DNA of 54,179 nucleotides, from contig JAQCGX010000021.1 in the NCBI GenBank assembly GCA_027619975.1, positions 1 to 54,179 on the forward strand. The letters run 5' to 3'. The stretch is from Nitrospinota bacterium. Lineage in GTDB: Bacteria; Nitrospinota; Nitrospinia; Nitrospinales; VA-1. Below the pieces are notes generated by a model. It was not told where the DNA came from. It searched no databases and saw only the letters and a list, made by a program, of their open reading frames with translations. How positions within the stretch are numbered: the first letter of the stretch is position 1; every line of letters starts with the position of its first letter. The position numbers and the translations under genes were made by a program. Below, in pieces: positions 1 through 54,179 of the stretch.

Positions 1-67
1 CACTAAAACAAAGCCATCTCCTTAAGTTGACGATTAGGAGCATTTAGTCAATTTTTAGAGATACCCT
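1..67. repeat. Right end of a MITE (copy A), cut by the window edge
   Basis: Positions 1-67 match, with few differences, the right arm of the MITE at 49059-49282 (same stretch at about 49216-49282). The terminal inverted repeat AATTTTTAGAGATACCCT ends at 67. The rest of the element lies outside the window. No transposase is visible. Confidence 0.8.
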
Positions 68-94
68 AAGTTAAATAGGAGCCTGGAACTCATG

Positions 95-116
95 GGGCCA
101 TCCCGGAGGGTGGCCC
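95..116. other. GC-rich stem-loop
   Basis: GGGCCATCC (95-103) pairs with GGGTGGCCC (108-116) around a 4-base loop. It lies between the MITE end and the DUF3365 gene. No clear T-run follows, so it may be a weak terminator of an upstream gene or a leader hairpin. A TATAAT-like box at 159-164 follows it and may be the -10 of the next gene. Confidence 0.4.
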
Positions 117-201
117 TTCATCCTTCCAACAAAAATGAAATCAGAACAAAGCCCGGCATATAATGGTTATATGTATGAATTGATTCTCTAAAGGAAGAGA
201 T

Positions 202-1299
202 ATGTCAAAATACCTGCTCCCGTTCCTGCTTTTCCTGATCCTGTTGACTGGTTTCCTGACCCCCGTCTGGGCCGACCCTGCTACCGGAGGTAAAAATAAA
301 AGCGGGATTTCCCCCGCATCGGCTGCGGACTATATTCATTCCGTCATTGAAGCTGGAAGGACCATTTATGCGGAAGTGATTGTCGAGCGTCTGGGAGTCA
401 CCATTGACCTGAAAGCCACGGAAAACTGGGAAGAAGAACACACCCTGCCACTTCCCGCCCAATTTCTTTTACTATCTTCCCGAACATCCAATGCCAGAGA
501 GGTCGGGATGACCTACAGCCTGATGAGCTTATGGCCCATTAATGCGCAAAATGGGCCCAAGACCAAAATAGAAAAAATCGGGCTGGAAGAAATATTAAAA
601 ACACCGGAGAAACCTTTCACCAAGGTGGTATCCATCCAAGGGAAACCCTTTTTTAAAGCCATCTACCCGGACAAAGCAATCACCAAAGCCTGTATCACGT
701 GCCATAACAATCACCCCAAAAGCCCTAAAAAGGATTTTAAATTCGGCGATGTCATGGGCGGCATTTCCATCGTATTGCCTCTCAATGACAACGCTGCGGA
801 TCCAGAGAAACATCTGATTCCCGCAGAAGTGGTCGCGGACTATATTCATTCGGTTTTGGAATCGGACCGGCAGGTGTATTCAGAGCATGTGGTGAACCGC
901 TTGCAGAAAAACAATATCGTTTACGCATCCGAAAACTGGTGGGAAGACAATGCCCTACTCCTTCCGGCGCAATTCCTGCTGAATGCTTCCGATTTGATAA
1001 TCAATAAAAATATTGATCTGGATTTTAAACTGATCAGCTCCTGGCCCATCAACAATCACAACGGACCGGCCAATGAATTTGAACGCAGGGGTTTGAAAGA
1101 CATCATCCGCCACCCGGTGCGCCCGTTCATTGAATACAGGGATATTGGCGGAAGAAAATATTTTCAGGCCGTTTATCCGGATTTTGCCGTGAGCCCCGCC
1201 TGTGTGTCCTGCCACAATGCCCACCCCAATAGCCCCAAACGAGACTTCAAACTGAACGATGTGATGGGCGGAATCGTCATGACCTTGCCGTTGGAGTGA
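202..1299 (+). CDS. Secreted tandem DUF3365 (Tll0287-like) c-type haem protein
   Basis: The 365-residue protein starts with a clear signal peptide (hydrophobic residues 4-22, cut near VWA-D). Two homologous halves follow, about residues 40-195 and 207-365. Each begins with a DYIHSV motif and ends with a CxxCH haem site (CITCHNNH near 165, CVSCHNAH near 335) and a DVMGGI motif. DUF3365 domains are periplasmic haem-binding sensor or redox modules, usually single or fused to a kinase or chemoreceptor. Here two are joined and no output domain is present, so a soluble dihaem protein is inferred. The start has a good ribosome site (GGAAGAG). The gene stands alone and converges with the pterin synthase gene. 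Confidence 0.85.
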   Translation: MSKYLLPFLLFLILLTGFLTPVWADPATGGKNKSGISPASAADYIHSVIEAGRTIYAEVIVERLGVTIDLKATENWEEEHTLPLPAQFLLLSSRTSNAREVGMTYSLMSLWPINAQNGPKTKIEKIGLEEILKTPEKPFTKVVSIQGKPFFKAIYPDKAITKACITCHNNHPKSPKKDFKFGDVMGGISIVLPLNDNAADPEKHLIPAEVVADYIHSVLESDRQVYSEHVVNRLQKNNIVYASENWWEDNALLLPAQFLLNASDLIINKNIDLDFKLISSWPINNHNGPANEFERRGLKDIIRHPVRPFIEYRDIGGRKYFQAVYPDFAVSPACVSCHNAHPNSPKRDFKLNDVMGGIVMTLPLE

Positions 1300-1307
1300 A
1301 AAACGTT

Positions 1308-1676
1308 TTATTCGTAATACGCGGCACCGCATTCGTCCATTTCCCGAATCTCCACACGTTTGACACGAATCGTTTCTGTTTTGATATCGGCGTTCAACGC
1401 ATCAAACAGCCACCGGGCGATGTTTTCCGCTGAAGGGTTCAGCTTATCGAAAGGCGGGACTTCATTGATGTTCTGGTAATCGAGTTGGGACAATATGCCG
1501 TCTACCTTTTTTTTGAGCACCACGAAATCGATGCCGACGCCCATTGCGTCCAACTCTTCCGCTTCCACGATCACCGTCGCGCCCCAATTGTGGCCGTGCA
1601 GGTTTTCGTATTTACCATCGTACAGGCGCAATTGATGCGCCGATGAAAACTTTGTGATTATTTTGACTTCGTACAT
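1308..1676 (-). CDS. 6-pyruvoyltetrahydropterin synthase / QueD-family protein
   Basis: This 122-residue protein has the PTPS fold signatures: zinc-ligand histidines in SSAH (near 12-15) and LHGHNW (near 29-33), and the C-terminal VEIRE segment. QueD makes 6-carboxytetrahydropterin for queuosine and 7-deazaguanine synthesis. The position of the catalytic Cys, four residues before the first His of HGH, is Tyr here (KYENLHGH), followed by Glu. Glu-type PTPS-III paralogues act in folate synthesis instead, so the substrate is uncertain. The ATG at 1676 is chosen because AAGGACAGG precedes it; a longer reading to 1715 would overlap bioA. It lies 11 bp downstream of bioA on the same strand and is probably co-transcribed. 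Confidence 0.8.
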   Translation of the reverse strand: MYEVKIITKFSSAHQLRLYDGKYENLHGHNWGATVIVEAEELDAMGVGIDFVVLKKKVDGILSQLDYQNINEVPPFDKLNPSAENIARWLFDALNADIKTETIRVKRVEIREMDECGAAYYE

Positions 1677-1687
1677 TTTCCTGTCCT

Positions 1688-3052
1688 TTATTTTTGACAC
1701 ACAGCCTGAATGCAATCATATGCCGTGTCGATCATCATTTTAATTTCATCCGTCGAAATAACCAATGGAGGGATGAAATAAATCACATTTCCCATAGGCC
1801 GCATGAGCACCCCACGCTTTAACCCCTCTTGATAAATCTGATACCCCACTCGTCTTTCAAAAGGAAATTCCTCTTTCGTCTCTTTGTCCGCAACCAGCTC
1901 GACCGCCGCGATCATTCCTGTTTGCCGGAACTCACCGCACCATTTCAATTCCTTCAGTTTGTTTCCATATTTCCCTAATGCAAGGATTTTGGGTTTCAGT
2001 GTTTCCATAAAATCGTTTTCGGTTAAAATCGCCAGCGATTCATTGGCCACGGCGCAGGCCAGCGGGTTGGCGGAATAACTGTGACTGTGGATGAATAATT
2101 TCATCTCGGAAAATTCGCCATAGAACGCCGAATAGATCTCATCTTCCGTGAGGGTCGCCGCCAGCGGCAGATAACCGGAGGTGATGCCCTTAGAGAGGCA
2201 CAAAAAGGTCGGGTTCAATTCATATCCACCACAAACAAAAAGCGAACCCGTTCGCCCGAAGCCGACGGCAATTTCATCGTAAATGGTGTGGACGTCATTC
2301 GCCTTGCATGCTTTTTCAAGTTTCTTTAAATAAAGCGGGGGATACATTTTCATCCCCGCCGCACCCTGCACCAGCGGTTCGATGATCACACCCGCTAAAG
2401 TATCCTTGTGCTTTTCCAGTGTCTGTTGCATGGGCGCAAAGCATTCCGCCTGGCAGGACTCCGGCTTCAATCCATAAGGACAGCGGAAGCAGTCTGGCCC
2501 TTGCACCTCAATATTCGCCATGAGGTTTGGTTTAAATTTTTCCCGGAACATGTCGATCCCGCACAGGGATAAGGCCCCCAGAGTCTCCCCATGATAGGCG
2601 CCTTTCAGATACGCAAATTTTCGTTTGTTCCCCCGCCCGGTCTGTTGCCAGTACTGCAGGCTCATTTTGACCGCCACTTCCACCGCAGTGGAACCGTTGT
2701 CGGAAAAAAATACCTTTTTTAAATTTTCCGGGGTGAGTTGCACCAGGCGCTCGGCCAGGTCGATGGCGGGTTGATGGGTGATGCCGGCAAACATGACATG
2801 CGCGACTTTATCCAGTTGTCTAATCAAAGCCGCATTGAGCCTGGGATGATTGTGCCCCAGCAGATTCACCCACCAGGATGAGATCACATCGAGGTATTTG
2901 TTCCCTTCCCGGTCAAACAGGTAAACGCCCTCCCCCCGCTCGATCAAAATCGGCGGGACGGTTTCGTGATCTTTCATTTGTGTGCACGGATGCCAAATGG
3001 AGTGGAGATCCCTGACCAGATCGGCATCCGACTTAGATTTCAGTTTATTCAT
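1688..3052 (-). CDS. bioA: Adenosylmethionine-8-amino-7-oxononanoate aminotransferase
   Basis: BioA transfers the amino group of S-adenosylmethionine to KAPA to give DAPA in biotin synthesis, using PLP in the cytoplasm. The 454-residue length is normal. The sequence shows the class-III aminotransferase pattern: WHPCTQMKDH near residue 21, the SSWWVNLLGHNHP substrate region, GAYHGET, YDEIAVGFGRTG, and the PLP lysine in LCLSKGITSG. It is the only biotin gene in the window. It follows thiO on the same strand with a gap of about 48 bp and precedes the pterin synthase gene, so the three may form one cofactor-synthesis transcript. Confidence 0.95.
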   Translation of the reverse strand: MNKLKSKSDADLVRDLHSIWHPCTQMKDHETVPPILIERGEGVYLFDREGNKYLDVISSWWVNLLGHNHPRLNAALIRQLDKVAHVMFAGITHQPAIDLAERLVQLTPENLKKVFFSDNGSTAVEVAVKMSLQYWQQTGRGNKRKFAYLKGAYHGETLGALSLCGIDMFREKFKPNLMANIEVQGPDCFRCPYGLKPESCQAECFAPMQQTLEKHKDTLAGVIIEPLVQGAAGMKMYPPLYLKKLEKACKANDVHTIYDEIAVGFGRTGSLFVCGGYELNPTFLCLSKGITSGYLPLAATLTEDEIYSAFYGEFSEMKLFIHSHSYSANPLACAVANESLAILTENDFMETLKPKILALGKYGNKLKELKWCGEFRQTGMIAAVELVADKETKEEFPFERRVGYQIYQEGLKRGVLMRPMGNVIYFIPPLVISTDEIKMMIDTAYDCIQAVCQK

Positions 3053-3100
3053 AGTTTATCGGCCAATAGTTCATGAAACAGATAATGGCTTCATAAAGGA

Positions 3101-4213
3101 TTAAAGTTGATAGCGGCCGGGAGAAAATTCCGCTATTTCTTCCTGCAACGTTTCCAGAAGAACCGCCGTTACATAATCAGCCTGATTTGGAGTTTGCAAT
3201 ATTCCGTTTCTATAATGCCCCGTAGAATAATACAAATTATCATAGCGAACGCTTTTTCCCATGACCGGCATCAAGTCTTCTGCCGCCGGGCGCAACCCCG
3301 TCCACGACTCGATCAAAGGAGCCTCCCGCAAACAAGGGAGAATATCTGACGCACGTTCAATCAGGCCTTGAATGACTTCATCTTCCACCGAGGCGTCAAA
3401 CCCCCGGTCTTCCATGGTGGAACCAATAACAAACCCATGCCCGCCCCGCCACGGCGCAATGTAAGTCAACAACCCGTGCACGGTGTAGTCCAAGCGATTG
3501 TCTTCCACTTGCAACCGACACATCTGACCTTTAATGGGTTTCAGGGGCATGGAGACCTCAAGAGTTTTTCCCAGTTGTTGCGACCAACTGCCCGATGCCA
3601 ATACAAATTTTTTGCCTTTTATATTTCCTGAATCCGTCACCGCACACTCAATCGCAGTGGCGTCCCGAACGAAGCCGGTGACGTTTTCTTCCGCAATGGT
3701 AACTCCCAGCTTGCCAGCCGCCGCAACGAGAGAGTCGTGCAACTGCCGGTTGTTGACCTGGCCCTCTCCAACCCACAGGACTTCGCCACAATCCTTGGAT
3801 AAATAAGGAGCCTTCGCTCGAACCTTTTCCGGTTGCCAGACCTCATGCGGAATTTTTTCTTCCTGAAAAAAACGCTTCAGATCCTCCCATCCATTCCCGT
3901 AAAAGGCCGATGGCATGAGTGACCCCTGCATGGAAAAAAAGACCGGCACGCCGCTCACAGCTATCAGCTCTTCAATAAATTCGGGATATTTTTCAAGCGA
4001 TTCCCGGCAAAATTGAAAAAAACGGTCGGCCTTTTCGCATTCACCAAACGGCGCCAACATGCCCGCCGCCGCCCGCGATGCCATCAGGGAGTTCACTGAA
4101 TCGCCCAAAACCGCGATTTTCAGACCCGGTTGGATGCGTTTCAATCGGAAGGCGATGCTGAAACCAATGACCCCCGCCCCGATGATAATGACGTCAAAAT
4201 CGTTATTATTCAT
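3101..4213 (-). CDS. thiO: Glycine oxidase (thiamine thiazole branch)
   Basis: ThiO is a cytoplasmic FAD enzyme that oxidises glycine to the imine used by ThiG to build the thiazole of thiamine. The 370-residue protein begins with the Rossmann motif IIIGAGVIG (residues 9-17), then MASRAAAGMLAPFGE, typical of the DAO family, and has the C-terminal FAD segment STGHYRNGIL. The window encodes thiS, thiG, thiE and thiC but no thiH, consistent with the aerobic glycine-oxidase route. The gene is separated by 33 kb from the thi operon, and I see no TPP riboswitch in its 300 bp upstream. Confidence 0.9.
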   Translation of the reverse strand: MNNNDFDVIIIGAGVIGFSIAFRLKRIQPGLKIAVLGDSVNSLMASRAAAGMLAPFGECEKADRFFQFCRESLEKYPEFIEELIAVSGVPVFFSMQGSLMPSAFYGNGWEDLKRFFQEEKIPHEVWQPEKVRAKAPYLSKDCGEVLWVGEGQVNNRQLHDSLVAAAGKLGVTIAEENVTGFVRDATAIECAVTDSGNIKGKKFVLASGSWSQQLGKTLEVSMPLKPIKGQMCRLQVEDNRLDYTVHGLLTYIAPWRGGHGFVIGSTMEDRGFDASVEDEVIQGLIERASDILPCLREAPLIESWTGLRPAAEDLMPVMGKSVRYDNLYYSTGHYRNGILQTPNQADYVTAVLLETLQEEIAEFSPGRYQL

Positions 4214-4509
4214 AATTTTGCGATCGAATGGGAAATGAGCTTTCCCCAGTCTTTGTATTTTTTCTCATTCTTAGTGTTCGCATAATTTGGACGACTTTTC
4301 ATTCAACTCATTGTAATTAAATAAACTCCAGCTCTCAACCAGCAGAAGCTTTTTGAAGTTTTCCTGAAATTCAGAGCCTCTCTCACCCTGCGTGTTTCCA
4401 GGGCTTGATCCCTTAAATGAGGTTGTGCTATTTTAAGATCCAAAGGCCTGAAATAAAAAAGGTTTGAGAAGCACTGGATCGCCCCCTAATTCAATTTTAA
4501 AGGTTGAAA
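4214..4509. other. Divergent intergenic region between thiO and the next gene
   Basis: This AT-rich region of about 300 bp should hold two divergent promoters. I see no riboswitch, repeat or small gene in it. An AAGG ribosome site at about 4500 serves the gene starting at 4510. Confidence 0.4.
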
Positions 4510-5163
4510 ATGAACGATAAATTAGACAGCACCGCCGCCACTGAGCAAGCAAGCATCGAGGATCGTATTGATCCCATCTTAAACCACCTTGCTGTCGAAG
4601 GAGCGGACTTTGATAAAACTAAAATCCGCAACCTGTTCATCCGCCTGTGGGATTACGAGAAAGGTGATGGTCTTTCCCCTGAAGAGCAATTTTTAACAAC
4701 TATAGGTCTGTTCATCTACACCTCGCACAATATTCTGGATGAATACAATATCCGGGTCGATCGTGTCAGGCAAGCCATTATCAACGCTCTGGAAACATGG
4801 CAAAAACCGGAACTGGAAAAAATGGTTGCCGCAGAACGTGCCACGGAAGATCCATTTAAAGCGTTTGTTGATTCTAATCTCCCTAAAGTCGACGAAATTT
4901 ATACCTGGGAAAAATTCCAATTAGAACATAAGCAAGCCGATGAAAAACAATGGACTTATAAAATGAAACGCTGCTGGTTCGCCGAATTCTTTATCCGCTT
5001 TGGCAGGGTGGACTATATTGAAACCGCTTGCATGTTTGACCAGATCCCCTGGAATAACAGAAAAGACTACGTGGACCTGAAGCTCAACAATATGTTTCGT
5101 AAATTAGGCACCGTCTGCCAGTTCAATTACAAACCCGTCAAAACCGAAAAAAAGGACTCCTGA
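4510..5163 (+). CDS. Uncharacterised protein, possibly related to the ATC hydrolase family
   Basis: This 217-residue, charged protein has no signal peptide or membrane segment, so it is probably cytoplasmic. An N-terminal helical part (residues 15-130) precedes a Cys-containing part with the pattern CWFAEFFIRFG, ETACMFDQIPW and KLGTVCQFNY. This Cys-aromatic arrangement with a final C-x-F-x-Y resembles the C-terminal part of L-2-amino-thiazoline-4-carboxylic acid hydrolase-like proteins, but the match is by eye and weak. The ATG at 4510 is preferred because AAAGG lies about 7 bases upstream. The glycosyltransferase gene follows on the same strand. Confidence 0.6.
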   Translation: MNDKLDSTAATEQASIEDRIDPILNHLAVEGADFDKTKIRNLFIRLWDYEKGDGLSPEEQFLTTIGLFIYTSHNILDEYNIRVDRVRQAIINALETWQKPELEKMVAAERATEDPFKAFVDSNLPKVDEIYTWEKFQLEHKQADEKQWTYKMKRCWFAEFFIRFGRVDYIETACMFDQIPWNNRKDYVDLKLNNMFRKLGTVCQFNYKPVKTEKKDS

Positions 5164-5221
5164 CCCGAGGCTTCAATCACAGGGACTTCTTTCTTCGGCC
5201 CCCTCATTCGCAGGTAAAAAC

Positions 5222-6283
5222 ATCAAACGGATCGCCTATTATATCAGTTCTCACGGCTATGGGCACGCGGCGCGATCCACAGTTATTCTGGAAAAGCTCG
5301 CCCCAAATTTCCAGATCCATATCAAATCAGAAATTCCCGCTTCCTATTTTCACTTGTATTTGAACGGAGACTGCTCACCTGTCCAAACTCAAATAGACGT
5401 TGGATGCGTTCAGGAAGATTTTATTCGCATCAACATTGAAAAAACCTTCCAGCGGCTGGAGGAGTTTTTCAGCCGGTCGGAAACGCTCATTGAGCAGGAA
5501 ACTCAATGGCTCCAGCAAAACAAGATCGACCTCATTTTGTCCGATGCGTCCAGCCTGCCTTTGAAGGCCGCTCATCGCGCGGGTATTCCATCCGTATTGA
5601 TCTGCAATTTCACCTGGCACGACATCTACAGCCACTTCCCTGGCGCCGAAAAATGGCAGGGGATTCTGGATGCGCTAAAAGAAGAGTACGCCCTCGCCTC
5701 TTTGCAGATCCTTCCCCAATGCCATATCGTCAACGATGTGATTCAAAACAAGAAAGAGGTAGGATTTATTGCCAGAAAAGGGAAAGATGTAAAGAGCCGA
5801 TTGGAACAGGTTCCTGGCATCTCGGACAAAACGATCGTGTTTATCTATCTCGGAGACATGGGCGCTCAGTCGGTGCAATGGGAAAACTTGCAACAACTTG
5901 AGGATATGGTCTTCCTCACCCGCGACCCTCTGCCGAAAAATGTAGCTAATTTATTTGTGCTGGATGACCGCTTTCTCTATCAGGATTTGATCGCCAGTTC
6001 GGACATCGTTTGCACCAAAGCCGGGTATTCCACCCTATCCACGGCCTTTGCTCACGATAAACCAGTCATTTCCTGCTCCCGCGAAAACTTCCACGAGTTT
6101 GCAACGATGCGCGATTACATGAGTGATAAGCAGATTGGATTGATCATGGATTCCACAAAATTCTTTTCCTGCGACTGGGAAGATGATATACGGAAGGCTT
6201 TGAAATTTTCCGTTAAAGGAAAAGTACCTCTTAACGGGGAGGAGGAAGTGGTGGAAATACTAAATTCATTGTTACTATCTTAA
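5222..6283 (+). CDS. GT-B (MurG/UGT-like) glycosyltransferase lacking a canonical start codon
   Basis: The reading frame encodes IAYYISSHGYGHAARS just after position 5230, the usual N-terminal acceptor-side motif of GT28-like glycosyltransferases, which normally begin M-K-R-I-A. Near the C-terminus is a nucleotide-sugar-binding-like region (CTKAGYSTLSTAF, then HDKPVISCSRENFHEF). In frame from a stop at 5105-5107 to 5231 there is no ATG, GTG or TTG. ATC at 5222 sits where the family Met is expected and has AGG about 7 bases upstream. The first TTG, at 5354, would delete the GYGH motif. Either ATC initiates, or a base is lost or miscalled near 5165-5222. Acceptor and sugar are unknown; the neighbourhood suggests envelope glycan. 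Confidence 0.7.
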   Translation: MKRIAYYISSHGYGHAARSTVILEKLAPNFQIHIKSEIPASYFHLYLNGDCSPVQTQIDVGCVQEDFIRINIEKTFQRLEEFFSRSETLIEQETQWLQQNKIDLILSDASSLPLKAAHRAGIPSVLICNFTWHDIYSHFPGAEKWQGILDALKEEYALASLQILPQCHIVNDVIQNKKEVGFIARKGKDVKSRLEQVPGISDKTIVFIYLGDMGAQSVQWENLQQLEDMVFLTRDPLPKNVANLFVLDDRFLYQDLIASSDIVCTKAGYSTLSTAFAHDKPVISCSRENFHEFATMRDYMSDKQIGLIMDSTKFFSCDWEDDIRKALKFSVKGKVPLNGEEEVVEILNSLLLS

Positions 6284-6591
6284 GAAGGGCAGACCACAAC
6301 TTAACTTTTCCAAAATTGCTATTGGGAAATTGGTTGTTACCAACCCATCTCTTTATCCTTCCAAAATTTAAATAACATGAAACTTCGCAACCGCCCTGGT
6401 TGCGACTTAAAAAATCGTCCACTTTTGTTCAAACCTGTCAACAAAAGTGAAGAATATGTTACAGAGCAGACAGAATCATAATTCCTATAACAACCTGAAA
6501 TATAAACACATACCTCAATAATAAAATTTTGGCCCGACTTTTGCTCTTCCCAAAGCGTCACATATTTTAATCTTTGGAGAGGAGATAATTC
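6284..6591. other. Intergenic region with one hairpin
   Basis: The region is AT-rich. It contains a perfect 7-bp inverted repeat, CGCAACC/GGTTGCG, at 6386-6404, with no T-run after it. The stretch before 6592 holds the ribosome site GGAGAGGAG for the acidic protein gene. No coding sequence is evident. Confidence 0.4.
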
Positions 6592-7170
6592 ATGGATCAA
6601 TCTGTACCTCGGTTCGACGGTACTTCAATAAAACATCAGGCGTTTAAAATTACCAAACGCTGTAAACCCGGATTTGTCGCACTTTTAGGGATCATGGCAT
6701 TGCTGATGTTCTCCAGCGCCAATGTTCTGGCAAGTTCCGACGACCATTCTTCATCTAAAAAACAGCCCATGATCTACAATACGCCGGAAGGTCAATTCAA
6801 TGGTGTTCCTGCGTTGGAAATCAACGGCATCCGCCTCCATGATCGAGCGAATAATCCCACCGTCACCCTCAGCGGCCTCCCTGTAACGGTGCTTGGAATG
6901 GACACAGAAGGAAAGCAGGTCATCATTGAAATTCCGGCAACGATTCTGACTGCCACACATTTCCTGACTCTGGATTACAATGTTCCAGACCATGATAGCG
7001 ACACCGATGATGATAGTGACAACGACGATGATGGAGACAAGGACGACGATGACGACGATGATGACGATGACGACGATGATGACGATGACGATAAATTAAA
7101 ATCTCGACATGTTGTATTCTATCCTTACCTCATTGGATCTGGAACTGGATCTGTACCTCAGCCAGACTAA
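6592..7170 (+). CDS. Secreted poly-aspartate protein of unknown function
   Basis: The 192-residue protein has a hydrophobic segment at about residues 25-45 after a basic N-region and an ALA-like cleavage site, so export is likely. Residues about 50-135 form a beta-rich, IPT/Ig-like stretch (LEINGIRLHD, VTLSGLPVTVLG). Residues 137-170 are almost only Asp with a few Ser, Asn, Thr, Gly and Lys, including 17 consecutive Asp. A short hydrophobic tail follows (VVFYPYLIGSG). The Asp tract is encoded by mixed GAT and GAC codons and probably changes length by slippage. Calcium or metal binding is a reasonable inference from the acidity. It has a strong ribosome site, stands alone, and is followed by a hairpin. 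Confidence 0.7.
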   Translation: MDQSVPRFDGTSIKHQAFKITKRCKPGFVALLGIMALLMFSSANVLASSDDHSSSKKQPMIYNTPEGQFNGVPALEINGIRLHDRANNPTVTLSGLPVTVLGMDTEGKQVIIEIPATILTATHFLTLDYNVPDHDSDTDDDSDNDDDGDKDDDDDDDDDDDDDDDDDKLKSRHVVFYPYLIGSGTGSVPQPD

Positions 7171-7192
7171 TAAAAACTTTTGATTCGCTTTA

Positions 7193-7236
7193 AGGTATTC
7201 GCCGTCGTTCTTTTCAAATTCCGGCGGTGAATACCT
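7193..7236 (+). terminator. Long stem-loop, probable terminator
   Basis: AGGTATTCGCCGTCG (7193-7207) pairs with CGGCGGTGAATACCT (7222-7236) over 15 positions with two mismatches. It lies 22 bp after the stop of the acidic protein gene. The following sequence is pyrimidine-rich but has no clean T-run. Confidence 0.55.
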
Positions 7237-7459
7237 GATTTACCTTCCCCCATCTTCCTCCTTTTTCATCTCCGGCCCACGGCACAGATTCAACCGATAA
7301 ATCCTGACGGGTCTCTGTTAATCTCTGGCTTTAAAATTTGCTCATTAACGCCCATTGCTATATATAGTTTTAAGACAACTTATCGGGGACATTGTTTATT
7401 CCCTCGGATGCTTTTCTTGCTTTATCATCCCCATCAACCTATTCGATACTATTTTCTGC

Positions 7460-8416
7460 ATGCCCAAGGACATCACCCTGATCATCACCAACTGGAATGG
7501 ACGGGAACTTTTGAAAGAATGCCTGCCTTCGGTTCTTGCCGCTGTCGAATACGACACGGCCCATTCCTATGAAGTGCTGGTCATCGACGATTGCAGTGCC
7601 GACGACAGCCTGGAAGTTCTAGAAAAGGAATTTCCAAGCGTCCGGCGGGAAAAAACGCCGCACAACCTCGGCTTTCAAGGAGCCAATAATTACGCGGTGG
7701 AGCTGGCTGAGTCTTCTATCGTGATGCCAATGAACAACGACATCAAACTGGACGAGAAAGCGTTGCTGCTTCTGGCCCGGCATTTTGATGACGGCGACGT
7801 ATTTGCGGTGAGCGGCAAGATTTTTGCTTTCGATCAGACCACTTTTCTATACGGCAACCGCGGTGGCTATTTCCACAACGGGCATTTCTACCTTTACGAA
7901 AAAAATCCTGACGACACCAGCCAAACCCTGTTTGCCTGTGGCGGAGCTTTCATGGTGGATCGCAAACGCTATCTGGAACTGGGCGGGTTCGATCTCCTGT
8001 ACCACCCTTTGTATTATGAAGAGATTGATTTGTCTTACCGGGCTTTGAAGCGCGGCTGGCAGGTGGCTTATGAACCGGCCTCCGTTGCTTATCACAAAGT
8101 CCAGTCCACTATCACCCGCCAGGAAAAACGCCGCCAGATCGGTTTGATCTCCGCCCGCAACAACTATTTGTTCGTGTGGAAAAATATCCTCGACCGCCGC
8201 ATGACCGGGGAGTTTATATTTTTTATTCCCCTGTTTCTGCTCCGTGATTTGTTCCGTCTCAAATCACGATTCTGGATGGCATTTTTCATGGCGCTGAAAC
8301 GCCTGCCGATGGCGCTTGCGGGAAGAAAAATAGAAAAAGCCGCTGTCCGCTTTTCCGACCGGGAAATTCTTGAGCGAATCAACGCCAATCGCTCCAACAT
8401 CAACCCCAATGGCTAA
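7460..8416 (+). CDS. Family 2 glycosyltransferase
   Basis: This GT-A enzyme transfers a sugar from a nucleotide sugar to a surface glycan or lipid-linked acceptor. The sequence shows ITNWNGRELL at the start, VLVIDDCSADDS, the GFQGANNYAV loop, the PMNNDIKL metal site in place of DxD, and the EEIDLSYRALKRGW acceptor segment, ending in a hydrophobic stretch (FIFFIPLFLLRDLF) that could lie on the membrane. This order matches rhamnosyltransferase-like GT2 proteins. The ATG at 7460 is chosen because homologues begin just before ITLIITNWNG; the open frame extends to 7355. The gene overlaps the next one by 8 bp, so they are translationally coupled. Confidence 0.88.
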   Translation: MPKDITLIITNWNGRELLKECLPSVLAAVEYDTAHSYEVLVIDDCSADDSLEVLEKEFPSVRREKTPHNLGFQGANNYAVELAESSIVMPMNNDIKLDEKALLLLARHFDDGDVFAVSGKIFAFDQTTFLYGNRGGYFHNGHFYLYEKNPDDTSQTLFACGGAFMVDRKRYLELGGFDLLYHPLYYEEIDLSYRALKRGWQVAYEPASVAYHKVQSTITRQEKRRQIGLISARNNYLFVWKNILDRRMTGEFIFFIPLFLLRDLFRLKSRFWMAFFMALKRLPMALAGRKIEKAAVRFSDREILERINANRSNINPNG

Positions 8417-9401
8417 TATCGCGATTCGCTGCAAGGCATCCTTCACCACGGGCATGGGCCATGTTTACCGTCAACTCCATCTGGCTAAAGTTCTGCGGCA
8501 AAGAGGCATGGAAATTCAGTTTTTCATTCCCGACTACCCTCCCACGGTCGAACTTTTGAGTAAAAATAATTTTTCCCTCACCAGCGTGGGTAAAGAGGAA
8601 GGCCTGCCAAAGGAGATGGATACTTATTTTGATCTGATCATCCTGGATCTTCAGGACACAACCCAGGAATTCATTTCCTCCTTGCGCCATCGGGCAAAAA
8701 GAATCGTGAGCTTTGAAAATCTGGGAGCGGGCAGGAATTTCGTCGATCTGTTGATTGATTGCAACCTCGACCCCAAGGAGAGCCTCAAGGTGAAGCCGGG
8801 GGTGAAGCCCCTTTTCGGTCTGGCTTATTCGGTTCTGGCTGTGGAGTTTGGAGAATACCATCAGCAGCAAAGAATCTTTCCCCCGGCCCTGGAATCGCTG
8901 TTGGTCACGATGGGCGGAACCGACCCCAACAATTTAACCCTTCAGCTCGCTGAGGTTTTCCAGCAATGGAAAAAAGAAATAGCCATCACTTTCGTCCTCG
9001 GCCCAGGATTCAAAGAAACAGAAACGCTCAAGGCCCTCACATCTTCGATGCGGTCGGTTCAGATTTTAAGCAATGCCGGTAATATGGCGGAACTTCTCTT
9101 CAATCATAATGCGGTTTTTTGCAGTGGCGGCGTCACCCTGCACGAATCGCTGGCTGTTGGCACACCGGCTTTCGTTATCAATCAGGTCCCGCATCAGCGG
9201 GAAAAAACCCGGCCTATCGAGCGGTTGGGAGCGGCTATTGACCTGGGACTGCCGGAGGATTTCGATCCGAAATTTATTTCAGGGATTCTCGATACTGCAA
9301 AAAACCAACTGGAGAATATGAGCCGCAAGGGGAAAACATTGGTGGACGGCAAGGGAATTGTCCGGGTGGCCGATGCAATCCAATGCGCCATCGCAGGGTA
9401 A
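8409..9401 (+). CDS. PseG/SpsG-like nucleotide-sugar-processing protein
   Basis: This 330-residue GT-B protein resembles PseG, the UDP-sugar hydrolase of pseudaminic acid synthesis, and the related SpsG. It begins AIRCKASFTTGMGHVYRQ, where PseG has a G-x-GH-x-xR motif, and the C-terminal half has VTMGGTDPNN and CSGGVTLHESLAVGTP, the donor-binding region. PseG uses a catalytic His in the GMGH segment, which is present. No pseB, pseC, pseF or pseI gene is seen nearby, so a pseudaminic acid role is not supported by context. A general role in surface sugar transfer with the coupled GT2 is more likely. The ATG at 8409 overlaps the GT2 stop codon. Confidence 0.78.
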   Translation: MANIAIRCKASFTTGMGHVYRQLHLAKVLRQRGMEIQFFIPDYPPTVELLSKNNFSLTSVGKEEGLPKEMDTYFDLIILDLQDTTQEFISSLRHRAKRIVSFENLGAGRNFVDLLIDCNLDPKESLKVKPGVKPLFGLAYSVLAVEFGEYHQQQRIFPPALESLLVTMGGTDPNNLTLQLAEVFQQWKKEIAITFVLGPGFKETETLKALTSSMRSVQILSNAGNMAELLFNHNAVFCSGGVTLHESLAVGTPAFVINQVPHQREKTRPIERLGAAIDLGLPEDFDPKFISGILDTAKNQLENMSRKGKTLVDGKGIVRVADAIQCAIAG

Positions 9402-9412
9402 AACGACAAGCA

Positions 9413-10258
9413 TCAAATTTCGATCAAGTCGGTCACTTCTTTCACAACCCGGTTGATTAGAGCTTCCTTCAAGCCGATTTCTCGAAGCAAGTCCGGTTTT
9501 TCCAAAATTTCATGACAGAGAACCACATTATTACTCAAAAGCTTTTTCTTTTGATTGCTTTTAAGGGTGGTCAGACAGGTGATCGGGTGGACGCCCTCCT
9601 TTTCGATCATCAGTTTCAAACTCCGGCCCTCGGGATAGTCCCAGCTCAGTAAATTGAGACCGACACAGCTCCCGTACGTAATGGCATCCACAGTAAATTT
9701 TGTGTTGGTGACCAGCCAGAATTCACTGACCAATTCACTTGGAGAGTTATTTTTTAAATCCAGGGAGCGGGCATAGACATAAAGGGGAATTTTAACATCA
9801 CATTTTATCCCTTCTCGATTATGATATTTGCATTCCACCAGGCGCCTGTGATTTCCCTTAACGGCGACCACATCGACCTCATGGGTCACGCAGGCTCCCT
9901 GCATAATAACGCCGACCTGGGTTTCGTACCCCTGCTTTTCCAATAGTGCTCCCACAAACTTCTCAAAAGGAAAGCCACTGGGCCCCAAACTCATGACAGC
10001 GTGTTTCAAACTGTAACGGGCCGCAAGATAGCGCGCCTCCCTTTGTAACAGCTGAAACGCCATGCGATAAAGTTTTCGGGTTGATATGCCGGAACTGACT
10101 TTTTTTGCCACACGATCGATCACCCGCTGAACAAGCACCGGGGAAGCGCCGGTCATGCTGAGAGATCGTTCCAGTTTCTCCCTGGAGAAAGGCTCTATCT
10201 CACCCGATGCTTTTTTAATGAGGGGGGCGGTTTTATTTCGATGGGGGTTGGGAACCAT
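9413..10258 (-). CDS. ATP-cone domain fused to Mrr-type PD-(D/E)xK nuclease-like domain
   Basis: Residues about 10-90 match the ATP-cone domain, the nucleotide-sensing module of ribonucleotide reductases and NrdR (IKKASGEIEPFSREKLERSL). Residues about 105-200 carry the restriction-endonuclease-like pattern: FEKFVGALLEKQGYET, HEVDVVAV, then LVECKYH, i.e. the D-xn-ExK active site. The C-terminal 90 residues are unassigned. The role is unknown; nucleotide-controlled DNA cleavage or repair is an inference. The ATG at 10258 is used because AAGGAA lies about 12 bases upstream, overlapping the end of the preceding small gene. It is the last gene of a three-gene operon with an FMN-binding protein and a small membrane protein. 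Confidence 0.75.
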   Translation of the reverse strand: MVPNPHRNKTAPLIKKASGEIEPFSREKLERSLSMTGASPVLVQRVIDRVAKKVSSGISTRKLYRMAFQLLQREARYLAARYSLKHAVMSLGPSGFPFEKFVGALLEKQGYETQVGVIMQGACVTHEVDVVAVKGNHRRLVECKYHNREGIKCDVKIPLYVYARSLDLKNNSPSELVSEFWLVTNTKFTVDAITYGSCVGLNLLSWDYPEGRSLKLMIEKEGVHPITCLTTLKSNQKKKLLSNNVVLCHEILEKPDLLREIGLKEALINRVVKEVTDLIEI

Positions 10259-10268
10259 GAGGGAGGAA

Positions 10269-10445
10269 CTATTCCTTAAAGAAAAGGGCGATGATATGCC
10301 AGACAAAAGACAAACCCGCCACAAGGATACCGATGCCCATCAACAACCAGTTAAGCTTTTGCTTTTTTATTTGTTCTTCAGTTTCACCGTTTCCTTCCTC
10401 AGCCATGCCGTTTCCCCGGTGTTTGTGAATAATACTTGCGCTCAT
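10269..10445 (-). CDS. Small single-pass membrane protein (58 aa)
   Basis: The gene encodes a 58-residue protein: a charged, Glu-rich first half (MAEEGNGETEEQIKKQK) followed by one transmembrane helix (WLLMGIGILVAGLSFVW) and a short tail ending FFKE. Its ATG overlaps the stop of the FMN-binding protein gene as ATGA, and the nuclease gene starts 10 bp after its stop, which supports translation. A subunit or anchor for the FMN-binding protein is possible. I do not recognise the family. Confidence 0.65.
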   Translation of the reverse strand: MSASIIHKHRGNGMAEEGNGETEEQIKKQKLNWLLMGIGILVAGLSFVWHIIALFFKE

Positions 10446-11050
10446 TTTTTGGCGTCAAGGTAAAGCACTTGATAGGCCGATACCGCCTTTTTCACTCCCG
10501 TGGTAATCGCGTTAACAGACAGAGTCGCCCCGGTGATGGTATTGATTTCCCGGAAGTCGGATTGCGCATTCCGGCCAAAAAACTGACTCATGAATGACGG
10601 AAACTTCACCTCCCAACCGCGAGGTTCCCGGTAAACCAGAATTTCTACATCCCGCACCGTTCCGTCCAAGTTGAGCACGGTCATGAACGTGATAGGGAAC
10701 GACTTACCGATCATATGATCGATCAGCGTATATCCCATGGGTGTGCCATTTTTTTTGCCCACATAAAAAGTAAGCCACTTCTCGTTAATTTCCACCAATG
10801 ACATCTTTGCAATGGCTTTCTTTTGCTCTTCGCTAAGCCACTTGCGTTCCTTATCAGTAGCATCCGCCCCTGGAAAGGCAACCCCTAAAGCCTCTTCTTT
10901 AGTGAGATACACCTGCAAGTCAAATTCCTTCTCCTCTGAAAAGGATTCCACTGGAAAAATCAGATTGACGCCTAAAAATCCTGCCAGGACAAAGGGTAAA
11001 ACTAAAATATAAACTTCTCTTTTAATGAAACTCCACAGACATTTCTCCAT
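10442..11050 (-). CDS. Membrane-anchored FMN-binding domain protein (RnfG/NqrC-like)
   Basis: This 202-residue protein has an N-terminal membrane anchor (residues 12-32) and a periplasmic C-terminal FMN_bind domain. The flavin attachment motif appears as TITGATLS near residue 170; in RnfG and NqrC, FMN is linked by phosphoester to the last Thr of such an S/TGAT motif. No other Rnf or Nqr subunit is encoded nearby, so it is probably a stand-alone electron carrier. It lies downstream of the Fur-box porin on the same strand but beyond that gene's terminator. A half Fur-like TGATAATAA lies upstream. A link to periplasmic iron reduction is an inference from this setting. Confidence 0.8.
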   Translation of the reverse strand: MEKCLWSFIKREVYILVLPFVLAGFLGVNLIFPVESFSEEKEFDLQVYLTKEEALGVAFPGADATDKERKWLSEEQKKAIAKMSLVEINEKWLTFYVGKKNGTPMGYTLIDHMIGKSFPITFMTVLNLDGTVRDVEILVYREPRGWEVKFPSFMSQFFGRNAQSDFREINTITGATLSVNAITTGVKKAVSAYQVLYLDAKK

Positions 11051-11126
11051 AAGCCCTTATTATCAGATAGTTGGAAAGATTTAAAAAGATAGTTTTGTTA
11101 GTATAAAGCTATTTTATGCAGGAAAG

Positions 11127-11189
11127 AAAAAAAATCCTGACGCTCTGAACTCTTTGGAGGAGAGGAGTGGATTCAGAGCGCCAGGATTT
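11127..11189 (-). terminator. Rho-independent terminator of the porin gene
   Basis: Positions 11132-11149 and 11172-11189 form an 18-bp stem with one mismatch (AAATCCTG outer part). On the minus strand it is followed by eight T (plus-strand A-run 11127-11134). It lies 30 bp after the porin stop and separates that gene from the FMN-binding protein gene. Confidence 0.9.
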
Positions 11190-11218
11190 ATAAGTAATTT
11201 ATACTATCAAAAGGTCCA

Positions 11219-12568
11219 TCAATACATAAAAGCGACGCCCAAATTGACGGTGTCCGCCGCTTTGCCAACTGCAGTGGCAGCAAAATTAGGGTTGCTATAA
11301 CGACGATGTTGCCAATCCGCCTTGATGGCCACGTTGAAAATGGGCCGATAGGTGATGCCCGCCTGATACACGTCAAAATTGACTCCGGCTGAGGGTGCGG
11401 CTCCTGAAGGCATGCTGTCCTGGGGACGAATGTGCTCGAACATGAACCAGGTGACCAGATCCTGGGATGTATTGACCCCCAATAACTGCGGCAAATGAAT
11501 ACCCGCTTGCACGTTCCAGCCAAAAATATTGTCTGGAATAACCGTCGAACATGTCCCTGCTGTTTGGACCGCACAAAAGGTGTTCAGCGCAGAGGCATCG
11601 TCAATATCGATATTCACGATGGAGGCATTCATGTCAAACCAGTTCTTGCGGTATTTCATGTCCGCCTCGAGCAAAAGCACACGCCCACCCTCATCAATAA
11701 GGCCCTGAGTGGTATTGCCAACGTAAAAGGAGAACCCGAGTTGGAGCCCTGGGTACAATTTACTCAACTCCAGGCGACCCGTAGCCGCAAAATCTTCAGC
11801 AACGACGTTATTAGGTTGCGCACGTCCGCTGCGGATACCGCTGGACGATGTGAACCGCCCCGATTGCCCGCCGTTGCCGGTAACGCCTGAGCCGTCGTCA
11901 AACCCTGAAGGGCGGATGGATTGAACAGAATTGACCGCATAAACCCGGTAATTAACGCCCTCCATCGGCGTTCCAAAAATACCCGCGCCACTGGCGTTCC
12001 AGGTGGTAGGAATGATTTTACTTTGGAGTTCCGGACGTTCCACCGACCAGAAAAGATTCGGCTCGTGAAACTCATTTAAAAGCCCAACCGGTATCAGCAC
12101 CACGCCGGCCCGGACACTGGCCGCGTCAAGCAAGCGAAAATCGAGATAACCCAACTCGAATTCTAACTCCTGGGCTCCGTGCTCATAATCAATTTCAGCA
12201 TTGAGTTGGATCCAATCCGCCAAAATGGCATTGATACCAATGACGAACCTGTGTTGATCTATTGTGGTGTTGCCGCCATTTTCGTCCACATGATTCGTGT
12301 AATGCGATTCACCATAACCATAGACTCTACCGCGATCGTATTTTGATTTTGCCCCCTGGGTGTATTTGTAATTCTCCATGATATCTGCAATACGGTCCAT
12401 CTCCGCTCGCAGTTTCAGGAGCTCTTGATCTTCGCCTTTGTTTTCAAGCATATCCACCTGGCTTTGAAGTTTTTGAAGCTTCTCGGCATTATCGCTCTGA
12501 GCAAATCCTGGTCCGCTTCCTAAAAGAACGGCTAGCACCAGCAATCCTGTTAGTAATGTTTTCTTCAC
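11219..12568 (-). CDS. Outer-membrane porin-like beta-barrel protein, Fur-controlled
   Basis: The 449-residue protein has a signal peptide (MKKTLLTGLLVLAVLLGSGPGFAQ is about residues 1-24), a short coiled coil (residues 28-70, LQKLQSQVDMLENK) as in trimeric porins, then a barrel of amphipathic strands ending with the aromatic C-terminus GVAFMY, the usual BAM signal. Segments such as YGYGESHYTN, ELGYLDFRL and GVVLIPVGLLNEFHEP resemble OprO/P-type or DUF3138-like porins. Substrate cannot be read from sequence. Two near-consensus Fur boxes flank its promoter, so expression should rise in iron limitation and the porin may help iron entry. A terminator follows directly. Confidence 0.82.
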   Translation of the reverse strand: MKKTLLTGLLVLAVLLGSGPGFAQSDNAEKLQKLQSQVDMLENKGEDQELLKLRAEMDRIADIMENYKYTQGAKSKYDRGRVYGYGESHYTNHVDENGGNTTIDQHRFVIGINAILADWIQLNAEIDYEHGAQELEFELGYLDFRLLDAASVRAGVVLIPVGLLNEFHEPNLFWSVERPELQSKIIPTTWNASGAGIFGTPMEGVNYRVYAVNSVQSIRPSGFDDGSGVTGNGGQSGRFTSSSGIRSGRAQPNNVVAEDFAATGRLELSKLYPGLQLGFSFYVGNTTQGLIDEGGRVLLLEADMKYRKNWFDMNASIVNIDIDDASALNTFCAVQTAGTCSTVIPDNIFGWNVQAGIHLPQLLGVNTSQDLVTWFMFEHIRPQDSMPSGAAPSAGVNFDVYQAGITYRPIFNVAIKADWQHRRYSNPNFAATAVGKAADTVNLGVAFMY

Positions 12569-12662
12569 CCTTTGCTCCTTTCAAATATAAAACGTAATAG
12601 AGTTCTACCTAATCATCCATGAGTCGAGAATAACTGGTACCCAACCTTAAAAAAATATTAAA

Positions 12663-12747
12663 TGAAAATGGTTATCATTTATAAATACAGAAAGAAAATC
12701 TATATAAAATAAAGCTCTTTGTCAACTAATTTTGAATATAATTATCA
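12663..12747 (-). promoter_or_regulatory. Porin promoter flanked by two Fur boxes
   Basis: On the minus strand, TTGACA (12720-12725) and TAGATT (12697-12702) lie 17 bases apart. TGAAAATGGTTATCA (12663-12677), just downstream of the -10, matches the 7-1-7 Fur consensus TGATAATnATTATCA at 12 of 14 defined bases or better, and TGAATATAATTATCA (12733-12747), just upstream of the -35, also matches at 12 of 14. The placement suits repression by iron-bound Fur or a related family member. The porin ATG is about 95 bp below the nearer box. Confidence 0.75.
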
Positions 12748-12810
12748 TTTTTGTAATTTCCTACCTTCAATTTCTGTTTGAATGACAAAAAACTAGATTT
12801 TTAAAAGCCT

Positions 12811-12844
12811 AAAAAAGGCAGAGGGGGCGCAACTCCCCTCTGCC
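12811..12844 (-). terminator. Rho-independent terminator of the receiver gene
   Basis: GGCAGAGGGG (12817-12826) pairs perfectly with CCCCTCTGCC (12835-12844). The minus strand then runs into six T (plus A-run 12811-12816). It lies about 110 bp after the receiver-like gene. Confidence 0.85.
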
Positions 12845-12955
12845 CTCCAAGCTCCCAGGGAGAAACCATCCTGGAAACCCGAAGTTATTGATAAATATTG
12901 AAATTTATATCCGCATCCGCATTTTCAGCAAACATTTCCCTAATGGCTCCGGCAT

Positions 12956-13363
12956 TCAAGAAATTGCTCCGGAATTTAATTGATACTCCCTGAGATTTTC
13001 GATAAAGAAGTCGCAAACGATCACTGCAAACTGGACAGGACTGATCGGTTTGCGCACATATTCAAAGGCCCCCAGATTGACGACCTGAATAAATTCTTCA
13101 ATGCTCCCCTTATCGGACAAATAGATCACTTTGGCGTTATTATCTTTTTGGTTTTGACCCAAAAATTCGATTCCAGACATATCCCCCAATGCATGGCTGA
13201 CGACGATCAGGTCAAAATCCTCCGACTGCAAACACGCTATGGCCTCTGATCCGTAGCTAACCAGCCGGACTTTATGGCCAAACCGGTTTAACATGACGGC
13301 AATTGGCAAACGGTCCTTCTTGTTTCCATCAATTAACAATAGGGCATCTCTAAAAATTGACAA
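12956..13363 (-). CDS. Degenerate response-regulator receiver protein, start within a MITE
   Basis: The 135-residue protein is a stand-alone CheY-like domain: LLLIDGNKKDR at the start, DLIVVSHALGDMSGIEFL in the middle, and YVRKPISP with the conserved Lys. The acidic pair is reduced to one Asp (LIDGN), and the phospho-acceptor Asp is replaced by Ser (LIVVS), so aspartyl phosphorylation is unlikely. The first eight or so residues are encoded by the terminal inverted repeat of the MITE at 13341-13563. The only in-frame start is TTG at 13363, also inside the element, with no good ribosome site. The original 5' end was probably lost or replaced, so the gene may be weakly expressed or decaying. Confidence 0.65.
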   Translation of the reverse strand: MSIFRDALLLIDGNKKDRLPIAVMLNRFGHKVRLVSYGSEAIACLQSEDFDLIVVSHALGDMSGIEFLGQNQKDNNAKVIYLSDKGSIEEFIQVVNLGAFEYVRKPISPVQFAVIVCDFFIENLREYQLNSGAIS

Positions 13364-13563
13364 CGACGCCGAATCGCCAATTCAAAGACGCGTCTTTTGT
13401 TTTAGTAGGACAGGCGACCTACCCTTAAAGGTTATACGGAAGTGCGGAATTTAATTCCGCCTTTCCTGCCTGTCCGCACGGGCTGGAAAGCCCGTGCCAC
13501 TGATTTAAGTAAATTTTGCACACGAGTCTATTTTCTGTGAAAACTAATTTTTAGAGATGCCCT
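13341..13563. mobile_element. MITE copy B (223 bp)
   Basis: AGGGCATCTCTAAAAATT (13341-13358) and its exact inverse AATTTTTAGAGATGCCCT (13546-13563) bound the element. It is the reverse-orientation counterpart of the copy at 49059-49282, with more divergence in the arms than in the middle. The inner 96 bp (13405-13500) is the palindromic module shared with two other elements. No transposase gene is present. One end overlaps the receiver gene; the other lies 26 bp before the GDT1-like start. Confidence 0.85.
13405..13500. repeat. 96-bp palindromic module, copy in MITE B
   Basis: This inner block runs from GTAGGACAGGCGACC to GGAAAGCCCGTGCCAC. It contains the palindrome GCGGAATTTAATTCCGC. Its ends are imperfect inverted repeats of the GTAGCACAGGC type. 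The same 96 bp, in reverse, occur at 49123-49218 and 18662-18757. Confidence 0.8.
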
Positions 13564-13589
13564 TATAAATATTATCCTGGAGAGTGTTC

Positions 13590-13859
13590 GTGAAAGCCTA
13601 TTGGATCGTTTTTTTCAGCGTTTTTCTGGCGGAGTTGGGTGATAAAACCCAACTGGCAACGCTTTTATTCGCTACCAATCAGTCACTGGGCAAAGTAGGG
13701 GTCTTTTTTGCCTCCTCCCTGGCCCTGGTTGTGAGCACGTTGATCGCCGTTGTCGTGGGCGGGCAAATCTCCCATTTGCTCTCTGTCGAAAAACTCAAAC
13801 TGATCGCCGGCGCCGGTTTCATCCTCATCGGTGCGTGGACCCTGTGGGATGCCCGATGA
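13590..13859 (+). CDS. Half-size TMEM165/GDT1 (UPF0016) family transporter subunit
   Basis: This 89-residue membrane protein has three predicted helices and one copy of the family motif (FLAELGDKTQLATLL, E-x-G-D-K-T). The usual family protein has two such halves, about 190 residues, and exports Mn2+ or Ca2+ in exchange for protons. A single half would have to dimerise, or pair with a second half encoded elsewhere; none is present nearby. Start is set at GTG 13590, since GGAG lies 7 bases before it; an in-frame GTG at 13584 sits too close to that site. The MITE ends 26 bp upstream, so its promoter may come from the element. Confidence 0.85.
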   Translation: MKAYWIVFFSVFLAELGDKTQLATLLFATNQSLGKVGVFFASSLALVVSTLIAVVVGGQISHLLSVEKLKLIAGAGFILIGAWTLWDAR

Positions 13860-13878
13860 GGATGTCCAGCTCTGAAAA

Positions 13879-15468
13879 CTAACCGGCATACATCCTGAAG
13901 TTGATATCCGTAAAGAGATTGTCCTTTTTCTCAATTTCCGCCAGCCATCCCTCATCCAGACTTTGACTTTGCAGGTCGTGATAAATTCGGGTGAAACGAT
14001 TGATATGGTCGCGGGTGCGTTTTACGGCGTATGCGACCATGGTTCCTGATGTCATGATGAAGGCCCAGTCACTGCCCTGGGCTAATAGCAGTTCCCTGGC
14101 CGCCTGGTTGAGCGCCCGTTCTTCCAGACCCGTTGCGTGTTGATGGTTTTTGGACATCTCTTCCATGCGTTCTGCGGCTTTATGCAGATGACGATAGATC
14201 CAGTCGTTATCCTTGCCCAGCCAGTATTCGTGGTATCCCTTGTAGCCCCAGCTGGAAGTGGAGGGGGTTGCCATCTGATGCGTCGGATACTTTTGCAGAT
14301 AACTGGAGGGGTTCGTCAGTTCGATGGTTTCCTGATCGAAAGCGATTTTGCGGATCAAAAAATTCAGCCAGTCGGGCCCTTCATACCACCAGTGGCCATA
14401 CAGCTCGGCATCGTAAGGAGCAACGACGAGCGGTGGCCGGTCCATGAGGCGGCCTAAATGCTCTACCTGTTGTTGGCGGTTGAACATGAAATTCCCTGCA
14501 TGATCTGCGGCTTTGGTGACAGCATTTTCGGGGTTGTAAGGTTGCTTGTGATCGCCTTTCCCGGTGATGCGAAAATATTTAAACCCGGTCATCTTGCGCT
14601 CTCCGGTCGTGGCGATGTAGGGCCGGATATAATCGTATTCCAGGTCGAAGCCGATATCCCGATAATATTCGCGGTAATCGTAATCGCCGGGATAGCCTTC
14701 ATTAGCGCTCCACACTTGCTTGGAGGATTCCGTGTCCCGGCCAAACACGGCCACGCCGTTGGGACAATAAATCGGGGCGAAGACGCCGTATTTGGGTCGC
14801 GGGGTGGCGTGCAGAATGCCATGCGTGTCGGTAAAAAAGAAACGGATGCCCACTTCTTCCAGATATTTTTCAATGCCCGGCTGGTAACCGCACTCAGGAA
14901 GCCAGATGCCGCGCGGTTTTCTGCCGAGAAATTTTTCATGTGTCTGAACGGCGGTTTGAATCTGCGCCCGCACCGCGCTTTCATTCACTGCCATCAGAGG
15001 CAGGAACCCGTGTGTGGCGCCGCAGGTGATCAATTCCAGATGCCCCAGGTCCTGAAATTTTTTGAAGCCCTGGATGATATTGTTCTGGTAATGGTTGACG
15101 AACATTTCCCGAACCCGGCTGAGCTCCCAGTGATAATGCAGAGCCAGATCGTGAAACTCCGGCTGATAGCGGGTGCGTTCCATTTCCTTGCAGGACAACT
15201 CGATCAATCGGTCCAGATGCCGACGATAGCGTTCCTGTAGCAAGGGGTCCCCCAGCATGCTCAATAAAGTGGGCGTCATGGTGAGGGTGAGTTTGAAGGG
15301 AACTTCGTCCTCTACCAGTCCTTCAAAAATACTGAGCAGGGGAATGTAGGTTTCCGTGATGGCCTCATACAGCCAGTCCTCTTCCAGAAACTCATTGTAT
15401 TCCGGGTGCCGGACAAAGGGCAGGTGGGCGTGTAAAACCAGAGCGAGGTATCCTTTGGGCTGGCTCAT
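13879..15468 (-). CDS. GH57 alpha-1,4-glucan branching enzyme-like protein (DUF1957)
   Basis: The 529-residue protein belongs to glycoside hydrolase family 57, branching-enzyme type: LALVLHAHLPFVRHPE at the N-terminus, LPECGYQPG with the probable catalytic nucleophile Glu near residue 196, and VAPYDAELYGHWWYEGP with the probable acid/base Asp. It would introduce alpha-1,6 branches into glycogen-like glucan in the cytoplasm. Length fits the family. Its ATG overlaps the DUF4912 gene stop (ATGA), so the two are coupled and share the sigma-54 promoter at 16941-16957. No glycogen synthase or phosphorylase gene is in the window. Confidence 0.9.
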   Translation of the reverse strand: MSQPKGYLALVLHAHLPFVRHPEYNEFLEEDWLYEAITETYIPLLSIFEGLVEDEVPFKLTLTMTPTLLSMLGDPLLQERYRRHLDRLIELSCKEMERTRYQPEFHDLALHYHWELSRVREMFVNHYQNNIIQGFKKFQDLGHLELITCGATHGFLPLMAVNESAVRAQIQTAVQTHEKFLGRKPRGIWLPECGYQPGIEKYLEEVGIRFFFTDTHGILHATPRPKYGVFAPIYCPNGVAVFGRDTESSKQVWSANEGYPGDYDYREYYRDIGFDLEYDYIRPYIATTGERKMTGFKYFRITGKGDHKQPYNPENAVTKAADHAGNFMFNRQQQVEHLGRLMDRPPLVVAPYDAELYGHWWYEGPDWLNFLIRKIAFDQETIELTNPSSYLQKYPTHQMATPSTSSWGYKGYHEYWLGKDNDWIYRHLHKAAERMEEMSKNHQHATGLEERALNQAARELLLAQGSDWAFIMTSGTMVAYAVKRTRDHINRFTRIYHDLQSQSLDEGWLAEIEKKDNLFTDINFRMYAG

Positions 15469-16862
15469 TGTTCCACCTCCTGAACGTTGTCCACTGTTTT
15501 GCGGTTTATGATTGGCGCGACCGTGTGAACTTCCGACCGGTCCGGCGATTCAAAATTGACCGGGAGATTGAGTGTGCCTTCCGGGAGGATAAACCGGGTG
15601 GAGAAGGTGCCGTCGGGTCGCAGGTCCAGATTTTTGCCGGATAGTTTGATGGTGGCTCCAGGGTCCGCTCCGCCGAATAGAACCAGTTCCGCATCAAGCC
15701 AGTAATTGAATGATCTCTCTGGTGGATTGCGGTTCTCCCCGGAACCGAAACTGCTGACCGCAGGGGATGAAAAATCCATCCTCCGTTGTTCGCTTCGGGT
15801 TCTTTGCAAGGCTTCGGAAGCACCTAATGGAATCAATCCTTCTCCGGCTCGATCTCCCGCCATTCTGCCTCCGGAAAGCATATAAATTTCTTCAAAGTTC
15901 TCGTTGGTGGTCATCCATTGCTCGTCAATAATTTCCGAAGGCCCGTCCAGAGGCAATGTGACCGTGTTGGAAACGGCCAGTGCGGCAAAGTGCCCCTCCT
16001 GATCGAGAAGGCCGATTTCCGAGTAAAACGATGCGCCGGGTGGTGACAGCTGGATGTAGTGGCTCCCCGCCCGAAAATCAATGTCGGCATCAAAATAAGT
16101 GCCTCCGCCGGATGGCGAATGGATGCGCAGAACGTGACGGACCGCGTTCTCGGAGCGGTTCAGCCTGCCAAGCCCCGCCTCGATTTTATCGGATTGCAGT
16201 TCCCAGTAGAGAAAACACCAGTGCGGGTCGCGGACCAGCAGAACGAGCTTGTTGTCGCCGTAATTGGCAGGCAACTCCTGGTAAACTTCCTGATGGGATT
16301 CGTCGTGCATGTCCGGTTTGCCGAGGATAAAATTAGCTTCCTGGGCGCCGTCTTCCAATTTAAATTTCGGGTGCAGGGCCTGAGTGCCGGATCCTGGAAT
16401 GGCTTGTTGGCCGGAAGGGGAGGAGGATGGCCGTGCTGATTTTTTTCGGAGGGCTGGCGTTTTTTTCTTGCGCGTGGGTGCTGTTGTAGAGGGCGCGGTT
16501 GTCGTTTTGGCTTCGGCTTTGGGTTTAGGAATGGAGGCGGTTTTTTTCGTAACTTCCTTTCCCTTTGTTTTGACCGTTGCGTTTTTGGCTGTTGGTTTGG
16601 CGGCCGTTGCAGGTGCTTCTGTTTTTTTCGTGGGTTTTGCGGCGACAGCTCCGCTTTTTGCAGGCGGTTTTCTGGAAGGCTCTGTTTTAGTTTTTAACGG
16701 TGCCTTTTTAGGTGCATCCGTTTTCGAGGCTTTTTTCATTTCCTTTTTCAGGACAGCCACGATCTCACTTTTGAGCAAGGTCTTTTTCACGGAAATTTTA
16801 TTTTTGGCCGCGAGCCTGATCAACTCATCTTTGGTCATTTTCGATAAATCGGGAGTGGTCAT
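15465..16862 (-). CDS. DUF4912 protein with Rho-N-like head and Ala/Lys/Thr-rich linker
   Basis: The 465-residue protein has a Rho N-terminal/SAP-like helical head (residues 1-45, MTKDELIRLAAKNKISVKK), a long low-complexity Lys-Ala-Pro-Thr linker (45-155), and a DUF4912 domain (about 205-330, LVLLVRDPHWCFLYWEL). A C-terminal segment (ELVLFGGADPGATI, then GTFSTRFILPEG) looks like a carbohydrate-binding Ig-type repeat. DUF4912 genes commonly sit beside GH57 glucan genes, as here. A scaffold for glucan metabolism is an inference. Start is set at ATG 16862 because GAGGAC precedes it by 5 bases. Confidence 0.8.
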   Translation of the reverse strand: MTTPDLSKMTKDELIRLAAKNKISVKKTLLKSEIVAVLKKEMKKASKTDAPKKAPLKTKTEPSRKPPAKSGAVAAKPTKKTEAPATAAKPTAKNATVKTKGKEVTKKTASIPKPKAEAKTTTAPSTTAPTRKKKTPALRKKSARPSSSPSGQQAIPGSGTQALHPKFKLEDGAQEANFILGKPDMHDESHQEVYQELPANYGDNKLVLLVRDPHWCFLYWELQSDKIEAGLGRLNRSENAVRHVLRIHSPSGGGTYFDADIDFRAGSHYIQLSPPGASFYSEIGLLDQEGHFAALAVSNTVTLPLDGPSEIIDEQWMTTNENFEEIYMLSGGRMAGDRAGEGLIPLGASEALQRTRSEQRRMDFSSPAVSSFGSGENRNPPERSFNYWLDAELVLFGGADPGATIKLSGKNLDLRPDGTFSTRFILPEGTLNLPVNFESPDRSEVHTVAPIINRKTVDNVQEVEQ

Positions 16863-16940
16863 TTTTGTCCTCGGATGGTTGGGTTCGAAGTGCCGGGGTT
16901 TGCATGTTGTCCTCAAAATCTGACGGTTACGTTTTTAAAG

Positions 16941-16957
16941 AGCAATTAACGTGCCGG
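16941..16957 (-). promoter_or_regulatory. Sigma-54 (RpoN) promoter
   Basis: The minus strand reads CCGGCACGTTAATTGCT. This fits the -24/-12 consensus TGGCACG-N4-TTGCA/T with exact GG-to-GC spacing and only small deviations. It lies about 80 bp upstream of the DUF4912 ATG and points at the DUF4912-GH57 operon. A gapped inverted repeat, TTTGTGGAAT (17038-17047) and ATTCTACAAA (17080-17089), lies about 100 bp further upstream and could bind the activator. Confidence 0.75.
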
Positions 16958-17096
16958 GGGCGGGGAGATTGCTGATCCTTTGATATGCAAGGGGTTTATA
17001 AGTTGCTGGAAGGAATAGAGGTTGGCCTGTTGGTAATTTTGTGGAATAAAAGATACAAAAATAAATTTTTAATGAATAAATTCTACAAAATAACGG

Positions 17097-18482
17097 CTAC
17101 CTTTTGGGTTTGTATGCTTTTGGGTCCACTCCGCAATGCGCAATTTTCCGGTAAAAGGTTTTGCGGTCGATGCCGGCGGATTGGGCGGCCCGGGAAATAT
17201 GGCCCTGGTGGCGCTTGAGCAGGGCTTCAAAGTAGCGGGCTTCGGACTCCTTGAGAATGGAAGACAAGTATTCCTTGAGGGTCATTTGTGAGGGGTCATC
17301 AAACGCATCCAGAGTGGGCGTGGGGTTTTGATGGCCGGGCAATGGAAAATCGCTGAGGGTGCTGGTTCTGGAAAGAATCACAGCCTGTTCGATGCTATTT
17401 TCCAGTTCTCTGACATTTCCCGGCCACGCATAGGATTGCAGTTGCTTCAGTGCTTCAGGGGAAACCTCCGGCGCCGGTTTGTTGTGGTGCTGGGATTTTT
17501 GGGTTAAAAAATGGCGGGCCAGCAGGGGAATATCCTGCAGGCGGTTCCTTAACGGGGGCAGGTCGATGGAGACCACATTGAGGCGGTAATACAAATCCTC
17601 ACGAAACCGACCGGCCTTCAGGGCTTCAGAAAAGTCGATGTTGGAGGCGGCGATCACCCGGCAATGCACGTCCAGGGTTTTGTTCCCGCCCACCCGCTCA
17701 AATTGCCGGTCATCCAGAACACGCAACATTTTGGCCTGAAGATGCGGGGAGATTTCGCCGATTTCATCGAGGAACAGGGTGCCGGAACCCGCGTATTCAA
17801 ATTTACCCAGTTTTTGCCGGTGCGCGCCTGTGAAGGCTCCCTTTTCGTGCCCGAACAATTCGCTCTCCAGCAGGGATTCCGTCAGGGCGGCGCAATTGAC
17901 GGCTACGAACTGGTTCTGGCTCCTGGGGCTGTGGGCGTGCAGAAACCGGGCGGCGAGTTCTTTGCCGGTTCCCGTTTCTCCACGCAGTAAGACCCCTGCA
18001 TCGGTGGCCGCCACGGTGCGCAAGGTTTCACGAAGATGCCGGATGGATGGGCTTTCTCCCAGCAACTGAAATAGTTTGCCCGGTGAGGTTTCGGGGGCCG
18101 AACTGTCGCTGGCCTCGTTTCCCTGGCTGAATATTTCGCCTATTAATTCGAGTAGTTTAGGAGTCCCTTGGGACCGGAGATACAAGTGAAAACCTGACTT
18201 TTCTGCGGTTTCTTCAGTTGCGAGCGGCAGGCCCTGGCGTGTCAGGAGGATTCCCGGAAGACCGGGGAACCTGCGATGCAGAAAATCCAGAAATTTTTGT
18301 CCATTTTTTGCAACAATATTTTCATTGATCAGGACCAGATGGAAAACTTTTTCCAACAGCCTTTTTTCTCCCTCCAGGGACGTATATGCCGCAATAACTT
18401 CATAGTTTTTATGCTTCAGGGCTTGCCTGAGGGTTTCAATCGAAGGTCGGCTGGAATCGAGGATCAGAATTTTTTGTTGCAT
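17097..18482 (-). CDS. Sigma-54-dependent transcriptional activator with degenerate receiver
   Basis: The 461-residue protein has an N-terminal receiver-like domain (1-115), an AAA+ domain (about 140-370) with Walker A GETGTGKE, the sigma-54 contact loop GAFTGA, Walker B LFLDEIGE, and a Fis-type helix-turn-helix (AAQSAGIDRKTFYRKI). The receiver lacks the phospho-Asp: LVLINENI has Asn, and the acidic pair is reduced (ILDSSRP). Control is thus probably by ligand or partner rather than phosphorylation. The next operon downstream on the same strand has a sigma-54 promoter, so DUF4912-GH57 is the likely target. Confidence 0.9.
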   Translation of the reverse strand: MQQKILILDSSRPSIETLRQALKHKNYEVIAAYTSLEGEKRLLEKVFHLVLINENIVAKNGQKFLDFLHRRFPGLPGILLTRQGLPLATEETAEKSGFHLYLRSQGTPKLLELIGEIFSQGNEASDSSAPETSPGKLFQLLGESPSIRHLRETLRTVAATDAGVLLRGETGTGKELAARFLHAHSPRSQNQFVAVNCAALTESLLESELFGHEKGAFTGAHRQKLGKFEYAGSGTLFLDEIGEISPHLQAKMLRVLDDRQFERVGGNKTLDVHCRVIAASNIDFSEALKAGRFREDLYYRLNVVSIDLPPLRNRLQDIPLLARHFLTQKSQHHNKPAPEVSPEALKQLQSYAWPGNVRELENSIEQAVILSRTSTLSDFPLPGHQNPTPTLDAFDDPSQMTLKEYLSSILKESEARYFEALLKRHQGHISRAAQSAGIDRKTFYRKIAHCGVDPKAYKPKR

Positions 18483-18595
18483 AAATGCATCATAACATTA
18501 AATAAATAATTTGTCTTGCCAAAGGCGGTCGAAAATTTTTAGGTTCAAAAGTTTTCGCAACCTTTGTGGCTTTCAGAACCTTTGAGTATCGTTCT

Positions 18596-18833
18596 TTAGC
18601 AGGTTGCTGAAAAAGAGAAAAATCCGTCAGCGAGTTAAGTTTTACAGGTTTTTGCTTTTAAGTGGCACAGCCTTTCCAGGCTGTGCGCACAGGCTGGAAA
18701 GGCGGAATTAAATTCCGCACTTCCGCATAAACTTTAAGGATAGGTCGCCTGTGCTACTGGTTTTCTTAAATTAACAGTAAACTTGAAATTAACATTTTAA
18801 GGTCCCAAAAATAGTTTTTCAGCAACCTGCTAA
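18596..18833. mobile_element. MITE of a second family (copy D, 238 bp)
   Basis: A perfect 19-bp terminal inverted repeat, TTAGCAGGTTGCTGAAAAA (18596-18614) and its inverse (18815-18833), bounds the element. These ends are unrelated to the GGGCATCTCTAAAAATT ends of the other MITEs, yet the centre (18662-18757) is the same 96-bp module. No transposase. The rest of the 18483-19127 gap holds no gene; 18843-18900 contains a small CCCCTGCGGGG hairpin. Confidence 0.85.
18662..18757. repeat. 96-bp palindromic module, copy in MITE D
   Basis: It starts GTGGCACAGCCTTTCC and ends GTCGCCTGTGCTAC, with the central palindrome GCGGAATTAAATTCCGC. Same length and order as the blocks at 49123-49218 (direct) and 13405-13500 (reverse). 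Confidence 0.85.
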
Positions 18834-19127
18834 GGCCATCTTAACCTTCGGCATACCCCTGCGGGGCATGAAGAAAAAGGTCGAATATCACAGGCTCAGG
18901 ATGACATGGCTCACGCGCCTTCCCCTTCCAAGCCAACCTTTTGACTTTTCTTGCCAGCAATTTTGTGTTATAGTACTGGGCTTTCTGGTCAATTTTTATT
19001 AGGCACCATTGATGGACCGTCTGTATCGGAATGATTACAAGTTAACAGTTTAAATACTACGGTCGTTCACGACTTTATCCCGCCTCTGGATCTGGTTACG
19101 ATAGGATCCATTTGAAATTATTTTGGA

Positions 19128-20378
19128 ATGGAAAACCGGGTCAGCCCTGAACAACGCATCGTCATAACGGGAGTCGGGTTGACGGCTCCGAACGGCAATA
19201 ACCTGAAGGATTTCAGGAAAAGTCTGCTGGAAGGAAAGTCAGGCGTCCGTAAGTTTGAAACCCGGTATATGGGCGAGGTTTTAGCCGGAGTTTGTGACTT
19301 TGATGAATTAAAGTATCAGAAAAAAAAGGCGTTACGGCGAGGAACCCGGGCCGGATCGGTTTCTATTTATTGCGCTCAGGAAGCGGTTCAGGATGCGGGC
19401 TGGGACTTTGAGAACATGGATCGGTCCCGTATCGGCGTCTATCTTGGCGTCACCGAGCATGGCAACGTCGAGACGGAAAATGAAGTTTATAACATCAGCC
19501 AGTACGATTACGATGTAAAATACTGGTCGCATCACCACAACCCGAGGACGGTGGCCAATAACCCGGCGGGGGAAGTGACCCTGAACATGAAGATCACAGG
19601 GCCGCATTACACGATCGGTGCGGCTTGTGCGGCTGGAAATATGGGCGTCATTCAGGGCTTGCAGATGTTGCGTCTGGGAGAAGTGGACCAGGCTTTAGCC
19701 GGTGGAATTTCAGAAAGTATTCATACATTTGGCATCTTCGCCAGTTTCGACAGCGAAGGGGCCTTGGCGAAGCATGAGGACCCCACAAAGGCGAGTCGGC
19801 CTTTTGATAAGGATCGAAACGGCATTGTCTGTTCCGAGGGGGGCTGTATCTATACTCTGGAACGGTTGCCGGACGCCCAAAAACGCGGGGCTAAAATCTA
19901 TGGCGAGATCGTTGGTTATTCATGCAATTCCGACGCCCATGATTTTATTCTTCCAGAACCGATAAGGCAGGCGGAGTGCATCCGTCTGGCGCTGAAAAAA
20001 GCCGGACTGCAACCGGGGGATATAGACATTTTAAATGCCCACGCGACGGCGACGAAGCTTGGGGATATTCAGGAGTGCACCGCCCTCCGCGACGTGTTTG
20101 GTGGCGAAAAGAGTGTCTGGATCAACAACACCAAAAGCTTTATCGGTCACACGATGGGAGCGGCGGGAACTTTGGAGCTTGCAGGTAATCTGCCTGCGTT
20201 TGAGGATAACTGGGTGCATCCGACTATCAACCTCGATAACCTCGACCCGGATTGCGCTCTTGATAATATTGTGGCTAATCGACCGAAAAAGCTTGAAGTT
20301 GTGAACTATATAATGAACAATTCGTTTGGTATGTTTGGTATCAATTCCGTCCTGATCGTGAAACGGTTTCAGGGCTAG
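19128..20378 (+). CDS. Beta-ketoacyl-ACP synthase (KAS II/FabF-like) of a dedicated cluster
   Basis: It condenses malonyl-ACP with an acyl chain in the cytoplasm. The 416-residue protein has a full active site: Cys167 in GAACAAGN, His305 in NAHATATKLGD, Lys336 and His341 in NTKSFIGHTMGAAG. It is a working ketosynthase by these residues, not a chain-length factor. It carries an unusual insert-like stretch near 115-140 (NISQYDYDVKYWSHHHNPR) where FabF has a shorter loop. It is the first gene of a seven-gene run on the plus strand with an ACP, two FAD enzymes and three reductive-cycle enzymes. This suggests a secondary or special-lipid role, not the housekeeping fabF. Confidence 0.9.
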   Translation: MENRVSPEQRIVITGVGLTAPNGNNLKDFRKSLLEGKSGVRKFETRYMGEVLAGVCDFDELKYQKKKALRRGTRAGSVSIYCAQEAVQDAGWDFENMDRSRIGVYLGVTEHGNVETENEVYNISQYDYDVKYWSHHHNPRTVANNPAGEVTLNMKITGPHYTIGAACAAGNMGVIQGLQMLRLGEVDQALAGGISESIHTFGIFASFDSEGALAKHEDPTKASRPFDKDRNGIVCSEGGCIYTLERLPDAQKRGAKIYGEIVGYSCNSDAHDFILPEPIRQAECIRLALKKAGLQPGDIDILNAHATATKLGDIQECTALRDVFGGEKSVWINNTKSFIGHTMGAAGTLELAGNLPAFEDNWVHPTINLDNLDPDCALDNIVANRPKKLEVVNYIMNNSFGMFGINSVLIVKRFQG

Positions 20379-20435
20379 TTTGTTATTGAGTTTTTAAGTT
20401 TTTTTTCATAAAATCAAAAAATTTGGAGGAGCCGG

Positions 20436-20699
20436 ATGACAGGAGAAGATGTCAGAGCAGCCATTATCGACATACTTGTTGATATTGCTCCTGATGAGGA
20501 TGTCGATTCCATTAACGATCAGGATAATCTGAGGGACCAGATCGATCTGGATTCCATGGATTTTCTCGATATCGTCATGGAGCTCAGGAAGCGGTTTAAT
20601 ATCGAAGTCCCCGAGAAGGATTACGGTCACCTTGCAACGATGGCCAGCTGCGTCACTTACCTTCAACCTCTTTTGAAGGACCGACAGCTTGCTGGTTGA
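20436..20699 (+). CDS. Dedicated acyl carrier protein
   Basis: The 87-residue acidic protein carries the 4'-phosphopantetheine serine, Ser40, in IDLDSMDFLDIV, and ends with a helical segment including an unusual Cys (MASCVTYLQ). The DSMD variant of the common DSL motif is frequent in secondary-pathway ACPs. It has a strong ribosome site (GGAGG) and lies 57 bp after the ketosynthase gene. It probably carries the growing chain for the enzymes encoded around it. Confidence 0.92.
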   Translation: MTGEDVRAAIIDILVDIAPDEDVDSINDQDNLRDQIDLDSMDFLDIVMELRKRFNIEVPEKDYGHLATMASCVTYLQPLLKDRQLAG

Positions 20700-20859
20700 A
20701 ATTGTTTCCTATTATTTCCCCCGCTGTTTTTCATAAAAATAATTCCACTTCCATTTATAATACGTTCCCCGGTTGCGTGTGCTCCGGGGAGGGCTTTTTC
20801 CTGTGCGGAGTCTCCGGCGGGACAGGGCTTTGCGATCCCAGACTTTCGTCTTTACTGCC

Positions 20860-22257
20860 ATGAGTTATGATGTTCTGATCATAGGTTCCGGTCTGTCGGG
20901 GCTGGCGGCAGGAATTCGCCTGGCGCATTTCGACAAAAAGGTGTGCATTGTCGAAAAGCATATCGAGGTGGGCGGGTTGAATTCCTTTTATGTCCGTAAA
21001 AACCGCACCTTCGATGTCGGTCTGCACGCCATGACCAACTACTCCCCGAAAGGCGTTCGCAGCTCGCCGCTTGGAAAACTGCTCAAGCAACTGCGCTTTC
21101 GTCACGAAGATTTTCAGTTATGCCCGCAACAGGTGTCGGAAATCCGCTTTCCTGAAAAATCCCTGAGTTTCTCCAACGATTTCGAGTTTTTAAAGCAGGA
21201 GGTGGCGGACAAGTTTCCCGGTCAAATCGATGGGTTTTTGCGTCTGGTGCAAAAAATTGAGGAATTTGACGAGCTTTCGCTGGATGGCGACACGCAAACC
21301 TCGGCGCTTGCGGTATTGAACAGCTATATCACCGATCCCCTGCTGATCGATATGTTGTGCTGCCCGATCATGTATTACGGCAACGCCCGCGAGCGGGACA
21401 TGGATTTTTATCAATTCGTCATCATGTTTAAAAGCATTTTCGTGGAAGGCTTTGCCAAGCCCTTAAAGGGAATGCGGTTTCTGCTTTCTCTGCTGGTGGA
21501 AAAATACAAGAAACTGGGCGGGGAATTGCGGTTGGGGGCGGAGGTGGAGTCGATTGATGCGGAAGATGGGCGGGTGCAGTCGGTGACTTTGAAGGGCGGA
21601 GAATGCCTGGCCGCCGATACGGTGATTTCTTCGATGGGGACGGTTGAAACGCTCAGGTGCTGTCAGCCTGCTCAGCCGATGGAGCAGGAATGGCCGGTGG
21701 GCCAGTTGTCTTTTATGGAATCCATTTTTGTGCTCGACCGGGAGCCCAAGGATCTTGGCTACGATAAAAGCATCGTTTTTTTCAATACGCAGACAAAGTT
21801 CGATTACCGGGTTCCTGATCAGTTGATCGATGTGACCAGCGGGGTGTTGTGCTGTCCCAATAACTTTGATTACCCCGAGCCGCTTTCCGAGGGCATGTTG
21901 CGGTTGACCAATCTCGCCAGCGCCCAATTGTGGAAAGCACCTGCGCGGACGGAATATGTCCAGCTCAAAAAGGAATGCCGGGCAAAGGCACTGGAGGCAT
22001 TGCATACATTTTTCCCTGATTTTAGCGATTCTGTGGTATTTTTAGACACGTTTACGCCCCGGACGATCCAAAAATACACCGGTCATTTGAATGGGGCGGT
22101 GTATGGGTCGCCACGCAAAATAAAAAATGGAACCACGCCCGTAAAAAACCTGTTCATTTGCGGGACGGATCAAGGATTTCTGGGAATTGTCGGCGCCACA
22201 TTGAGCGGCATTTCCATGGCAAACTTCCATGTTTTGCAACGAGCGGTTGAAACTTAA
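20860..22257 (+). CDS. Phytoene desaturase/carotene isomerase-like FAD oxidoreductase 1
   Basis: The 465-residue flavoprotein starts with the dinucleotide-binding motif DVLIIGSGLSGLAAG (residues 4-18) and GGLNSFYVRKNRTFDVGLHA, the CrtI/CrtISO/RetSat pattern; the C-terminal FAD motif is NLFICGTDQGFLGIVGA. Relatives desaturate, saturate or isomerise polyene chains. With its own ACP and ketosynthase nearby, an acyl chain bound to ACP is a more likely substrate than a carotenoid; no phytoene synthase is present. The ATG at 20860 is chosen because it directly precedes the Rossmann motif; the longer frame has no homology-like content. Confidence 0.85.
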   Translation: MSYDVLIIGSGLSGLAAGIRLAHFDKKVCIVEKHIEVGGLNSFYVRKNRTFDVGLHAMTNYSPKGVRSSPLGKLLKQLRFRHEDFQLCPQQVSEIRFPEKSLSFSNDFEFLKQEVADKFPGQIDGFLRLVQKIEEFDELSLDGDTQTSALAVLNSYITDPLLIDMLCCPIMYYGNARERDMDFYQFVIMFKSIFVEGFAKPLKGMRFLLSLLVEKYKKLGGELRLGAEVESIDAEDGRVQSVTLKGGECLAADTVISSMGTVETLRCCQPAQPMEQEWPVGQLSFMESIFVLDREPKDLGYDKSIVFFNTQTKFDYRVPDQLIDVTSGVLCCPNNFDYPEPLSEGMLRLTNLASAQLWKAPARTEYVQLKKECRAKALEALHTFFPDFSDSVVFLDTFTPRTIQKYTGHLNGAVYGSPRKIKNGTTPVKNLFICGTDQGFLGIVGATLSGISMANFHVLQRAVET

Positions 22258-22283
22258 CGACAACAAGTAACGAATAAAATCTT

Positions 22284-23729
22284 ATGGCAAGAGATTGGTT
22301 GAAGGGCGCAAAATCGTTTTATGATGTGGTCGTCATCGGCAGCGGCCTGGCGGGAATGACGTCCGCCAACCTGCTGGCACGTTTGGGCCACTCGGTGCTT
22401 CTGGCGGAACACCATTACAACCTGGGAGGCATGGCCACCTGGTTCAAGCGTCGCGGCGGGCACGTTCTCGATATTTCCCTGCATGGCTTTCCCGTAGGCA
22501 TGATCAAAACCTTCCGTAAATACTGGACCCGCGAAATGGCGGATTCGGTCATCCAGTTAAAAGGCGTTCATTTCGACAACCCTCAATTCGCCCTGAACAC
22601 GACGTTCGATAAAGCCGATTTCACCCGGATTTTGCAGGAACATTTTGGCATCATGAAAGATGTGATCGACGATTTTTTCAAAACCGCTCGGGGGATGAAT
22701 TTTTACGACGATCTGCTCATGACCACCGGCGAATTATTCGAAAAGTTTTTTCCCGGTCGCAAAGACGTGTGGCGTTTTCTCATGGAACCGATCACCTACG
22801 CCAACGGCTCCACCCTGGACGACCCGGCTTTGACCTATGGCATTGTGTTTTCCAATTTCATGGACAAGGGGGTTTTCACCTATAAAGGGGGGACGGACCA
22901 GCTCATCAAAAAAATGAAAAAAGAGCTGTTGAAAAACGGGGTGGACATTCGCAACCATTGCCTGGTCGAAAAAATTCATGTGGAAGACCAGACTGTTCAG
23001 GGAGTGAGGATCAACGGGCAAGACATTGCCTGTAAAACGGTGCTCTCCAACTCCAATTTGCTGACCACGGTCCACAGGCTGGTGGGAGACGAAAACTTCA
23101 AGCCTGAGTTCGTGGAAGAGGTCAAAAAAGTGCGCCTGAACAATTCCAGTTGCCAGGTGTATATGGGGATCAAAAAAGGCGAAAAAATCGACTACCTCGG
23201 TGACCTTCTTTTTTCCTCCGACGCGGATGAATACAACACCGAAAAGATTTTGAGCAAGGATGTCACCAGCCGGACATTTTCATTTTATTATCCCGAAATC
23301 AGGCCAGGCACCAACCGCTATTCCATCGTCGCATCGACCAATGCCCTGTATGACGACTGGGCCCATCTGGATGAAAAAACCTATCAGGTCGAAAAGAATC
23401 GCCTGATCGAAGTCACCCTGAACGCTCTTGAAAAATACATTCCCGATATCCGCAAAAAGATCGACCATGTCGAAGCGGCGACGCCGAAAACTTTCAAGCG
23501 CTACACGTTGCACCCGAGCGGAACTTCTTTCGGGACCAAATTTGAAGGGCTGAAAGTCAGCCGCGATCTGCCCCGGCAGATATCAGGACTGTTTCATTCC
23601 GGTTCGGTGGGGATCATCATGTCGGGCTGGCTGGGAGCCGCCAATTACGGCGTCATAGTCGCCAACGAGGTGGATAAATTTGTCCGCTCCGTTGATTCCA
23701 AAAAAGAACTGATTTCAGCTTCCGCTTGA
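22284..23729 (+). CDS. Phytoene desaturase-like FAD oxidoreductase 2
   Basis: The 481-residue protein is a divergent paralogue of the previous one. It has [19 protein letters not shown] (from about residue 15), the [16 protein letters not shown] segment, and a C-terminal FAD region ([20 protein letters not shown]). It begins 26 bp after the first FAD gene. Two different CrtI-type enzymes in one acyl-synthesis cluster suggest two separate redox or isomerisation steps on the same chain. No carotenoid biosynthesis genes are nearby. Exact reaction unknown. Confidence 0.85.
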
Positions 23730-23763
23730 ACCGCAACCATCCTCAGTGTTAATAAGTCCATCC

Positions 23764-24507
23764 ATGCAATTTGATTTCAAAGGTCAGACCGCCATTGTGG
23801 CGGGAGGAACGCGCGGCATCGGGCGAGCGGTTTCCGAGGCATTTCTGCAAGCGGGCGCGAAGGTCATCGCCACCTATCAAGCCAACGATACCGCCGCGCA
23901 GGAGTTTCAGGAGGCCAACGCAGAGTGTGCCGACCGTCTGGACCTCAGGAAATTCGACGTCACCGATTACCAGCAGGTCGAGGATTTTTTTCGCTATGTG
24001 GACGAAAATCACGGTCCCTTCCAGATTCTGGTCAACAGCTCCGGCATCCGCCGGGATTCGGTGGTCGGGTTGATGAAAGAAGAAGATTGGCGGCAGGTGA
24101 TCGATACCAATTTGACGGGAACATTTAATGTCTGCAAACTGGCGGTGCAGAACCTCATGCGCAAGCGTTACGGCCGCATCATCCTGATCACCTCGCCGAT
24201 CGGTAAATTCGGTTTTGCCGGGCAATCCAATTATGCCGCATCGAAAGCCGGGCAGGTGGCGTTCACCCGTTCGCTGTCAAAAGAAGTGGCCAGCCGCAAG
24301 ATCACTGTCAATTGCGTTTCGCCCGGTTTTATTGACACCGACTTTATCGGCGACCTTTCAGAAGAACAGCGGAAAGCCTATGTCTCGCAAGTGCCTTTGA
24401 AACGATTTGGCTCGGCTGAGGAAGTCGCGCACTCCGTATTGTTTCTGGCCGCCCGAGAATCGTCTTATATTACCGGGGCGGTCAACGAGGTCACCGGCGG
24501 ACTATAA
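23764..24507 (+). CDS. 3-oxoacyl-ACP reductase (FabG-like SDR)
   Basis: It reduces 3-ketoacyl-ACP with NADPH. The 247-residue SDR shows GGTRGIGRA (14-22) for cofactor binding, the NSSG segment, Asn116 in DTNLTGT, and the catalytic set Ser144, Tyr157, Lys161 (YAASK). Length is normal. The ATG at 23764 is used because MQFDFKGQTAIV matches family starts; the frame is open from 23746. The next gene starts 4 bp after the stop, indicating tight coupling. Confidence 0.9.
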   Translation: MQFDFKGQTAIVAGGTRGIGRAVSEAFLQAGAKVIATYQANDTAAQEFQEANAECADRLDLRKFDVTDYQQVEDFFRYVDENHGPFQILVNSSGIRRDSVVGLMKEEDWRQVIDTNLTGTFNVCKLAVQNLMRKRYGRIILITSPIGKFGFAGQSNYAASKAGQVAFTRSLSKEVASRKITVNCVSPGFIDTDFIGDLSEEQRKAYVSQVPLKRFGSAEEVAHSVLFLAARESSYITGAVNEVTGGL

Positions 24508-24511
24508 AGCC

Positions 24512-24937
24512 ATGCAAGATTTTCTTGAAATTATCCCGCACCGACCGCCCTTCCTGTTTGTGGATCGAGTCGTAACCGCCACGGACGCGTGCATCCAGAC
24601 CCAGAAAGATGTGAAAGCGGATGAACCCTTTTTCGAGGGGCATTACCCCGGCAGGCCCATCATGCCCGGCGTGTTGATCCTGGAATCGGTGTTTCAGACG
24701 GGAGCCATCCTCATGGGCAAACGCATGCAGGATCTTAACAACCGCATTCCTGTGGTCACGCGGGTGAATCAGGTCAAGTTCAAACACGCCGTTTTCCCGG
24801 GGGATGTGATGGAAATCGAGGTGAAACTGAAGGAATGGGTGGAACCCGCCTGTTTCCTGTCGGGCCGGGTAAAGGTAAAGGACAAAACGGTGGCAACTCT
24901 TGATTTCGCCGTCATGCTGGTGGAGGAAGTCAAATGA
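24512..24937 (+). CDS. 3-hydroxyacyl-ACP dehydratase (FabZ-like)
   Basis: It dehydrates 3-hydroxyacyl-ACP. The 141-residue hot-dog protein begins IIPHRPPFLFVDRV and has the catalytic pair His44 (FFEGHYPGRPIMPG) and Glu58 (LILES). It starts 4 bp after the FabG-like stop. Its stop once probably overlapped the FabI-like start as ATGA: the sequence CAAATGAGTTTT occurs both at its end (24931-24942) and at the FabI-like start (25311-25322), with 368 bp of repeat-bearing DNA between. Confidence 0.92.
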   Translation: MQDFLEIIPHRPPFLFVDRVVTATDACIQTQKDVKADEPFFEGHYPGRPIMPGVLILESVFQTGAILMGKRMQDLNNRIPVVTRVNQVKFKHAVFPGDVMEIEVKLKEWVEPACFLSGRVKVKDKTVATLDFAVMLVEEVK

Positions 24938-24942
24938 GTTTT

Positions 24943-25310
24943 AAAAGTCGGCAACTAAAGCGTTTTCAGTGTCTGGCATCGCCAACGGGAAGAGACCTTC
25001 GCGTAAGTCGAGCGTCTTCAAGCAGATTACCGCTGAGCCTACCCCATACGTCATCGCGAGCCGCAAAGCGGCGCGGCGATCCAGGGCCTCTGGATTGCTT
25101 CGTCGCCGTTGGCTTCTCGCAAAGACGACTTAAGCAAAGCTCTCTTTTAAAAGGGGGGGTCGGTTGCTCCCCCTTCACCGAAGTGCCCGTGCCGGGTATG
25201 AGAGCTAATGTTAAATACCACAGGGGCCGAGGGGATTTATACGCTCCCTGGGCAAACGGGGATGGCCGCCCTCATCCAAAGTTCTCCAACAAAAAGAGCG
25301 AGGCCCGCCA
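24943..25310. mobile_element. Inserted block flanked by a 12-bp direct repeat
   Basis: The block lies between two copies of CAAATGAGTTTT (24931-24942 and 25311-25322). It splits a cluster in which all other late genes are 4-17 bp apart. It contains one copy of the dispersed GTCATCGCGAGCCGCAAAGC repeat (25001-25130), GC content unlike its neighbours, and no convincing gene. An insertion with a 12-bp target duplication is the simplest reading; clear terminal inverted repeats were not found. Confidence 0.65.
25001..25130. repeat. Dispersed repeat R, copy 1
   Basis: It runs from GCGTAAGTCGAG through ACGTCATCGCGAGCCGCAAA to CTGGATTGCTTC. A 40-bp core at 25046-25085 is identical to the copy near 26529-26568. 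The core folds as GCCGCaaaGCGGC. It lies in the block between the fabZ-like and fabI-like genes. Confidence 0.8.
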
Positions 25311-25313
25311 CAA

Positions 25314-26117
25314 ATGAGTTTTTTGGACCTTAAAGGCAAGACCTTTCTGGTGTTCGGCGTCGCTAATAAAAAGAGCGTGGCCTATCACATCGGCAAAACT
25401 TTAGCCGAGGAAGGGGCCGATGTGCTTTACAGCGTGCGCTCCGAGGCCCGCAAACAATCCGTCGGCAAACTCCTGGGTGACGCGCCGGTGTATGTGTGCG
25501 ATGTCGAAAATAAGGAAGATATCGACCGTCTGCGGCAAGAAGTGGCCAAAGACCGGAAAACTTTACACGGAATGGTCCATTCCATCGCTTTCGCCAATTA
25601 CGCAGGCGGCAACAAGCCCTTTCATGAAACGGAAAAAGCCGATTTCCTGCAATCCATCGACATCACCTGTTTTTCCCTGATTGGGCTTGCCAACGCCTTC
25701 AAGGACGTTCTGCATAAAAACGCCTCGGTGGTGACGGTGTCCATCTCCACCACCCGCATGGCCGCCGAGAATTATGGCTATATGGCCCCCGCCAAGGCCG
25801 CCCTCGACTCCTCCCTGTGTTTTCTGGCGAAATCGTTCAGCGCCTTTTCCAATATCCGCTTCAACTCGGTCAATGCCGGCCTGCTCAAGACCTCCGCCTC
25901 GGCGGGGATTCCCGGTTACGTCGATTCCTATCTTTATGCGGAACAGCTCACCCTGCGCAAAAAAGCCCTGACCACCCCGGAGGTGGCCAATACAGCCGTG
26001 TTTCTGCTCAGCGAGCGGTCGAGCGGCGTCAACGCCCAGGGGATCGTCCTCGACTGTGGCATGTCCATCAACTATTTCGACCGCGTCATGGTGAAAAAAG
26101 CCATGAAACCCGAATAA
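25314..26117 (+). CDS. Enoyl-ACP reductase-like SDR (FabI-like)
   Basis: It probably reduces the trans-2-enoyl-ACP bond. The 267-residue protein has the FabI-type cofactor site [14 protein letters not shown] (14-27), VHSIAFAN (88-95), and the Tyr-x6-Lys pair Tyr154 and Lys161 (YGYMAPAK). The first conserved FabI tyrosine (Tyr146 in E. coli) is Ile or Ser here (SISTTRM). It also keeps a family-like end ([10 protein letters not shown]). It may have altered specificity or act on an unusual chain. It is the last gene of the cluster and is separated from fabZ-like by the inserted block. Confidence 0.85.
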
Positions 26118-26198
26118 CGGAATTTCCTACTCCCCTTCATTTTTTTCTTAAAAGCTCACATTTGCATAATAGTGTGCGCCCCTCATCCCAGCCTTCTC

Positions 26199-26286
26199 CG
26201 ATGCGCTCAATGCCCATGCCAAAGGGAACCCCGTCCATTTCTTCTCCGAATCGTAGTTCACGGACTTAAACACCGCAGAGTCCACC
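26199..26286 (-). pseudogene. Fragment of pheS
   Basis: These 88 bases match the pheS segment at 29977-30062 with about nine of ten bases equal and two small indels. They correspond to the MGIERI and VNYDSEKWTGFAFG part of PheS. The fragment is isolated, frameshifted and without neighbours of translation-gene type. It points to a past duplication involving the pheS region. Confidence 0.8.
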
Positions 26287-26483
26287 TCTTCGGTGCGCGA
26301 TATTTTTTTTACAATTAAATTTTTTTGTTGTCATTTGAAAAATAACGGGTTACAGTGATATGTATTTTACACTTACTGTTAAAGCTAATATGGTTTGTTG
26401 TATGACACTGTTGGTGCTGGGGGGAGAGGGAAACAGTAGGAATTAAGATCCATCCACATTCCCCTCCTTTGCAAGGAGAACTT

Positions 26484-26612
26484 TGCGTAAGTCGAGAATC
26501 TTCATGGAGTTTGCCCTGAGACTATTCTATACGTCATCGCGAGCCGCAAAGCGGCGCGGCGATCCAGGTGTTCTGGATTGCTTCACTTCGTTCGCAATGA
26601 CGGGTTTTGCAA
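26484..26612. repeat. Dispersed repeat R, copy 2
   Basis: Same order as the copy at 25001-25130: GCGTAAGTCGAG, ACGTCATCGCGAGCCGCAAA, CTGGATTGCTTC, here ending CGCAATGACGGG. It occupies the 600-bp gap between the fatty-acid cluster and the chemoreceptor. A CCCCGCCCC/GGGGCGGGG hairpin follows near 26670-26688. Confidence 0.8.
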
Positions 26613-26728
26613 AGGTCTCCTTTGCAGGGAGGGGTTAGGGGAGGTTATAAAAAAACTACCTTTAAATACCCCGCCCCTTGGGGCGGGGATCATTTATTAT
26701 TCCAGGTTGAATTTATGGGGAGAAAGCG

Positions 26729-29470
26729 ATGAAATTTTGGACAAATATGAGTTTGAAGTGGAAGCAGATCATCCTTTATTTGCTGATCGGCATGCTTCCG
26801 CTGGGCGTGGTCATGGTTATTAATAATATTTCTTTCAAAGAGATAAGGAATCTGAATGCCAGTAACCTGCAAGGCATCGCAGAAAACATCGCCGATAAAA
26901 TCGACCGTAATCTCTTCGAGCGTTACGGGGATGTTCAGGCCTTCGGTTTGAACGCGGTTCTGCAGAACCGGGAGCACTGGTACAAGGCGGACAGCCCGAT
27001 TGTGACGGCCATGAACAGTTATGTGGACACTTATGATATTTATTCCCTGACGCTTCTGGTGGATCTGGAAGGCAACGTCATCGCCGTCAACAGCAAGGAC
27101 CAGGACGGCAAGGGAATTTCGACAGGTAATTTATTAGGCCGCAATTTCGGCCAGGCTCAGTGGTTTCAGGATGTGATACAGAAAAAGTTTTATACCAGCC
27201 AGGCGGGCAATGTCGGCGGGGACAGCAGCTTTACGGGAACGGTGATCACGCCGGTGCATGTGGATCAGGACGTTAAAGGCGCTTATCCGGGCGACGAAGG
27301 GCTCACCCTGAATTTTTCCGCTCCGGTTTACGATGCGGATGGAAAAGTGATTGCCGTCTGGAACAATTACGCCAAGTATTCTCTGGTCGAGGATATCGTT
27401 GTGTCGGCGTATCAGAAATTGAAACAAAGCGGGCTTGCCAATGTCGAGCTGACCCTGCTCAACGGCGCCGGTCAGGTGATTCTGGATTTTGACCCGGCCT
27501 ACGGAAACGGCTCGGAAAATGGCGTCAAGCGGGATTTGAATGTTTTATTCAAGCTGAACCTGGCGGAAAAAGGGGTTTCCGCCGCCGTCAAAGCGGCCAG
27601 CAACAAGGAATCCGGGTTTGAGTACGCAACGCATGCACGCAAGAAAATCGTGCAGGCGGCGGGGTTTGCGCACTTCGAAGGCTCCATGGGGTTTCCGGGC
27701 ATGAACTGGTCGGTGCTGGCCAGGTCGCCGGATGAATTGGTGAACGCACCGATCATAGCGATCGAAAACAAACTCTTTATGATTGCGTCAGTATGTTTTG
27801 GCCTGATCGCGATGTTCGGTTTCTGGAGCGCACGGGCTTTAACAATGCCGATTGTTGCCTTGACCACCGGCCTTGAGAACTTTGCCGCCGGCAACCTGAG
27901 AAATATGCAGGATATGGCGGTGCGGTCCAAAGATGAGATCGGGCGTCTGTCGGAAGCTTTTAACGGTTTGTTTTCGGGCGTCAAGATTTTTCTGAAGAGC
28001 GCGGACGAACTGCTGAAAGGGAGAATCCCGGCGTCGGACAAATTCGGCCTGCAGGGTGAGTTCGAAGATAACTTGAAGGGCATGTATAGGCAGGCGACGG
28101 AGAAGCAAAAAGCCGATGCGGAGACCTCTCGTATCAGTCAGATCGTAGAAAGCATGTCCACCAACATCATGTACGCGGACAAAGATTTTAAAATTCAGTA
28201 TATTAATCCTGCGTCCGCCAGAACGTTTAAACAGATAGAAAATTTGTTGCCGGTGAAAGCCGATCAGGTTTTGGGACAGTCGATCGATATATTCCATAAG
28301 AATCCGGCGCATCAGAGACAGTTTCTGGGGAATCCCAAGAACCTGCCGCATCAAGTTCAAATTCAGTTGGGGCCGGAGATTCTTGATCTCAATGTGGCGG
28401 CTATTAACGATCAAAAGGGAGAACTCATTGGCTACATGGCCGGTTGGTCTATAGTTACCCAACTGGTACAAAACGCCAATAACGCCAAGGAAGCGGCGGC
28501 TCGGGAACAGAAACAGGCTGATGAGTTGCGGACCAAGGTGGACAGCATGCTGGAGGTGGTGTCTGCGGCGGCGGAAGGCGATTTGACCCAGGCCGTCACA
28601 GTCAAGGGCCAAGACGCCATCGGCCGGATGGGTGAAGGTTTATCGGCGTTTATGCAGAAGATGCGCACCAATATGCAGGCGATCGGCCACAATGCGGAAA
28701 CGCTGGCATCGTCATCTGAGGAATTGACGGCAGTGAGCCAGCAGATGGCAGGGAACGCGGAAGAAACTTCGGCGCAGTCTGGCGTGGTGTCAGCGGCCTC
28801 CGAGCAGGTCAGTAAAAACGTGCAGACGGTTTCCACCGGAGCCGAGGAAATGAGTGCCAGCATCAAGGAGATCGCGCAAAACTCCAGCGAGGCGGCAAGA
28901 ATCGCTACTGAGGCGGTAAAAATCGCGCAAACCACAAATGCCACCATCAGTAAACTGGGGGTGAGTTCGGCGGAGATCGGTCAGGTGGTGAAGGTGATCA
29001 CGTCCATCGCGGAACAGACCAATTTGCTGGCGCTGAACGCCACGATCGAGGCGGCGCGGGCGGGTGAAGCGGGCAAAGGCTTTGCGGTGGTGGCCAACGA
29101 GGTGAAGGACCTGGCCAACCAGACGGCCAGGGCGACGGAGGAGATCAGCGGCAAGATCGGCGCCATCCAGACCGACACGGCAAATTCAATCACAGCGATC
29201 GCTGAGATAACCGAGGTCATCAACAGGATCAGCGATATCTCCAACACCATTGCCAGCGCGGTTGAGGAACAGACGGCGACCACGGCGGAGATCGGTCGTA
29301 ATGTGGCCGAAGCCGCGAAAGGAACCGCAGAGATCGCGCAGAACATCACAGGCGTCGCTCAGGCGGCGCAAAGCACGACCCAGGGCGCAGTCGATACGCA
29401 GGCCGCATCTGCTGAGCTTTCTAAAATGGCGGCGGAACTGCAAAGCCTGGTGGGTCAGTTCAAAGTGTAA
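26729..29470 (+). CDS. Methyl-accepting chemotaxis protein (Cache-HAMP-PAS-MCP)
   Basis: The 913-residue receptor has a membrane helix at about 13-33, a large periplasmic dCache-like sensor (about 35-340), a second helix near 347-372, HAMP (about 366-420), a cytoplasmic PAS domain (about 465-570, [19 protein letters not shown]), and a signalling domain with the hairpin tip [18 protein letters not shown] near residue 765. The Cache sensor suggests a small organic ligand; the PAS may bind haem, flavin or another cofactor. No CheA, CheW or CheR gene is nearby. A good ribosome site (GGGGAGAAAG) precedes the ATG, and a strong terminator follows. Confidence 0.92.
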
Positions 29471-29501
29471 AAAAGACCAGTAAAAGAGGGATTTGAAGAA
29501 G

Positions 29502-29536
29502 GGGAACGAGGCTCAAATGCTCGTTCCCTTTTTTTT
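29502..29536 (+). terminator. Rho-independent terminator of the chemoreceptor gene
   Basis: GGGAACGAG (29502-29510) pairs perfectly with CTCGTTCCC (29520-29528), followed by eight T. A near copy lies at 29709-29742. Confidence 0.95.
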
Positions 29537-29552
29537 ATGATGACCAGGTTTA

Positions 29553-29619
29553 GTAGCACAGGCTTTCCAGCCTGTGTGAAAAGTCTATGTGTATGCACAG
29601 GCTGGAAAGCCTGTGCTAC
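29553..29619. repeat. 67-bp REP-like palindrome
   Basis: GTAGCACAGGCTTTCCAGCC at the left mirrors GGCTGGAAAGCCTGTGCTAC at the right, with a 19-bp spacer. The 67-bp element at 37148-37214 is this sequence in inverse, differing by one spacer base as read by eye. Its arms are the same palindromic unit that ends the 96-bp module. Confidence 0.85.
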
Positions 29620-29659
29620 TGCTTCTAGTTTTTAGTGGGTGCCTGGGTCGTTATCGAGG

Positions 29660-29686
29660 TTTCCTAAAATTGCTTCAGGAACCGCA
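29660..29686 (-). pseudogene. Remnant of the pheS 3' end
   Basis: TAAAATTGCTTCAGGAACCG and the following CA are identical to the end of pheS at 29904-29925, including the codons for FLKQF and a stop. It belongs to a tandem duplication that also includes the terminator and the palindrome. Confidence 0.7.
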
Positions 29687-29708
29687 AAGCAAGAAGGATC
29701 AAAAAAGG

Positions 29709-29742
29709 GGGAACGGGGCCAAAAAGCCCGTTCCCTTTTTTT
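29709..29742 (+). terminator. Second terminator-like hairpin, duplicate of the first
   Basis: GGGAACGGG (29709-29717) pairs with CCCGTTCCC (29727-29735), followed by a T-run. It has the same outer stem as the terminator at 29502-29536 and no gene of its own, which fits a duplicated segment. Confidence 0.85.
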
Positions 29743-29805
29743 ATGACCAGCGTGCCGCTGGACTCAATATTTAGCGCGATGGGTTTTCAGTCTCACAGGT
29801 TTTCA

Positions 29806-29855
29806 GTAGCACAGCCTTTCCAGGCTGTGCGCACAGGCAAGAAAGCCTGTGCTAC
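29806..29855. repeat. 50-bp REP-like palindrome
   Basis: GTAGCACAGCCTTTCCAGGC begins it and GAAAGCCTGTGCTAC ends it, with a short GCGCA centre. It is a shorter relative of the 67-bp element, located about 50 bp from the pheS stop. Confidence 0.8.
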
Positions 29856-29902
29856 TACTTTTGGTTTCTGATTGGGTCTTGAAGTAATATTCAGAAGTTT
29901 TC

Positions 29903-30919
29903 TTAAAATTGCTTCAGGAACCGCAGGTCGTTTTCAAAAAACAGGCGGATGTCATTGATCCCGTATTTGAGCATGGCGATGCGCTCAATGCCCATGCCGA
30001 AGGCAAACCCCGTCCATTTCTCGGAATCGTAGTTCACGGACTTAAACACCGCCGGGTCCACCATCCCCGCCCCCATGATCTCCAGCCACCCGGACTGGGA
30101 ACAGACCCGACAGCCTTTGCCGGAACACATGACGCACTGAATATCCACCTCGGCGCTGGGACAGGTGAAGGGAAAAAAGCTGGGCCGGAAGCGGATTTTG
30201 GTTTGTTTGCCAAATACCTGATGCAGGAATATGTTGATTATGCCCTTGAGATGGCTGAAGGAAATATTTTCGTCGATCATCAACCCCTCGATTTGATGGA
30301 ACATCGGGGTGTGTGAGACATCCGAATCGCAACGGTAAACTTTTCCAGGGGCGATAATGCGCAAAGGGGGCTTCTGCTTTTCCATGACGTGGATCTGCAC
30401 GGGCGAGGTATGGGTTCTTAGAACGAGATCATCTTCAATGTAGAAAGTGTCCTGCATATCCCGTGCGGGATGGTCTTTGGGAATATTCAAGGCTTCGAAA
30501 TTATAATAATCGGATTCGATTTCGGGGCCTTCCTCCACCTGGAACCCCAGACTGAAAAAAATGGAGGTGATTTCCTCCAACATCTGCGAAATGGGGTGGA
30601 TGGAGCCGGTAATTTCTTTCCTTCCAGGCAAGCTGGGGTCGAACCCTTTCAGGACGTCAGGAATTCCCTGAATTTTGGTTCCCAGCGCGTGGGCTTTTTC
30701 CTCCAGGGCCTGTTCGATATGTACTTTGAATCCGTTGATATATTTGCCAAGCAGGGGTTTTTCTTCTGCCGACACAGACCGCAGGTCTTTCATTATCTCA
30801 GAGACGCATCCCTTTTTTCCGAGAAAATCGATGCGAATCTGTTTTAGATGATCTGAGGAAGAGCACCCTTTGAGTTTGTCATCGAAGTCCTGACGGTGCT
30901 GTTGGATTTTTTCGATCAT
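29903..30919 (-). CDS. pheS: Phenylalanyl-tRNA synthetase alpha subunit
   Basis: PheS forms the catalytic subunit of the (alpha-beta)2 enzyme that charges tRNA-Phe. The 338-residue protein has the N-terminal coiled coil (1-80), then class-II motif 2 (ISQMLEEITSIFFSLGF, then RTHTSPVQ), the Cys-rich CVMCSGKGCRVC segment typical of bacterial PheS, LEIMGAGMVDP, and motif 3 (FAFGMGIERIAMLKYG). It follows rplT on the same strand. pheT, normally next, is not present: instead come duplicated pheS fragments, palindromes and the chemoreceptor. The 250 bp between rplT and pheS holds small hairpins (CCCCGCTTAGCGGGG near 31044) but no recognised RNA element. Confidence 0.97.
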   Translation of the reverse strand: MIEKIQQHRQDFDDKLKGCSSSDHLKQIRIDFLGKKGCVSEIMKDLRSVSAEEKPLLGKYINGFKVHIEQALEEKAHALGTKIQGIPDVLKGFDPSLPGRKEITGSIHPISQMLEEITSIFFSLGFQVEEGPEIESDYYNFEALNIPKDHPARDMQDTFYIEDDLVLRTHTSPVQIHVMEKQKPPLRIIAPGKVYRCDSDVSHTPMFHQIEGLMIDENISFSHLKGIINIFLHQVFGKQTKIRFRPSFFPFTCPSAEVDIQCVMCSGKGCRVCSQSGWLEIMGAGMVDPAVFKSVNYDSEKWTGFAFGMGIERIAMLKYGINDIRLFFENDLRFLKQF

Positions 30920-31175
30920 AGCGGCCAGCCTGGGGCTGGAACAAATATTAACGTTCTATGGATTTATGGCTGAATATGTTCTACCCAATGCCAAACTTTT
31001 CGCCGGGACTCGTGAGCGATGCGAGCATTAGCCCAACGTATCCTCCCCGCTTAGCGGGGTCAGAGTGTCGCTGGTCCCAATATCAACGTGCGATGGGTTT
31101 GAGGAAGTAAAAATTTCCCTTTTACCCTGAGGCTCGCCTGGGCGTGGATGCAAATTCCCCCTCGCGGGAGCGAGG

Positions 31176-31532
31176 TCAAGCCAGCTGCGCCTGGGCGGTT
31201 TTTGTCAAGGTCTGAAAGGCATCCTGGTTGTGGATGGCAAGATCGGAGAGAACTTTACGGTCAAGTTCAATATTGGCGAGCTTCAGTCCGTGCATGAACT
31301 TGCTGTAGGTCAATCCGTTTGCTCTCACTGCGGCATTGATGCGAGCGATCCACAGGCGTCGAAATTCACGTTTGCGAACTTTCCGATCCCGATAGGCATA
31401 ACACAGCCCTTTTTCAACGGATTCTCTAGCCTTTCGATAAGCCTTGCTTCGTACACTCCGGTACCCGGAGGCTAAATCAAGTATTTTTTTTCGTCTTTTT
31501 CTTGAAACGGTTCCATTTACTGCGCGAGGCAT
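31176..31532 (-). CDS. rplT: 50S ribosomal protein L20
   Basis: L20 binds 23S rRNA early in 50S assembly. The 118-residue basic protein shows the full family pattern, from [17 protein letters not shown] through [16 protein letters not shown] to [15 protein letters not shown]. It follows rpmI by about 32 bp in the conserved infC-rpmI-rplT order. In other bacteria L20 represses this operon post-transcriptionally; I did not identify the RNA site here. Confidence 0.98.
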
Positions 31533-31564
31533 TCACTCTCTCCTATATATTGTTTAGCGATCCC

Positions 31565-31759
31565 CTAGTAGGGAATCAAGACTTTAATGCGTTTAGCATC
31601 TCCAGGGGACAAGATCCTGGATTTTCTTAAATTTCGTTTCGTCTTGGTACTTTTGCTGGTCAGGATGTGGCTGGCACCGGCGTGGTTCCCCTTGATTTTC
31701 CCTGTACCGGTTTTCCTGAAACGCTTGGCGGCGCCTTTGTTGGTTTTCATTTTTGGCAT
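31565..31759 (-). CDS. rpmI: 50S ribosomal protein L35
   Basis: The 64-residue basic protein has the standard start [20 protein letters not shown], the [14 protein letters not shown] segment and a normal length. It lies between infC and rplT, as in most bacteria, and is surely co-transcribed with them. Confidence 0.98.
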
Positions 31760-31804
31760 GGATAGTCTCTCGATTGATATCTGTTCAAAAAATTTGTTTT
31801 GCCG

Positions 31805-32332
31805 TCACTGGCCTTTCTTCTTGCCTTTTGGCGCAAGGATCACAATCAGTGTCCGGCCTTCCTGCTTGGCGGCGGTCTCGACCGCTGCAATTTCATCGGT
31901 TGCGGCAATGACCCGGTTGAGCAATTTTACGCCGTTTTCGCGATGAACGATTTCTCGGCCTTTAAAAAATATAACCACTTTGGCCTTGTCTCCCGCTTCA
32001 ATGAAACGAAAAACGTGCTTCAGCTTGAAATCAAAATCATGCTGGTCGGTATTGGGCCTGAATTTAACTTCCTTCAGGTGGACGATCTTTTGGTTCTTCT
32101 TGGCTTCGTGCGCTTTTTTACTCTGACGGTATTTGAATTTCCCGAAATCCATGATGCGGCAAACGGGGGGCTTGGCCTGAGGCGCTACTTCAACAAGATC
32201 CAGATTCTGTTCCATTGCCATACTGATCGCTTCTTCGGTGAGGAATACTCCCATCTGCTCTCCGTCGTCACTGATGACACTGACTTCTTTAACTCGAATC
32301 ATTTTATTGATGCGTTGCTTATTGTCGTTAAT
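31805..32332 (-). CDS. infC: Translation initiation factor IF-3, AUU start
   Basis: IF-3 binds the 30S subunit and proofreads start codons. The frame from ATT at 32332 encodes INDNKQRINKMIRVKEV, the normal N-terminus of IF-3, and a strong GAGGAGG site lies 6-7 bases upstream. The ATG at 32302 would cut ten conserved residues and lacks a ribosome site. AUU is the known non-standard infC start of enteric and many other bacteria and allows IF-3 to limit its own synthesis. The protein is 175 residues, with both domains (RIMDFGKFKYRQSKK and LKEVKFRPNTDQHDF) intact. Confidence 0.95.
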   Translation of the reverse strand: MNDNKQRINKMIRVKEVSVISDDGEQMGVFLTEEAISMAMEQNLDLVEVAPQAKPPVCRIMDFGKFKYRQSKKAHEAKKNQKIVHLKEVKFRPNTDQHDFDFKLKHVFRFIEAGDKAKVVIFFKGREIVHRENGVKLLNRVIAATDEIAAVETAAKQEGRTLIVILAPKGKKKGQ

Positions 32333-32358
32333 TAAGGGTCCTCCTCATAAAAAGGTGT

Positions 32359-34110
32359 TTATAAGCAATCGATGGTTTTGTCTCGTACATTGGTTCTTAT
32401 TTCTTCGAGAAAGGCGTCTATGTCCATCGTTCGAGTTTCCTTGGCCCGGCGCTTCCTGACGGCAAGCGTCAGGGTCTCGACTTCCTTTTCACCCAAAACA
32501 ATCATATATGGGATCTTCTGTAACTGGGCTTCCCTGATTTTGAACCCAATCTTTTCATTACGCAAGTCTTTTTCTACCCGGATCTCTTCCTTTTCGAGGA
32601 GTCGGGTCAACTCTTCTACATAAGGAAGCTGGTTATCGGTGATCGGAAGCAGGATGACCTGGGTCGGCGCGAGCCATAAAGGAAAAGCGCCGGCATAATG
32701 CTCAATCAGGCATCCGAAAAAACGCTCCAGGGAGCCCATCAGGGCGCGATGGATCATGATCGGCTGCTGACGCTGACCATTTTCCTCAATATAACTGATG
32801 TTGAACCGCTGGGGAAGGTTAAAATCGACCTGCACGGTCGAAACCTGCCAGTAACGGTTCAAGCTGTCCTTGATTTTGATGTCGATTTTGGGACCATAAA
32901 ACACGCCTTCCCCAGGATCGATTTCATAGGCAAGATCGGATTTCTCCAAGGCCGCTTTCAGGGCATGGGTGGCTTTTTCCCAATCTTCCTGCTCGCCGAC
33001 GAATTTTTCCGGCTGGGTGCTGAGATAGACTTTGTACTCTTCAAACCCGAAGGACTTGAGAACGAATAGAATCAGATCCAGCACCTTGACGATTTCTTCT
33101 TCAAGCTGGCTGGGACGGCAAAACAGATGCGCGTCGTCCTGGGTGAAGCCGCGAACCCGCAAAAGACCATGCAGAACGCCGGAACGCTCATAGCGGTAAA
33201 CCGTGCCAAATTCCCCGAAACGGATGGGAAGGTCGCGGTAGCTACGCAGGTGGCTCTGAAAAATTTGAATATGAAACGGGCAGTTCATGGGTTTCATCAC
33301 ATATTCCTTGCCCTCGATATCCATGGGCGAGAATATGTTTTCTTTATAGAAAGCCATGTGTCCGCTGGTTTTCCATAAGTCCACTTTGGCGGCGTGCGGG
33401 CTGTAAACCATCTCATAGCCGTTTTTATAGTGCTCTTTTTTCCAGAAGTCTTCGATCAGGCCGCGGATTCTCGCGCCCTTGGGATGCCACAGGATCAGCC
33501 CCGGTCCGATTTCATCGGTCACTGAATACAAATCCAGTTCTTTTCCGAGTTTGCGGTGGTCGCGTTTCTTGGCTTCTTCCAGTCGATTCAGGTATTGGCG
33601 AAGTTCTTTATCATTATGCCAGGCGGTCCCGTAGATTCTCTGCAACACGGGGTTGCGCTCATCCCCACGCCAGTAGGAGGCGGAGGTGTGCAACAGCTTG
33701 AACGATTTTAAATCTTTGGTGGAGCCGACGTGCGGGCCACGGCAAAGGTCCGTGAACTCCCCTTGCGTGTAAACCGACAAGGCTTGATCGGAATCGATGT
33801 CGTCGATGATCTCTTTCTTGAAAGATTCACCCAGCGAGTCGAACATCTTGAGCGCATCGGCTCGCGGGAGTTCCTGGCGGACGATTTCGAGATCTTTTGC
33901 TACAATTTCCTTCATCAAGGCTTCTATTTTTTCCAGATCTTCCGGCACAAACGGTTGTTCCCGGGAAAAGTCATAATAGAACCCGTCTTCAATCACGGGG
34001 CCGATCGTCACTTTAGTTTCGGGATACAACTGCTTCACAGCCTGCGCCATCAAATGGGCGGCACTGTGGCGGATGGTTTCCAGATCGTAATTTTCAGTTG
34101 TCTTGCTCAT
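32359..34110 (-). CDS. thrS: Threonyl-tRNA synthetase lacking the TGS domain
   Basis: ThrRS charges tRNA-Thr and edits Ser-tRNA-Thr. The 583-residue protein has the editing domain (HSAAHL near residue 16, CRGPH), the class-II core (KPMNCPFH with the Zn Cys, GLLRVRGFTQDDAH, MIHRALMGS) and the anticodon domain (LRNEKIGFKIREAQ). The usual N-terminal TGS domain of about 60 residues is absent: the protein begins 16 residues before the editing motif. The start has a fair ribosome site and no in-frame extension with TGS-like sequence was seen. The gene precedes infC with a gap of about 26 bp, the usual order. Confidence 0.96.
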   Translation of the reverse strand: MSKTTENYDLETIRHSAAHLMAQAVKQLYPETKVTIGPVIEDGFYYDFSREQPFVPEDLEKIEALMKEIVAKDLEIVRQELPRADALKMFDSLGESFKKEIIDDIDSDQALSVYTQGEFTDLCRGPHVGSTKDLKSFKLLHTSASYWRGDERNPVLQRIYGTAWHNDKELRQYLNRLEEAKKRDHRKLGKELDLYSVTDEIGPGLILWHPKGARIRGLIEDFWKKEHYKNGYEMVYSPHAAKVDLWKTSGHMAFYKENIFSPMDIEGKEYVMKPMNCPFHIQIFQSHLRSYRDLPIRFGEFGTVYRYERSGVLHGLLRVRGFTQDDAHLFCRPSQLEEEIVKVLDLILFVLKSFGFEEYKVYLSTQPEKFVGEQEDWEKATHALKAALEKSDLAYEIDPGEGVFYGPKIDIKIKDSLNRYWQVSTVQVDFNLPQRFNISYIEENGQRQQPIMIHRALMGSLERFFGCLIEHYAGAFPLWLAPTQVILLPITDNQLPYVEELTRLLEKEEIRVEKDLRNEKIGFKIREAQLQKIPYMIVLGEKEVETLTLAVRKRRAKETRTMDIDAFLEEIRTNVRDKTIDCL

Positions 34111-34314
34111 TTTTACTTTCCGTGGTTCTCCGGTTTACACTATTGTTCCTGATCGGCAATGTACCGGCACATTGCCTGCTTGACACCAACCGCTGGGTTG
34201 TAAGGGATATCCTTTAAGGGAAGGAGAAACTTAAAGCTTTGCAAAAACGCACTTTATACTGTCCTGATCGTGCGCTTGAGCGGAGGTTTCTATTTACCCT
34301 GGGGAATCGAAAAA

Positions 34315-34386
34315 TAGGCGCGGGCGGTTTCGAACCGCCGACCCCTTGCATGTCAAGCAAGTACTCTACCCCTGAGCTACGCGCCT
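34315..34386 (-). tRNA. tRNA-Val (anticodon GAC)
   Basis: On the minus strand the acceptor stem is AGGCGCG/CGCGCCT, the anticodon arm CTTGC-TTGACAT-GCAAG gives anticodon GAC, and the T arm is GGCGG-TTCGAAA-CCGCC. The discriminator is A and the CCA end is not encoded. It lies upstream of thrS. The 200 bp between them contains a GGCAATGT/ACATTGCC hairpin and no gene. Confidence 0.95.
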
Positions 34387-34520
34387 GAATTCGTTATGGT
34401 TGCCTATTTTAGAGGGAAACCGCCATTTGTCAAGCAGAGTCCCACTGCTGGTAAAGTTTTGCCGCTGATTATTGCCGTAAAACCCCTAAACAACCCTTGA
34501 ATTTATTGCCTATTCTTTAA

Positions 34521-37060
<2,540 letters not shown>

Positions 37061-37147
37061 TGTCTTTGCCCGTGCTAACGATGCAATTTCTTTGATTTGG
37101 TTTGCCTCATTAGAATCTCCCCGGCCCCCAACTCAAAACTAAAAATA

Positions 37148-37214
37148 GTAGCACAGGCTTTCCAGCCTGTGCATTCACATAGACTTTTCACACAGGCTGG
37201 AAAGCCTGTGCTAC
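37148..37214. repeat. 67-bp REP-like palindrome inside the thi operon
   Basis: GTAGCACAGGCTTTCCAGCC and GGCTGGAAAGCCTGTGCTAC form the two arms. It is the inverse of the element at 29553-29619. It lies between thiG and thiE, so the operon transcript would carry a strong hairpin there. Confidence 0.85.
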
Positions 37215-37262
37215 TGAAAACCTGTAGGGCTGACGATTACTTCTGCCTTCATGCCTTGCTGG

Positions 37263-38057
37263 TTAAATATCTATCAACCCTTCCAACGGACTGCTGGCGG
37301 ATGCGTATAATTTTTTAGGAATCCTGCCCGCTTCAAAAGCCAGCCTGCCGCTCTCGACCGCCATTTTCATGGCCAAAGCCATTTTTAACGGGTCACGGGC
37401 TCCGGCGATGGCGGAGTTCATCAACAAGCCGGTCACACCCAGTTCCATGGCCAGGCTGGCGTCGGATGCGGTGCCGACACCGGCGTCTATAATTACGGGT
37501 ACCTTGACCGCTTCCAGAATCAGCCTGATGTTGTAAGGGTTGCGAATGCCTAAGCCAGAGCCGATCGGCGCGGCCAGAGGCATGACGGCGACACAGCCCA
37601 GGTCTTCGAGTTTTTTGCACAATACGACATCGTCCGTACAATAGGGCAATACCTGAAACCCGTCCTTGACCAGCAACCGGGAGGCTTCGAGCGTGGCCTC
37701 GTTGTCGGGGAATAAGGTTTTTTCATCGCCGATGACTTCCACTTTGACGAAATTGCCCAACCCGGCTTCCCGGGCCAGCTGACAGGTCATGACCGCTTCC
37801 TTCACGGAATAGCAACCGGCGGTGTTCGGTAGAAATATGTATTTTTTGGGATCGAGGTGGTTGAGCAGCGATTCCTTGGTGGTGTCCAGCTCGATGCGGC
37901 GGACGGCTACGGTCACGATTTCGGCGCCGGAAATTTCAATCGCTCGACGAGTTTCTTCAAAGGAAGCGTATTTCCCCGTGCCGACGATCAATCGTGACGT
38001 CAGGGTTTTATCGCCAATTTTAAAACTGTTCTTTTCTGCGGCGACTGTATTTTCCAT
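37263..38057 (-). CDS. thiG: Thiazole synthase
   Basis: ThiG condenses DXP, the glycine imine and ThiS-thiocarboxylate sulfur into the thiazole phosphate. The 264-residue TIM barrel has [15 protein letters not shown], the catalytic Lys region near [39 protein letters not shown], and the phosphate-binding [18 protein letters not shown]. The ATG at 38057 is chosen because GGAGG lies 12 bases upstream; the open frame runs to 38078. It follows thiS by about 38 bp. Confidence 0.95.
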
Positions 38058-38095
38058 GGGAAATGATGTTCCTCCCAAACGTGTTTTTAATCGGG

Positions 38096-38299
38096 TTAAA
38101 CTCCGCCGCCAACTGCGTGGACGATCTCTATGGTATCGCCCTCTTGAACGGCGGTGGTCGGGTACTGCGATCTGGGAACGACCTGATGATTGACGGCCAC
38201 GGCGATGTTGGGAGCTACAATTTTCAGCTCTTCTACCAGTTCGGTCACGGTATTACTGGAATGAATTTCCCGTTCTTCACCGTTAATCGTCAGCTTCAC
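38096..38299 (-). CDS. thiS: Sulfur carrier protein ThiS with one residue after the Gly-Gly end
   Basis: ThiS is a ubiquitin-fold carrier whose C-terminal glycine is adenylated and converted to thiocarboxylate to give sulfur to ThiG. The sequence matches ThiS from [11 protein letters not shown] to [14 protein letters not shown]. The last residue is Val after three Gly, so the terminal glycine is not free as encoded; the stop TAA follows. Start is set at GTG 38299, where the family Met is expected, with GGGGA upstream; ATG 38323 would add eight residues. It is the first gene after the TPP riboswitch. No thiF is seen in the window. Confidence 0.85.
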
Positions 38300-38416
38300 C
38301 GAGATTCCCCATTTTAACTTCATTAAACAAAATCCAGCTTTCTCCATTACGTATGAAAGTAGAACTGAATCTTTCTGGTGTGTTGTTTGGGTAAGATTTC
38401 TGCGGGAGGGACCGAT

Positions 38417-38451
38417 AAAACAAAACTGCAACCCGATCATCGGGATTGCAG
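38417..38451 (-). terminator. Riboswitch-controlled attenuator terminator
   Basis: On the minus strand, CTGCAATCCCGAT and ATCGGGTTGCAG form a stem (38426-38451), followed by TTTTGTTTT (38417-38425). It lies between the TPP aptamer and thiS. The arrangement suggests premature termination when TPP is bound. Confidence 0.85.
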
Positions 38452-38487
38452 TCTGAAGAAATGGCAGCACATCTGAATAAGATAGCT

Positions 38488-38576
38488 TCACTTCCCTTCG
38501 CTGGCATAATCCAGATCAGGTTCCAAGGGTCATCCTTACGGAAATCTCAGTTGGTGCAACACCCCTAGTGAAGTGA
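38488..38576 (-). promoter_or_regulatory. TPP riboswitch (THI element)
   Basis: The minus strand carries the conserved parts in order: P1 TCACTTC, AGGGGTG, CTGAGA, ACCCTTGGAACCTGATCTGG, then ATGCCAGCGAAGGGAAGTGA. It controls the thiS-thiG-thiE-thiC operon by binding thiamine pyrophosphate. A TTGACA box (38602-38607 on the minus strand) lies just upstream as a likely -35; the -10 is not clear. Confidence 0.97.
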
Positions 38577-38649
38577 CTAGCATTCGATAGTTTTACTTTT
38601 ATGTCAAGAGTTATTGACGGAATTTTAAAAAAGAGTGATAATTCAAACT

Positions 38650-39945
38650 ATGACTATGAATTTAAAAACGTTAAGCAGATTTTGTGTTATTGGACTCCTG
38701 GTGTGCATTCAGGCGTGCGCCAGCAATCCTCTCGGTTACTTTTCTGAAAAACCTTATTTTACGGCCCCGCAGGGACAAATGACAAGAGAGGACCGGGAGC
38801 TTTTTGACCGGGCCTTGTTCCGGCAGGAGAACAACAGGAGTGCGGCGGCGATCAAGGTGTGGAAACAATTCCTGCAGAAATATCCGCGTTCTTTTGAGGC
38901 TCACAATAACCTGGGCCTGGTTTATTTTGGAGACGATCAAGTGGGCCCGTCCATTGTCGAATTTGAAACCGCCCTGTCGCTGGAGCCAAACGACGAGAAA
39001 ATCAAAAATAATCTGGTCCGGGTGCTCATGTTCAAGTCCACCCTCCTTAATGAAGCCAGGGATTACAACGGCGCGGTCGATACCCTGAAACAGGCGCAGG
39101 AACTTTCTTCACCGGAGCAGAAGGAGAAAATCGGTTTTATTATTGAGAAGTTTGAAGATAAAGTTTTCGAGCAAGCCAAACAATCCAACACGTTGCAAGC
39201 TTACGAAGGTTTCCTCAAACGTTTTCCAAACAGCGGGAAAAAAGCCGATGAAGCGCGGACGAAAATAGCAGGACTGAAGCCAATAAGTTCTGAAGTGAGT
39301 GAAACTGCGCTGGATGGCATGCAAACGGAAGATTCTTCACCAGCCGTTTCGCCGGGTGGTACAGAGATTCCGGACAGTGATCCCGCGCCTGCAATGGCGA
39401 AGACAGGTGATGAGGACATGGAGAAAGATATTTCCGGGGCTGAAAGCTCGATCCTGGAAAGTGCGGACAAAGGGCACATGGATGAAGTTGGCTCCCCCAT
39501 GAAAGAAGGGGCCGGGAAAATCATGGAAACAGCCGAAAAAGCTGAGGAACGGCCTTTGATTGAAAGTCTGGATGAGGGAATTGTTCCCGAGCAACCGCAA
39601 GAAGTTGTGCGCAGTGTCGATCGTCCTATAGAAATCGCCACGCAACCGGAGCCCAAACCCTCCACCGGCACCGATCTTTTCCCCGCTCAAGAGCCGCCGG
39701 AAGTTGCCAATCTGTTTGACTCTCTTGAAGGGAGCCAGCCGCCGAAAAAGATCGTGGAGATCGTCACTCGCAATGATCCGCTCAGAGTCAGGGAAGAACC
39801 TTCCTCGAACTCCAGGGTTCTTGGTACCGTGGATAAGGGTTCGCAGTTCCCCTTTGTCAGAGAACAGAATGGATGGTATAAGGTTCAATTTTCCTCGGGC
39901 CAAATGGGTTGGGTTTCAAAAAAATTCTCGCGGCTGATGGAATAA
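38650..39945 (+). CDS. TPR lipoprotein with C-terminal bacterial SH3 domain
   Basis: The protein (about 431 residues) has a lipoprotein signal with lipobox VCIQAC near residue 23, TPR-like repeats (about 60-200, AHNNLGLVYFGDDQ), a long acidic disordered linker (about 210-350), and a C-terminal SH3b domain (about 370-430, DPLRVREEPSSNSRVLGTV). SH3b domains often bind peptidoglycan or metal-linked partners, so a role in envelope assembly is likely. The ATG at 38650 is chosen; GTG 38635 and ATG 38656 are possible. The gene diverges from the thi operon. Confidence 0.8.
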   Translation: MTMNLKTLSRFCVIGLLVCIQACASNPLGYFSEKPYFTAPQGQMTREDRELFDRALFRQENNRSAAAIKVWKQFLQKYPRSFEAHNNLGLVYFGDDQVGPSIVEFETALSLEPNDEKIKNNLVRVLMFKSTLLNEARDYNGAVDTLKQAQELSSPEQKEKIGFIIEKFEDKVFEQAKQSNTLQAYEGFLKRFPNSGKKADEARTKIAGLKPISSEVSETALDGMQTEDSSPAVSPGGTEIPDSDPAPAMAKTGDEDMEKDISGAESSILESADKGHMDEVGSPMKEGAGKIMETAEKAEERPLIESLDEGIVPEQPQEVVRSVDRPIEIATQPEPKPSTGTDLFPAQEPPEVANLFDSLEGSQPPKKIVEIVTRNDPLRVREEPSSNSRVLGTVDKGSQFPFVREQNGWYKVQFSSGQMGWVSKKFSRLME

Positions 39946-40062
39946 CTCTCCAGGTTGGGCGATCTAACCTGAAATATTGAGGCAGGCTTGCCCTTGCGAT
40001 TTTCCAAATCCGATTTGCTCCGGGAAAACTTTGAATAGGGTTGAGTAAAAACCAGTCTCATC

Positions 40063-41031
40063 ATGACCACGATTGCGCAGGAAGAACTCGATCAATTGAT
40101 TGCCAATGAATGGCAATATCTGGACTCCAAAAAAGGCGAATGGAGCCTCCTGGAAGGTGAGCAGGACATGGAGGTTTTGGAACATATTCTAAGATGTATT
40201 CTGCACTTGGGAAGCACACGGACATTCGGAAACGATTTCCGGGAATGCGTGAAGGTACAAAACCCGGATGGCGGCTGGTCTAAAGTGTCTCATGCCAACC
40301 AGACCTCGATGTGGATCACGACGTTTGTGGCCTTGAAACTTTGCCGGGGCAACCTCATTTTGCAGGACCCTGAGATCGAGGCTGCCATTCAACGGGCGCT
40401 GGAATACGTGCTGTCCACTCAGGAAGCGGACGGGCATTGGAACGACCCTGAATGGTCGCACCTGGATACCACCTGCTCGGTGACTTGTTTTCTAACCATC
40501 TATCAGGTCACGCATGACAGGCAGAGTGAAGAAAGGATTAACAAGGCGAGAATCGGCGGCTTTGAGTTTGTCAAGAACTGGCAACAGGACTCCGGGTTAT
40601 GGAAGGATAACACCTTTCATCCTGCCGGCATTGAAACCACCGCTCATCTGATGCAATACACCCTCGTGCCAGCGTATTTTATGGATGGAATTGATTACGC
40701 CGAAAAACTTTGCATGGATGTCGCCGACTCGCTGGCAGGAGAACAAGCGGCCAATGGCTCCTGGGACCAGGAAAACATGGATCACACGATGGATGCCTGC
40801 CGCAATCTGATGCTGGTTGCCGATACGTTTGGCAAGCGTGAAAAATTCACGCCCTTCATTGCAAAAGGCGTTCGCTGGCTCATCGACGAAAAAAACGACC
40901 AGGGCTGGGGCGACTTTCCAGAAGAACCCAGTAACGTGGAACGCACGGCGGACGGTCTGGACACGCTGCTTAAGTTCAGAAGATTTTGTTCCGGCGACCC
41001 TATGTCGCATTTCTGGGCCTACAGTAAATAG
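40063..41031 (+). CDS. Half-size squalene/terpene cyclase-like alpha-toroid protein
   Basis: The 322-residue protein has repeated QW-type motifs of alpha-alpha toroids: VQNPDGGWSK (about 67-76), TQEADGHWND (122-131), WQQDSGLWKD, GEQAANGSWDQ, and DQGWGDFPEEPSNVERTADG. Squalene-hopene cyclases are about twice as long and use a DxDD acid. Here the nearest sequence is LDTTCS, lacking that acid cluster, so classical cyclase chemistry is doubtful. No signal peptide is present. It lies between a TPR lipoprotein and a nucleotidyltransferase, about 110 bp from each. Function unknown; lipid or glycan binding is possible. Confidence 0.7.
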   Translation: MTTIAQEELDQLIANEWQYLDSKKGEWSLLEGEQDMEVLEHILRCILHLGSTRTFGNDFRECVKVQNPDGGWSKVSHANQTSMWITTFVALKLCRGNLILQDPEIEAAIQRALEYVLSTQEADGHWNDPEWSHLDTTCSVTCFLTIYQVTHDRQSEERINKARIGGFEFVKNWQQDSGLWKDNTFHPAGIETTAHLMQYTLVPAYFMDGIDYAEKLCMDVADSLAGEQAANGSWDQENMDHTMDACRNLMLVADTFGKREKFTPFIAKGVRWLIDEKNDQGWGDFPEEPSNVERTADGLDTLLKFRRFCSGDPMSHFWAYSK

Positions 41032-41138
41032 ACGGGTTGCGCGAACGGAGGGAAGTTTCCCTTTGGCCGGTTTAAATATTTTTTCACTTCTGATCCAGGC
41101 ATTGTCATTTCTTCCTGGAGATCAATACCAGTCAACTT

Positions 41139-41888
41139 ATGGAAGCAATTATTCTTTTAGCCGGATACGGGTCGCGCCTGAACCGGCAGGACATTCCCCA
41201 CAAAGCGTTATTGCCTTTCAGCGGCGGCACTCTTCTTTCCCGCCACCTTTCCTGTTTGCAGGAACTGGGAATCGAACGCACGCACCTGATTCTGGGGCAC
41301 AACAAAGAGAAGGTTGAGAGCTATGTTCGGGGCTTACAGCTCGAGTTGCCCATCGAATTCATCGATAACAAGGTTTATCGAACCACCGGAAACACGCTTT
41401 CGATGGTAATGGGGCTCAGGCAATGCTCAGGTGATGTCCTCATTCTGGATGGAGATGTTCTTTACCCGCGGCGGATTTTAATCGATTATGTGCGGGCGTC
41501 AGGCCCGACTTCTTTCGCGTTGACTCCCGGAGAAATTGATGACGAAGAATCATCGAAGGCGTTGTTGAAGGCATCCGGGGACATTCATGCGTTTATCACC
41601 AAACGGCATTTCACCGAGGAAGAGAAAAACGGATTTGCGTTTGGCGGGGAAGCGATCGGGTTTTTTAAACTCTCAGCAGTCAACGTGAATCGATTTGTGG
41701 ATTTGTACGAGCAACACGAAGCCGAGTACGAGAAAGTTCTCTGGGAAATCCCGTTCACCGAATTTGCTCGTGACGTGGACCTTGCGGCCTGGAGCACGAC
41801 CCAGCCGGGTTGTTTTGAAATCGACACGCAGGAAGAGTACGAACACGCTCTTGATTATTTCGGGCGCCATCGCGATATTTACGGTTGA
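41139..41888 (+). CDS. Sugar/choline-phosphate nucleotidyltransferase-like protein
   Basis: The 249-residue protein has the nucleotidyltransferase fold: AIILLAGYGSRL (3-14, here LAGYGSRL in place of LAAGxGxRL), HKALLPFSGGTLL, LILDGDVLYP for the metal-binding Asp, and a late GFFKLS. Such short enzymes resemble LicC (CTP:phosphocholine cytidylyltransferase) and related proteins. They activate a head group or sugar for surface glycans. The substrate cannot be read from sequence. Confidence 0.8.
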   Translation: MEAIILLAGYGSRLNRQDIPHKALLPFSGGTLLSRHLSCLQELGIERTHLILGHNKEKVESYVRGLQLELPIEFIDNKVYRTTGNTLSMVMGLRQCSGDVLILDGDVLYPRRILIDYVRASGPTSFALTPGEIDDEESSKALLKASGDIHAFITKRHFTEEEKNGFAFGGEAIGFFKLSAVNVNRFVDLYEQHEAEYEKVLWEIPFTEFARDVDLAAWSTTQPGCFEIDTQEEYEHALDYFGRHRDIYG

Positions 41889-41934
41889 TGGAACGATTGC
41901 GCTACTGAACGGGGTGGGACTCGGAATCTTTCCC

Positions 41935-42309
41935 TCAGAAGGCATAGCCCAGAGAGAGAATCCAATTGACGTCGTTTTTCCTCACGCCGGTTCCGGGGTT
42001 GCTGTTAATGAGGGCATAGCCTCTGCCTGACGGGGATTTCACTTTGATTTGACCGGGGGTGGAGGGCAGAAACCGTCCTTTGATGGTTTTGCCGTTGTTG
42101 AGAACAATTTTGGCGGGCTTTGCGGTAAGGATCTTTTTGATCTCGGAAGTTTGTATTTGAATGGTTTCGGAATAACCCGTTGCCAGCGTCAGGACACCGC
42201 CCTTCATTGTTTGTACGGTTCCCTGGAAACGGTCTCCGTTTTTCATTAGGATTTTATCGGCGGAGGCCTCTGTCGTGAAAAGCAGTACGATCAGCACACC
42301 CCCCACCAT
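41935..42309 (-). CDS. Small secreted DUF481-N-terminal-like protein
   Basis: The 124-residue protein has a signal peptide (MVGGVLIVLLFTTEASA) and two beta repeats of the type KNGDRFQGTVQTMKGGVLTL and LNNGKTIKGRF. These resemble the N-terminal part of DUF481 outer-membrane proteins, whose barrel then follows. Here the protein ends after the repeats (NWILSLGYAF), so it is either a short family member or a truncated gene. GGGAGG precedes the ATG by 8 bases. It converges with the nucleotidyltransferase gene. Confidence 0.65.
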   Translation of the reverse strand: MVGGVLIVLLFTTEASADKILMKNGDRFQGTVQTMKGGVLTLATGYSETIQIQTSEIKKILTAKPAKIVLNNGKTIKGRFLPSTPGQIKVKSPSGRGYALINSNPGTGVRKNDVNWILSLGYAF

Positions 42310-42329
42310 TGGATTTTCCTCCCTTTCAC

Positions 42330-42479
42330 TTGCAGAGACTTTTCAACCACCTTTTGAACGGGTATTTTAATTATCTGGCAAACCTTGAGCAGGAAGAACC
42401 TCGGCAGTTCTATATTGAAATGAATCCGCAATCTGGGATGTTGTTTCATTTAACGTATCAAACTTCAGGGCAAGGATAA
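42330..42479 (+). CDS. Possible small ORF (49 aa) of unknown function
   Basis: In the 330-bp gap between two annotated genes, the plus strand has an open frame with protein-like composition (LFNHLLNGYFNYLANLEQ, then QFYIEMNPQSGMLFHL) ending at TAA 42477. The only starts are TTG codons (42330 or 42309) without a clear ribosome site. It may be a small gene or a remnant. Confidence 0.3.
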   Translation: MQRLFNHLLNGYFNYLANLEQEEPRQFYIEMNPQSGMLFHLTYQTSGQG

Positions 42480-42640
42480 AATTGAAATTTGTATTGGTTG
42501 ACAAAAAGTTGAAGGATAGTGATAAAAATTTTTTAATGCGGTTGTAAATTTTTAAAGACCTCCATTCTCATGTCAGGCATCCTATAAGCCACGGGTAGGT
42601 TGTGTGGACGGCAGTGGAATTTTTGCAGGAAGGGGTTTGG

Positions 42641-43333
42641 ATGTTAACCAAATACAAGGCGGTGTTTTTCGACGTTGGCGGGACTCTGCTGCGCGTGCAT
42701 CCATCGGTCGGGGAAGTTTATACCCGGCATGCCCGGAGCTACGGGTTTTCCGGTGACGCGGCAGATGTGGACAAGCAATTCCGTCTGCAATGGAACGCGA
42801 TGGGCGGCATTGAATCGCTGGGTCGGCAAAGTGGAATGACGATAGAGAAAAAATTCTGGCGGGATCTTGTATTTCAAGTGTTCGAACATTTTGGCGGTTT
42901 GCAGGATTTTGAAAATTATTTCGAGCAGATCTACGATGTGTTCCGGAAAAAGGACTGCTGGCGGGTTTATGAAGATGTTTTAGAGTCGGGCATTCTGGAA
43001 AAATTAAAGCGCCGAGGGGTTATTTTGGGAGTCGTTTCGAACTGGGATTCACGACTTCAAGACACTCTGGATGATATCGGGCTGGCCCGGCATTTCGATT
43101 TTATCCTCGCGTCAACGGTGGTGGGGTCGGCCAAACCGGATCAAAAGATATTCGCTGAGGCGTTAAAATTGAGCGGAGTCCGCGCGGAGGAAGCCTGCCA
43201 CATCGGCGACGAACCGCTGACGGACATCAAGGGGGCAAGGCTCGCGGGAGTGGATGGGATTCTCATCGACCGGACCGGGCGGCATGCAGATTTCCCGGCT
43301 CTAAAAGTGAGTTCTTTTCTGGAGATGGTTTGA
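42641..43333 (+). CDS. HAD-superfamily hydrolase (HDHD3/REG-2-like)
   Basis: The 230-residue enzyme has motif I FFDVGGTLLR (Asp nucleophile; the usual second Asp is Gly here), motif II VVSNWDS, the motif III Lys region SAKPDQKIF, and motif IV HIGDEPLTDIKGARLAG. A cap domain fills residues 15-110. The missing acid in motif I (DVGGT instead of DxDGT) occurs in REG-2/HDHD3 proteins. It is a likely cytoplasmic phosphatase; substrate unknown. The ATG at 42641 has AGGAAGGGG upstream. It ends 13 bp from the convergent pentapeptide-repeat gene. Confidence 0.82.
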   Translation: MLTKYKAVFFDVGGTLLRVHPSVGEVYTRHARSYGFSGDAADVDKQFRLQWNAMGGIESLGRQSGMTIEKKFWRDLVFQVFEHFGGLQDFENYFEQIYDVFRKKDCWRVYEDVLESGILEKLKRRGVILGVVSNWDSRLQDTLDDIGLARHFDFILASTVVGSAKPDQKIFAEALKLSGVRAEEACHIGDEPLTDIKGARLAGVDGILIDRTGRHADFPALKVSSFLEMV

Positions 43334-43346
43334 CCGGGGTTTGTCT

Positions 43347-43856
43347 TTATGGCTTGTAACCGATGACTCCGTCCAGTTTGGCTTTTGAGAAAGTGGCTTT
43401 GACGGTTTTGGCCTGGGTCAGGTCGGCGTTGGTCAGGTCGGCTCCAAAAAATGAAGCGGCTTCCAGGTTGGCTCCCTGCAGGTTGGCGCCTGCAAGATTG
43501 GCAAAAGTCAAACTCGCCTCCGTGAGGTTTGCCCTGAAGAATTTTGCCGAAGTCAAGGTCGCCCGGCTGAGAGAAGCATTGAGCAGGTTAGAATTGCTGA
43601 AGTCGGTATTTTCCAGTTTGGCTTCGTTAAAATTGGCGCTGTTTAAATCGGCTTCCCTGAAACTGGACCCGGAGAGATAGGCATTTTCAAATTTGGTTTT
43701 TACCAGAGCGGTTTTATTGAAATTGCCTTTTACGCAGGTCACCCCACTGAAATCCAACCCGGAAAGATCGAGACCGGATAAGTCAATGTCTATCAAATGA
43801 GGCCGGGTGTCCTCTTTCAACATTGCTTTTATTTTGGCGACGGTAATGTTTGCCAT
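43347..43856 (-). CDS. Pentapeptide-repeat protein
   Basis: The 169-residue protein consists, from about residue 22, of A(D/N)Lxx-type pentapeptide repeats (LDLSGLDFSG, then ANLTEASLTFANLAGANLQG), which fold into a right-handed quadrilateral beta-helix. The N-terminal helical part (MANITVAKIKAMLKED) has no signal peptide, so it is cytoplasmic. Some such proteins mimic DNA and protect gyrase; most have unknown roles. The gene is single. Confidence 0.85.
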   Translation of the reverse strand: MANITVAKIKAMLKEDTRPHLIDIDLSGLDLSGLDFSGVTCVKGNFNKTALVKTKFENAYLSGSSFREADLNSANFNEAKLENTDFSNSNLLNASLSRATLTSAKFFRANLTEASLTFANLAGANLQGANLEAASFFGADLTNADLTQAKTVKATFSKAKLDGVIGYKP

Positions 43857-43980
43857 GGACTGCCTTTCTTGTTTGCGTTCTTCCTGCGGTTCAAGATTTA
43901 TCCAGGGTTCTTTATGCAGATGCCAATATAGTTTTTAAGTCAAATTTTGACAATTCCTATAAACTTTAGGGGGTCGCCTT

Positions 43981-45507
43981 TTATTTCGTGGCTGTCAGGG
44001 GTTCTTCTATTTCTCGGGTCCGGTTTTTCCAAAGCTCAAACGCGAGATAAATATAAAACGGGGTGTATTCCAGCCAGGGAATCCATGAGGAATATTGCGG
44101 GATGTCCTGATAATCGAAGTAAAAATCAAGGTAGTAGAGTCCCGCCAGTCCGGTCAAGAGAATCCAGGACCGTAAGGGAAACAGGCAGATGAAAGGGATC
44201 ACCCAGGAAAGGTACCACGGGTTTTGTACTGGACTGAGCAGAAATACCAGGCTCATGAGAACAAAAATATCGCGCATCAGCTCGGCTTTTGATTTCTGCA
44301 AAAACCCCTTTCTGACCCCCAGGTAGATGACGGCGCCGATGAGGATCGCCGCAACGGTGATTTTGCTTAAAAACGTCGGCAGGTCGTTGGAAAAAAAAGT
44401 TTCCTCCACGCGATTCATTCCCAGAACGTCTGCAAAAAAATAAACCAGCAGGGAAAACAGGCTGTCGTTGCTTTGCCAGTAGATGGAAAATGTTTTCAGA
44501 CCTTCGAAGGTTTTTAGACCCGAATCGATGAATGGCAGGTAGCATAAGATCACCCCTCCGCCAAACACCAGAAGCAGGAAAAGCGGCGCTTTCCAAATGG
44601 GGGCGTTGTTCTGTTTGCTGGTGATTGCGGCCTGTTGCAGGAACAGGGGCAGGAGGATGATGGGGTACAGCTTGACCAGAAAACTGAACGCCAATAATAT
44701 TTGGGCCAGCAGATGACGATGAACGATCAGGTAATAGACGGCGGCGCACAAAAAAGCGACTCCAAGCACATCCAGATGGGTGGAGTTGAACGTTTCCTTG
44801 ATGAGTAGCGGCGACCAGAAGTAAATCAGGCAAAGGTTGCGGTTTTTGCCGAGAGCCGCAAGGATTTTGATGATGAAAAAAAGAGCGATCAGATCAAAAA
44901 GCAAAAAGGTCAACCGCATGGCTAAAATGCTATCTGGCTGGATGCTGGCGACGGCGCGGAAAATAAACTGCGCCATGGGCGGATAGATCGTGGGAACGTC
45001 CGGATGGTTGACCCGTTCCAGGGTTCTCAAGGCTTTTTCGTTTTGCCATTTCAGGCCGTTGAGAAGATCAAGGTTCTTTTGGCTTTCAAGGTCGTATCGT
45101 TTCTCGAAATTTTCAGGGTCCTGGATTTTAAAAGACAGGTAATCGTCAGTTTCCTCCGGCGCGTATTTATAGGGGTTGATGCCGTTGGCAAACACTTTGC
45201 CGTCCCACAGGTAGCGGTAAACGTCATCTTCCTGAATCTGGTTTGCCGGCAGGATGCCCACCCGAAACAGAAGACCCAAGACGATGATGACCCAAAGAGC
45301 AGAAGATGAGGAGTCGGTTTTCTGAATCACCCTCCTGCAGGCAAAAGCGTAGAGCCCGAACAGAGCGAAATAAATTGCCAGGTAGGTGAGAATGGGCCGG
45401 TCCGCATATCCGCCCCCCCAGTTGAACTGCCGGGAGAGCGCGGTCAGGCAGGCGTACAAAACCAGACTGGGTATTCCCAAGGTAAGTAACTGACGGTGAG
45501 AGCGCAT
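43981..45507 (-). CDS. GT-C polytopic glycosyltransferase (GT87/mannosyltransferase-like)
   Basis: The 508-residue membrane protein has about 11-13 helices and, after the first three, the extracytoplasmic acidic motif QEDDVYRYLWDGKVFANGIN (about 110-129). This DD-Y-RY-WDG arrangement is typical of polyprenyl-phosphate-sugar-dependent GT-C enzymes. It likely adds a sugar from a lipid carrier on the periplasmic side. The C-terminus is charged (ELWKNRTREIEEP). Adjacent genes give no sugar specificity. Confidence 0.82.
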   Translation of the reverse strand: MRSHRQLLTLGIPSLVLYACLTALSRQFNWGGGYADRPILTYLAIYFALFGLYAFACRRVIQKTDSSSSALWVIIVLGLLFRVGILPANQIQEDDVYRYLWDGKVFANGINPYKYAPEETDDYLSFKIQDPENFEKRYDLESQKNLDLLNGLKWQNEKALRTLERVNHPDVPTIYPPMAQFIFRAVASIQPDSILAMRLTFLLFDLIALFFIIKILAALGKNRNLCLIYFWSPLLIKETFNSTHLDVLGVAFLCAAVYYLIVHRHLLAQILLAFSFLVKLYPIILLPLFLQQAAITSKQNNAPIWKAPLFLLLVFGGGVILCYLPFIDSGLKTFEGLKTFSIYWQSNDSLFSLLVYFFADVLGMNRVEETFFSNDLPTFLSKITVAAILIGAVIYLGVRKGFLQKSKAELMRDIFVLMSLVFLLSPVQNPWYLSWVIPFICLFPLRSWILLTGLAGLYYLDFYFDYQDIPQYSSWIPWLEYTPFYIYLAFELWKNRTREIEEPLTATK

Positions 45508-45710
45508 AGGGCTGAAACGTGAACTGCTGATATGAAAATCTGTGAGGAACAGGGTTTTGAGAAACCGGGTGACATTTCCCCTGTTCTATGAGGGTTGTCA
45601 GGGTCAGGTGATCTCTGCGCCTACGGGCTTTGGGCCAGGGAACGTTGATCTTCCTGTTTTTTCAGTTCCTGCAATTCGACTTCGCTCAACCTGCAAGGCT
45701 GTGGTTATCG

Positions 45711-46052
45711 CTAAACCCCTTTCAGAGCTTCTTCCTGGGAATCGTAAACCTCAAATACCGTCAGCAGACGGGCGATCTCAAAAACGTCCTTGACCATAGG
45801 GGTCAAATTTGTGAGCCGGAATTTGGTGTTGTTGCTGTGGCTCCATTGCAATCCTTCCACCAGGGTGGCAATGCCCGAACTGTCGATATAGGACACGTTG
45901 GAAAGGTCAACCACAATCATCTTTTGATTTTTTTTAAATAAATCCGTTAAATGTGTTCGCACCAGGGTCGAGGTGCTCATGTCAATTTCCCCCTGGATTA
46001 TGAGGGTTGCAGTTCCGTTGCCAGATTCAATGGATTGAAGTTCAATTGACAT
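45711..46052 (-). CDS. Anti-sigma factor antagonist (STAS domain)
   Basis: The 113-residue STAS protein is of the SpoIIAA/RsbV type. The regulatory Ser lies in VDLSNVSYIDSSGIATL, near residue 55-58. It would bind the partner kinase when unphosphorylated and release a sigma factor or other target. The kinase gene is 12 bp upstream on the same strand, so the pair is one operon. No sigma factor or PP2C phosphatase gene is in the window. Confidence 0.9.
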   Translation of the reverse strand: MSIELQSIESGNGTATLIIQGEIDMSTSTLVRTHLTDLFKKNQKMIVVDLSNVSYIDSSGIATLVEGLQWSHSNNTKFRLTNLTPMVKDVFEIARLLTVFEVYDSQEEALKGV

Positions 46053-46064
46053 ATGTTTGTTTTG

Positions 46065-46493
46065 TTATCGCGAAGAGGTTAATTCATTTTTCAGACGCTT
46101 GCTCATTGTAAGCAGGGTCCCGGTTTCACGATCGGTGCAATAACTGACTTCATCCATGATTTCATTCATAAAAAAGGTTCCAAGGCCCCCCGGTTCTATC
46201 TGATCGAGAGGCCGGGGTTTGATTTCTTTGGAATCGCATTGTTTGCCATAGTCGCGGATCTTTGCTTGAAATGAATCCTCAGCCAGGGAGAAGCAAATCT
46301 CTATCGGTTGATCCGGGCAACCGGCATAACTGTATTTGATGATATTGGAGCACGCTTCATCGACACACAGGATCAACCGCTGGGCAGTTTCCTCAGACAC
46401 CTGATGGTCGAGCAGCAGATGGTGCAGAACCTTGCGGACAAGGCACAGGTATTTGGAATTACTGGGAATAGTGAGTTTGACAGATTCTGTCAT
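46065..46493 (-). CDS. Anti-sigma regulatory kinase (RsbW/SpoIIAB-like HATPase)
   Basis: The 142-residue protein has the GHKL ATPase pattern: N-box LCVDEACSNIIKYSY, G1-like RDYGKQCD, and G2 GGLGTFFMNEIMDEV. It probably phosphorylates the adjacent STAS protein and restrains a partner. It is the first gene of the pair. The 360-bp upstream gap contains no regulator gene. Confidence 0.88.
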   Translation of the reverse strand: MTESVKLTIPSNSKYLCLVRKVLHHLLLDHQVSEETAQRLILCVDEACSNIIKYSYAGCPDQPIEICFSLAEDSFQAKIRDYGKQCDSKEIKPRPLDQIEPGGLGTFFMNEIMDEVSYCTDRETGTLLTMSKRLKNELTSSR

Positions 46494-46855
46494 AAAGCCC
46501 TATTTTTCAAATGGTCAATAAGCCCACCATTATAAAACATTTTCTTGCTCAAGCCTATGGGTTAAATTGAAAACAGGCCCGATAAAAAACTTGTACATAA
46601 TCATGCTATTTTTTGTGACCCGCGATTTTTCAATATGATTGTAAAAAGGGGACGGATAAGAAGCGGAGGAAGTCGCCTGACGTTTTTAGCGGGAAAATTC
46701 TTTGGAAATAGCAAGGTGGTGGGAGGGGACTCGCAGGAATACTTTTGGGGTTTTTTGCAGAGGAAGCACTAAAATAAAACTTTGATCTTGCCAGACAACG
46801 CAGTTAAAATGAAACTGGTTGAAGTATTTCATATTATTGAAGGTGTCGACTTAAG
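46494..46855. other. Divergent intergenic region with a possible leader ORF
   Basis: No clear gene. A 16-codon ORF (ATG 46809 to TGA 46859) reads MKLVEVFHIIEGVDLR and its stop overlaps the DciA-like ATG as ATGA. This could couple translation or be chance. An AATGG/CCATT hairpin lies near 46518-46539. Confidence 0.35.
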
Positions 46856-47224
46856 ATGAGCCAACAACGCCCCTGGTCGGGGATTCGCTCGATTCTTTCG
46901 CATTCGCTAAAACAGGTTGTTGTCGATCCCAGGGATTCCCTGGAGTTGATGGCGCTCCGCTGGGCGCTCGTCGCGGGAAAAGAAATCGCCGAAGTCACGC
47001 AAGTAAACAAAGTGACACCGAAAACGCTTTACATCGATGTGGCGGGGAACGAATGGTTGTCCGCTCTGCAGGCGTTGCAAGAAAAAATAATTGCTGAAAT
47101 GCGAGAGCAGGAAGGTTGTGGAGAATTAACGCGGATCCTGTTTAAGGTCGTGTCAGCCTCTCCATCGAAAACCCGAACCCAAGCGGCCATTAAGGATAAT
47201 GCGGAAAAGGAAATCAAGAAATGA
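46856..47224 (+). CDS. DUF721/DciA-like protein
   Basis: The 122-residue protein has the DUF721 pattern: residues 20-100 with LRWALVAGKEIAEVTQVNKV, LYIDVAGNEWLSALQ, and LTRILFKV. DciA is the helicase-loading factor of many bacteria that lack DnaC, so this is the likely role, together with DnaB. The C-terminal tail is basic and probably disordered. It overlaps the TPR lipoprotein gene by 4 bp (ATGA). Confidence 0.8.
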   Translation: MSQQRPWSGIRSILSHSLKQVVVDPRDSLELMALRWALVAGKEIAEVTQVNKVTPKTLYIDVAGNEWLSALQALQEKIIAEMREQEGCGELTRILFKVVSASPSKTRTQAAIKDNAEKEIKK

Positions 47225-49059
47225 CAAAAGTCTTAAGTTTCACCAAGTCCCTCACTCCTCTGGATAGAAGAACCTTTAGTATGCCGTTGGTGCTTGCGGG
47301 GTGGATGATGATCGCCAATTGCAGTGCACTGCCTCTGGGCCAGTCTTCTTCAATGAGGGATGGTGACCTTGCTTCATCGTATGCCGTAAAAAGCGTGAAA
47401 ACGGACAAAACCACGCAAGCTTCCAAAGACCCCAGGGCTTATTATCATTTTCTTCTGGCCCTGAAAGCTGAAAGCGAATCGCAATTTGAACTTGCGGCCT
47501 CGCATTACGGGGAAGTGGTGAAACACGACCCGACCGTGGAGGAAATGCATGAAACGTTAGCGGTTCTGCTTCTCAGGTCCGGACAATTGGACGAGCTTCT
47601 CAAAGTTTGCCAGAGTTCTTTGGAGCAGTTTCCCAATAACCCCGCCCTCAATCTGATCCTGGCGGATGTTCTGGCGGGACGCAAAGATTATTACGGCGCT
47701 ATTAAATATTACCGCAAGGCGGCGGAGGCGGACCCCGATGGGTCCAGGGCTTATCTGCTCATGGGGACGGTGTACGACGCTCTCAAACAATACGACCCGG
47801 CCAGGGAAATGTACGAGAAGGTGGTTTTGACCGAACCGTCGAACCCTCTGGGTTATCATCTTCTGAGCCAGTCGCAAATTCGTCAAGGCGATTTAGAAGC
47901 CGCTCAGGTGAGCCTGGGGAAAGCCGTTTCCTTAAGACCTAACTTTATCCAGGCGAGGGAGCATTTTGCCTGGGTTCTAATGAAACTGGGAATAACCGAA
48001 CAGGCAATCCGGGAATTAAAATTGCTCATTAAGTTGGACCCCCGTAATGAAAAAGTCCGCAAATATCTTGAACAACTGCAGAATATTTCGTCTGCGGCAA
48101 AAGCAGTCCCCCTGGACTCCCAGGACGTTCCCGAAGATTTGAGCCGCCCGGTTGATATTCATATGAATATCGCGGCAATTTTTTATGAGCAGGCGGATTA
48201 TCTTAAAGCTCTGGATGAATTTCAACTTGCCCTGATCGGTGAGGACAGGAAAGAACCGCACATGCTCATGTCCAGAATCTATGAAATTCTGGGAAGGTTG
48301 GACAAAGCCATTGATGAATTTGAAATTCTGAGAAAAATGGACCCGGAGTCGGTGGATATCTTGCGCTACACCGCACGCTTGTACAGTTTGAACGAGCAAC
48401 CCAATGAAGCGGTTCTGTTGGTTGAGAAGGCGGTTCACATTCAACCTAAAAATGATTCCCTGTACCACTCGCTGTCGCTGGCCTATATGGCTGTGGAGAA
48501 ATTTGATCTTGCCATTGAAAGCATGCGCACCGCTATTACCCTAAATGACAGTAAAGATTCCTATTATTTTGAGTTGGGGGCTCTTTTGGAGCGGTCGGGG
48601 AAATACACGGACGCCATAGAGAATATGCAGAGGGCCATCGAATTAAACCCCATGCACTCGAACGCGCATAATTTTATCGGCTATATGTATGCCCAGGAAG
48701 GGCAGTATCTGGACAAGGCGTTGACGCATTTAAAGAAAGCGCTTTCCATTCAGCCGCGCAATGGATATTTTCTGGACAGTCTGGGCTGGATTTATTTTAA
48801 ACAGGGGGATTCGGAAAAAGCGTTGACGGAAATCAAAAAAGCCATGGTCTACACCTCCCCGGATCCGGTTCTTTATGACCATCTGGGCGATGTCCAGTTT
48901 GCCTTGAAAAACTATGATGAAGCGCACGGCGCCTGGCAAACCAGCTTATCGCTGACCCGGGTTAAAAAAGATGATCCTGATGGTGGAGAAGTTCCGGACG
49001 AGAAGACCCTGGAGGAAAAAATAAATAAAGTGGGTCGATTGCTCCGGGAAAGCTATTAA
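47221..49059 (+). CDS. Large TPR lipoprotein
   Basis: The 612-residue protein has an export signal with lipobox IANC (Cys34); an RR pair in DRRTFS precedes the hydrophobic region and could indicate Tat export, but Sec is equally possible. From about residue 65 to the end it consists of about 14 TPR units (for example AIKYYRKAAEADPDGSRAY, AIENMQRAIELNPMHSNAH). It is a scaffold in the outer-membrane periphery. The start overlaps the DciA-like gene. Its TAA stop sits exactly at the edge of MITE C, so the last residues or the stop may be new. Confidence 0.88.
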   Translation: MTKVLSFTKSLTPLDRRTFSMPLVLAGWMMIANCSALPLGQSSSMRDGDLASSYAVKSVKTDKTTQASKDPRAYYHFLLALKAESESQFELAASHYGEVVKHDPTVEEMHETLAVLLLRSGQLDELLKVCQSSLEQFPNNPALNLILADVLAGRKDYYGAIKYYRKAAEADPDGSRAYLLMGTVYDALKQYDPAREMYEKVVLTEPSNPLGYHLLSQSQIRQGDLEAAQVSLGKAVSLRPNFIQAREHFAWVLMKLGITEQAIRELKLLIKLDPRNEKVRKYLEQLQNISSAAKAVPLDSQDVPEDLSRPVDIHMNIAAIFYEQADYLKALDEFQLALIGEDRKEPHMLMSRIYEILGRLDKAIDEFEILRKMDPESVDILRYTARLYSLNEQPNEAVLLVEKAVHIQPKNDSLYHSLSLAYMAVEKFDLAIESMRTAITLNDSKDSYYFELGALLERSGKYTDAIENMQRAIELNPMHSNAHNFIGYMYAQEGQYLDKALTHLKKALSIQPRNGYFLDSLGWIYFKQGDSEKALTEIKKAMVYTSPDPVLYDHLGDVQFALKNYDEAHGAWQTSLSLTRVKKDDPDGGEVPDEKTLEEKINKVGRLLRESY

Positions 49060-49282
49060 GGGCATCTCTAAAAATTAGTTTATTACAGGAAATCGAACAC
49101 TGTACAAGGATTTCTTATATTGGTGGCACGGGCTTTCTAGCCCGTGCGAACAGGCTGGAAAGGCGGAATTAAATTCCGCACTTCCGTATAACCTTTAAGG
49201 GCAGGTCGCCTGTTCCACTAAAACAAAGCTATTTCCTTAAATTGACGATTAGGAGCATTTAGTCAATTTTTAGAGATACCCT
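49059..49282. mobile_element. MITE copy C (224 bp)
   Basis: AGGGCATCTCTAAAAATTAG begins at 49059 and the inverted end AATTTTTAGAGATACCCT finishes at 49282; the symmetry extends to TTAAGGG/CCCTTAA. The centre holds the 96-bp module. The right arm matches copy A at 1-67. No transposase. It lies between a TPR lipoprotein stop and the cysteine desulfurase gene. Confidence 0.88.
49123..49218. repeat. 96-bp palindromic module, copy in MITE C
   Basis: It starts GTGGCACGGGCTTTCTAGCC and ends GGTCGCCTGTTCCAC, with the central GCGGAATTAAATTCCGC. Identical length to the copies at 13405-13500 and 18662-18757. Confidence 0.85.
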
Positions 49283-49366
49283 TAATATTCCGGTTATTAT
49301 TTGCGGGTTAATAAGTTCTTATCCTCAGACCCGCTCCTATTTGTCCATAAAGTACGAGAATTCATT

Positions 49367-50530
49367 TTGCAGAAAATATATCTGGATCATAACGCCACCA
49401 CCCCTTTGCATCCGGAGGTTCTGGATGCCATGCTCCCTGTAATGCAGGAATTTTTCGGAAATCCTTCGAGCATCCATTCAGAGGGGAGAAAAGCCAGGGT
49501 CTTCCTGGATGAGGCGCGGGAGCAAGTTGCAGGTCTCATTGGGGCCAGTCCGGGAGAAATTATTTTTACCAGCGGGGGAACCGAATCAAATAACCTGGCT
49601 CTTCTCGGTGTAGCCTTCAGTCAGCAGGAAAAGGGTCGTCACATTATCACCTGTGAAATAGAACACCCGTCCATACTAAATCCCTGCCAACAACTCGAAA
49701 ATCTGGGATTTCAGATTGATCGCCTGCCAGTGGACCCAAAGGGTCGCATTGACCTTGAGCAATTGCAGCGTACCCTAAAAGATTCCACCGTTTTAATTTC
49801 ACTGCAACACGCGAACAGCGAGGTGGGAACCTTGCAACAGATCGAAAAGATCGGGCAAATTGCACGGGAAAATTCGGTCTATTTTCATACCGACGCCGTT
49901 CAGAGTGTCGGAAAGATTCCCGTTGATATAAAAAAAATTCCCGTGGACTTTCTTTCCATGTCGTCCCATAAGTTGAACGGACCCAAGGGCTCGGGAGCGT
50001 TATTTGTTAAAAAAGGGAGTCCCGCCTTATTTTCCCCGGTATGTGGAGGCAATCAGGAAAAGAAAAGACGGGGAGGCACGGAAAATGTGGCCGGCATTGT
50101 AGGTTTTGGTAAAGCTTGTGAACTTGCTAACGCTCGGTTGGAATCGGGCGGCGTCAAGGCGTTGGAAGATTTACGTAATCATTTTTACCAACGGATCACT
50201 GAATTGCTTTCGGGAGTTGAAATGTTGGGAGACAAAGAGTTTTCTCTTCCTAATACTTTAAACCTTTCTATTGAAGATGCGGACGGGGAAACTCTGATGA
50301 TCGGTCTTGATGTGGAGGGAATTTCCGTATCGACAGGTTCGGCTTGCAGTTCAGGATCTTCTCTTCCTTCTCATGTTCTTACAAATATGCAGGTTCCCGA
50401 GGATCGAATCAAATCTTCTCTACGGTTCAGCCTGGGGTGGAGAAACACTAAAGAACAGTTGAACTTTGCGGCTCAGGCGCTCAGTCGCCTTGTAACTTTG
50501 AATCGAAAAAAATCGGTGATGGCCCGATAA
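49367..50530 (+). CDS. Cysteine desulfurase (NifS/IscS-like)
   Basis: This PLP enzyme takes sulfur from cysteine for Fe-S clusters, tRNA thiolation or ThiS. The 387-residue protein has YLDHNATTPLHP, TSGGTESNNLAL, HADAVQ as HTDAVQSVGKIP, the PLP Lys in SSHKLNGPKGSG, and the active-site Cys loop STGSACSSGS. The start is set at TTG 49367, which precedes KIYLDHNATT; a TTG at 49301 is also in frame. No iscU or other isc gene follows, so it is solitary. It may supply sulfur for the thiamine operon product ThiS. Confidence 0.92.
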   Translation: MQKIYLDHNATTPLHPEVLDAMLPVMQEFFGNPSSIHSEGRKARVFLDEAREQVAGLIGASPGEIIFTSGGTESNNLALLGVAFSQQEKGRHIITCEIEHPSILNPCQQLENLGFQIDRLPVDPKGRIDLEQLQRTLKDSTVLISLQHANSEVGTLQQIEKIGQIARENSVYFHTDAVQSVGKIPVDIKKIPVDFLSMSSHKLNGPKGSGALFVKKGSPALFSPVCGGNQEKKRRGGTENVAGIVGFGKACELANARLESGGVKALEDLRNHFYQRITELLSGVEMLGDKEFSLPNTLNLSIEDADGETLMIGLDVEGISVSTGSACSSGSSLPSHVLTNMQVPEDRIKSSLRFSLGWRNTKEQLNFAAQALSRLVTLNRKKSVMAR

Positions 50531-50531
50531 G

Positions 50532-50551
50532 CCTAACTTTAGGTTTTTTTT
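50532..50551 (+). terminator. Weak rho-independent terminator
   Basis: CCTAA (50532-50536) and TTAGG (50539-50543) form a short stem followed by eight T. It lies directly after the cysteine desulfurase stop. The stem is short. Confidence 0.5.
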
Positions 50552-50668
50552 GAAAAAATATCGCAACTCCAATTTCTTTTATTTGTATTGACCTGATAAA
50601 ATCGTATAATATTATCCATTGATAATTAAGGGTTATTCAATCCTTTGCTCAAAATAATGGAGAAACGC

Positions 50669-51607
50669 ATGTCCCCAAAGAATTTATTATTTCGTCTTCT
50701 GGTCGTTTTCCTTGTGGCCTCCCCGTTAGTCCTGAATGGGTGCAGCTACATCCCCTGGATTGGGGATAGCGAAGAGGAAGACCTTGCCTTCGAAGAAGAT
50801 TTTCCTTTTGAAGACGAACAGACTGCAAAGACCGCCAAGAGTTCCGGTGGTGATGATGATTTTTTTGCAGAGGACGGAGCTTTGGCGGAAAAGAGTAGCG
50901 GGGATTTTTCCAGTATTGAACAGGGCACCGACTCTAAAGAGTTGAAGGGGGATGTGGAAAGTCTTCAATACCAGCAGGAGGCATTGATCAGCAAGGTTAG
51001 AGAGTTGGAAGAAATTCTTCAAACCTTGGAACCCAAAGTGAGTGCAACTCAGGAGCGATTGGAGGGCAGTCTATCTTCTGTTACAAACCAGTCAGAGTTC
51101 CTGCAACCTGAGATTGAAGACCTTAAATTAAAGGTAGGTCAATTAAACGAAGAAATTTCCAGACTGAAAATGGGCGGGACAAAAATGCCACATTCTGAAA
51201 GCAGTGTCAGCCGTGGAACTTCCTCAAAAAGTCCTGGAACTCCCGCCGAATACAATAAAGCCCTGGAGGCTTATCAGAAAGGGAATTATGATGAGTCCAT
51301 TCTCCTGTTTCAGAACTTTGCCTTGAGCAATCCGCCGTTGAACTTGAAGGATAATATTCTTTTCTGGATTGGAAGCAATTACGTCAAACTGGAAATGTAT
51401 GATAATGCGATCAAGCAATTTGATACGGTTATCAACCAGTTTCCTCGTGGAAACAAAGCGCACGATTCCAGATTGATGCTGGGCATCAGTTATTATAAAA
51501 AAGGAGAGGCCAGCCGGGCCATCGAAGTTTTAGAGTCTGCTCTGAAATATAATCCGCCCTCAGCGGTCAAAGGGAAAATATTAGCCCAGTTGAATGCAAT
51601 TCAATAA
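50669..51607 (+). CDS. CpoB/YbgF-like periplasmic TPR lipoprotein
   Basis: The 312-residue protein has a lipobox LVLNGC near residue 25, an acidic linker (28-90), a coiled coil (about 95-165) and a C-terminal TPR part (about 190-310, ALEAYQKGNYDESILLFQNF and FWIGSNYVKLEMYDNAIKQFD). This order matches the Tol-Pal coordinator CpoB (YbgF), though an acidic lipoprotein linker is not typical. No tol or pal genes are nearby. The ATG at 50669 is chosen because GGAG lies 6 bases upstream. Confidence 0.82.
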   Translation: MSPKNLLFRLLVVFLVASPLVLNGCSYIPWIGDSEEEDLAFEEDFPFEDEQTAKTAKSSGGDDDFFAEDGALAEKSSGDFSSIEQGTDSKELKGDVESLQYQQEALISKVRELEEILQTLEPKVSATQERLEGSLSSVTNQSEFLQPEIEDLKLKVGQLNEEISRLKMGGTKMPHSESSVSRGTSSKSPGTPAEYNKALEAYQKGNYDESILLFQNFALSNPPLNLKDNILFWIGSNYVKLEMYDNAIKQFDTVINQFPRGNKAHDSRLMLGISYYKKGEASRAIEVLESALKYNPPSAVKGKILAQLNAIQ

Positions 51608-51664
51608 TCCGGTTCCATCCCATCACAAACTCCCGCCTGCGAGTTTTTGATGACCTCCCTGTAA

Positions 51665-52822
51665 ATGAAGATTGCGCTCGTTCATGATTGGCTGACAGGA
51701 ATGCGGGGCGGGGAGAAATGTCTTGAAGTTTTCTGCCGGCTTTATCCTGAAGCCGACCTGTTCACCCTTCTGCATATTCCGGGCTCCGTTTCTTCCGTAA
51801 TAGAAAACAGGAAAATTCACACCTCGTTTTTGCAGTCCCTTCCCTTTATTGAAAAAAAATACCGCCATTTTTTATTCTTGATGCCGCGTGCCATAGAGAA
51901 ATTCGATCTGAAGGGTTATGATCTGGTTTTGAGTAGCAGTCATTGTGTTGCCAAGGGAATTGTTCCTGAAAAAGGGAGTTTACATATTTGTTACTGTTAT
52001 ACTCCCATGAGGTATATCTGGGACCAGTATGACCAGTATTTCAATAGAAAATCGAGTGGGATATTAACTTCTACAGCCATGCGCCTTATTGCCCCTCGTC
52101 TCAGACGTTGGGATGTGCGGTCGAGTAAAAGAGTAGATGAGTTTATCGCCATTTCCAGGCATGTGCAAAAACGAATCAAAAAATATTACGATAAGGAATC
52201 CACAATAATTTATCCCCCTGTGGATAGTGTGTTTTATTCTCCGATTAAGGAACACAAGGAAGATTTTTTCCTGATCGTCTCCGCATTCGCGCCCTATAAG
52301 CGGTTGGATTTAGCGGTTGAAGCTTTTAATCAGTTAGGCTGTCCTCTCGTCATCATAGGTGAGGGGCAAAGGGGGAAGTATCTCAAGAGCATCGCCGGTC
52401 CCAACGTCCAGTTCAAGGGTCGGTTGACTGATGAGGAAATCCGTTCCTATCTTGCACGATGTCGGGCGTTTGTATTTTGCGGGGAAGAGGATTTCGGAAT
52501 CACTCCCTTGGAAGCACAGTCGATGGGGCGTCCGGTTATAGGTTTTGCGAAGGGTGGTTTATTGGAAACTGTGATTCCAGACAGGGGAACCTGGAAACCG
52601 GAGACTGGAATCAGCGAAGAAAAAACAGACCGCCCTACAGGAGTATTTTTCTACGAGCAATCGCCGCAAGCCCTGTTATCCGCCGTAAATCATTTTGAAA
52701 AAATAGAAGACCGGTTTGAACCTGAATCGATTAGAAACCATGCACTTCAGTTTGATTTAAATATTTTTTCTGATCGCATTCAGCATTTTATTGAAGATCG
52801 GTATCGAAAACATCAATGCTGA
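51665..52822 (+). CDS. Family 4 glycosyltransferase (WbaZ-like)
   Basis: The 385-residue GT-B enzyme starts MKIALVHDWLTGMRGGEKC, with the acceptor-side GGEK motif, then YCYTPMRYIWDQYDQYF, and in the C-terminal domain VSAFAPYKRLDLAVEAF, VIIGEGQRGKYL, and the donor-binding ExFGITPLEAQSMGRPVIGF (EEDFGITPLEA). It likely adds mannose or another hexose in O-antigen or similar glycan. A decayed partial copy lies at 53981-54179. Confidence 0.9.
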   Translation: MKIALVHDWLTGMRGGEKCLEVFCRLYPEADLFTLLHIPGSVSSVIENRKIHTSFLQSLPFIEKKYRHFLFLMPRAIEKFDLKGYDLVLSSSHCVAKGIVPEKGSLHICYCYTPMRYIWDQYDQYFNRKSSGILTSTAMRLIAPRLRRWDVRSSKRVDEFIAISRHVQKRIKKYYDKESTIIYPPVDSVFYSPIKEHKEDFFLIVSAFAPYKRLDLAVEAFNQLGCPLVIIGEGQRGKYLKSIAGPNVQFKGRLTDEEIRSYLARCRAFVFCGEEDFGITPLEAQSMGRPVIGFAKGGLLETVIPDRGTWKPETGISEEKTDRPTGVFFYEQSPQALLSAVNHFEKIEDRFEPESIRNHALQFDLNIFSDRIQHFIEDRYRKHQC

Positions 52823-53002
52823 AAAAGCACGGCTAACTTTTCCTTTCCGCAATTTTTATTTCTGACAGCAGCACTTTTATTTATAGGAAGTTCAGCCCTT
52901 CATGGGTTGTGGTGATTATTTTTTGGATTTTGGCCACTATCCTTGATTAGAAATAAAGAATAGTGGAATAAGTATGATGAAAAAAAACAATTTGACCTGG
53001 GT

Positions 53003-53788
53003 TCAATGCGGCTTTCTTGACAGGAAATAATAATTTTGAAAGAACGGGGGCAATAAAGAGTATAGAAAATGGTCCGCTGCGTTGTAGGATTTTACAACAC
53101 ATAGGTTGTTTTTAATGCTTAACGGCAGGCGAGAAAGTTCATTTCTTGGGAGGACGGCATACCCTTTAATCTCTTCGACTCTTAATCCCGCCGCTTGATT
53201 TAAAGAATAAATATCCTTTTTTGTAAATCGGTATGGATGATGGTGCTTGGAGGCTATGTTCCTGGCGAGAGCTTCTATCCAACTGTATTTGTTGGGAAAA
53301 TGAAAACAAAAAAAATGTCCCCCCTTTTTTAATATCCGATGAATTTCTTTAAGACTTCCTATTTCATTCCCTCCTTCCTGCCTCACATGTTCCAATACTC
53401 CAATGGATACCACGGCATGAAAGGTTTCGTCCTCATAAGGCAAATGAACAGGATCTCCGGAAGACACTTTGTAATGGAATGCATCTTTAAATCTGGAATC
53501 TAAAAATTCTGCAATTTGAAAACCACCAGGGTTGTATGCATCGGATGTATTCACATTAAAAGAATGGGTATTAAACCCCTGGCTAAGCAAGAAATAACTG
53601 AAATGACCATCTCCTGACCCCCAATCTAAAACATGAGAATCCTGGGGTGAAACATGTTTTAGAAAATTTTCATAGGCGAACCAATACTGCGACGCAGTAG
53701 ACAGGTTTTCAAACCTTAATAGGCCCAACTCATGGAGCGTTTTATAAATATCAACCCATCGCGCATCAACCTCAGTATTCCACAACAA
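53003..53788 (-). CDS. Class I SAM-dependent methyltransferase
   Basis: The 261-residue protein has motif I VLDWGSGDGHFSYFL, motif II-like HAVVSIGVLEHVRQEGG, and LKEIHRILKKGGHFFCF. It belongs to the Methyltransf_11 type and probably acts on a sugar or lipid near the glycosyltransferases. Start: TTG at 53788 has AGGAGA about 6 bases upstream, better than the TTG at 53836 that opens the longest frame. It lies between an intact GT4 gene and a decayed GT4 copy. Confidence 0.8.
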   Translation of the reverse strand: MLWNTEVDARWVDIYKTLHELGLLRFENLSTASQYWFAYENFLKHVSPQDSHVLDWGSGDGHFSYFLLSQGFNTHSFNVNTSDAYNPGGFQIAEFLDSRFKDAFHYKVSSGDPVHLPYEDETFHAVVSIGVLEHVRQEGGNEIGSLKEIHRILKKGGHFFCFHFPNKYSWIEALARNIASKHHHPYRFTKKDIYSLNQAAGLRVEEIKGYAVLPRNELSRLPLSIKNNLCVVKSYNAADHFLYSLLPPFFQNYYFLSRKPH

Positions 53789-53980
53789 AAAATATCTCCT
53801 TGGTTTAGTTTGCCTGATTATACTAAATAAAGACAACCTTGGTAAAGGCTATCGACCTCGAGAACATGGGAAATATAGCATTTATAATTGACAGGAGAAA
53901 AAAGCAGCAGACAGGAAATATTACTTTCTTGTTGGTACGCAATGAATTTATTGCTTATTTTATTGATGTTGCTGAATACT

Positions 53981-54179
53981 TCTGTTGAAGCTTTTAATAA
54001 ATTGAGCTATCCTTTCGTCATTATTGGCGTAGACAAAGGGCGACGTATCTCAATATTATCGCGGGATGCCCCCCCCTCATCGCCATCAGGCGTTTTGTAA
54101 AATAGAAGACCCTCATGAACCCGAATTGATTAGAAACCATGCATTTCAGTTTGATTTAAATATTTTTTCTGATCGCATT
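53981..54179 (+). pseudogene. Decayed partial copy of the GT4 glycosyltransferase gene
   Basis: Positions about 53984-54060 match the GT4 gene at about 52313-52390 (GTTGAAGCTTTTAAT, then CGTCATTAT), and 54102-54179 match 52699-52776 nearly base for base (AATAGAAGACC, then TTAGAAACCATGCA). About 300 bp between these parts are missing and the frame is broken. The copy runs past the window end. Confidence 0.85.

Follow-up and report, generated by a model that had tools for sequence, protein, structure and literature searches.

The analysed stretch of DNA, hereafter the window, corresponds to contig 21 (54,179 nt), which belongs to an assembly of 2.93 Mb; the genome itself is coded G000. It contains a fabZ-like gene followed by a fabI-like gene, whose top NCBIfam matches are FabI models with scores under the cut-offs of these models (Table 1). 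The relatives of the encoded FabI protein are Nitrospinaceae MAGs. The TGA of fabZ sits within a first ATGA at the left copy of the direct repeat CAAATGAGTTTT, and fabI begins at the right copy. As the initial annotation had described, these 12-bp copies at the fabZ stop and the fabI start are identical at 12/12 positions and lie 380 nt apart. Roughly estimated, chance alone would produce such a perfect 12-mer pair about 0.01 times per 650-bp stretch, and at exactly these two gene ends far more rarely still. The block between the genes indeed carries dispersed repeats, R among them: 30 places match in G000, and each of the five members of the same-genus sample (g1; G000-G004, four of five MAG-like) has 4 to 49. 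In addition, positions 25283-25312 resemble fabI codons 16-25 (25360-25389) with 77% identity at a spacing of 77, a likeness that provides a clue to the real origin of the block.

Table 1. Features at the fabZ-fabI junction of the window
Feature	Position	Strand	Evidence
fabZ-like gene, 3-hydroxyacyl-ACP dehydratase	24512..24937	+	Pfam FabA-like 7.7e-26; NCBIfam FabZ
Predicted Shine-Dalgarno-like GGAGGA within the fabZ end	24922..24927	+	duplex energy -9.3 with anti-SD
Left copy of 12-bp repeat CAAATGAGTTTT	24931..24942	+	sequence
Leader ORF, 127 codons, ATGA to ATGA, through the insertion	24934..25317	+	ORF listing
Decayed copy of fabI 5'-end, left part (58 nt)	24934..24991	+	aligned to intact 77-nt copy of G003
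Target-site duplication, left, CAACGGGAA	24983..24991		6/9 with right copy
Composite MITE, 295 bp, within the fabI-start copy	24992..25286		ends match TIR with 1 and 3 mismatches
MITE R proper, 153 bp, inner palindrome, IS5-type ends	24992..25144		alignment of 12 other copies; TIR/9-bp scan
Second segment of the composite, a dispersed repeat that contains its right end	25145..25286		parallels in G004 and L250
Decayed copy of fabI start, right part, including target duplication, directly upstream of fabI	25287..25313	+	alignment with fabI and G003
Target-site duplication, right, CAACAAAAA	25287..25295		6/9 with left copy
Predicted candidate new Shine-Dalgarno GAGG, 10 nt before fabI	25300..25303	+	sequence prediction
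Right copy of 12-bp repeat CAAATGAGTTTT	25311..25322	+	sequence
fabI-like gene, enoyl-ACP reductase	25314..26117	+	Pfam adh_short_C2 2e-55
fabI 5' end (77 nt), donor of the tandem duplication	25314..25390	+	48/77 ungapped with copy of G003

In G001, G002, G004 and G008, and across most of the family and order as well, fabZ and fabI share a 4-nt ATGA overlap. The overlap that the initial annotation had proposed as the ancestral junction is seen in same-genus relatives, and a strain of the block-free type predicted there exists, as G004 has one CAAATGAGTTTT together with the overlap. In G003, whose FabI is the closest to that of the window (88%), 73 nt separate the fabZ stop from the fabI start, corresponding to 77 nt counted from the first ATG. 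This spacer matches the first 77 nt of the window fabI at 48/77 positions, ungapped and in exact register. Among about 108,000 places in the window on both strands this is the best match, the next one reaching 38 or fewer, and it stays on top when the first ten bases are dropped. When the spacers were tested by strict local alignment, that of G003 gave p=0.39; since this test is too blunt for decayed copies, a register-aware (global) test against shuffles was used instead, which yielded z = 7.3. The five genus genomes contain no further convincing match to the 77-nt copy of G003.

When the window block was aligned with the G003 spacer, 54/76 aligned positions were identical, with a single gap of 304 nt. 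Moreover, a quick tree of FabZ and FabI, from which the duplicated part of FabI was left out, places G000 and G003 as sisters (SH-aLRT 88) beside G001, G002 and G004 (95). The sister placement and the match between G003 and fabI thus indicate that the 77-bp duplication occurred once, in the ancestor of G000 and G003. Judged from these alignments, the fabI start was tandemly duplicated over 77 bp, and the 12-bp repeat is the part of the copy that has been preserved best. The comparison places this duplication of the first 77 nt of fabI at the ATGA overlap of the common ancestor; the duplicate lies between fabZ and fabI and has decayed.

The gap relative to G003 equals the sum of a 295-bp insert and a 9-bp duplication. 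The insert is short, occurs in multiple copies and encodes no protein family of Pfam or NCBIfam. Twelve copies of R align from GAGACCTTTGCGTAA to TTATGCAAAGGTCTC, and six other copies of the MITE are flanked by 9-bp duplications matching at 9/9 or 8/9 positions. Its terminal sequence GAGACCTTYGCGTAA, from which the right end of the window insert deviates by three mismatches, is common to an apparently intact 1,154-bp IS5-family element at G000:C15:64186-65339 (L249 687-1840). This element has 18-bp perfect TIRs bearing the ends of the MITE, a perfect 9-bp duplication CTTCGTAAG and a transposase of 319 aa that matches NCBIfam NF033581 (IS5 family; 262 bits vs a cut-off of 140). It is the single copy found in the genus and the likely source of transposase for the MITEs. 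By its ends and duplications, repeat R is an IS5-type MITE. A REP/RAYT origin of R was dropped, as the genome holds one partial Y1_Tnp match and the ends of R are IS5-type; likewise, an RNA element was rejected, as just two Rfam matches were obtained, both far under the gathering scores.

The second segment of the insert has a full-length match in G004 (82%) with the same end point, and in L250 it stands again behind another MITE bearing the same ends; the composite design recurs in G004, and with these arrangements the composite looks like a recurrent unit. In line with an insertion of the whole composite, its flanks CAACGGGAA and CAACAAAAA match at 6/9 positions, with the three differences adjacent and shifted controls reaching 4 or less; the flanks of R proper match at only 1/9. 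The comparison indicates that, in the lineage of the window, the composite entered the duplicate and generated a 9-bp target duplication. The MITE family of the insert resembles IS5-family insertion sequences and their MITEs in its 15-18-bp TIRs, its 9-bp target duplications, its many short non-autonomous copies and the accompanying full element with an IS5-type transposase; it differs in that the window copy consists of two repeat segments and has a degraded target duplication. Just downstream of fabI, at 26476-26619, the R MITE occurs once more; this copy too has TIRs, and its target duplication (CTTTGCAAG/CTTTGCAGG) matches at 8/9 positions. In addition, G004 contains 71 TIR matches vs 1-17 in its sister genomes, which suggests a recent burst of the MITE in G004, an assembly in which no transposase of the MITE's type was found.

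The initial annotation had offered, as the first of two readings, a recent insertion with a long target duplication. The perfect 12-bp repeat, the presence of R inside the block and the empty sites in relatives would all fit a model in which a 368-bp element transposed recently, in one event, into the ATGA and duplicated 12 bp of its target. Nevertheless, we regard this as practically untenable: it is ruled out by G003, which carries the 77-nt fabI-like spacer without the MITE, and by the 9-bp duplications made by the MITE family. Moreover, the MITE does not reach the borders of the block, its ends being 50 and 27 nt further in, and the parts flanking it match fabI. The 12-bp repeat therefore does not represent a target-site duplication; the true one is 9 bp long and lies inside the fabI-start copy. 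Nor is a recent origin supported, since the duplicate is about 60% identical to fabI and common to two species with FabI proteins 88% identical, and the target duplication of the MITE has eroded to 6/9. The alternative that had been offered, a duplication that captured a repeat, proved essentially correct in the light of the junctions of the relatives and the MITE alignments.

The 6/9 target duplication is the weakest link in this insertion history; it may instead reflect conversion of the right part by fabI or a different origin of that part. The right part could accordingly stem from a later duplication of the fabI start or from gene conversion, with the MITE lying between two copies. The right part is closer to its own fabI (23/30, AAAAAG) and the left part nearer to the G003 copy; the presumed target duplication shows a GGG/AAA difference, and double copies do occur, as in G064. 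One copy nevertheless fits the lengths (58 + 18 = 76 nt, plus the 9-bp duplication), and the GAGG is common to the copy of G003, so that two duplications seem rather improbable to us. A single duplication of the fabI start followed by insertion of the MITE into the duplicate is, on the strength of the alignments, highly probable.

Similar spacers were observed in Nitrospina (g8), where fabZ and fabI are separated by copies of the fabI start about 58-62 nt long. The copy in G062 is fresh, with 50/59 positions identical to the fabI start, and the register-aware test gave significant results for the spacers of G011, G021, G024, G060, G063, G064 and G065. G064 harbours two copies in a row; G036 and G061 kept the plain overlap. 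The length and the breakpoints of the duplicates are unlike those in the genus of the window, indicating at least two origins. As far as can be read from the junctions, other members of this marine bacterial family have duplicated the same fabI start independently, and the copies in G062 and G064 suggest two further, later events. The spacers of G009, G015, G031, G027 and G030 fail the register-aware test and that of G068 is borderline (p=0.05); none of these was counted as an event.

For comparison, about 3,300 candidate starts (about 1.25 Mb) from G003, G000 and three Nitrospina genomes were scanned. The scan ranks fabI first in G000 (offset 77) and in Nitrospina (offset 59), and among these candidates no other start duplication is as clear. 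It misses the copy of G003 itself, which is too decayed. Because its permuted control is inflated by alternative starts of one gene, the ranking was used and not the expected counts.

Since 77 equals 3n+2, the reading frame of the copy ends at the TGA of the next ATGA. In four genomes (G000, G003, G062 and G065) the start codon of the copy is kept and the frame is open, ending 4 nt into fabI; an ORF in G031 likewise ends in the overlap and was left out of this count. In G000 the frame runs through the insertion, which together with a 1-nt deletion adds a net 303 nt without a stop. The resulting leader ORF has no match in Pfam or NCBIfam, and the sequence of the leader peptide is not conserved. 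A protein function for the 127 codons was dismissed, as no family was found and the stretch between the ends of the copy is transposon. The predicted GGAGGA would have been the ribosome-binding site of fabI while the genes still overlapped; today the ATG that follows it is that of the leader ORF. The GAGG is present in the copies of both G000 and G003, where the donor sequence reads GTGG.

These features suggest how fabI could be reached by ribosomes. A ribosome leaving fabZ may start on the leader ORF and then pass to fabI, a hand-over of the kind proposed for mycobacterial repeat units (see below), and coupling would thereby persist despite the distance between the two genes. The insertion and the 1-nt deletion would have kept the leader frame open, and the GAGG behind the copy may supply a weak ribosome-binding site of fabI's own. 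According to published work, genes must overlap or be separated by a very short gap for termination-reinitiation, and little of it is left at a spacing of about 20-38 nt (PMC10666635). As in ATGA (-4 nt) overlap pairs with termination-reinitiation, the ancestral junction and both ends of the leader ORF have this arrangement; the difference is that duplication has here pulled the genes apart, creating two successive ATGA junctions. A parallel is provided by the mycobacterial interspersed repetitive units (MIRUs), which are located in operons at overlapping stop and start codons. As described in a review (PMC12548453, citing Supply 1997), these short intergenic repeats bear an ORF coupled at -4 nt to the downstream gene, and a spacer need not break coupling. 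Likewise, the leader ORF of the window and the ORF of G003 end in a TGA overlapping the fabI ATG. The unit described here differs in that it arose by tandem duplication of the 5' end of fabI itself and is confined to this junction; MIRUs are mobile and dispersed at many loci, whereas here the inner MITE is dispersed and the coupled unit is not. Given the distance limits of reinitiation and the MIRU parallel, we prefer the reading that the leader ORF of the window genome is coupled.

The same duplication and MITE could, however, be neutral, with fabI translated from its new ribosome-binding site and the open leader ORF a product of chance. In most Nitrospina copies the first ATG, by decay from ATG to ATA, or the frame is lost, indicating that coupling is not needed there. 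Open frames are not unlikely in short copies either: without selection they are expected with probabilities of 0.43 in G003, 0.77 in G062 and 0.48 in G065. The SD-like energies before fabI are moderate (-7.9 in G000 and -6.3 in G003), as in 7% and 16% of background positions, respectively. On the other hand, in each of the four genomes with a kept start and an open copy of full length, the frame ends precisely in the overlap, and in G000 it has survived the 304-nt insertion, for which a 1-nt deletion compensates. When inserts of the right length are shuffled, 2.9% stay open (P = 0.029); multiplied by about one third for phase, this amounts to about 1% by chance. We therefore see in neutrality a serious contender that falls somewhat short of an even chance, and the proposal that the leader ORF couples the translation of fabZ to that of fabI as evenly balanced between right and wrong. 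The whole explanation, from start duplication through MITE insertion to a coupled leader ORF, is likely in our view. A bolder proposal seems unlikely: that Nitrospinaceae have repeatedly, and under selection, used tandem start duplication to place a coupled leader ORF between the two genes, as their own home-made equivalent of a MIRU, lowering or tuning fabI output while keeping the tie to fabZ.

Taken together, the junctions form a natural series from overlap to fresh copy, decayed copy and copy with transposon, in which a tight ATGA overlap in an essential-pathway operon becomes a long spacer step by step. Duplication of a gene's own start can provide a fresh ribosome-binding site and, at the right length, would leave behind a leader ORF that is coupled. 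The ingredients are each known; new is the repeated duplication of this one start with the coupling, as proposed here, kept. We found no description of this start-duplication route to a spacer in the open-licence literature searched, where text searches for the core of the repeat and for prior reports likewise returned nothing relevant. Repeat R is now identified as an IS5-type MITE, with a likely source of transposase named.

The fabZ-fabI junction seems to collect repeats. In G027, G030 and G067 the spacers hold different insertions, the right ends of which resemble fabI without reaching significance; those of G067 (L167) and G030 (L172) include a dispersed-looking ATACCACGGGGCATGAGG..., which resembles the second segment of the window insert. 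In G007 (L039/L092) we observed an independent 211-nt insert at the junction, which comprises a palindromic repeat CATTCTGAG...CTCAGGATGAC and lacks fabI-like sequence. Finally, in G005:C1, a single contig of 2.5 Mb (L187, L188), fabI is apparently split, with residues 2-48 following fabZ at 1483758 and residues 55-266 at 655689, 0.8 Mb off, each part lying in a long open frame; this may reflect a rearrangement, a gene fusion or a misassembly.
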